From the NCBI GenBank assembly GCA_938003855.1, contig CALKXD010000204.1:1-35792 (forward strand): a DNA stretch of 35,792 nucleotides, written 5' to 3'. The DNA comes from an uncultured Granulosicoccaceae bacterium. GTDB taxonomy: Bacteria; Pseudomonadota; Gammaproteobacteria; Granulosicoccales; Granulosicoccaceae. Below the pieces are notes generated by a model. It worked only from the letters and a program-made list of their open reading frames with translations. It did no database searches and was not told the DNA's origin. This document shows positions 1 to 35,792 of the stretch, in pieces (the first letter of the stretch is position 1; the number at the start of each line of letters is the position of its first letter). The position numbers and the translations under genes are program-made.

Positions 1-689
1 ATGATGACGAAGACATAATCCTCTCTGAGTTGGATGACGACGAACTTGTCGAACAGATGCATGATGATCTCTACAATGGGTTAAGAGATGAAATCATCGA
101 AGGCACCAATATTCTGCTGGAACGTAAGTGGACTCCGGACAAAGTTCTGAACAACGCCCTCGTCGAAGGCATGCGTATCGTCGGTATCGACTTCCGCGAC
201 GGTATTCTATTTGTGCCCGAAGTTCTGATGGCCGCCAATGCAATGAAGGGTGGCATGGAAATCCTGCGCCCCCTGCTCGCTGAAACCGGCGCTGAGACCA
301 TCGGTAAAATGGTCATTGGCACCGTCAAGGGCGATATCCACGACATCGGCAAAAACCTGGTATCCATGATGATGGAAGGCGCCGGTTTCGAGGTGATAGA
401 TCTGGGTATCAACAACCCGGTGGAGGATTACCTCACCGCCCTGGAAGAACACAAACCGGACATCCTGGGTATGTCGGCTTTGCTTACCACTACGATGCCG
501 TATATGAAGGTGGTCATCGATACATTGCAGGAGCAGGGTTTGCGCGATAACTACATCGTGCTGGTCGGTGGTGCCCCACTCAACGAAGAGTTCAGCGATG
601 CCATCGGCGCCGACGCCTATTGCCGGGACGCTGCAGTTGCAGTGGAAACCGCCGGCAAACTGATTGCAGAACGCCGCGCTGCAAGCTAG
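1..689 (+). CDS. Corrinoid-binding methyl carrier protein (MtbC/MtgC-like), 5' partial
   Basis: This protein carries a cobamide and shuttles methyl groups between a substrate methyltransferase and a THF methyltransferase in the cytoplasm. The reading frame (codons from base 3) is open to the left edge, so the true start lies just outside the window; the TTG at 30 is only the first in-window start-like codon. Counting from that TTG, a helical cap domain (about 10-85) precedes a Rossmann-like B12 domain with the base-off motif D-I-H-D-I-G (His104, bases 339-341), followed by the GGAPLNEEF motif typical of the family. The visible N-terminus is strikingly acidic: 12 of the first 22 visible residues are Asp or Glu. 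It is first in an operon with MetF, a methyl-THF methyltransferase and an activator, which fits quaternary-amine demethylation. The exact substrate cannot be read from this subunit. Confidence 0.93.
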   Translation, partial: DDEDIILSELDDDELVEQMHDDLYNGLRDEIIEGTNILLERKWTPDKVLNNALVEGMRIVGIDFRDGILFVPEVLMAANAMKGGMEILRPLLAETGAETIGKMVIGTVKGDIHDIGKNLVSMMMEGAGFEVIDLGINNPVEDYLTALEEHKPDILGMSALLTTTMPYMKVVIDTLQEQGLRDNYIVLVGGAPLNEEFSDAIGADAYCRDAAVAVETAGKLIAERRAAS

Positions 690-713
690 CAGAAGCGCGC
701 GCGGTCAATTGCA

Positions 714-1328
714 GTGGACAATCAACCCTCACTGGTGATTGCCTGCGGGGCGCTGGCTAAGGAGATTACCCGCCTGATCGATGTGAATCACTGGACCGGA
801 TTGCGCGTCCAGTGTATCCCCGCGAAAATTCACAATTACCCGGACCAGATACCAAACGCGGTTCGCACACTCATCCACCAGGCACGACCCCGCTACCACA
901 ATATCTTTATCGCGTTCGCAGACTGCGGCACCGGCGGATTACTCGACGCGGTTATCAAGGAGGAAAATGTTGAGCGATTGCCGGGAGCGCATTGTTATGA
1001 GTTTTATGCCGGAAGCGACGCGTTTGCCGCCATGCAGGATGAGGAACTGGGTACTTTTTATCTGACAGATTTCCTGGCCAGACATTTTGAACGCCTCATT
1101 CTTAAAGAACTCGGCATCCTCAAACATCCCGAATTACGCCATATGTATTTCTCGAACTACAAAAAACTTGTTTACCTGGCGCAAACGGACAACCCTGAGT
1201 TAGTGAAACGAGCGCAAGATGCAGCCTCCACACTAGACCTTGAATACGAGTTTCGTCGCACCGACTACGGTGATCTCGAACAAGGCCTGAAACGGTTCAA
1301 TGAAAGTATTGTGCAATGGCAAAATTAA
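714..1328 (+). CDS. DUF1638 family protein
   Basis: A 204-aa protein of the DUF1638 family, whose biochemical function I do not know. The start is a GTG 24 bases after the corrinoid protein stop, with no strong ribosome binding site. Conserved-looking cysteines lie in I-A-C-G-A-L (C11), V-Q-C-I-P (C34), A-D-C-G-T-G-G (C71) and G-A-H-C-Y-E (C94), with His40 in a K-I-H-N-Y-P segment; together they could form a metal or cofactor site. No signal peptide or membrane segment is seen, so it should be cytoplasmic. Its 3' end overlaps the next gene by 13 bases, showing tight coupling inside the corrinoid operon. The context suggests a role in corrinoid delivery, maturation or methyl transfer, but that is inference. 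Confidence 0.85.
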   Translation: MDNQPSLVIACGALAKEITRLIDVNHWTGLRVQCIPAKIHNYPDQIPNAVRTLIHQARPRYHNIFIAFADCGTGGLLDAVIKEENVERLPGAHCYEFYAGSDAFAAMQDEELGTFYLTDFLARHFERLILKELGILKHPELRHMYFSNYKKLVYLAQTDNPELVKRAQDAASTLDLEYEFRRTDYGDLEQGLKRFNESIVQWQN

Positions 1329-1624
1329 TTACCGTCTTCTGGCGTGATATCCCCGCCCAGGTGACTGCAAAGGCCGGACGTAAAACGGCGAAAATCCAGC
1401 TATCTGATCGTTTTCAGGAGGCTATCGATATGGCGGCCATGCGTGCTGGCAAAGGGAGCACCGATGCCTATCTCGAGGATTGGCGACGCGAACAGACCGA
1501 CTGCGACAATGATCTTGATGCCGTTGTCAAAGCGGCTGCCGAAAAAATCGAACAGTCATTCGATCTCGAACGACTGCAAGCCATTGTGAAAAACAAAGGC
1601 CTGCTCAATTCTGCTGACGACTGA
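1316..1624 (+). CDS. Small 'virulence factor' family protein (PF13769-like)
   Basis: A 102-aa protein starting M-A-K-L-I-T-V-F-W-R-D-I-P that resembles the small family named 'Virulence factor' in Pfam (PF13769), a name with no established functional basis here. It is probably cytoplasmic: mixed alpha/beta at the N-terminus (the V-F-W-R-D-I-P-A-Q-V-T strand and a lysine/arginine-rich K-A-G-R-K-T-A-K segment), then helices rich in Asp and Glu. The ATG at 1316 lies within the end of the DUF1638 gene (13-base overlap), and the stop is 13 bases before the next gene, so it is translated as part of the corrinoid operon. No catalytic motif is recognisable. Role inferred only from context: an accessory of one-carbon transfer. 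Confidence 0.8.
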   Translation: MAKLITVFWRDIPAQVTAKAGRKTAKIQLSDRFQEAIDMAAMRAGKGSTDAYLEDWRREQTDCDNDLDAVVKAAAEKIEQSFDLERLQAIVKNKGLLNSADD

Positions 1625-1637
1625 CCGGGATCCCGAT

Positions 1638-2090
1638 ATGTATCGCCTCAGACACTGGTCCGTCAGCAACGCACGTATGCTCGAAGCCTTTTACAACGGT
1701 TTCGAGAAAGTGATCGTGAAACTCCATCCATTATGGAACCGACTGGGCTATCAACGCCTTGAGAAACCCTTCGCCGTCACTGAAAAACTCGTCAAAGGGG
1801 TTTTGTTCGATTGCCAGATGTGCGGCCAGTGTGCCTTGAGCTCGACCGGCATGTCCTGCTCAATGAACTGCCCAAAAAACCTGCGCAATGGACCCTGCGG
1901 CGGGGTGCGCGGCAACGGCAACTGCGAAGTCAAACCACAAATGAAATGCGTCTGGGTCGCGGCATGGGAAGGCAGCCAGCGAATGTCAGACCCACAAGCC
2001 ATTTCACAAGTGCAGCATCCGGTAGATTTTAGACAACTGAACAAATCCTCATGGCTGCAAGTTGCTCGCAGTAAAAACAGCAGCAACTAA
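1638..2090 (+). CDS. Methylenetetrahydrofolate reductase C-terminal domain protein (MetV-like)
   Basis: A stand-alone MTHFR_C domain (PF12225 type), 150 aa. Eight cysteines are clustered between residues 59 and 104 (C59, C62, C65, C74, C78, C87, C96, C104) around the family motif N-G-P-C-G-G-V-R, which suggests zinc or iron-sulfur binding. In acetogens the equivalent MetV partners MetF to form a methylene-THF reductase complex. Here it directly precedes a metF-like gene, so a MetVF-like complex is the natural reading, probably working in the methyl-THF oxidising direction after demethylation. The ATG at 1638 has a GGGA seven bases upstream (1627-1630). No signal peptide is seen. Confidence 0.88.
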   Translation: MYRLRHWSVSNARMLEAFYNGFEKVIVKLHPLWNRLGYQRLEKPFAVTEKLVKGVLFDCQMCGQCALSSTGMSCSMNCPKNLRNGPCGGVRGNGNCEVKPQMKCVWVAAWEGSQRMSDPQAISQVQHPVDFRQLNKSSWLQVARSKNSSN

Positions 2091-2138
2091 GCCCGCCTTC
2101 GCGGCCCCACTCCCGCTCACCAACCACAGTGCAAGTTA

Positions 2139-3158
2139 ATGGAACAACGTAACGTTGATCTTTCACCGGCAGAACTACTGCCTATTCTCCCCGGTCATAG
2201 CTCTCCGGGTAGATTCGAACGTGTGTTGCGTGCCGGTAAATTTGCCGTTACCACCGAACTGGCTCCACCGGATTCCGCCAACCCGGCCCAGGTCTATGAA
2301 CGCGCCAGTATTTTTGATGGTTGCGTCGACGCTATAAACGCGACCGATGGCAGCGGCGCTCACTGTCACATGTCGAGTATTGCCGTCTGCGGACTACTGA
2401 CGCGCGCCGGCTATTCACCGATCATGCAGATATCATGTCGCGACCGAAACCGCATAGCTATCCAAGGTGAAATTCTCGGTGCCTCGGCCATGGGTGTGTC
2501 CAACCTGCTCTGTCTGACCGGCGACGGAGTGCAGGCTGGGGACCACCCACAGGCGAAACCTGTCTTTGATCTCGACTGCATGTCGCTGCTCGAAATCGGG
2601 CGAACGATGCGCGACGAAGGCATATTTCAAAGCGGCCGCAAACTCGATCACTCACCGCCGGTGTTCCTCGGAGCCGCTGCCAACCCGTTTGCACCACCGC
2701 ATGATTGGCGCCCTTTAAGATTGGCAAAAAAAATTGCCGCCGGTGCACAATTTGTACAAACGCAATACTGCTACGACATCGAGTTGTTACAGAACTATAT
2801 GCGTCGCGTGCGTGAACTCGGGCTGCACGAGCAAGTGTATATTCTTGTCGGTGTCGGACCGCTGGCTTCGGCACGAACAGCGCAGTGGATCCGCGCTAAC
2901 GTGCCGGGCGTGCACATTCCCGATTCAGTTATAGATCGACTGTCCGGCGCACAAGACCAACGGGCTGAAGGTATCAGCCTGTGTGTGGAACTGATTCAGC
3001 AAATACGCGAAATTGAAGGCGTACACGGGTGCCACATCATGGCGTACCGACAGGAGCATGCGGTACCTGAGATAGTCCGGCGCTCCGGTATTTTACAGGA
3101 TCGCGCAAAACGCATGCGATCCGGCACACGTCACTCATCTTTAAAGCCACCACTCTAG
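2139..3158 (+). CDS. metF: 5,10-methylenetetrahydrofolate reductase, MetF family
   Basis: Interconverts 5-methyl-THF and 5,10-methylene-THF. The 339-aa protein has the MTHFR TIM-barrel signatures: the catalytic-type Glu in T-T-E-L-A-P-P-D (E40, matching E. coli Glu28), L-C-L-T-G-D near the flavin site, and the Q-F-V-Q-T-Q-Y-C-Y-D strand near the C-terminal third. It is somewhat longer than E. coli MetF at the N-terminus and ends in a mildly basic tail (R-A-K-R-M-R-S-G-T-R-H). The ATG at 2139 has no strong ribosome binding site; it lies 48 bases after the MetV-like gene. The operon context with a corrinoid protein argues for a catabolic role (methyl-THF oxidation) rather than methionine synthesis, although the sequence alone cannot prove direction. 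Confidence 0.92.
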   Translation: MEQRNVDLSPAELLPILPGHSSPGRFERVLRAGKFAVTTELAPPDSANPAQVYERASIFDGCVDAINATDGSGAHCHMSSIAVCGLLTRAGYSPIMQISCRDRNRIAIQGEILGASAMGVSNLLCLTGDGVQAGDHPQAKPVFDLDCMSLLEIGRTMRDEGIFQSGRKLDHSPPVFLGAAANPFAPPHDWRPLRLAKKIAAGAQFVQTQYCYDIELLQNYMRRVRELGLHEQVYILVGVGPLASARTAQWIRANVPGVHIPDSVIDRLSGAQDQRAEGISLCVELIQQIREIEGVHGCHIMAYRQEHAVPEIVRRSGILQDRAKRMRSGTRHSSLKPPL

Positions 3159-3184
3159 TTGGTGACACAACAGGAACTAATGCG

Positions 3185-4093
3185 ATGACTGAAACCATAA
3201 TCGGATCCGCCACACGCGATCACATTATCGGCTTCGAGAAACCCTTTACCATGATCGGTGAGCGCATCAATCCTACCGGTCGCAAATTGCTGGCAGAGGA
3301 AATGAAAAACGGCGACTTCAGCCGCGTTGAGGCCGATGCCATCGCACAGATTGAAGCCGGTGCACACATGCTGGATATCAATGCCGGTATCCCCCTGGCC
3401 GACGAACCAGCCCTGCTGGCCCAGGCAATAGAACTAGTGCAATCGCTAAGCGATATCCCTATCTGCATTGACTCTTCGATCGTTGAAGCCCTTGATCGTG
3501 GCTTGCAGGTGTACAACGGACGAGCGTTACTCAATTCAGTCACCGGTGAAACCGAGCGCCTCGAGCAAGTGCTGCCACTGGTAAAAAAATACGATGCCGC
3601 CGTGGTAGCGATCTCCAACGACGAAACCGGTATCTCCGAAGACCCTAACGAGCGATTCGCAGTCGCCAAAAAAATTGTTGAGCACGCCGCTGACTACGGT
3701 ATAAAACCATGCGACATAGTGATCGATCCGTTAGTGATGCCTATCGGCGCTATAGGTCAGGCTGGCAGACAGGTGTTCGACATTGTCGGTCGCATTCGTC
3801 GTGAGCTCAAATGTAATACCACGTGCGGAGCTTCTAACGTCAGCTTCGGATTGCCAAACCGCGGCGGCATCAACAGTGCTTTCCTGACCATGGCCATTGC
3901 CCACGGAATGACCTCGGCGATAACCAACCCGATCCACACAGAAGTGATGGATGCAGTGATGGGCGCTGACGTACTAATGGGACACGACCAGGACTGTCTG
4001 CGCTGGATTGCGAAACACCGCGAGGTCCCGACAACCGGCGAAGGTGCTGGCCGGGGCAGACGTGTATCAAAGCGCCGCAGACCGGCAAAATAG
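3185..4093 (+). CDS. Methyltetrahydrofolate:corrinoid methyltransferase (pterin-binding, MtgA-like)
   Basis: Moves the methyl group between the corrinoid protein and THF. The 302-aa protein belongs to the dihydropteroate-synthase-fold pterin-binding methyltransferases: G-E-R-I-N-P-T-G-R-K (25-34), L-D-I-N-A-G (63-68), C-I-D-S-S (94-98), S-N-D-E-T-G and C-G-A-S-N-V-S-F-G-L-P-N-R are all present. The core ends near residue 284 and is followed by an 18-residue tail with eight Arg/Lys, G-E-G-A-G-R-G-R-R-V-S-K-R-R-R-P-A-K. The ATG at 3185 follows AGGA (3172-3175) with 9-base spacing. It is co-directional with metF and the activator. MtgA of glycine betaine demethylation is the closest functional model; the family also includes AcsE and the MetH pterin domain. 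Confidence 0.92.
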   Translation: MTETIIGSATRDHIIGFEKPFTMIGERINPTGRKLLAEEMKNGDFSRVEADAIAQIEAGAHMLDINAGIPLADEPALLAQAIELVQSLSDIPICIDSSIVEALDRGLQVYNGRALLNSVTGETERLEQVLPLVKKYDAAVVAISNDETGISEDPNERFAVAKKIVEHAADYGIKPCDIVIDPLVMPIGAIGQAGRQVFDIVGRIRRELKCNTTCGASNVSFGLPNRGGINSAFLTMAIAHGMTSAITNPIHTEVMDAVMGADVLMGHDQDCLRWIAKHREVPTTGEGAGRGRRVSKRRRPAK

Positions 4094-4118
4094 CAAATAG
4101 GCGGATACCCAGGCGGCT

Positions 4119-6134
4119 ATGTCAGAACAAGACGTAAAAGTTGTTTTCACCCCCAGCGGGCGTCGCGGTCGCTTTCCACACGGTACGCCAGTGCTGGAAG
4201 CGGCACGCTCGCTTGGAGTCGACATCGACTCAGTCTGCGGCGGTCGTGCAATTTGCGGGCGCTGCCAGATTCTGTGTGCCGAGGGTGATTTCCCTAAACA
4301 CGAAATTCACTCCAACGCATCGAGTTTATCGGCCTTTACCAAAACCGAAGAGCGCTGGGAGCGGGTAAAAAAATTATCGCTTGATGGCAGACGACTCAGT
4401 TGCCAGGCCCGTCTGCACGGCGATGCTGTCATTGATGTTCCCGCCGACAGCCAGGTCCATCGGCAAGTCATCCGCAAAGGCGCTGACCTGCTCGACATCG
4501 TCTTAAACCCGGTTGTGCGGCTTTACTATGTTGAGGTTCAGGAACCGGATATGCATTCTCCGACCGGTGATCTGCAACGGCTGATCACCGCTCTGGAATA
4601 CGAATGGCACCTGAGTGACCTGCATTGCGCCCCATCCATTTTTACCAGTCTGCAGAAAACGCTTCGTGCCGGCGACTGGAAAGTTACCGCAGCGATCAGT
4701 GGTGATCACAACATTATCGCACTCTGGCCGGGTTTTAAGGAACAGGTTCTGGGCATGGCCGTTGACATTGGCTCTACCACCATCGCCGCGCACCTGTGCG
4801 ACTTAATGACCGGCACCGTACTCGCGTCGAATGGCCTGATGAACCCGCAGATTCGCTTCGGTGAAGACCTCATGAGTCGGGTGTCATACGTGATGATGAA
4901 TCCTGATGGCGACAAAGACATGACACGCGTCGTGCGAGAAGCGATCAGCGAACTGATCACCTCAAGCACCGAAGAGATCGGCGCATTGAGCGACGATGTG
5001 CTGGCGATGACGCTGGTTGCGAACCCGGTAATGCACCATTTGCTACTTGGCATAAACCCAGTAGAGCTTGGCGGTGCACCATTTGCGCTTGCGACCGATG
5101 CAGCAATTCATTGCAATGGAGCAGAACTAGACCTTAACACCCATCCAAACGCGCAGATCTACGTGCTGCCGTGCATTGCCGGTCACGTCGGCGCTGATAC
5201 TGCCAGCGTCATACTTGCCGAGCGTCCAGACACCATGGAAGAGATGACTCTACTGGTCGATGTCGGCACCAATGCAGAAATAGTGCTGGGCAACCGGCAT
5301 CGCCTACTGGCCTGCTCGAGTCCAACCGGACCAGCCTTTGAAGGCGCTCAGATCAGCGGCGGCCAACGCGCTGCACCCGGTGCTATTGAACGGGTTCGAA
5401 TTGACCCTGAAACACTCGAACCAAAATTCTCTATCATTGGCTCAGAGCTTTGGTCAGACGACCCTGGATTCGAAAAATCTATAGAAGGCCTGGGCGTTAC
5501 CGGCATTTGCGGCAGCGGTATCATTGAAGTCATCGCCGAGATGTTCCTTGCCGGAATAATCGATACCAACGGAGTCATAAGCTCAGAGCTGGCAGCGAAA
5601 AGCAGCCGCTTGATCGAGGATGGGCGAACCCATTCATATGTGCTTCACGACGGTGACGTGAAAATCATCATCACCCAGAACGACGTGCGTCAAATTCAGC
5701 TGGCCAAAGCTGCTCTATATGCCGGTGTGCGCCTATTGATGGACAGGCTGGAGGTAGAGCACATAGACCGCATCAGACTGGCCGGGGCTTTTGGCAGTCA
5801 CATTGATGTCAAATACGCGATGGTACTGGGGCTGATCCCGGATTGTAACCTCGACAACGTTTCGTCAGCCGGCAACGCCGCTGGCTCCGGTGCGCGCATT
5901 GCACTGTTAAACCGGGAATCACGAACCGAAATAGAAGCGTTGGTAAATCAGGTGGAGAAAGTTGAAACCGCCGTCGAGCAGAAATTTCAGGATCACTTTG
6001 TCGAAGCGATGGGAATACCACATAAAACAGCGGTGTTCCCGAATCTAGAACGCGTCGTGAAGCTGCCGGAGCCGACCCCGGCAGGAGATAACTCAGAGGG
6101 TCGCCGAGCCCGTCGTCGTCGGCGCAGAAGCTGA
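4119..6134 (+). CDS. Reductive activator of corrinoid protein (RACo-type, 2Fe-2S plus ASKHA ATPase)
   Basis: Restores inactive Co(II) corrinoid to Co(I) using ATP. The 671-aa protein starts with a plant-type 2Fe-2S ferredoxin domain with cysteines C40, C46, C49 and C95 (C-x5-C-x2-C-x45-C), then the RACo linker and middle domains, then the DUF4445 ASKHA ATPase. Phosphate-loop motifs are D-I-G-S-T-T (216-221) and D-V-G-T-N-A-E (381-387), with S-P-T-G-P-A-F-E-G-A after 400 and G-A-F-G-S-H-I near the end. This architecture is that of RACo, not of RamA, which has C-terminal 4Fe-4S clusters. The last 11 residues contain eight arginines. The 3' end overlaps the convergent regulator gene by 42 bases. 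It is the last gene of the operon. Confidence 0.92.
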   Translation: MSEQDVKVVFTPSGRRGRFPHGTPVLEAARSLGVDIDSVCGGRAICGRCQILCAEGDFPKHEIHSNASSLSAFTKTEERWERVKKLSLDGRRLSCQARLHGDAVIDVPADSQVHRQVIRKGADLLDIVLNPVVRLYYVEVQEPDMHSPTGDLQRLITALEYEWHLSDLHCAPSIFTSLQKTLRAGDWKVTAAISGDHNIIALWPGFKEQVLGMAVDIGSTTIAAHLCDLMTGTVLASNGLMNPQIRFGEDLMSRVSYVMMNPDGDKDMTRVVREAISELITSSTEEIGALSDDVLAMTLVANPVMHHLLLGINPVELGGAPFALATDAAIHCNGAELDLNTHPNAQIYVLPCIAGHVGADTASVILAERPDTMEEMTLLVDVGTNAEIVLGNRHRLLACSSPTGPAFEGAQISGGQRAAPGAIERVRIDPETLEPKFSIIGSELWSDDPGFEKSIEGLGVTGICGSGIIEVIAEMFLAGIIDTNGVISSELAAKSSRLIEDGRTHSYVLHDGDVKIIITQNDVRQIQLAKAALYAGVRLLMDRLEVEHIDRIRLAGAFGSHIDVKYAMVLGLIPDCNLDNVSSAGNAAGSGARIALLNRESRTEIEALVNQVEKVETAVEQKFQDHFVEAMGIPHKTAVFPNLERVVKLPEPTPAGDNSEGRRARRRRRRS

Positions 6135-7181
6135 GCACACCGTGGTTCGGCGTAAGGTGGTTATTTTTTTGGTACCGCCAGCGCGCCTGACCGCTTGTGC
6201 CATTTCCACCTGACCCGCAGCCTTGCGTCTTTCATCGCGGGGTGGCAACCCGAAAGTATCGCGGTAGCACTTACTAAAATGCGGCGCTGAAATAAATCCA
6301 CAAGCCAGTGCGATATCTACAATAGGCATGCTGGTTTGCAGTAGTAACTGCCGTGCCCGCTCCAAACGCAACTCTAGATAGTAGCGGGTCGGTACGCACT
6401 GCAGGTAGCGCTGAAACAATCGCTCCAATTGGCGACGTGACAAGCCGACATGAAACGACAATTCATCAAGCGTCATTGGCTCTTCGATGTTGGCTTCCAT
6501 CAAAGACACCGCCTCAGCAAGTTTCGGCTGGTTGGTACCGATCCGCTGCGTTAGCGGAACCCGTTGCCGGTCGTGCTTGTCGCGGATCCGATCACACATA
6601 AACTGCTCGGTGATCGCCGATGCCAGATCAGCGCCATGAGTGTTGCGGATTTCGTGTAGAAACATATCGAGCGGAGCCGTGCCACCGGCGCTTGTGTATC
6701 GATCACCATCTATCTCGAATAACTCGGGAGAAATCACCAGGTGTGGGAATTCTTCCCGTGCGCTGGCCATATTTTCCCAGTGAATGGTGCAACGACGCCC
6801 GTCAAGCGCATCTGATTTGGCCAGCAGATAAGTGCCAGTGCAAACCGCACCCAGTGTCATCTCACGCTTCGCTGCGGCGCGCAACCAGGCAATGACAGAC
6901 GGATCAGCATAATGCTGGACTTGATTACCGGAACAGATAAACATTGCATCCAGATTTACCGCTTCATTGAGTGATTTGTCCGGAGTGATTGCGATGCCGT
7001 TACTCGCTGGGATCGGATCGCGGGTCGCGCCGAAAACAGTCCAGTCGTAAAGTTGCTCACCGGCCAACTGATTGGCCATTCGCAACGGCTCCACACAGGA
7101 AGAGAATGCCAGCATGGAAAAACTTGGAACCAGCAAAAAGCCGATTGTGGTGGGCCCACCGACTTTCTTGGGTTTTATCAT
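6093..7181 (-). CDS. GlxA-family AraC-type transcriptional regulator
   Basis: A cytoplasmic regulator of about 362 aa: an N-terminal class-I glutamine-amidotransferase-like (DJ-1/PfpI fold) ligand domain (about 12-185, with A-V-C-T-G-T-Y-L-L-A around the nucleophile elbow) and a C-terminal pair of AraC helix-turn-helices (about 225-320, ending with I-A-L-A-C-G-F-I-S-A-P-H-F-S-K-C-Y-R). GbdR, which controls glycine betaine catabolism in Pseudomonas, has this architecture, so control of the adjacent demethylation genes is likely but inferred. I choose ATG 7181 over GTG 7187 because GGAG lies eight bases upstream of it. The C-terminal extension of about 40 residues is low-complexity, rich in Thr, Ser and Arg, and its codons overlap the end of the activator gene. 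Confidence 0.9.
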   Translation of the reverse strand: MIKPKKVGGPTTIGFLLVPSFSMLAFSSCVEPLRMANQLAGEQLYDWTVFGATRDPIPASNGIAITPDKSLNEAVNLDAMFICSGNQVQHYADPSVIAWLRAAAKREMTLGAVCTGTYLLAKSDALDGRRCTIHWENMASAREEFPHLVISPELFEIDGDRYTSAGGTAPLDMFLHEIRNTHGADLASAITEQFMCDRIRDKHDRQRVPLTQRIGTNQPKLAEAVSLMEANIEEPMTLDELSFHVGLSRRQLERLFQRYLQCVPTRYYLELRLERARQLLLQTSMPIVDIALACGFISAPHFSKCYRDTFGLPPRDERRKAAGQVEMAQAVRRAGGTKKITTLRRTTVCSASAPTTTGSATL

Positions 7182-7431
7182 CAACACATCTCCAGAGCTA
7201 TTGGGTTAGTGTCAGGTTTTTTATTATGGTCGAATACGATATCGCGACGTCTCCGATAAATTCTTCCGCAGGTTCCGACTGAACGTCAAACGCCCGATCC
7301 AGCTTTCCCGACAGGGCGATAATGTACTGTTTGCGACATTTCACATGAGTGCCAGTTGACAAAACTATCAGGGGCCAGTGTAAAAAAACCGCTCATCGCT
7401 CAAATGTAAATCATAAAAATCACTCAACCTA

Positions 7432-7451
7432 TTGATTAGAATGACAATCAA
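7432..7451. promoter_or_regulatory. Dyad TTGATT-N8-AATCAA, candidate operator
   Basis: A perfect inverted repeat, TTGATT, eight bases, AATCAA, in the AT-rich DNA about 250 bases upstream of the GlxA-type regulator. Such spacing fits a dimeric regulator site. AraC-family sites are more often direct repeats, so ownership is uncertain. Confidence 0.3.
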
Positions 7452-7629
7452 CGAACACGCGATTCTCACGCGGCAAACGCACATTTTGAAACTAATTATT
7501 TCCGTGCACGTAAATTCCACCGGAAATAGCGGTTTTATCTGTTAATTAAGACAATCCGACACCAGTGGAACAGTTGATATTTCAGCAATTTTTGCGTAAC
7601 GGGAACACATATCCCGTCAGATACGAAAG

Positions 7630-7661
7630 CCCACCGGCGTGTCAATTAACAATCCGGTGGG
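7630..7661 (-). terminator. Putative terminator of the MttB-like gene
   Basis: CCCACCGG, a 16-base loop, then CCGGTGGG form a perfect 8-bp stem starting 10 bases past the MttB-like stop codon. On the minus strand it is followed by CTTTCGTAT, only weakly T-rich, so termination may be partial. Confidence 0.55.
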
Positions 7662-7670
7662 TCAGCACAC

Positions 7671-9227
7671 TCAATAATTAGAGTCAGGGAAGGACCCTTT
7701 GCGCTGTGCGATGTAGGCCAGTAATGCGTCATCAATGGCGGGATCAATCTCGGGCGCCTGGTAGGCCGCCAAGCGCTCTTTCACTTTCATGCTGGCACGC
7801 TGCGCCGCATCCATTGCCCCTTCCGACTCCCATTGCTCAAAGCTATTGTTATCCGCAATATCCGATCGGTAAAACGCATTTTGAAAATTGTTCTGAGTAT
7901 GTTCACAGCCGAGAAAATGAGCGCCGGGCCCAACCTCGCGCAGGGCACTCAAGGCCTGACCGTTTTCAGAATCATCGATGCCCGATGCAAACACCTGCAA
8001 CATGCCAGCCTGATCGTCGTCCATGATAAATTTCTCGTAGCTCATTACCAGCCCCCCCTCCAGCCAACCAGCTGTGTGCAACATGAAATTGACGCCGGCA
8101 AGCATTGCCGACTGCAGTGTATTCGCAGCCTCATACGCCGCTTGCGCATCTGGCAGCTTGGATGCATTGAGCCCACCGCCGGATCGGAACGGAACCCCCA
8201 GACGCCGAGCAAGCTCAGCGGCAATAAACAGCACCGAGGACGGCTCTGGCGTGCCAAAGGTGGGTGCCCCCGACTGCATCGAAACACTACTGGCAAAAGT
8301 GCCGAAAACGACCGGCGCGCCGGGCCGCACAAGCTGCACAAACGCCATCCCGGCCAGGGCTTCGGCTAGAATTTGCGTTACCGTTCCAACCACGGTTACC
8401 GGCGACATAGCACCGGCAAGAATGAACGGTGAGATCACGGTGGCCTGATTCGCTTTCGCGTAGACTTCGGCGGCACCAAGCATGGTGTCGTCAAATGTCA
8501 TCGGCGAGTTTGCATTGATCAAATTGATAACCACCGTTTTTTCCAAACCGGTGGCTGGATCGAGAAAGTTGTCGCCAAAGAGAATTTTCGACATCTCAAT
8601 GGTGTCTTGCGCACGGTCGGCTGCGGTTACTGACCCCATGTAGGGCTTATCGCTGTAGCGCATGTGCGCGTAGACCATGTCAAAGTGGCTCTTGTTAACC
8701 GGCAAGTCCACCGGTTCGCAAACGGTTCCACCCGAATGGTGCAGTGACGAGCTCATGTAAGCCAACTTCACAAAATTATGGAAGTCTTCCAGATTTGCGT
8801 ATCGCCGACCGTTATCGAGATCGCGCACAAATGGTGATCCGTAAGCCGGCACCAGTACCGTGCTGTCCCCGCCGATTTTGACACTTCGCGAAGGGTTCCG
8901 CGCATGCTGTGTAAATTCAGACGGTGCACTTTTCTGAATGATGGCGCGGCACATGCCACGCGGAAAGCGGACACGCTCCCCATCAACATCAGCACCTGCT
9001 TCGCGAAACAACTCCAGCGCACGAGGAAAATCGCGAAACTCTATGCCGATCTCCTCAAGAACGGTATCAGCATTGTGCTCAATCAGTTCCAGCTGCTCAG
9101 CGCTGGCATGACAGTAGGTAGGTACCCGACGCGTTATATATGCCGCACCTTGCGCCTTGGCGGCATTGCTATGCGCTGCTCGCCTGGCCTCTCGACCACC
9201 CGCTCTTCTTCGTTTGTTACCAGCCAC
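7671..9227 (-). CDS. MttB-superfamily (trimethylamine methyltransferase family) quaternary-amine methyltransferase, non-pyrrolysine
   Basis: A 518-aa TIM-barrel methyltransferase that demethylates a quaternary (or tertiary) amine and methylates the corrinoid protein. It aligns by eye with MttB-family proteins of Roseobacter and rhizobial type (H-A-S-A-E-Q-L-E-L-I-E near the start, G-S-P-F-V-R-D-L-D, L-A-G-A-M-S-P-V-T, C-E-H-T-Q-N-N-F-Q-N-A-F-Y near the end). There is no in-frame UAG, so it is not a pyrrolysine MttB and is unlikely to use trimethylamine; characterised non-Pyl members act on glycine betaine, proline betaine, carnitine or gamma-butyrobetaine. The start is GTG with a weak ribosome binding site. 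The first 25 residues contain eight Arg/Lys (K-R-R-R-A-G-G-R-E-A-R-R). It is transcribed toward the regulator. Confidence 0.9.
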   Translation of the reverse strand: MAGNKRRRAGGREARRAAHSNAAKAQGAAYITRRVPTYCHASAEQLELIEHNADTVLEEIGIEFRDFPRALELFREAGADVDGERVRFPRGMCRAIIQKSAPSEFTQHARNPSRSVKIGGDSTVLVPAYGSPFVRDLDNGRRYANLEDFHNFVKLAYMSSSLHHSGGTVCEPVDLPVNKSHFDMVYAHMRYSDKPYMGSVTAADRAQDTIEMSKILFGDNFLDPATGLEKTVVINLINANSPMTFDDTMLGAAEVYAKANQATVISPFILAGAMSPVTVVGTVTQILAEALAGMAFVQLVRPGAPVVFGTFASSVSMQSGAPTFGTPEPSSVLFIAAELARRLGVPFRSGGGLNASKLPDAQAAYEAANTLQSAMLAGVNFMLHTAGWLEGGLVMSYEKFIMDDDQAGMLQVFASGIDDSENGQALSALREVGPGAHFLGCEHTQNNFQNAFYRSDIADNNSFEQWESEGAMDAAQRASMKVKERLAAYQAPEIDPAIDDALLAYIAQRKGSFPDSNY

Positions 9228-9690
9228 GGATACACTCGCTGTTGCAGAATTAAATAAACGTCAAGTATTAGCTTATTAGGGTTAATCAGCTGCCGAACTA
9301 GCGACAGGCAGGTGCACGCACGCGCCAATAGGACGATAGCAGACACAAACAGCCCGATCGCTCGCAATCCCGGTACAATTTGCAGTTTGTCACCGCGAAA
9401 CAGATACTCAAACTGCTGATTTTGCTATTTTTGTGGAAGTCGCTGGCGATGATGCACGGTCGAGTTCCGTGAATGCGCAATTTTTGTCAGGGCTCCAGAC
9501 ACTGACGATTGACAAAACAGACTCGCAATCGTGCAGTACCAGCTGGTAATACGCTGCACCGAACCATGCATTAAGTCGTTAAATCAGCGAAAATCTCCAC
9601 AATATCTATCCTTAATCCTTTCGATCTTAAATTAAACGCTAATTGTCACGGCCACCAGCAACGCGGCCGGTTGTACACAAGGGGACGCAA
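9228..9690. other. Divergent intergenic region
   Basis: About 460 bases between the divergently read MttB-like gene and the OmpA/BON operon, so it should contain promoters for both. A TTGACA sits at 9509-9514 on the plus strand, but no convincing -10 follows at 16-18 bases. AT-rich DNA at about 9595-9645 is the likelier promoter zone for the envelope operon. No RNA element is recognised. Confidence 0.5.
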
Positions 9691-12546
9691 ATGGCAAAAC
9701 CACCAGAAAACGAACACGAAAATCAGGCCTCAAAAGACCCATCTGATCGCCCCCCTGTCGGCAGAAATCTGGCTGATAGAACCGCCAGCAGCCAGAACAG
9801 CGGTAAAGAGTCGATCTCAAAAACCGTTACCAACGCTGTCAGTCCAACGGCCAAAGCCACGGACAAACTCGACTCGCGAGCGCCCAGCAGCGTAAACCAG
9901 GCGGCAGCACCGACCACAGGCACCAGCACTAAAACAACCACGCAAATCACCGGTGCAGCCGACCGACAGTCACCACCACCATTGCCTCGTGACGCCCGCT
10001 TACAAAAGCCGGCAGCGACCGTGAGTGCGCCGGGTACACCAAGTGCTGAAACCGGCACTAGAGCACCACAGCGCCCCGCCGAACCCCAGCCTTCAGCGTC
10101 TACACGCCTGCGCAGTCGCTCACCCAACCCGCTCGACAAACCAACCGGCGTTGACGACACACGCACCGAAAGGCCCAGGGCAGACTACCGCCAGCCGCCA
10201 AAACGACGCGATTCGCGACCACCTGCCACAGACGCCAGCGCAACGCGCACCGATCTCCGCCCGCGACGACCCGGCAGCCGGCCACCAACAACTGACCTAC
10301 GGGCGACCACCAGTGACGCACGCCCTGGACGCTCTGACGTTCGCTCGCCACGTGTTGACGGCAGACCGTCTCGTGTCGATGCACGCCCTCCTCGACCTGA
10401 CGGACGTCCGTCCGGCGCACCACCACGGCGATCTCGACCAGCTCCCGAACGTCCATCTGGCAACGCCCGGGGTACACCCGACAGCAGAGCGCCTTCCCGT
10501 CCACCTCGCGGTGGTGGCCACTACGACAGTGCACCGCGCAGATCAGGACGGCAGATGGCGCCACCGCCAGGGGCCAGCGGAAGAGGACACTTTGCCCAGC
10601 GGCCGGCTCGACGTGCACCGGCAATCGTCGATCCGGCACTGGCTCGTCAGGAAGGTTCCTGGGGGCCGTTGCTGCTCGGTATACTGCTGCTGGCCGGGGT
10701 TGGCTGGTATGCAATCCGCCATTACACACCGCAAATTGAATCTGACCTGGCCCGTCGCAGCACCGCAGAGTTGACCACAGCCGGTTTGGCCGACAATACG
10801 TCCGTGTCCGTCACAGGGCGCACAGTAACGCTGGACGGATCGGTTGAGACCCAGGCAGACCGTGACCTGGCCGAGAGCACCGTGAGCAACGTTTTCGGCG
10901 TTCGCGCTGTTGACAATAGACTCGCGGTGGGCTCCGCAACGACTAGCGCGGCACAACCCGCAGCAGAACCGGCATTTGAGCTGTCGGGTGACAATGGCGC
11001 GGTGACAATCTCGGGAACTGTTTCCGACGCCAAATACGCCACCGCGCTTGAAGATGCTGTCAAAGCAAAATTCGGCGCTGAGAACGTTACCGGCTCAATC
11101 GCAGTCGATGAAAACACCACCAATCCCGGATGGCTGAGTGCCGTGACGGCACTGATTCCCGAAACCGATCTACTGGAAGGTGGCGGACTGTCAGTAACGA
11201 ATGACACCCTGACCCTCACTGGCAAAGGCAGTGCCGAGGCCAAAGAAGCGATTGGTACCACTGCAACCACCACACTGAACGGCTACCTAACCGTCGACAA
11301 CCAGATCGAAGCGCCGGAACCAGAGCCGGCACCCGAGCCTGAACCCGCTCCAGAACCTGAGCCAGCCCCCGAGCCCACACCGGAACCTGAACCTGAACCA
11401 GCCCCGGAACCTGAGCCTGAACCCGCGCCAGCACCAAAGCTAGCGCCCTTCGCCACCGTTTCGCAAACAGGTGATCAGATTACACTCAGCGGCTTCATGT
11501 CGGCCAACAGTGCCAGCCAACTGGCTGATGCTTACAAAGACAGCGATAAAAACGTCATCAACAACATCACTGTTGATGAACGCGCAGCGGCACCTGAATG
11601 GATAGATTCAGTCTCTCAATCACTGGCTGCCCTGGATAATGTCCAGGACGCCGGCATCACCCTCACCAGAGGCGGTGCGGTACGTTTGAACGGTATTGTC
11701 GAGAGCGATGACCTGAAGCAACAGTCTGAAGCCACAGTCGCTGGAATTTTCGGCCCGACTTACACCATCAACAACCGGTTAACCGTCGAAGTACCTCCTG
11801 TGGTCCCGACCATGGCACCGTTTGCGTCGCTCAGCGAAAACGGCGACGAACTTCGCATCACCGGCTTGTTGCCACCAGAGGCCAGCAAGGCAATCAACAC
11901 CGCCCTGCAGGCCAGTGGTCAACCCGTCATCAGTAATATCACTGAAGATGAGCGCGTAATGGCACCGGACTGGAGCGATCAGTTCGCGAACTCGCTGGTT
12001 GCCCTAAATAGCATTCAGGATCGCAAAGTGATTGTCTCAAGCAGTGGTGATGTCACACTGAGTGGCATTGCCGATACCGAGGCCGCACGCCAGTCAGCGG
12101 TGGATAACGCCATGACGTTGTTTGATGAATCAATAACGATTACCAATAACATTGCGTTAGCGGCACCGAAAATAATACCGCGGGACGAGCTGCAAAGCCT
12201 GTTGGATGGTATAGAAGTAACGGCGATCCGATTTAGGTCGAATAGCGCAGAGCCTGATGCTGATAGTGTGGCTATACTTAACCAGGTGGCAGACGCACTT
12301 CTGCAGTACCCAAGTGTCAGTGTCAACATAGAAGGTCACACGGATTCACTTGGCGACTACAACTACAACCTGAGTCTCAGTGCTGATCGTGCGCAGTCAG
12401 TGAGTACATTTTTGACGAACCGAGGCGTGGCTTCCGAGCGACTCGCCGCCGAGGGTATTGGTCCCAATCGACCGGTTGCCTCTAACGCGAACTCAGCAGG
12501 CCGTGCATTGAATCGACGCATCGAGTTCCAACTTACCGGAGAATAG
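9691..12546 (+). CDS. Inner-membrane-anchored BON-repeat/OmpA-domain protein with long disordered basic N-terminus
   Basis: A 951-aa envelope protein. I choose ATG 9691 because AAGGGG lies six bases upstream; an in-frame start at 9643 lacks this. Residues 1-320 are disordered, rich in Pro, Arg, Ser and Thr, with heptad-like D-x-R-P-x-R-x repeats. One membrane helix (about 323-345, G-P-L-L-L-G-I-L-L-L-A-G-V-G-W) follows, with no cleavable signal, so the tail should be cytoplasmic. Periplasmic part: a BON domain (about 350-412), three tandem 115-residue modules of BON-like pairs, a Pro-Glu/Ala rod (541-582) between modules one and two, and a C-terminal OmpA peptidoglycan-binding domain (about 838-951) with G-H-T-D-S and N-L-S-L-S-A-D-R-A. 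It resembles mycobacterial OmpATb in domain type but is far longer. Translation of the next gene is probably coupled. Confidence 0.88.
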   Translation: MAKPPENEHENQASKDPSDRPPVGRNLADRTASSQNSGKESISKTVTNAVSPTAKATDKLDSRAPSSVNQAAAPTTGTSTKTTTQITGAADRQSPPPLPRDARLQKPAATVSAPGTPSAETGTRAPQRPAEPQPSASTRLRSRSPNPLDKPTGVDDTRTERPRADYRQPPKRRDSRPPATDASATRTDLRPRRPGSRPPTTDLRATTSDARPGRSDVRSPRVDGRPSRVDARPPRPDGRPSGAPPRRSRPAPERPSGNARGTPDSRAPSRPPRGGGHYDSAPRRSGRQMAPPPGASGRGHFAQRPARRAPAIVDPALARQEGSWGPLLLGILLLAGVGWYAIRHYTPQIESDLARRSTAELTTAGLADNTSVSVTGRTVTLDGSVETQADRDLAESTVSNVFGVRAVDNRLAVGSATTSAAQPAAEPAFELSGDNGAVTISGTVSDAKYATALEDAVKAKFGAENVTGSIAVDENTTNPGWLSAVTALIPETDLLEGGGLSVTNDTLTLTGKGSAEAKEAIGTTATTTLNGYLTVDNQIEAPEPEPAPEPEPAPEPEPAPEPTPEPEPEPAPEPEPEPAPAPKLAPFATVSQTGDQITLSGFMSANSASQLADAYKDSDKNVINNITVDERAAAPEWIDSVSQSLAALDNVQDAGITLTRGGAVRLNGIVESDDLKQQSEATVAGIFGPTYTINNRLTVEVPPVVPTMAPFASLSENGDELRITGLLPPEASKAINTALQASGQPVISNITEDERVMAPDWSDQFANSLVALNSIQDRKVIVSSSGDVTLSGIADTEAARQSAVDNAMTLFDESITITNNIALAAPKIIPRDELQSLLDGIEVTAIRFRSNSAEPDADSVAILNQVADALLQYPSVSVNIEGHTDSLGDYNYNLSLSADRAQSVSTFLTNRGVASERLAAEGIGPNRPVASNANSAGRALNRRIEFQLTGE
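10315..10419 (+). repeat. Heptapeptide-coding repeat (D-x-R-P-x-R-x)
   Basis: Five consecutive seven-residue units in the disordered N-terminus of the BON/OmpA protein: D-A-R-P-G-R-S, D-V-R-S-P-R-V, D-G-R-P-S-R-V, D-A-R-P-P-R-P, D-G-R-P-S-G-A. Less regular copies lie upstream from about 10180. At DNA level this is a degenerate 21-base tandem repeat. Confidence 0.75.
11311..11436 (+). repeat. Pro-Glu/Pro-Ala rod-coding tandem repeat
   Basis: Forty-two codons alternate Glu-Pro and Ala-Pro (units such as E-P-E-P-A-P). Such stretches form stiff extended rods, as in TonB. Here the rod separates the first periplasmic BON module from the second and could span part of the periplasm. The codons vary, so this is protein-level selection rather than recent slippage alone. 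Confidence 0.85.
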
Positions 12547-12550
12547 GAAA

Positions 12551-15511
12551 ATGAGCCCCTACGTTATGGGTGAAATGATCATCGGGCTGGCGCTGGCTGC
12601 GCTGGCCGGTATGGTGATCGGCTGGTGCATTAAAAGCCTGTTCACCGGGCGCACTGAGCAAAAAGTGCGCGAACATGTCGCCCGTGATGTCGACGAAGCT
12701 GCGGCTGATGTTCAACAGATGCAGTCTGCATTGCAGAAAAAAGAGACCGAGTTGCGAGAGCTGACTGTTGAGTTACAGCAATTACGTGGTCGCGATGCAT
12801 CGCTGAAGGCTGGCAACAGCACACAGATTCAGGAAATCAACGCGCTTAAACAAGAGCTCTCTGAATCCCGCCAGTCGCTGGATCGCAATCGCGCAGAGTT
12901 CAATGCTTTTCGCAATGAAAAGCAAACTGAAACTCAGGCGCTGACGAGTAAGCTGTCCAGCTTCCAGGCCGGGGGGCCTGTCTATGACGAACGAATAAAA
13001 GAAGCCAATGAAACGATCACTGCACTGCGTACTGCAGTGCAGGAAAACGACAAAATAATCGACAGCTTGCGAGCCAGGGTTAAAGAAGGGGATCAGAGCG
13101 TTGAGAACCTGCGGAATCAACTTAAAACCGCCGAATCCACCACACGGGAGATTCAAGCCGCCGAAAACACCCGTAATGCTGAGCTCGCCGCTCTAAATAC
13201 CAGCCTGCAGGAAGCCAGTGCGCAACGCGATAACTTCAAGCGTGACTACGATCAGACACTCGAGAGCAAGAACGCTGAAATTGCCAGACAGCAGGCGCGC
13301 CTCGAAGAACTCGGTTCTGTGCAATCCTTGCTGCAACAAAAGGAACACGCGCTCAACAAACTCACCGAGGACAGCCGCAATCTAGGTAACCGCAGCAACA
13401 CCCAGATTACCGAGCTAAAGAAAACTATTGCCGACAGAGACGGCGCGCAAGCACAGGCTCAAAAGGAGCTCAAAAAGCAGCTGGAAGAGATCAACTCGCT
13501 GCAAGCCAACCTCAAAGCGACCACCACCCGTCACGACAAGCAAATGGTCATGCTTAACGACAAACTGGCTGCGACCAAAACAGACTTGCTCGCCAAAAAC
13601 AAAGCGACTATTGCCCGACACGAAAAACAAATGGCCGAACTGCAAGCGAAACTCGACGACACTCGTCGTCAGTTGCAAGCGGCCAATGACACGGTTGAAT
13701 CAACCCGATCCGTGCAACAGGAAATTGAAACCAAAAATGCCGAGGTGTCCGCTCTCAACGATCTACTTCGTGATGTCAGTGGGAAACGGGACACACTGCA
13801 AACCCGAATCACCACCCTCGAACAACAGCTTGGTGCGGCCAGGGTCAACGAGGCGGCTGCAAGTGAAGCACAGCATCAGTTGAAGGCGATGGAATCAACC
13901 GTTGAAGAACGCGACGCTCTGTTCGCCAAGCTACTTGGCGATATGGATGCAGTAGTAGCGAAACGCAACAGCTTGAGTACAGAACTCGGCGAGCTACAAA
14001 CCGCGAACTCTAAATTAGAAGAAACCGTCACAGCCGACGCAGAGCGCAAACTGGCATCATTGAACGAAGAAATGCGCGAGCGCGATAGTAATATCGAAAA
14101 ATTGCGCACTGACATGGCCCAGATTGTCACCAGCCGCGACGCACTGGCCGCTGAAGTCACTCGGTTAAAGACACGCGCTGCTGAGCTGGAAACCTTCAAA
14201 ACACAGGCGAAAGCCACAGTTGACACGCGCACGACCGAATTGTCACAACGCAACGCCGCCTACGAGAAACTGCAAAACGAATTCAGGCAACTTACCTCCA
14301 CACGTGACGAGTACGAAAAACGCCTGACGCACTTGAGCGCCAGAGTGGAAGAGCAATCACGTGCCGGCGAAACGGAAATCGCCCAACTGAAATCCCAGGT
14401 CGCAGACCTGCGCCAGCAACTCACCGTCGCGCAAAGTGACAATCAACGCCTCAGCGAAGAGCTGTCCAGCGCAGAAGGACTGAAACTTAAAATCACCGAG
14501 CGTGAATCAGAAATTAAAAAGCTGACTATCAGCTCTCGCGATGCAGGCACAGCAGACTCGCTGAAATCTGCCTTGGAGGAACAATCGAAGAAGACCTCAA
14601 CGTTAACCTCTGCCCTGCAGGAACGCGACGCAGAAATAAGCCGGCTCAGCGCAATCGTCACTGACAACCGCGTTGGCAGTAAGCAGCATGCCTCTGAAAA
14701 TGCGCTGCTTAAACAAGAGCTGGAATCTCAACAAAAGCTGATTAGCTCACTCGAGGAGCAAGCAGAAAGCACCTTGGTACTGCACAAGAAAATTGCCTCC
14801 CAATCAGCAGAGATTGAAGAGCTGCAGGCCACCCTTTATCAAAGCAACTCTATCGACAACAAAACCAGACCTGCTCAGTCAGATACCACTGACCGCAGCG
14901 TCAAACTAAACGCATTGGAAAAACAACTTGCTGACAAAGATGCCGAGTTACAACGGGTAAAAAGTCAGGCTGTCGGGTTACAGCAGCTGCAAACCCAAAA
15001 TGAAGAGTTAAAGCGCGCAGTTAACGCACGCAATAGAGAACTTCAGCAAACCCGACTTGAGCTGGCCGGTATCGCTGCAACCGCTGGCACCGATAACCGT
15101 GCGTCGACCACCAACAAAGGGGATGCACTGACCGCAGCACAGGTCAGCAAGGCCAAGCCCCGAGTTTTTGTACGGCCCGACTCGCCTGCCACTGGCAATT
15201 TGACCGGAACCGATTCCGTTCATCAGCGCAGAGCGCAATACACCCGGGATGGTTACAAACTGACTGACGCAGATGGACGCGATGATCTGACCCTGCTGCC
15301 GGGCATCGATAAAAGTAAAGCGGTCGTGCTTCAGCAAGCAGGGATCACCGAGTTTGAAAAGATAGCCTTGTGGGGACAACGGGAAGTAGTACATTTTGCT
15401 GATCGCCTGAACGTCTCGTCGAAGCAGGCAGACAGCTATAATTGGCCGCACTGCGCCAGACAGATGCTTGATGGCAGCTTCCGCAGGGATACCAGGCTTG
15501 AAGACGCCTAG
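12551..15511 (+). CDS. Membrane-anchored giant coiled-coil protein with C-terminal helix-hairpin-helix-like domain
   Basis: A 986-aa protein: one N-terminal membrane helix (about 6-28, M-I-I-G-L-A-L-A-A-L-A-G-M-V-I-G-W) followed by R-T-E-Q-K-V, which by the positive-inside rule places the long part in the cytoplasm. Residues about 45-840 are continuous heptad-like coiled coil rich in Glu, Gln, Lys, Ala and Leu, and a linker follows. The last 75 residues (from about base 15278) hold D-D-L-T-L-L-P-G-I-D-K-S-K-A-V-V-L-Q-Q-A-G-I-T-E-F, a helix-hairpin-helix-like fold known from DNA-binding or oligomerising proteins. The start follows GGAG (12538-12541) four bases after the preceding stop, so the two form one operon ended by the terminator at 15571. 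No family name is certain; a scaffold role is inferred. Confidence 0.85.
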   Translation: MSPYVMGEMIIGLALAALAGMVIGWCIKSLFTGRTEQKVREHVARDVDEAAADVQQMQSALQKKETELRELTVELQQLRGRDASLKAGNSTQIQEINALKQELSESRQSLDRNRAEFNAFRNEKQTETQALTSKLSSFQAGGPVYDERIKEANETITALRTAVQENDKIIDSLRARVKEGDQSVENLRNQLKTAESTTREIQAAENTRNAELAALNTSLQEASAQRDNFKRDYDQTLESKNAEIARQQARLEELGSVQSLLQQKEHALNKLTEDSRNLGNRSNTQITELKKTIADRDGAQAQAQKELKKQLEEINSLQANLKATTTRHDKQMVMLNDKLAATKTDLLAKNKATIARHEKQMAELQAKLDDTRRQLQAANDTVESTRSVQQEIETKNAEVSALNDLLRDVSGKRDTLQTRITTLEQQLGAARVNEAAASEAQHQLKAMESTVEERDALFAKLLGDMDAVVAKRNSLSTELGELQTANSKLEETVTADAERKLASLNEEMRERDSNIEKLRTDMAQIVTSRDALAAEVTRLKTRAAELETFKTQAKATVDTRTTELSQRNAAYEKLQNEFRQLTSTRDEYEKRLTHLSARVEEQSRAGETEIAQLKSQVADLRQQLTVAQSDNQRLSEELSSAEGLKLKITERESEIKKLTISSRDAGTADSLKSALEEQSKKTSTLTSALQERDAEISRLSAIVTDNRVGSKQHASENALLKQELESQQKLISSLEEQAESTLVLHKKIASQSAEIEELQATLYQSNSIDNKTRPAQSDTTDRSVKLNALEKQLADKDAELQRVKSQAVGLQQLQTQNEELKRAVNARNRELQQTRLELAGIAATAGTDNRASTTNKGDALTAAQVSKAKPRVFVRPDSPATGNLTGTDSVHQRRAQYTRDGYKLTDADGRDDLTLLPGIDKSKAVVLQQAGITEFEKIALWGQREVVHFADRLNVSSKQADSYNWPHCARQMLDGSFRRDTRLEDA

Positions 15512-15570
15512 CTGGCAGTACCGCAAACCACCCGCCGCTGCAGGCGCGCCCGGACGGTGCGTTGATTAAC

Positions 15571-15601
15571 AAAAAGCCCGATTCAGTCGGGCTTTTTTTT
15601 G
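15571..15601 (+). terminator. Rho-independent terminator of the BON/OmpA-coiled-coil operon
   Basis: A-rich lead, GCCCGA, loop TTCAG, TCGGGC and a run of eight Ts: a textbook intrinsic terminator 60 bases after the coiled-coil stop. The A-run and T-run can extend the stem to 11 bp. Confidence 0.95.
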
Positions 15602-15752
15602 CCTGAATTTATCTTCAAGCGTCGTTTTTCGCCCTCCGCTTGTAGCAGCACGGAAAGACTGTTACTACTAGCAGGCTGTGCGTTTATCGGATGTTATGGA
15701 CCATCAGCACTGCAGATCACTGCACACTACCACTATCACGTTTAGCAGATTT

Positions 15753-15756
15753 GGAG
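15753..15756 (+). promoter_or_regulatory. Ribosome binding site GGAG deciding the amidinotransferase start
   Basis: GGAG lies eight bases before ATG 15765. The in-frame ATG at 15678 has no such site and would add 29 residues not resembling the family, so 15765 is preferred. Confidence 0.75.
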
Positions 15757-15764
15757 CATCGCCA

Positions 15765-16886
15765 ATGGCTGTAAAAGTTAATTCCTGGAATGAGTTTGAT
15801 CCACTCAAGCATGTCATCGTAGGGCGTGCTGATCACACTTGCATTCCACCGAGTGAGCCAGCAACAGAGGCCAAAGTACCGGAAGACAGTGACATGCGCG
15901 GGATGTGGGGTCCTCGCCCATTGGAAACAGTAGAAAAAGCCAATATCCAGCTGGATAACCTGGCCAAACTACTCGAGAGTCGCGGTATTACTGTTGATCG
16001 TCCGTCACCGATTCAGTGGAATCAGGCAGCGGTAACGCCAGATTTCAGCACCGCGTCGATGTTTGGCTGTATGCCTCCCCGTGATGTGCTGCTGACGGTT
16101 GGCCCCGAAATTCTATGTGCACCAATGTCGTTTCGATGTCGCTATTTTGAGTATCTGGCCTATCACCCGCTGATGCAACGGTACTTCGATGAAGACCCGG
16201 ATTTCAAATGGGAACAAGCCCCGCGTCCGCGCCTGTCTGACGAATCCTACCAGCCAGGGTACTTCGACGAGATCACCATAGAAGAGCGATTGTCACGCAC
16301 CGCAGACCTTGACTTTGTGACCACTGAGTTCGAGCCATTGTTCGATGCGGCCGATGTCATGAGACTGGGTAAGGATCTATTCTGCCAACATGGCCTGACC
16401 ACCAACCGACGTGGCATGCAATGGCTGCAACGACACTTCCCTGATCACCGCATTCACGCCGTGAACTTTCCAGGTGACCCCTACCCTATTCATATTGATG
16501 CGACCTTTGTTCCGTTACGACCCGGAACTATCATTAATAATCCAAATCGGCCACTACCCGATGAGCAGCGTAAAATCTTCAATCAAAATGATTGGGAAAT
16601 CATCGATGCGGCAACACCGGTTCACAATTCACCGCCACCACTTTGTTACTCAAGCGTATGGCTTTCAATGAATTGCCTGGTGATTGACCATAAAACCGTT
16701 GTAGTCGAAGCCAGCGAAACCAATCAGATGGAACAGATGGACAAATTGGGCATGGAAGTATTGCCCATGCCATTCCGGGATGCCTATCCCTTCGGTGGCG
16801 GTCTCCACTGTGCCACCGCCGACGTACACCGTGAGGGCGGGTGTGAGGACTACTTTCCAAAACAAGTCGGGTCAACCATGCTCTAA
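15765..16886 (+). CDS. Amidinotransferase (glycine amidinotransferase family)
   Basis: A 373-aa cytoplasmic enzyme of the guanidino-group-modifying superfamily, which transfers an amidino group from arginine to an amine. It matches the human glycine amidinotransferase pattern: W-N-E-F-D-P-L-K-H-V-I-V-G at the start, D-A-A-D (Asp197 region), H-I-D-A-T-F (His243) and the nucleophile G-G-G-L-H-C-A-T (Cys349), so the catalytic triad is intact. Glycine as acceptor would give guanidinoacetate; other acceptors such as lysine or inosamine occur in the family and cannot be excluded. It stands alone, with a terminator before it and a structured repeat after it, and faces the oxidoreductase gene. Confidence 0.9.
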   Translation: MAVKVNSWNEFDPLKHVIVGRADHTCIPPSEPATEAKVPEDSDMRGMWGPRPLETVEKANIQLDNLAKLLESRGITVDRPSPIQWNQAAVTPDFSTASMFGCMPPRDVLLTVGPEILCAPMSFRCRYFEYLAYHPLMQRYFDEDPDFKWEQAPRPRLSDESYQPGYFDEITIEERLSRTADLDFVTTEFEPLFDAADVMRLGKDLFCQHGLTTNRRGMQWLQRHFPDHRIHAVNFPGDPYPIHIDATFVPLRPGTIINNPNRPLPDEQRKIFNQNDWEIIDAATPVHNSPPPLCYSSVWLSMNCLVIDHKTVVVEASETNQMEQMDKLGMEVLPMPFRDAYPFGGGLHCATADVHREGGCEDYFPKQVGSTML

Positions 16887-17247
16887 CCTGGATAAATAAG
16901 ACGACCCAAATCACACCGCTTTTGACGCAGTACTCTGCCGGAAAATGCAGCGTAGAAAATCAAACGTCTGATTTTCCCACTGCATTGGCAGTTGTGCTTA
17001 AGCTACGCGCTGCTTTATTTTCCACGCTATCTGCCGGGATGTACCGCGGCGTTTAAGTGCCGAAATTCTATACAATTGAATAGCACCGGCTTAGCAGCAG
17101 GAATTTATAGAGACACGGCGAGGCCTTGGTTCCCCGCCTTAGCTCGCGGCATACCCGAAAAGACAACCGCTGGATTGGCATTGCACACTGCCGCGTTGGA
17201 AATCGCCAGAGTGCTTCAGCGCCCGGGCCCATGGCTTTTATCTTGCC
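16887..17247. other. Convergent intergenic region
   Basis: About 360 bases between the convergent amidinotransferase and oxidoreductase genes. It carries the nested inverted repeat at 16935-16991. A 113-codon plus-strand reading frame starting at 16992 has no recognisable protein features and runs into the oxidoreductase on the opposite strand, so I do not call it. Confidence 0.5.
16935..16991. repeat. Nested inverted repeat (long imperfect hairpin)
   Basis: Three nested arms: CTGCC (16935-16939) with GGCAG (16987-16991), ATGCAG (16945-16950) with CTGCAT (16980-16985), and GAAAATCA (16955-16962) with TGATTTTC (16969-16976) around loop AACGTC. There are 19 paired positions in 57 bases. It may act as a bidirectional terminator or mRNA 3' end stabiliser, but there is no T-run on either side. 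Confidence 0.6.
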
Positions 17248-19320
17248 CTAGGCGGCACAGACATGCACAGCCGTATCGTGGAAAGTTGCCCCGCCATTCG
17301 GAAATCCAGGCTCAGCAGACACCAGCGCATTAACCCCCACACCCTCCTCAAAGGCCGAATTCGGCCAAATGCTTTCCATCACGACGACACCACACTGCAA
17401 ACCATTAAATGCTTTAACCCGGGTCACAATACTGCCTTGTGCACTGCTAAGGCGAATCCGTTGATCGGCGTGTAACTGATATTTTTGCATGTCATCACTG
17501 TGCATTAACAATACAGGCTTACCCTCCCTCTGCCGTGATGATTCGGTTTCGGTAAATGTGGTATTCAAAAACTGCCTGGCCGGTGCCGCCACTAATCTCA
17601 GTGGATAATCGTCGCCAGCAACATCAATAACACCCCATTGATCCGGGTATGTCGGCATCCCGGCATAATTGGGACCGACCTTCTGCCAATCTGCTTTAAA
17701 ATGAAATTTTTTATCGTCAGTGGCAAACCCGTCTAGAAAGTTATGACTACCCAACCCACGCTCGCAATCATGCCAGCGGCCGGCATACAGCGATTCTGCA
17801 TCGGGCCGGCCACTTCGAGCCAATGCATCATCGCACAGTTCCCACGCACTCATGGTAAAGCCCTGATGCTGCACGCCTAATCGATCAGCCAGCCCGCAAA
17901 GAACTTCATGGTTGCTCAGGCATTCAGCAAAAGGCTCAATCACCTTTTTAGTCATTTGCAGATGAGTATGTCCACCGGCCTGGTAGAGATCGTCGTGTTC
18001 CAGAAACATGGTAGCTGGCAGAACTACGTCGGCATAACGCGCCGTGTCTGTCATGAATTGCTCATGCACACAGATAAACAGATCGCTCCTGGATAATCCC
18101 TGGCATACTTTAATTGATTCAGGAGCAACCACCGCTGGATTGGTGTTTTGGACCAGCATCCCCATCACAGGAGGCCCACCTTGCAGGTCTGCTTCATTGC
18201 CCAACAGCACATCACCAATACGTGATTGGTCCAACACTCTGACACCTGGCTGGCACTGATCCAGTCCCCTGATCAAGGTTTGATCAATGCCATAAATTGC
18301 ACCGTTACTGTATAGAGCCCCCCCGCCGACTTGAGTCCAGGCACCTGTCAATGCCGGCAAACACGTGACCGCATGCATGCTGACCGCGCCATTGCGGCTT
18401 CGTGTGAAACCATAACCCAACCGGATAAAGCTCTTGCGAGTCGCACCGTAAGCTCGAGCAAATTCAACAATCTGCTCTACGGGAAGGCCGGTGATCGATG
18501 AAGCCCACTGCGGTGTTTTATCACTCAGATGCAACTCAAAGTCAGCACTGTAGTCGGTATATTTTTCCAGGTAGTCCGGATCAGTCAGGCCTTCCTGCAG
18601 GATCACATGCATGATGGCGCAGGCCAGCGCGCCATCCGTTCCAGGTTGCAGCATCAGGTGCATGTCCGCCTGCTTTGCGGTACCGGTCAGGTAAGGATCT
18701 ATAACTACTAGTTTCGCGCCCTTTTTTCTGGCAACCGAAATATGATGCATGAGATTGACCTGAGTATTTACCGGATTGCCGCCCCAGACCACGATCAAAT
18801 CACTGTGCCCGATATTACGCGGATCAGAACCACGCTTTGTGCCGGTACCGGCTATCCAGCCAGCGTCGGCCAGAGCAGTGCAAAAAGTTGAATGCTGCTG
18901 CGATGTGCCCAGGCAATTGCGAAACCGATCAATGCCATCGCGCTGAACCAGCCCCATCGTGCCAGCATAGTGATAAGGCCAAAGCGCCTCTGCTCCAAAC
19001 TGCTGAATAATTTTGTGGAAACGGTCAGCGACCAGATCCAGAGCCGAGTCCCAGCTGATAGCCTCAAACTCTCCTGCACTGGATTTGGCGTTGATCCGGC
19101 GCAAAGGCTGACTCAATCGATCCGGGTGATGCACTCGCTCTGCGTACCGTGCAACTTTTGCGCACACGACCCCGGCGGTATAGGGGTTCTGTGCACCATA
19201 TACGCGTCCGATAGTGTGCGAGTCAATTCGCTCAACTTCCAGTGCACAGGTGCTGGGACAATCGTGCGGGCAAGTTGAGTGAACCCGTTGTTTTGCAAGA
19301 CCTTCAACCATAGACACCAT
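17248..19320 (-). CDS. Molybdopterin-dependent oxidoreductase with N-terminal 4Fe-4S site
   Basis: A 690-aa member of the molybdopterin oxidoreductase (BisC/formate dehydrogenase-like) family. The N-terminus has C17-P-H-D-C21-P-S-T-C25 and C53 (A-G-V-V-C-A-K), the usual 4Fe-4S ligand set. Molybdopterin-binding segments include V-V-W-G-G-N-P-V-N-T and the C-terminal molydopterin-dinucleotide-binding domain (about 570-685, with L-N-T-T-F-T-E). No twin-arginine signal is present, so it should be cytoplasmic. No selenocysteine UGA is seen in frame. The substrate is unknown, and no partner electron-transfer subunit is adjacent. Start is ATG 19320 or ATG 19311; GGGG precedes the latter at nine bases. 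Confidence 0.9.
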   Translation of the reverse strand: MVSMVEGLAKQRVHSTCPHDCPSTCALEVERIDSHTIGRVYGAQNPYTAGVVCAKVARYAERVHHPDRLSQPLRRINAKSSAGEFEAISWDSALDLVADRFHKIIQQFGAEALWPYHYAGTMGLVQRDGIDRFRNCLGTSQQHSTFCTALADAGWIAGTGTKRGSDPRNIGHSDLIVVWGGNPVNTQVNLMHHISVARKKGAKLVVIDPYLTGTAKQADMHLMLQPGTDGALACAIMHVILQEGLTDPDYLEKYTDYSADFELHLSDKTPQWASSITGLPVEQIVEFARAYGATRKSFIRLGYGFTRSRNGAVSMHAVTCLPALTGAWTQVGGGALYSNGAIYGIDQTLIRGLDQCQPGVRVLDQSRIGDVLLGNEADLQGGPPVMGMLVQNTNPAVVAPESIKVCQGLSRSDLFICVHEQFMTDTARYADVVLPATMFLEHDDLYQAGGHTHLQMTKKVIEPFAECLSNHEVLCGLADRLGVQHQGFTMSAWELCDDALARSGRPDAESLYAGRWHDCERGLGSHNFLDGFATDDKKFHFKADWQKVGPNYAGMPTYPDQWGVIDVAGDDYPLRLVAAPARQFLNTTFTETESSRQREGKPVLLMHSDDMQKYQLHADQRIRLSSAQGSIVTRVKAFNGLQCGVVVMESIWPNSAFEEGVGVNALVSAEPGFPNGGATFHDTAVHVCAA

Positions 19321-20106
19321 CCCCGATATTCTCTATAACTGATAACCGCACTACTCACTCCGATTCGCCACAGGACCCTTTCGCCAATATAAAGAGATAG
19401 CACCGCCACACGAACCCTGCGCACTCAAGCTACCCCACCATGCGAATTAGATCATCAATTACCACTCTCTGCAGGGCCTTCCGGCTTCACTTTCCAGACC
19501 GATCGCAGGATGGCGCTACCCAAAGTACCTCTGTCACTATACTTTGCCGAACACACCATAGCGGGTTGCTGTGTGTGGTAGTGCCATAGCACCACTAAAG
19601 AACCGTGTTGGATTTTTGGTGTTTATACTGCGCGCTGGACCAACGTAAACCGGAACAATACCAGAACCAAACACGGCGCGGTCGCCTGGTCGGCAAGTAC
19701 AGTGACGAACCTTTCGGGACTCGCAGATCAGTCACCGGACAATTGCTCAGATAGCGACTCTGTCGTTGTTAGACAAAGGCATAATCACCCATCTGACAAC
19801 AGCTTACGAGCCGCGGCCTTCATCAGGCAATAGCTGGCTAGCACAATAGTTGGTGTTTTCCTCCTCCAGAGACTGCGACAGTTTTCGGCGATCACCAAGC
19901 TAGTTGGTAAGCTCCGCGATGCCACGAATCTCAGCAACTATGTTGCTACGCCAGAGCGAGTATTGCAAACGCATTCAACACTTTGAATAACTCAGCCTGA
20001 CGATGGAATTAACCGGAAGCCCGAACACAGACTGTTCGAATTAGCTGAAAGAAGAATCACTTGCCCCAGGCGCCTTCCCGCCACGAAAACACGACAACAG
20101 ACAGAT
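19321..20106. other. 786-base gene-free region
   Basis: No reading frame of credible length starts here on either strand, and I see no tRNA, repeat or terminator with a T-run. The first part should include the oxidoreductase promoter. On the minus strand a 24-codon frame from ATG 19974, reading M-R-L-Q-Y-S-L-W-R-S, reaches TAG at 19902-19900, after which the frame continues with protein-like Glu/Leu-rich composition. This could be a decayed gene, but I cannot assign a family. Confidence 0.5.
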
Positions 20107-20682
20107 CTAGGCAGTGTCTGATGGCACACCTTCCAGAGCATCAAAATCAACAATTGCCGGCGCTTCGTGATAGTGCTCTATGTAGCGCATCAGGTCGACC
20201 GACGACACAGTGGTAGTCATTGAGTTATCGCAGGGATGGAAGTGCAGAGGATCCATACTCAACAGCTGCTGGTCCAGCACGACTGAAACTGACCGGGTGA
20301 CATCATTCAACACGGCAAGCGGGGTAACCGCCCCCGGTATCACACCCAGATACTGCATCAGTCTTTGCGGGCTGGCAAAACTTGGCTTACCGAGGCCCAG
20401 CATTTCACCCAATGCCTTTAAATTCACGGTTCGATGCTCCAATAGCGTGACCAGTAGCATTTTACCTTTGCGATTGCGCAGGAACAGATTTTTAGAATAA
20501 CCACCCGGCACACCTTCTCTCAAGGCACGTGAGTCCGCAACTGTGCGCATTGGTGCATGGCTGATTGAACTGTGTTTTATTCCTAGATCATCGAGCGCCC
20601 GCTGCACTTGAACAGGAGTCGCCGGGGGCTGCCCGTTAATCAATAGCCGTTCAATGGTATTGTTATTGGCCTCATCATTCAC
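20107..20682 (-). CDS. YbaK/ProX-type aminoacyl-tRNA deacylase (ProXp-ala/PrdX-like)
   Basis: A 191-aa editing-domain protein. The pattern S-H-A-P-M-R-T-V-A-D-S near 42, S-K-N-L-F-L-R (with the conserved lysine) near 64, G-V-I-P-G-A-V-T-P near 113 and the C-terminal H-P-C-D-N-S-M-T-T-T match the free-standing ProXp-ala/PrdX group, which hydrolyses Ala-tRNA(Pro) mischarged by prolyl-tRNA synthetase. It starts nine bases after the aminopeptidase stop, so it is the last gene of the minus-strand operon. Its place in a TRAP/catabolic operon is odd for a housekeeping editor; it may be co-expressed by chance or respond to a proline-like substrate. Confidence 0.9.
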   Translation of the reverse strand: MNDEANNNTIERLLINGQPPATPVQVQRALDDLGIKHSSISHAPMRTVADSRALREGVPGGYSKNLFLRNRKGKMLLVTLLEHRTVNLKALGEMLGLGKPSFASPQRLMQYLGVIPGAVTPLAVLNDVTRSVSVVLDQQLLSMDPLHFHPCDNSMTTTVSSVDLMRYIEHYHEAPAIVDFDALEGVPSDTA

Positions 20683-20691
20683 GGGAGTTAC

Positions 20692-22080
20692 CTACTTGTC
20701 AGACCGGTTATAACGCTGCTCAAGCATGCCGAATACTGCGCGAATACCCATTGCTTCACCACCGACGGGCCGTCCGTTACGGCTTCGGGTATTCCATGCC
20801 ATCACATCAAAGTGCGCCCAACTTACTTTGTCATCAACAAAGGTCTGCAGGTATAAAGCCGCTGTTATGGCGCCGCCAAAGGGTGAATTTGCGCTGTTCT
20901 GCAGGTCCGCTACATGGCTTTTGAGCAACGAGCGGTAGCCTTTATGCAGCGGCAGTTGCCATGTCGGGTCGCATGCCTGTTCCCCAGCTTCGGAGATACT
21001 TGCAGCCAACTCTTTATCATTACTGAAGAACGCTGCTATCTCAGTACCTACGGCTACTCTGGCCGCTCCGGTCAGGGTGGCAAAGTCGATGATTAGATCC
21101 GGTTTCTCTTCACAGGCCTCCGTCAGTGCATCACACAGTACCAACCGCCCTTCCGCATCGGTGTTGTCGATTTCCACCGTTATGCCACTCCGGGTTTGAA
21201 TCACATCACCCGGCCGGAAGCTGTTCGCGGAGATAGCATTCTCCGCCGCGGCTACCAGCAACCGCAGGCGCACTGGCAGCTCGAGTGCCATTATCAATTG
21301 CGCCAACCCGATCGCATGGGCAGCACCGCCCATGTCTTTTTTCATTGATCGCATGCCGCTGGCAGGCTTGATGTTTAAACCACCACTGTCAAAGGAAATG
21401 CCTTTACCAACCAGAGTCAGAGTCGGGTGTGATTTATCCCCCCACAGCAGCTCGATCAGTCGAGGCGGGTGGACACTGGCACGGCCGACAGTATGGATGC
21501 AAGGATAATTGTTTGTCAGTAAATCATCGCCGACAATCTCTTGAAACTCACCGCCATGTGTCTGGGCAATCTCAGCAATTACGGCGGCCATATGCCGCGG
21601 CATCATGTCTTCAGCCGGAGTGTTGATTAGATCGCGTACCCGGTTTGTGGCGGCCACCATCTCCTGCACACGTGGATGATTCACAGCATTCGGCAGCTTT
21701 AGCTGCGCCGGCTTACGACGAGCATTTTTGTACCGGGTAAACTGATAGGCACCAAGCCCCCAACCTATCGCTAAGGCTTCCACATTAGCCTTGACACCTG
21801 AGCCTTCGAGCATGTAGAGCCCCTCTGGCAATGCCATTGGCAAATCAGCGATTGCAAAGGGGTCGGTTAGATCAGATACACCGCAAATAAACCGTTCAAT
21901 GTTACCCCCGGCATCGGGTATCGCCAATAAGTTGCCAGCTTTGGGTTCGAATTGATTCTGCTCAAGCCAACTCAGCTGAGTAGCATCGAGTTTCTTGCAC
22001 ATACGTGGATAGCTGGTGGCTGTGACTAGAAGGATCGCAATAGCGGTGTCGCGGCCACCAAAAACAAAGGATTCGGTCAT
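20692..22080 (-). CDS. Leucyl aminopeptidase family (M17) metallopeptidase
   Basis: A 462-aa cytosolic M17 aminopeptidase that removes N-terminal residues from peptides using two metal ions. The catalytic domain shows V-G-K-G-I-S-F-D-S-G-G (Lys and Asp metal ligands), K-K-D-M-G-G-A-A and the M17 signature N-T-D-A-E-G-R-L. The C-terminal half continues through D-F-A-T-L-T-G-A and A-H-F-D-V-M-A-W. The N-terminal domain is shorter and more divergent than in E. coli PepA, as in PepB-like or alphaproteobacterial forms. The gene begins 54 bases after the TRAP large subunit, in the same direction, so uptake and peptide or amide cleavage may be linked. Confidence 0.93.
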   Translation of the reverse strand: MTESFVFGGRDTAIAILLVTATSYPRMCKKLDATQLSWLEQNQFEPKAGNLLAIPDAGGNIERFICGVSDLTDPFAIADLPMALPEGLYMLEGSGVKANVEALAIGWGLGAYQFTRYKNARRKPAQLKLPNAVNHPRVQEMVAATNRVRDLINTPAEDMMPRHMAAVIAEIAQTHGGEFQEIVGDDLLTNNYPCIHTVGRASVHPPRLIELLWGDKSHPTLTLVGKGISFDSGGLNIKPASGMRSMKKDMGGAAHAIGLAQLIMALELPVRLRLLVAAAENAISANSFRPGDVIQTRSGITVEIDNTDAEGRLVLCDALTEACEEKPDLIIDFATLTGAARVAVGTEIAAFFSNDKELAASISEAGEQACDPTWQLPLHKGYRSLLKSHVADLQNSANSPFGGAITAALYLQTFVDDKVSWAHFDVMAWNTRSRNGRPVGGEAMGIRAVFGMLEQRYNRSDK

Positions 22081-22134
22081 GAAAAATTTAGTGTAGTGAT
22101 AAGCCCTATAGTGTAGTCGCGAATTGGTCCGACG

Positions 22135-23445
22135 TCAGCCCGGTCGGCTACGCATATTTTCCGGAAGCCAGGTCGCGAGCTCGGGCACCGCAATCAAGAC
22201 AAACACCATTAACACCATAATCAAAAACATCGGGATAGCCGCCTTGGCGATATAACCCATTTCGTGATCTGTCATCCCCTGCAGGACAAATAAATTAAAA
22301 CCGATTGGCGGAGTAATCTGCGCCATCTCAACGGCTACCACAACAAAAATACCAAACCAGATGACATCGATGCCTGCCTCACGAATCATAGGCTCGACGA
22401 CTGCCATGGTTAGTACCACAGACGATATACCATCGAGAAAGCAGCCCAGCACAATATAAAACACCAACAGAGCAAGCAGTAGCTCAAAGCGGGAAAGATC
22501 CATTGATCCAATATAATCAGCCAACGCGCGTGGCAAGCCGGTAAATCCCATAGACAATGACAGGAAAGCCGCCCCCGCCAGTATCAAAGCAATCATCGCC
22601 GAGGTGCGGGTCGCCCCCATCAGACTTTCCGTAAACGTTGACCAGTTTAGTGACCGTTGAGTCGCCGCCAGCAACAACGACCCGAGCACACCGAACGCGG
22701 CCGCCTCTGTGGCGGTGGCCCAGCCACCATACATAGACCCAATAACCAGCAAGATCAGCAAAATAACCGGAATTAAAAAGCGGCTATTGCGAACTTTATC
22801 CATGAAGCTCATAGGAGGTTCCGGATCGGGATTGAAGTTCCTGGAAAATTTAGACGCCAGCGCGACATACGCCATGAACATCAACGCAAGCACCAGCCCC
22901 GGAAGCACACCTGCCAGAAATAACTCACGAATAGACTCATTGATCGTCACACCATAAACGATCAGGGTTAGCGAGGGCGGAATCATCAAGCCAAGTGTGG
23001 CAGCACCGGCCAGTGTTCCAATAATCATTTGCTCGGGATACTGGCGACGTCGCAACTCTGGTATCGACATTTTACCGACGGTGGTCAGGGTTGCCGCTGA
23101 TGATCCTGACACCGCAGCAAACACCGCGCAGCCAACAATATTGGTATGAACCAGACCCCCTGGCAAACGCGCCATCCATGGTGACAAACCACGAAACATG
23201 TCGGCGGATAAACGTGTGCGATAGAGAATCTCGCCCATCCAGATAAACAGGGGTAGTGCCGTAAGTGTCCATGATGAAGACGCCGTCCAGATCGTCGTGA
23301 TCATAGCATCGCCCGGCGGGCGTGATGTAAACAGCGCCATACCGACAAACGCGACACCAAGTAGAGCAAGCCCTACCCAGACACCCGAGCCAAGCAGCAA
23401 AAACAATACAAACAGAAATATCCCTATCGGGCCAAGTGCTTCCAT
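22135..23445 (-). CDS. dctM: TRAP transporter large permease subunit (DctM family)
   Basis: A 436-aa inner-membrane protein with about 12 hydrophobic segments, the ion-coupled permease of a tripartite TRAP uptake system. Family signatures include G-A-A-T-L-G-L-M-I-P-P-S-L-T-L-I-V-Y-G near residue 140 and I-T-P-P-I-G-F-N-L-F-V-L-Q-G near 380. Length is normal. The ATG at 23445 lies 39 bases after the small subunit stop. The symbol is the family name only; substrate is set by the binding protein. Confidence 0.94.
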   Translation of the reverse strand: MEALGPIGIFLFVLFLLLGSGVWVGLALLGVAFVGMALFTSRPPGDAMITTIWTASSSWTLTALPLFIWMGEILYRTRLSADMFRGLSPWMARLPGGLVHTNIVGCAVFAAVSGSSAATLTTVGKMSIPELRRRQYPEQMIIGTLAGAATLGLMIPPSLTLIVYGVTINESIRELFLAGVLPGLVLALMFMAYVALASKFSRNFNPDPEPPMSFMDKVRNSRFLIPVILLILLVIGSMYGGWATATEAAAFGVLGSLLLAATQRSLNWSTFTESLMGATRTSAMIALILAGAAFLSLSMGFTGLPRALADYIGSMDLSRFELLLALLVFYIVLGCFLDGISSVVLTMAVVEPMIREAGIDVIWFGIFVVVAVEMAQITPPIGFNLFVLQGMTDHEMGYIAKAAIPMFLIMVLMVFVLIAVPELATWLPENMRSRPG

Positions 23446-23484
23446 CAGGCTTGTCTCGCGGCTAGGTAAATAAACAACAATTTA

Positions 23485-24015
23485 TTAATGCTGACCAATG
23501 ACTTCAGATTCGATAGCGTGCTTTTTAAGCACAATAAGCCGCACCAGATTATCCCAGATACAGATTGCCAACAGCACGGATCCGATCGCCATGGATAACT
23601 GTGGTATCCAGATCGGCCAGGCGTCCTGCCCCTGACTGATATCGTGAAATTTATGCGACCAGCGGGTGGCTTTCACGGCATACCAGGCAAGATAAGTCGC
23701 CGTGGCTCCGGCAATCGCCAGACACCAGATTTCCAACCATGGTCGAAAGCGCCCTGCAACATTGAGAAGTATTGACACTCGAATGTGCGCAGCCCTGTTG
23801 AGGGTGTAGGCGAAAGCAAAAAACGAGGCGCCGGCCATACAGTAGCCGGCAAAATTCGGCGCACTGCTGACGAGATAGCCAGACGCACCGGTCCAGCGCG
23901 CCACCATCTGCAAAACAATCAAACAAAGAATGGCAATAAGGAACAAGGCAGCAACAACCCCTGCAGCAACATAAAGCCCGTCGAGAAACTTGCAAATACG
24001 TTTATAGGTGATCAA
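23485..24015 (-). CDS. dctQ: TRAP transporter small permease subunit (DctQ family)
   Basis: A small inner-membrane TRAP subunit with four hydrophobic helices (about 15-35, 60-80, 95-115 and 145-165). I choose TTG 24015 (176 aa, starting M-I-T-Y-K-R-I-C-K-F) because AGGGGA (24023-24028) sits seven bases upstream. In-frame alternatives are ATG 24045 and GTG 24084; the latter lies inside the hairpin at 24078-24100 and would add 23 residues not typical of the family. It lies between the binding-protein and DctM genes and works with them. Confidence 0.88.
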   Translation of the reverse strand: MITYKRICKFLDGLYVAAGVVAALFLIAILCLIVLQMVARWTGASGYLVSSAPNFAGYCMAGASFFAFAYTLNRAAHIRVSILLNVAGRFRPWLEIWCLAIAGATATYLAWYAVKATRWSHKFHDISQGQDAWPIWIPQLSMAIGSVLLAICIWDNLVRLIVLKKHAIESEVIGQH

Positions 24016-24022
24016 CCGGCTT

Positions 24023-24028
24023 TCCCCT
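24023..24028 (-). promoter_or_regulatory. Ribosome binding site AGGGGA for the TRAP small subunit
   Basis: AGGGGA on the minus strand, seven bases before TTG 24015. It is the best site in this intergenic stretch and decides the start of the DctQ-type gene. Confidence 0.6.
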
Positions 24029-24077
24029 GACACTCTGCGCCGCATGGGCACCACTGAGGCGGTGCCAAAATAAACAT

Positions 24078-24100
24078 GAGCCACAACACCGTTGTGGCTC
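24078..24100 (-). terminator. Intra-operon hairpin between dctP and dctQ
   Basis: A perfect 10-bp inverted repeat, GAGCCACAAC, three bases, GTTGTGGCTC, between the binding-protein stop and the DctQ start. On the minus strand a T-rich ATGTTTATTTT follows. It probably acts as a leaky terminator or 3' stabiliser that lets the binding protein be made in excess over the permease, a known arrangement in transporter operons. Confidence 0.65.
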
Positions 24101-24162
24101 AGTTACAATTACTGCTTTACTCATTGACAACGTGCTTCAAAAAAGCAATTGCTTCAGCGACA

Positions 24163-25140
24163 CTATTTAGACGCGTTATAGGCGTCAACGATTGCCTGCC
24201 CATCCTGTCCGGCTGACTTCAACCACTCGGCAGACATCACAGCACCAATCTCCTGCAACTCGCTTTGCAATTTTTCACCAGCACGCTGCACCGTCATACC
24301 GCCGGCACGCAGGCCGTTAAGAGTAAAACCCGTATACTCTTTAGCACGCCAGGTGCCCGCATATTCTGCAATAGAAGCACAGGCATTGATGACGTTCTTG
24401 TTGGCATCACTGGTTTTGCCCCAGACATCTTTATTCACCATCACATAGTTGCGTGGCAACCAGGAATCGACTTCATAGAAATGTGTCAGGCTTTCCCAGA
24501 CTTTACGGTCATAGCCGGTTGCGCCTGAAGACACCATTGACTCTGCAACACCGGTGGCAAACGCCTGTGATATTTCAGCGGCCTCAATACTTACCGGCAG
24601 CATGCCGGTAAGCTCTGCGAGGCGTGCAGTAGCGTTGTTATACGAGCGGAATTTAAGGCCTTTCATATCAGCGACAGAGTTTACTTCCTTTTTAAAGTAA
24701 AGACCTTGCGGAGGCCATGGAACGGCATATAGCAATACCAGATTTTGTTGATCAAGCAGTGTCGTCATGGTCGGCTTTGCAGCTTCCCATAAACGCGCAG
24801 CGTCATCAAATGATGTCGCAAGAAAGGGTACAGAATCATAACCAAATACTGCATTTTCATTCTGGTGGCCCGACATCAGTCTTTCACCTATAGGCGCCTG
24901 ACCCGTTTGAATGGCACGCTTGATGTCACCGCCTTTGAACAGTGAACCGGAAGGATGGGTGACTATTTCAATATCACCACCAGTACCGGTGGTGACACAG
25001 CTGGCAAACTCAGCGCCGGTCGCTGAGTGGAAGTTGGTGGCAGAATACGCCATCGGCATATCCCATTTTTCTGCGTTAGCGGCGCCAGCGGCGAAAGTCA
25101 GTGCTGACACTGCGGCGATCAAAGTGCGCTTGAATATCAT
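24163..25140 (-). CDS. dctP: TRAP transporter substrate-binding protein (DctP family)
   Basis: A 325-aa periplasmic solute-binding protein. A signal peptide (1-23) with a cut after A-A-N-A is clear. Family features: P-S-G-S-L-F-K-G-G, L-K-F-R-S-Y-N-N-A with the conserved arginine that clamps a substrate carboxylate, and I-E-A-A-E-I-S-Q-A-F. The ligand therefore carries a carboxyl group, but its identity is not readable. The start is supported by a perfect AAGGAGG seven bases upstream. It lies 89 bases after the enolase-family gene in the same operon, suggesting that the enzyme acts on the imported compound or its product. Confidence 0.93.
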   Translation of the reverse strand: MIFKRTLIAAVSALTFAAGAANAEKWDMPMAYSATNFHSATGAEFASCVTTGTGGDIEIVTHPSGSLFKGGDIKRAIQTGQAPIGERLMSGHQNENAVFGYDSVPFLATSFDDAARLWEAAKPTMTTLLDQQNLVLLYAVPWPPQGLYFKKEVNSVADMKGLKFRSYNNATARLAELTGMLPVSIEAAEISQAFATGVAESMVSSGATGYDRKVWESLTHFYEVDSWLPRNYVMVNKDVWGKTSDANKNVINACASIAEYAGTWRAKEYTGFTLNGLRAGGMTVQRAGEKLQSELQEIGAVMSAEWLKSAGQDGQAIVDAYNASK

Positions 25141-25147
25141 ATTTTGG

Positions 25148-25154
25148 CCTCCTT
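25148..25154 (-). promoter_or_regulatory. Strong Shine-Dalgarno AAGGAGG of dctP
   Basis: AAGGAGG on the minus strand with ideal seven-base spacing to ATG 25140. It is the strongest ribosome binding site in the operon, in line with high expression of the binding protein. Confidence 0.8.
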
Positions 25155-25229
25155 AAGGGACCATGATCATACCATCACGCTCAAATTATTAGCAGTTCTT
25201 TGCGACAAACACGCCGCTTAAACGATGCT

Positions 25230-26354
25230 CTAGCTGACTGTACAGGTGCTACGGGCATAGCGCTTGAGCGTCACTTCATTTACCGATGCACCGAGCCCGG
25301 GTGTACTCGGCACCACTACCTTGCCGTCAACCACAGGGAAAGGCTGATCGAGCAGATCCTCTTCCAAATACCAGGTGGCCTGATAAAATTCACAACCCAG
25401 AGAGATATTCGGGGTGGCTGCGATCATGTGAGCACCCGCCAGGTGCGCGACACCGGTTTCAAACATATCGCCGCCATAGCAGGGCAACCCGCCTGCTTCA
25501 GCCACCGCCGCGATCTGCTGACCACGACGCAAGCCGCCACACTTCATGATCTTCACGGAGATGCCGTTGCATATTTCGTCGCGTACCGCTTCGAAGGCCT
25601 GAGGCAGGTCGAAGACGCTTTCGTCAGCCAGTAGTGGCGTGCTGATACTCGCACATAACTGCGCCATCACCATGCGATTAGATGCCGCCACCGGTTGTTC
25701 TATGAAGCCCAGACCAAATTCGTCAAGATCCTGCAACCGACGCATGGCTTCAAACGCTTGCATCCCTTGATTATAGTCGGCCCTGATATCGAACTCGGGG
25801 TAATCCCGCTTGAGGGTTTCCAATCGATGCAGATCGAAATCATGCCCCTGGGTTCCCGTTTTGACTTTAACGATTCGAACACCGGCATCACGAATACGAT
25901 CGGCAAGATCAAGGTCGCGTGCAAAATCCGGATCGGCAAGCGACACCGACAGCGGAATTTCAGTCCGGTAACAGCCGCCGAGCAAAGCCCAAACCGGCAG
26001 TTCACACAACTTGCCATACGCATCCAGCAAAGCGGTCTCAACCGCTGCTTTCGCCTCTGGGTGTCCAACAATAGTTTTATCAGCCTGTTGCATGATAGCG
26101 GGTATCTCGGCAACGCATCGACCAATCAGCAAGGGCGACAAATAACGCTCTATAGCAGACATCGTCGCCTCCGCGGTGCCGGTAAATACCGGCCAGGGCG
26201 ACGCCTCACCCCACCCGATCACACCGCTGTCCGTGGTGATTTTCAGAATCACGACTTCCACATCACCAACCACCAGGCCAATGCCATGATCGCGCGGCGT
26301 CGACACCGGCAGTGCCACATGCCACAGCGTCAGCGTTTTGATTTTGTCATGCAT
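25230..26354 (-). CDS. Enolase-superfamily enzyme, muconate-lactonizing-enzyme subgroup
   Basis: A cytosolic enzyme of about 374 aa that abstracts a proton alpha to a carboxylate (epimerase, dehydratase or cycloisomerase). All key residues are present: K163-V-K165 (KxK), metal ligands D193 (R-A-D-Y-N-Q), E219 (F-I-E-Q-P) and D244 (L-A-D-E-S), and the opposite lysine in V-K-I-M-K (268/271). These place it in the MLE subgroup, not the mandelate racemase subgroup, which has a His-Asp dyad. ATG 26354 (M-H-D-K-I-K) is chosen because GGAA lies nine bases upstream and family proteins begin here; a GTG at 26429 overlapping the previous stop would add 25 residues. The substrate is unknown; amino-acid betaine, hydroxyproline or dipeptide epimerisation are options. 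Confidence 0.88.
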   Translation of the reverse strand: MHDKIKTLTLWHVALPVSTPRDHGIGLVVGDVEVVILKITTDSGVIGWGEASPWPVFTGTAEATMSAIERYLSPLLIGRCVAEIPAIMQQADKTIVGHPEAKAAVETALLDAYGKLCELPVWALLGGCYRTEIPLSVSLADPDFARDLDLADRIRDAGVRIVKVKTGTQGHDFDLHRLETLKRDYPEFDIRADYNQGMQAFEAMRRLQDLDEFGLGFIEQPVAASNRMVMAQLCASISTPLLADESVFDLPQAFEAVRDEICNGISVKIMKCGGLRRGQQIAAVAEAGGLPCYGGDMFETGVAHLAGAHMIAATPNISLGCEFYQATWYLEEDLLDQPFPVVDGKVVVPSTPGLGASVNEVTLKRYARSTCTVS

Positions 26355-26425
26355 AGGTAACATTTCCGGTGTCAACTGAGCTTGCTCCAGGGCGGGCGTC
26401 CGCCGTAGATTTTTATCACACGGCT

Positions 26426-27370
26426 TCACGGTTGCGGATTTTTATAATGCTCAAATGCGCCTTTATTGCGTGACAGAATATACTCCGCTGACACCACTGC
26501 CGGATACATTGGCTGATCATCCGGCAGCAGTTGCAGCGGATCGACAATCGCCGTAGGGCTTGGATCATAAAACATCGCAATCGAGTAGCGATCATCACTC
26601 GAGAGATTCCTTACCCGGTGTCTGGTTGACGGCAATCGGCGATTAGACCAGCGTTCCAGCAGGTCGCCAATATTGACCACCAGAGTATTCGGACGCGGCG
26701 TTGCAGCTACCCATTCACCATTCGGGAACAGCACTTCCAAACCTGCGGTTTCCTGTAACAGCAGCGTGATGCACCCAAAATCACTATGCGGTGCAACACC
26801 GAATTGCTGTGGATGGTTTGCCGTCGTGGGGTAGCACAACAACTGACCGCGCAGCATCGTGCGCTGATAATGCGGGGCAAAAAAATCAGCCGGCGCACCG
26901 AGCGACACGGCAATCACCTGCAACAGCAATTCACCGGTCCTTTGCACCATTTGCGAGTACGCGTTAACCGAGCGTTGGAAATCCGGCAATTGCTCCGGCC
27001 ACTGGTTCGGACCACACAGTGGCACCCCGGCCACTACATCGGGATCATCTGCCGCCGCCTCACGCCCCCAGAAAAAAACCTCTTTCTGGTCGTGGCGTTT
27101 GGCACCAGCCATCAGTGCTTCACCGGTCCCCAGATAGCCGCGATTATTGGTATCGATCGCTATTTTCTTTTTTGTTGCCAGATCCTGCTGGAAAAAAAGC
27201 CTCTGCGCACGACGCACGGACTCAACTATGGTATTTTCCTTCTCGCTAAACCGGACATACAAAAAACCGCATTTCCGGGTCGCCCGGGTAAATTCTGCAG
27301 CGGCGCTGGTTAGATCAAGCCCCTCCGGCTTTGATAGATCCAGCACGGAAATATCCTGTTTTTCAGTCAT
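26426..27370 (-). CDS. 2-oxoglutarate/Fe(II) oxygenase, isopenicillin-N-synthase-like
   Basis: A 314-aa non-heme iron oxygenase. The N-terminal DIOX_N part includes F-T-R-A-T-R-K-C-G-F-L-Y-V near 28-39; the catalytic jellyroll has the iron triad H195-S-D197 and H251 (S-T-R-H-R-V) and the 2-oxoglutarate clamp R261-Y-S263. All are intact, so the enzyme should be active as a hydroxylase, dealkylase or desaturase. It is the first gene of the minus-strand TRAP operon, 93 bases from the divergent homocysteine methyltransferase gene. The substrate is unknown; hydroxylation of a proline- or betaine-like compound, or oxidative demethylation, would fit the neighbours. Confidence 0.92.
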   Translation of the reverse strand: MTEKQDISVLDLSKPEGLDLTSAAAEFTRATRKCGFLYVRFSEKENTIVESVRRAQRLFFQQDLATKKKIAIDTNNRGYLGTGEALMAGAKRHDQKEVFFWGREAAADDPDVVAGVPLCGPNQWPEQLPDFQRSVNAYSQMVQRTGELLLQVIAVSLGAPADFFAPHYQRTMLRGQLLCYPTTANHPQQFGVAPHSDFGCITLLLQETAGLEVLFPNGEWVAATPRPNTLVVNIGDLLERWSNRRLPSTRHRVRNLSSDDRYSIAMFYDPSPTAIVDPLQLLPDDQPMYPAVVSAEYILSRNKGAFEHYKNPQP

Positions 27371-27463
27371 TCTTTCTGCCCGTCTCGCTTTTGAGGCACG
27401 CTTATCGCACTACCCGCTTTCCGCCTGCCGTTTTATCCACAATCTAACTACAAAATATCCGCC

Positions 27464-28531
27464 ATGACGAACATTATCACCCAACTGCTGCAGGAAAAAT
27501 CATACATTTTGGCTGACGGCGCAACCGGCACCAACTTGTTCAGCATGGGCTTGCAAACCGGAGACTCCCCCGAATTCTGGAACGCCGATCATCCCGAACG
27601 TGTCACCGCACACTACAAAAGCTTCATCAACGCCGGCTCTGACCTGGTCCTGACCAATACCTTTGGCGGCAATCGCTTTCGCCTGCAACTGCATGGCGGC
27701 GAGAACCGCGTTGATGAGTTGAACGAAAAAGCGGCCGGGTTACTGCGTAGCGCAGCCGATCAAGCTGATCGAAAAGTGCTGGTAGCCGGGGACATTGGCC
27801 CGACAGGTGAGATCTTTCAGCCTGCCGGCACGCTTGATATCGAGACCGCCACCGACGCTTTTGCTCAACAGGCACAAGCGCTGGCGAACGGCGGGGCCGA
27901 TCTGATCTGGATCGAAACGCTGTCTTCGATCGAAGAAGCCAGAGCCGCTTTCGCCGGAGCCAGAACCACAGATCTACCAGTGGTATTTACCATGAGCATC
28001 GACACCAACGGCCGCACCATGATGGGTGTGACAGCCGAAGATATCGTCAATCTAGCCGCTGAGATGCTGCCGGACTTGACGGGTTGTGGCAGTAATTGCG
28101 GTGTCGGGGCAGCAGAAGTTGTCGCCGCGATGGTGAACATGAAGCAGTCGTGCAGTAAATTTGATCAGGAACCCGTCTTTGTGGCCAAGGCCAATTGCGG
28201 TATTCCTGAATGGGTCGACGGAGAAATTGTTTACAACGGCACACCGGATTTGATGGCACGTTACGCTCAGCTTGCCTACGATTCCGGTGCCCGTATTATC
28301 GGCGGTTGCTGCGGCACCACGCCCGCCCATATCACCGCGATGCGCGATGCCCTCGACAACCATCAACCCGGCCCGGTCCCGCAAGTTCAACAGATTATCG
28401 CCGATCTCGGCGAGGTATCTGTTGGCGCTCAGTCACAGTTACTGGGCGACATGACAGTGGCCGGTGGCTCGGTGTCCGGAACGTCACCACGGCGTAGCAG
28501 ACGCACCAAGCGCACCGCCCGCCCGGAGTAA
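27464..28531 (+). CDS. Betaine-homocysteine-methyltransferase-like zinc S-methyltransferase
   Basis: A 355-aa homocysteine S-methyltransferase domain protein. The barrel shows D-G-A-T-G-T-N-L near the start and the zinc ligands C212 (S-N-C-G-V-G) and C282-C283 (G-G-C-C-G-T-T-P). Overall it looks like the bacterial betaine:homocysteine methyltransferase group that makes methionine and dimethylglycine. After residue 310 it has an extension ending in a basic 15-residue tail, S-P-R-R-S-R-R-T-K-R-T-A-R-P-E, of the same style as the methyltransferase and activator of the corrinoid operon 20 kb away, suggesting a common complex. An alternative is a corrinoid-linked methyltransferase (MtgB-unrelated, MetH-like module). 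It is divergent from the TRAP operon. Confidence 0.88.
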   Translation: MTNIITQLLQEKSYILADGATGTNLFSMGLQTGDSPEFWNADHPERVTAHYKSFINAGSDLVLTNTFGGNRFRLQLHGGENRVDELNEKAAGLLRSAADQADRKVLVAGDIGPTGEIFQPAGTLDIETATDAFAQQAQALANGGADLIWIETLSSIEEARAAFAGARTTDLPVVFTMSIDTNGRTMMGVTAEDIVNLAAEMLPDLTGCGSNCGVGAAEVVAAMVNMKQSCSKFDQEPVFVAKANCGIPEWVDGEIVYNGTPDLMARYAQLAYDSGARIIGGCCGTTPAHITAMRDALDNHQPGPVPQVQQIIADLGEVSVGAQSQLLGDMTVAGGSVSGTSPRRSRRTKRTARPE

Positions 28532-28558
28532 CTACTTATCCGGCCGCAGCTCTACCTT

Positions 28559-29329
28559 TCAACGGATCTGCGGCTCGGCTACCACCACTGCCACCCGCGC
28601 CGGCGAGTTTTCACGCTTACCCAGATAGACGTGGCGATAACACACATATAGATAGATCCCCATCAGTGGCATCCCCGGTACAGCCAGCACCAACGCCAGC
28701 TCACTAAACATAAATATCCCAAAAAAAATAAAAAACGGTATATAGCTCGCCGCAGCAACAACCAGGAAATTTCGCTGCTCGCCACGCTTAGCCAGCTTTA
28801 CAGAATCAACAAGGCCCAATTGCTGAAACACGGTAATCGGCAATAAAAACCACATCGTTGTGATCATCACGCCGATGTAGACCACAAATAGTCCGATCGT
28901 TCCGGGATACAACCATTGCAACATGTCGATGGCCGGTGGCGCACTGGATCCGGCTACTGCATCATCGACGACCATCATCGAGGCCAGTCGAGCTGCCACC
29001 AGCCACATAACCACGTACAAGCTACCGCAGGCAACCACTGTGACTACACTGTTTTTCAGTGCGTCATAACATCGGTTCAGGGATACCGGCTGAGACTCAT
29101 CGACGGTTCGGGCCAGCTCTATAAATATCACTAGAAAAACCTGACACATCACCAGTCCGGCAAGAAAACTAAGGTAGCCAGTCATACGCAATTTCAAGCA
29201 GAAATAAAAATAGCTAAGAGAAAGCGCTAAAAATAGAATCGGCCGTCGGCGCAATATAGCAACCGCTTCACGCATCCATATCGGCACATCAGACAACTCC
29301 ACCGATATTGGATCGAAGTGATTACTCAT
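28559..29329 (-). CDS. Integral membrane protein of unknown function
   Basis: About 256 aa with six hydrophobic segments (near 35-50, 53-72, 95-115, 145-165, 195-215 and 218-235) and a charged C-terminal tail. The ATG at 29329 overlaps the stop of the HNH gene (ATGAGTAA), so translation is coupled. The overall look is of the BPSS1780-like or related small membrane families, but I do not recognise it firmly. No catalytic motif is visible. It is the last gene of a three-gene overlapping cassette. Confidence 0.75.
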   Translation of the reverse strand: MSNHFDPISVELSDVPIWMREAVAILRRRPILFLALSLSYFYFCLKLRMTGYLSFLAGLVMCQVFLVIFIELARTVDESQPVSLNRCYDALKNSVVTVVACGSLYVVMWLVAARLASMMVVDDAVAGSSAPPAIDMLQWLYPGTIGLFVVYIGVMITTMWFLLPITVFQQLGLVDSVKLAKRGEQRNFLVVAAASYIPFFIFFGIFMFSELALVLAVPGMPLMGIYLYVCYRHVYLGKRENSPARVAVVVAEPQIR

Positions 29330-29741
29330 TTGCGCCAACTCCGCGTTGTGCGGCTATTTTTTGCCTCGCCACCCACAGCACATGCTTCATAACAGCCTCA
29401 TCTGATCGCAATTGCTGTAGCGTGCATAGACGCTTACCCAAAGTCATTTCATCATGCAACTTATGAATACCCCGGTGACATTGTCCGCAGATAAGTACTG
29501 TCGCCTGCAACTGCTGAGGCGAGTAACGCTTCCTGAAGTGATTGCGACGATGCAGCTTTCTGGGAATCAAATGGTGTCGAGTCAGAGCTGTACGGCGCTG
29601 GCATAGTTCGCAGACCCCATGATCAGAAACTTTGCCCACGTTACTTTGCAGCCCAATGTTGATTTGTCTGTACACGGGAAAGACTTGTCGTTGCATCGTT
29701 ACCGCCGTTGTTACATTCAACGTGCGCTTTATTTCGGCCAC
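29322..29741 (-). CDS. HNH-type zinc-binding (putative endonuclease) protein
   Basis: A small cytosolic protein of up to 139 aa with an HNH/zinc-finger core: C44-E-L-C47, H56-H57-L-I-P, C85-G-Q-C88, then H93 and H96. This matches a widespread family of about 100 residues annotated as HNH endonuclease. The GTG at 29741 overlaps the end of the upstream gene by 13 bases; the in-frame ATG at 29696, preceded by GGCGG, is an equally good start and gives 124 aa, nearer the family length. Nuclease activity is inferred from the motif only. Confidence 0.8.
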   Translation of the reverse strand: MAEIKRTLNVTTAVTMQRQVFPVYRQINIGLQSNVGKVSDHGVCELCQRRTALTRHHLIPRKLHRRNHFRKRYSPQQLQATVLICGQCHRGIHKLHDEMTLGKRLCTLQQLRSDEAVMKHVLWVARQKIAAQRGVGANE

Positions 29742-30415
29742 GCAAAGCAGCGTCCCGTGGCTTTCCAGTGCGACTGGCGATAGCCCACTTCATCGGTGCG
29801 GTATTCTGAAAATTGCTCCATGCCCTCATGAAATACCTGGTATTGACGATCAAAGCGCTGCTGCTCTGTGTGATATTCATCGACATGCATCCCAACGAAT
29901 AAATCTGGCAGTGACGGCAGGCGAGTGGTTTGCAAATACTCCAGGTAATCAAGCTGATGACAATGCTCGTGAAAACCCAGCGTAGTATCTCCGTTGGCAA
30001 TGTCACTTTCGGTCGTGCCACGACCGTAACATGATAACTCGGTGGCGTGGACACCGGCTGCATACAGCACCTGAATTTTATAGCTGCCCATCCACTCAAA
30101 CGGCCCGTTAAACGCCGTAATCTGCCCAATCGAATCGTAGGCGCACTCTGGAAAGCGATACTTGGGCGACTCGAACCGTGTCTGCCCGGCCACCCAGGGA
30201 TCGGTAGCAACACCGTCGGGCATAATTTCAACAAACAACGCGATTTCTACACAGGTGGCTTTTTCCGCCTTAAGCATAAAACGCCGGGGCATTGTCACCG
30301 GCGGAGGGTTCGACCGAAAACTAACCGGCGCTTGACGGCTGATTTCTTTTTCAAACTTCTGCTGCTCATGCAACATTCGAAGTTGCGCGACAGTTAAGAT
30401 CTTGTTGTCTGCCAC
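29729..30415 (-). CDS. Unrecognised protein with HExxH putative metalloprotease motif
   Basis: A 228-aa protein with H149-E-H-C-H153 inside G-F-H-E-H-C-H-Q-L-D-Y-L-E-Y-L, a helix typical of zinc metalloproteases of the minigluzincin type (DUF922-like proteins have such a motif). A Glu-rich segment about 40 residues later (M-E-Q-F-S-E-Y-R) could give the third ligand. There is no signal peptide or membrane segment, so it would act in the cytoplasm unless exported otherwise. The start is GTG 30415, with ATG 30376 as alternative. It heads the overlapping cassette with the HNH and membrane genes. Function unknown. Confidence 0.7.
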   Translation of the reverse strand: MADNKILTVAQLRMLHEQQKFEKEISRQAPVSFRSNPPPVTMPRRFMLKAEKATCVEIALFVEIMPDGVATDPWVAGQTRFESPKYRFPECAYDSIGQITAFNGPFEWMGSYKIQVLYAAGVHATELSCYGRGTTESDIANGDTTLGFHEHCHQLDYLEYLQTTRLPSLPDLFVGMHVDEYHTEQQRFDRQYQVFHEGMEQFSEYRTDEVGYRQSHWKATGRCFAWPK

Positions 30416-30706
30416 TACGCCGATACCTGACCGATAGAAAACGTTTGAAAGGCTCTGAGAACTGCCAACCCATCGCGTTGATGCACACTGGCGGCCACCT
30501 CTTTGCCATACTACTAAGTGTAGACGCTGAAGACAGCCTCAATCGATGTATTTCAACCAGTGGAAACGAGCCTTTTTCCGAATCGGGACAACAATACCGT
30601 CACTCGTGCTTTTTCCCACTGATCGGATACTTAACGCAATCACCGAAGTATTCCCCCGACGCACGGAACAGCGACATGCAGTACTCTGACCCACCCTCTC
30701 TACCTG

Positions 30707-31372
30707 ATGCGGCTTATGTATTGTTTGATTTTCGACAGCGACGGTACACTGGTTGACAGTGAACTGATTAACAACGAGGCACTCAGCCTTGAATTGCAAC
30801 ACACCGGCATTGCCGAGACTCCACACGACCTGGTTAGTCGCTATCGAGGCTGGAAGTTCAGTGCAGTGGTCGATGACCTCCAATCAGTGCACCATTGTAA
30901 GTTACCGGCGAAATTTACCGAGAACTTCCGTGCGCGCGCGGAAATCCACTTCAGACAAGAACTGAAAGCGATTCCACACGTGATTGATTCGTTGCGCACA
31001 CTCGATCATCCGATGTGCGTCGCTTCCAACGCGCCACGCGAGAAACTGTCGGTGGCGCTGGGTATAACAAACCTGGCACAGTTTTTCGGCGATGCTGTTT
31101 TCAGTGCCTACGAGGTAGGATCCTGGAAACCCGATCCGGATTTGTTTCAGCACGCCGCTGCGACAATGGGATTTGCCCCGGCCCATTGCATCGTTATTGA
31201 AGACAGCCACGTCGGTGTGCTGGCCGCCGCCGCCGCCGGTATGAAAGCGGTGCTGTATGATCCCGCCGAGGTCGTCAGCCGCAGTGAAGGGGCTTTGGTC
31301 ATTCGTTCGATGCAGGATCTACCGGGCGCAATTCAGCAGCTTTCGCAAACGTCAGGCTCGCCACCGCGCTAA
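30707..31372 (+). CDS. HAD-superfamily phosphatase/phosphomutase-like hydrolase
   Basis: A 221-aa HAD hydrolase with motif I F-D10-S-D12-G-T-L-V-D-S-E, a four-helix cap (about 20-85), motif II C-V-A-S-N-A (near 103), motif III lysine in W-K-P-D-P and motif IV I-E-D-S-H-V-G-V. The pattern fits small-sugar-phosphate or phosphoglycolate phosphatases and beta-phosphoglucomutase-like enzymes (YieH/YniC group); substrate cannot be set. Start is ATG 30707, with ATG 30716 as alternative. The stop overlaps the convergent gene by four bases (31369-31372). Confidence 0.9.
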   Translation: MRLMYCLIFDSDGTLVDSELINNEALSLELQHTGIAETPHDLVSRYRGWKFSAVVDDLQSVHHCKLPAKFTENFRARAEIHFRQELKAIPHVIDSLRTLDHPMCVASNAPREKLSVALGITNLAQFFGDAVFSAYEVGSWKPDPDLFQHAAATMGFAPAHCIVIEDSHVGVLAAAAAGMKAVLYDPAEVVSRSEGALVIRSMQDLPGAIQQLSQTSGSPPR

Positions 31373-32010
31373 CTACGACAGACCTGCCCGTTTTCAGACA
31401 GAAGCTTGCGCCATTTTTCACCTCGGGTGCGATCGTCACAACCGCTCGACAGTTTGTCTTCAAGGCCACGTATGCGGGTCACCAATTGGTGGTCGGTGGG
31501 TGCACTGACAAGTTCCGCGCGATACAAGTCGAGCAAATCAACCGCAGCCGCAATCACTGGCTCCGGATCACCGTCGCGCAAAGACTGATGCTCAGCGTCG
31601 GCCAGTTTGTCGACCGCTGAGCTAACCTGCGCTGAACGCCCCTCAGAAGTTACCGGTTTGTCGGCGGCAATCGCCTCCGGCGTGTCGATGGTCCCTTGTA
31701 AATGCCGGATCAAAGTGTCAATCTCCTGACGCTCGGCGTCAATCAGGCACTCGGCAAGATGGTCTGAATGCCGACACCGCCGCACCAGCTGGTTGCGCAT
31801 ACGCCTGATATCACGCGGGGACGCCACGCTCTGCAACACCGCGCGCTCCGACATCAAGCCGAGTTCGCGATCCAGTCCCCTTAGCTCGGGATTAGAGCAA
31901 ATAGCCTGCTCTACAGGGGTATGGGCGTAGCGGCAGTCAAAGGACGCCCCCCAACCTGCAGAACACCAAAAAACCACACACAACAGCAGCCCTCTACTCA
32001 CATTGTTCAT
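31369..32010 (-). CDS. Secreted LprI-like domain protein
   Basis: A 213-aa exported protein: signal peptide 1-22 (cut after G-W-G-A), then a domain like the N-terminus of lysozyme inhibitor LprI/DUF1311, F-D-C-R-Y-A-H-T-P-V-E-Q-A-I-C-S-N-P-E-L near 24-43, with C26 and C38 likely disulfide-bonded and C79 and C87 as a second pair. The rest (100-213) is helical and not recognised. It lies tail to tail with the HAD gene. Inhibition of lysozyme is known for LprI itself but is only a guess here. Confidence 0.8.
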   Translation of the reverse strand: MNNVSRGLLLCVVFWCSAGWGASFDCRYAHTPVEQAICSNPELRGLDRELGLMSERAVLQSVASPRDIRRMRNQLVRRCRHSDHLAECLIDAERQEIDTLIRHLQGTIDTPEAIAADKPVTSEGRSAQVSSAVDKLADAEHQSLRDGDPEPVIAAAVDLLDLYRAELVSAPTDHQLVTRIRGLEDKLSSGCDDRTRGEKWRKLLSENGQVCRS

Positions 32011-32412
32011 CTCTGGCCCCTTTTACCCAGGCCCCACATTGTGCTTCGATACTGCCGCACAGCAGGGAACGCCCGGGATTTTCTTTTTCTTTGCACGGCA
32101 GGGTTTCGGCTCGGAATCGGGCAACTTTAGTGTGTCAAACCTAAATGCTGTGTCAATTGCCTCATAGTTCGCCATTTATCAGTCGTTTGCCTTGAAATGG
32201 CACTGCGCTTCGCCTATATTCCGCTGCTCACGCAAACCTGCGGCTCACGCATAAAGTTGTCATGGCAACTTACTAACAGCCTACCCCGGTCATTGTGCTG
32301 GTTCCGCGTCGCTTTTAATTGAGCATCAACTTCGGCTGGTGTGCTTTGCCTGGATTCTTTGTGCCTACAAATTCTTCAGACAGCCCTACCAGTAGCTATT
32401 GCGCGTTTAATT

Positions 32413-32439
32413 TTGCGGTCAGAATCCCTACGTTATGAT
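32413..32439 (+). promoter_or_regulatory. Candidate fusA promoter
   Basis: TATGAT (32434-32439) is a good -10 box; TTGCGG (32413-32418) lies 15 bases upstream, or TTTGCG at 16, as a weak -35. Transcription would start about 80 bases before the fusA ATG and include the leader hairpin. Confidence 0.35.
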
Positions 32440-32487
32440 TCTGCCACACAGCTCTCCTTGGAGCACCCGACCTCGTCGTCGGCAAGC

Positions 32488-32510
32488 GCACCGGTTATGC
32501 CGGTGCTTTT
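32488..32510 (+). terminator. Leader hairpin upstream of fusA (attenuator-like)
   Basis: GCACCGG, loop TTATG, CCGGTGC, then TTTTATATTT: a 7-bp terminator-like hairpin ending 21 bases before the fusA ATG. It could end upstream transcription or attenuate fusA itself. Confidence 0.55.
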
Positions 32511-32527
32511 ATATTTGAGAAACAGAA

Positions 32528-34612
32528 ATGACTGACTTAACTCGTTACCGAAACATAGGGATTTTCGCGCACGTAGATGCTGGCAAGACCACCACCACCG
32601 AACGCATACTGAAGCTGACTGGAAAGATCCATAAGATCGGTGAAGTGCATGATGGTGCGGCGACTACTGATTTCATGGATCAGGAACAAGAGCGTGGCAT
32701 TACTATCCAGTCTGCAGCAACAACCTGCTTCTGGGATGACCATCGCCTGAACATCATTGATACTCCGGGACACGTCGATTTCACTATCGAAGTGTACCGC
32801 TCATTGAAGGTTCTCGACGGTGGCGTCGGCGTATTTTGCGGTTCCGGTGGTGTTGAACCTCAGTCAGAGACAAACTGGCGCTATGCAAACGAATCAGGCG
32901 TCGCTCGCGTAATCTACGTCAACAAGCTCGATCGCATGGGTGCAGATTTCTACCGTGTGGTCAAGCAGGTCGAAGACGTGCTGGGCGCGCGCCCTCTGGT
33001 GATGACCCTGCCAATCGGTATCGAAGACGATTTTTGCGGCATCGTTGATCTGCTGACCCGCAAAGCTTGGGTATGGGACAACACTGGCGATCCCACCAGC
33101 TATGAAATCAAAGATGTTCCTGAAGACATGGTTGACCTGGTCGAAGAATATCGCGAGAAACTGGTCGAAACAGCGGTTGAGCAAGACGACGATGCAATGG
33201 AAAAATACCTTGACGGCGACGAGCCCGATATGGACACATTGAAGCGCTGCATCCGCAAGGGCACCATCAACCTCGATTTCTTCCCGACGCTGTGCGGTAG
33301 CGCGTTCAAGAACAAAGGCGTGCAAAACGTACTGAACGCCGTTGTCGACTACCTGCCAAACCCGACTGAAGTCAAGCCTCAGCCGGAAGTTGATATGGAA
33401 GGTACTGAAACCGGTGAATTTGCACACGTCGATCCGGCCAAACCGCTTCGTGCACTGGCATTCAAAATCATGGATGACCGTTACGGCGCGCTGACCTTTA
33501 CCCGTATTTATACCGGTACCCTATCGAAGGGCACAAACGTACTCAACACCTACACGGGCAAGACCGAGCGCATTGGTCGCATTGTCGAAATGCACGCTGA
33601 TTCCCGCGAAGAACTCGACTCGGCACAAGCCGGTGACATTGTTGCCATCGTAGGCATGAAAAACGTGCAGACCGGCCACACCCTGTGCGATCCGAAATTC
33701 CCGGCCACGCTGGAACCTATGGTATTCCCAGATCCGGTCATCTCGATCGCGGTATCACCAAAGGACAAGGCCGCATCAGAAAAAATGGGCCTGGCACTGA
33801 GCAAGATGGTACAGGAAGACCCGTCATTCCACGTTGAAACTGACGAGGAAAGCGGCGAAACCATTATCAAAGGAATGGGTGAATTGCACCTTGATATTAA
33901 AGTGGACATTCTTCGCCGTACACACGCTGTAGACGTTGAAGTCGGTAAGCCACAGGTGGCGTATCGTGAAACTATCACCAAGGCAATCGAAGACAGCTAC
34001 GTACACAAGAAGCAGACCGGTGGCTCTGGACAGTTCGCCAAGATCGACTACTCAATTGCTCCGGCTGAAGTCGGCTCCGGCTTTACTTTTGAATCCAAGG
34101 TAACCGGCGGTAACGTACCTCGCGAATTCTGGCCTGCCGTCGAGAAGGGCTTCAAGCAGAGTATTGATACCGGTGTTCTGGCAGGCTATCCGTGCCTCGA
34201 CTTCCAGGTCACTTTGCTGGACGGTGCTTTCCACGCGGTCGATTCATCCGCCGTTGCCTACGAAATCGCAGCGCGCGCAGCCTACCGTCAATCCATGCCT
34301 AAAGCCGGTCCGCAGTTGCTGGAGCCGATCATGAAAGTAGATGTGTTCACTCCGGAAGATCACGTCGGTGACGTGATCGGCGATCTCAATCGTCGACGTG
34401 GCATGATCCAGGGGCAGGAAGCCGGTGTTACCGGCGTACGTGTCAAGGCGGACGCGCCATTGAGTGAGATGTTTGGCTACATCGGCGACCTGCGCACCAT
34501 GACCTCTGGTCGTGGCCAGTTCTCGATGGAGTTCTCACACTACGCACCGTGCCCGGCAAATGTTGCGGAAGTTGTCATCGCACAGGCCGCGGAACTTAAG
34601 AAGGCTTCTTAA
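32528..34612 (+). CDS. fusA: Elongation factor G (second-copy, EF-G2 type)
   Basis: A 694-aa translational GTPase that drives ribosome translocation or acts in recycling. Switch and nucleotide motifs are intact: A-H-V-D-A-G-K-T (14-21), D-T-P-G-H, N-K-L-D, and domain [10 protein letters not shown]. The N-terminal [20 protein letters not shown] is typical of the EF-G copy found outside the str operon in Vibrio and Pseudomonas. No rpsL, rpsG or tuf gene is next to it, which supports a second copy. The ATG follows a weak purine stretch (GAGAAACAGAA). It has its own leader region. Confidence 0.96.
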
Positions 34613-34623
34613 AGTCCACTTGT

Positions 34624-34649
34624 TATGCAGGGCAATATTGTCCTGCATA
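34624..34649 (+). terminator. Hairpin after fusA
   Basis: TATGCAGG pairs with CCTGCATA, extended by G-U, C-G and A-U pairs to 11 bp, starting 12 bases after the fusA stop. No T-run follows, so it may be a weak terminator or an mRNA 3' stabiliser with read-through into the cytochrome gene. Confidence 0.5.
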
Positions 34650-34713
34650 CGCCCTACCCTCCGGCACAATGCGCAATGCCTGGCATTGGCCTAACCATCC
34701 AGGACAATCTCTG

Positions 34714-35028
34714 ATGAAACTACTTGTAGCCGTAACTTTTGCATTTCTAAGCACTACCGCCTACGCCGCAGGTGATGCCGAAGCCGGTAAAGCCAAAAGT
34801 GCAGTCTGCGCAGCCTGTCACGGCGCAAATGGTGTCAGTCAAATACCGAATTACCCCAACCTGGCAGGTCAGAAAGCGGCCTACCTCGAAGCTCAGCTAA
34901 AAGCATTTAAATCAGGTGAGCGCAAAGGCGCAAGCTCCGCTGTTATGACTCCCATGGCCACCAACCTGTCGGAGCAGGATATGCAGGACCTGGCGGAGTT
35001 CTACAGCGCCATGGAAGCCGCCAAGTAA
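34714..35028 (+). CDS. Small periplasmic cytochrome c (class I, c553/c4-half type)
   Basis: A 104-aa electron carrier: signal peptide 1-18 (cut after A-Y-A), heme-binding C32-A-A-C35-H36, [12 protein letters not shown] typical of cytochrome c553/c4 domains, and the methionine ligand region M-T-P-M-A-T-N-L-S. One heme per chain. ATG 34714 is chosen because AGGA lies nine bases upstream (34701-34704) and the signal peptide begins here; the in-frame ATG at 34669 would add 15 residues before the signal. Confidence 0.93.
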
Positions 35029-35048
35029 GTAAAAACGTCCCGAACTAC

Positions 35049-35073
35049 AATACCCGGCAGCATGTCGGGTGTT
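35049..35073. terminator. Bidirectional terminator-like hairpin
   Basis: AATACCCG, nine-base loop, CGGGTGTT (8 bp with one G-U) lies between the convergent cytochrome and response-regulator genes, 20 bases after the cytochrome stop. The T content after it is modest on the plus strand. Confidence 0.55.
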
Positions 35074-35124
35074 CTACTTACTCCGCCCTCTTTTACACCG
35101 CCATCCGCTTAACTGCCACGCCTC

Positions 35125-35787
35125 TCAGGGCGATACCTCTGACAACTGCCGATCGGCAATAGACTTATTTTGCAGTTTGGCTGCAGCATACACCGCTTCA
35201 GTTCGGTTTTTCACACCAAGCAGACGGAACGATGCCGACACATGGGCCTTCACGGTATTTTCCGATATCCCCAATTTCCTGGCAATTGCTTTGTTTGGCT
35301 TGCCCTGCACCACCTGGTCGAGCACCTCACGCTGCCTCGGCGATAACACACTCAACCCCGAGGCCGCTGTGTTTCTGCTGCTTCGATCCGCTGCAGTAGC
35401 CAGCACCGTTGCCGGCAGATAAGTTGCCCCTGAAAGCACAGAATGCAGGGCTGACGACAGCTCAGCATAGGTGGTGGTTTTTGGGATGAATCCCGCCGCA
35501 CCCGCATCGATCACCTGCCGGATAACGACCGGATCTTCGAGGGCAGAGACCACGGTTATCAGGGCATTGACGCACGCTTTACGGAGACCTTTTAAGGCCT
35601 CTGTACCGCTGATACCCGGAAGAAAATAGTCGAGCAACACCAGGTCGATGGTGGCAAGCCCCGGAGTCTGCAGCGCCTCTTCAAAGGACGCACAGAGAAT
35701 CACCTCAGGTACAGGTTCAAAGTCGCACAGCAGAGTTTTCAATCCTTCCGCAAAAAGATTGTGATCGTCTACCAGCAAAATCTTCAC
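35125..35787 (-). CDS. LuxR/NarL-family response regulator
   Basis: A 220-aa two-component regulator. Receiver domain 1-115: acidic pocket D7-D8, phospho-acceptor D53 (L-L-D-Y-F-L-P), S81 and K103 (F-I-P-K-T), all intact. A linker leads to a LuxR-type helix-turn-helix (about 148-205, L-S-P-R-Q-R-E-V-L and [19 protein letters not shown]). It should be phosphorylated by a sensor kinase not seen in the window. The GTG start at 35787 gives the canonical M-K-I-L-L-V-D-D-H; the frame remains open to the right edge, so an upstream start cannot be excluded. Confidence 0.93.
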
Positions 35788-35792
35788 ATAGC

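Follow-up and report, generated by a model that had tools for sequence, protein, structure and literature searches.

The window, by which we mean the whole 35,792-nt stretch of DNA that was analysed, carries two adjacent genes, here called A and B. Both are on the forward (+) strand, as are all features of the window described below. Gene A (positions 9691–12546), defined by its open reading frame, profile matches and a fold model, encodes a bitopic BON/OmpA protein of 951 residues. Gene B (12551–15511), its partner, encodes 986 residues and starts 4 nt past the stop codon of A. The 4-nt gap by itself suggests that A and B share one transcript; a search for a promoter-like site upstream found none. 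The source of the locus is a marine gammaproteobacterium, and a scan with the genus orthologues assigns it, through named records, to the family Granulosicoccaceae.

The ATG of A at 9691 has an AGGGGA site just 5′ of it, and the N-terminal motif MANPPDN is conserved in relatives beginning at this same codon. Both observations support ATG 9691 as the start of A, and an in-frame TTG at 9643 is the less likely candidate.

Topology and domains of protein A

A has one strong hydrophobic segment, residues 324–342 (10660–10716; WGPLLLGILLLAGVGWYAI), which hydropathy and the fold model identify as its sole transmembrane helix, a signal anchor. The segment has a KD value of 1.75, compared with 1.04 for the next-best stretch of A, and there is no Asp inside it. 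In the fold model, which covers the full length of A and was built with ten orthologues, the helix is unbroken over residues 324–363, its periplasmic part reaching up to residue 363. The periplasm is where BON and OmpA domains work; since A has one helix only, its N-terminus should be cytoplasmic. The charge distribution is strongly asymmetric (+28 on the N-terminal side, −50 in the C-terminal part). Short-tailed homologs have just 2–17 residues ahead of the same helix, the usual layout of an N-in signal anchor. We consider an N-in orientation, which would place the BON array and the OmpA domain in the periplasm, to be strongly supported by sequence and model. A signal peptide or lipoprotein status can be rejected, since 323 residues precede the helix and A contains no Cys and thus no lipobox. 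Judging from the sequence, cleavage after the helix is unlikely. The single uncleaved, N-in helix proposed by the first-pass annotation agrees with these results.

The BON domains match their Pfam profile (PF04972) in four stretches with 87 bits (cut-off 27), and the OmpA domain (PF00691) scores 67.1 bits (cut-off 27.2), so that both of the domain types read from the sequence in the first-pass annotation are recovered above cut-off. In the fold model, A contains seven BON-like units, one single unit and three pairs, followed by the OmpA domain. The first unit (residues 370–413; 10798–10932) is defined by Pfam and the fold model; pair 2 (residues 428–540; 10972–11310), pair 3 (residues 587–699; 11449–11787) and pair 4 (residues 711–823; 11821–12159) are defined by the fold model and the profile stretches. 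Residues 541–586 (11311–11448) form an acidic Pro-Glu linker (PEPAPEPEP), predicted to be periplasmic and encoded by a tandem repeat at the DNA level. The OmpA-like peptidoglycan-binding domain (residues 848–942; 12232–12516) is supported by Pfam as well as by sequence and fold matches. In OmpA-like domains, an Asp and an Arg hold diaminopimelate; Asp885 and Arg900 of A, 15 residues apart, are invariant in an eight-sequence alignment of relatives (alignment A2).

The disordered N-terminal tail of A

Residues 1–323 of A (9691–10659) form an Arg/Pro-rich tail of net charge +28 (50 Arg, 10 Lys, 23 Asp, 9 Glu and 54 Pro), which is predicted to be cytoplasmic. The fold model gives pLDDT values below 50 nearly throughout, and secondary structure is absent. 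The long, basic and disordered tail that had been claimed earlier is thus borne out by composition and model. An alignment of relatives reveals two motifs at the ends of the tail: MAKPPEN (consensus MANPPDN; residues 1–7, 9691–9711) at the N-terminus and GRQMAPPPGASGRGHF (consensus RRRMAPPPGAxxxGRF; residues 286–301, 10546–10593) ahead of the membrane. Since the frame, both end motifs and the synteny are kept in relatives, an origin of the tail by frameshift or in a wrong frame can be discarded.

The tail also contains six D-x-R-P motifs with 7-residue periodicity (residues 174–243; 10210–10419). Six copies compare with 0.6 expected, none of 5000 shuffles reaches that number, and the lag-7 identity is 0.40 versus 0.14. 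No DNA-level tandem repeat underlies these heptads, as TRF finds none in the tail; what it reports is the repeat of the PEP linker and, beyond it, a short one of 13 nt. The heptads noted in the first-pass annotation are therefore real, but they are not supported as a functional element: every relative of A has 0–3 copies, i.e., they are absent or rare, and we rejected them as conserved binding repeats.

In each of the other 13 genus genomes, A has a tail. One of these genes is cut by a contig end; in the 12 members with a complete gene, the tail has a length of 230–424 residues before the helix. It is shorter in the sister genus (about 92 residues in genome G017), shrinks to the above-mentioned 2–17 residues in the paralogues and is very short in relatives elsewhere. 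Across the genus, the tail consists of 9%–21% Pro and 9%–15% Arg, and its net charge varies between +4 and +32. Identity is 20%–40% for the tail, 44%–58% for the membrane-periplasmic part of A and 66%–96% for the flanking enzymes. This is how a disordered region looks that is maintained through its composition and terminal motifs. The charge of the tail may not be critical, given its length of about 92 residues in the sister genus and a net charge of only +4 in one genus member.

These data have to be weighed against the possibility that the tail arose by expansion of low-complexity sequence that is tolerated and has little function. Only the short end motifs would then matter, and A would work like its short-tailed relatives. 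The low identity of the middle of the tail relative to the flanking enzymes, the occurrence of the heptads in one species only and the short tails of the sister genus and the paralogues would all fit such an expansion. However, a positively charged Pro/Arg-rich tail is kept by 13 out of 13 other genus members, and both end motifs are conserved. We regard a mere expansion as possible but on the unlikely side.

Gene B and its pairing with A

B begins with a predicted transmembrane helix (residues 9–27; 12575–12631) carrying a conserved small-xxx-G/S-xxx-G pattern. In all genus members, the charge is −1 before this helix and +2 to +5 after it, which places the N-terminus of B outside and its body in the cytoplasm. 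An N-out topology with a cytoplasmic coiled coil and HhH domain is strongly supported by this charge pattern and the alignment. Residues Ala15 and Gly23 of the helix are invariant in the 12 alpha- and gammaproteobacterial sequences that were compared (for distant genomes, the class was assigned from sequence and kinship labels), although some genus members have Thr or Ser instead of Ala15. The helix is the most constant part of B. The middle of the protein varies by lineage from a short linker to as many as 1100 residues of coiled coil.

In the window, this middle part is a long putative coiled coil of net charge −14 (residues 35–860; 12653–15130), recognized by hydrophobic periodicity: the 3.5-residue period of the B body has a value of 0.77, compared with a shuffle maximum of 0.30. 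SMC_prok_B scores 70.9 (cut-off 567) and Rod_CreS 25.9 (cut-off 100), both so far below their cut-offs that we rejected an identity of B with SMC or crescentin and treat the region as a generic coiled coil.

The C-terminal 67 residues of B (15275–15475) fold in the model into an HhH domain with pLDDT values of about 90 over the domain core. The domain resembles the N-terminal domain of RadA/Rad51 (Z about 6, 2.5 Å over 60 residues) and NusA AR2 (Z 5.4); matches of B relatives to Pfam HHH_5 stay below cut-off. In other bacteria, the same domain forms a C-terminal extension of NuoE, of ribosomal proteins L21 and S2 and of a phasin. It is absent from the B paralogues at contigs C213, C11 and C138 of the source genome and from B of the f75 group, and the cytoplasmic ligands of B may differ accordingly between lineages.

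The tail and the HhH domain together raise the possibility of an anchor that ties the nucleoid or the translation machinery to the wall, with the A tail binding nucleic acid or ribosomes. The net charge of +28 with a large excess of Arg over Lys, the resemblance to the Rad51/RadA N-terminal and NusA AR domains and the occurrence of the domain on L21 and S2 are consistent with this role. On the other hand, HhH and AR domains bind proteins too, as in the NusA AR2–SuhB complex (6ib8), and the domain also occurs on NuoE and the photosynthetic protein-O, for which a role in DNA binding is unreported (PMC12079452). We view nucleic acid or ribosome binding as a tentative proposal that is probably not the answer.

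A is followed by an adjacent, co-directional B in all 14 genomes of the genus. The order RACo–GlxA–MttB–A–B–amidinotransferase recurs in the 13 other genus genomes and in G017, with some contigs in this comparison ending early. The source genome has at least five A–B pairs, namely, the pair in the window, the paralogues at C213, C11 and C138, and a pair at C111, in which B carries an HhH domain and immediately follows an A-type gene; the genome also has an orphan B of 2299 residues, at C280. The HhH domain is found in only three ORFs of this 6.8-Mb genome, two of which have an A-type gene immediately before them.

A1, a profile covering the membrane helix of A together with its first BON unit, has matches in 41 of 48 family genomes and in 51 of 397 phylum genomes, some of these 51 through BON alone. 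Reading of individual loci revealed a B-type protein next on the same strand in f58, f65, f75, f78, f82, f89, f95, f107, f111 and f1, and outside their own family, A–B pairs occur in about nine further family-level lineages of Pseudomonadota. In an automatic test, a protein with a B-type helix follows 28 of 36 A genes but only 2 of 331 other genes at the same loci, with a helix criterion drawn up after examples of B had been seen and with about 13 of these A genes coming from one genus, whose members are not independent. Of the eight A genes that lack such a neighbour in the automatic test, four (L083, L117, L159 and L161) do show a B on inspection. A strict criterion (Ala-xxx-Gly-xxx-Gly only) finds B after 15 of 42 A genes, compared with the 28 of 36 of the relaxed one, and is too narrow, since Thr takes the place of this Ala in some genus members. 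The genomes sampled are mostly metagenome assemblies, and the open papers searched do not describe a pair of BON/OmpA and coiled-coil/HhH proteins.

Co-inheritance of A and B as a pair is strongly supported, and the neighbour that had been pointed to as a possible functional partner of A has gained substance. At the level of gene order, adjacency shows that the two proteins have a joint function, which falls short of proving contact between them. Because the middle of B is variable and its HhH domain is missing in some lineages, the core of the pair comprises the two membrane helices and the BON/OmpA region in the periplasm. What lies in the cytoplasm would then be variable attachments, the long A tail being one more of these.

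The idea that the A tail docks by charge on the B coiled coil is improbable: the genes are adjacent and both parts are predicted to be cytoplasmic, but the coiled-coil neighbour described as acidic in the first-pass annotation is near neutral (−8 over 883 residues; −18 to +10 and mostly positive in genus relatives), its most acidic 50-residue stretch has a charge of just −6, and long coiled coils also pair with short-tailed A proteins.

Proposed mechanism and known relatives

Combining these observations with what we infer about contacts within the membrane, we favour with moderate confidence a model in which A and B form an inner-membrane linker that connects the wall and the membrane to a cytoplasmic rod, and in which the A tail adds a genus-specific contact in the cytoplasm. 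A would be anchored N-in, with its OmpA domain binding peptidoglycan, and B N-out, with the coiled coil and the HhH domain forming a cytoplasmic rod and its tip. The two proteins would associate via their membrane helices, to which B would contribute a small-xxx-small-xxx-G face, and such an association would tie the cell wall, the inner membrane and the cytoplasmic rod together mechanically. The HhH tip of B may hold a cytoplasmic ligand, either nucleic acid or protein. The A tail, gained in the genus, could give the linker another contact with the cytoplasm at this point, a multivalent one. Its polycationic middle most likely meets a polyanion, such as an anionic membrane surface, ribosomes/RNA or the nucleoid, and its end motifs would meet a specific partner. 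The tail most likely combines polyanion binding with specific docking through its end motifs; the main rival is a neutral spacer.

A bolder version of the linker model is that A–B is a widespread and so far undescribed trans-envelope linker of Proteobacteria, physically connecting peptidoglycan through the HhH domain to the nucleoid or the translation machinery, to which the Granulosicoccaceae added the A tail and the 800-residue coil of B. We consider this version speculative and rather unlikely. If A and B do touch, the wall and the cytoplasm would be linked mechanically and directly in many Proteobacteria. Taken by itself, the tail is a peculiarity of a single genus, yet it leads to a conserved module that would face both sides of the inner membrane. 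The module also suggests a partner and a topology for proteins that are annotated merely as "OmpA family", "hypothetical" or NuoE-like.

The closest solved relative of A is OmpATb/ArfA (Rv0899) of Mycobacterium tuberculosis (sequence E = 1.8e-24, fold E = 2.1e-12). Like A, it has a membrane anchor followed by BON and then an OmpA domain, and a membrane protein is encoded next door (ArfB, Rv0900, a small protein). In Mycobacterium, ArfA is followed by the small membrane protein ArfB, which NCBIfam names a channel accessory protein. There are clear differences: A has seven BON units and OmpATb/ArfA has one BON region; the ArfB model spans 50 residues and, unlike B, has neither a coiled coil nor an HhH domain. 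The N-terminal domain of OmpATb comprises residues 1–72 with the membrane anchor within it, compared with 323 residues before the helix in A (PMC6151718). The first-pass annotation knew of no described equivalent of A. This does not hold for the architecture, as OmpATb/ArfA has the same domain order (PMC6151718), but it stands for the long N-terminal tail, which is not described for the OmpATb/ArfA-type family in the open literature searched. By sequence comparison, the long tail thus appears to be the new part of an otherwise known anchor–BON–OmpA architecture.

That A is an ArfA/OmpATb orthologue acting in acid/ammonia adaptation or as a channel is improbable. Apart from the shared domain order, the whole protein exceeds the cut-off of ArfA_OmpATb_N (NF051434; 100.7 bits, cut-off 81), but this score is the sum over four repeats, with single stretches reaching 36.6–43.1 bits, and OmpATb was reported to lack a barrel according to the title of Teriete 2010, cited in PMC6151718. 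B in the window has no match to the ArfB model (NF051435). In one alphaproteobacterial lineage, the B helix of G169 resembles ArfB (22.7 bits, 9.1e-5, cut-off 40) and is the best match in that genome; however, 6 of 14 control genomes also match, and all matches are below cut-off. Common descent of A–B and ArfA–ArfB is therefore a lead and not a result. We class A with the bitopic BON/OmpA proteins, probably working like ArfA, rather than as an ArfA orthologue.

MotB/PomB and TssL are bitopic proteins with a peptidoglycan-binding OmpA domain. A shares with these and other bitopic OmpA-domain proteins the order of cytoplasmic part, helix and periplasmic OmpA domain, but it lacks the ion-channel Asp in the helix and has a BON array in place of the plug/linker. 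Its neighbours are MttB, B and an amidinotransferase, with no MotA or T6SS genes; an identity with the MotB/PomB stator was rejected since the helix contains no Asp and a MotA/PomA neighbour is missing. DolP, OsmY and BonA share periplasmic BON domains with A but are secreted or lipidated, whereas A has no signal peptide or lipobox.

ZipA and EzrA are N-out membrane-anchored cytoplasmic coiled-coil proteins. B resembles them in its predicted N-out topology and rod-like cytoplasmic part, a likeness that is not known to extend to sequence, and differs from them in its HhH domain and OmpA-type partner. NuoE has an HhH-type C-terminal extension like that of B. Protein-O of the Dinoroseobacter shibae RC-LH1 complex (8YY9) likewise combines a C-terminal HhH-type domain with a membrane-anchored N-terminus (PMC12079452). 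Unlike B, it is encoded between nuoE and nuoF, is anchored by a two-helix hairpin and has no coiled coil, and its gene is not reported beside a BON/OmpA gene. With the FtsZl1–OmpA operons (PMC2875224), the A–B pair has a single feature in common, the OmpA domain.

The linker of A and the architecture of its partner B

The periplasmic part of A, the BON/OmpA membrane protein, contains a Pro-Glu tandem repeat linker (PEPAPEPEP; window 11311-11448), which is encoded by a 12/36-nt tandem repeat and differs in length between relatives.

The partner B, encoded 3' of A, varies in architecture between lineages. In family-level lineage f65, B has an N-terminus with three helices and carries two or three HhH domains per protein, and in f75 the gene directly 3' of A encodes the three-helix part only (loci L148, L149 and L155 for f65/f75). 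The B-type protein of a gammaproteobacterial lineage (locus L152, G427:C5, ORF 4071-7103, minus strand) has a long PKVDVxLPxxDV-type repeat array in place of the coiled coil.

An orphan giant B-type protein

A B-type protein of 2299 residues is encoded elsewhere in the same genome (L191, G000:C280, ORF 4519-11416, plus strand) without a preceding A gene. It comprises an N-terminal helix, a giant coiled coil and two tandem HhH domains. Throughout the genus there are recurrent ORFs of ~2100-2600 residues whose domains match these.

Arg-rich termini of C1/methylamine enzymes

Several C1/methylamine enzymes in the window have Arg-rich termini. RACo (4119-6134, plus strand) has an Arg-rich C-terminal end, EGRRARRRRRRS, a feature found in 12/12 relatives checked, and MttB (7671-9227, minus strand) has an Arg-rich N-terminal start, MAGNKRRRAGGREARR, likewise Arg-rich among the relatives checked. 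Similar C-terminal tails are present in a dihydropteroate-synthase-like protein (3185-4093) and a BHMT-like protein (27464-28531), both on the plus strand. These ends possibly represent a common docking signal.
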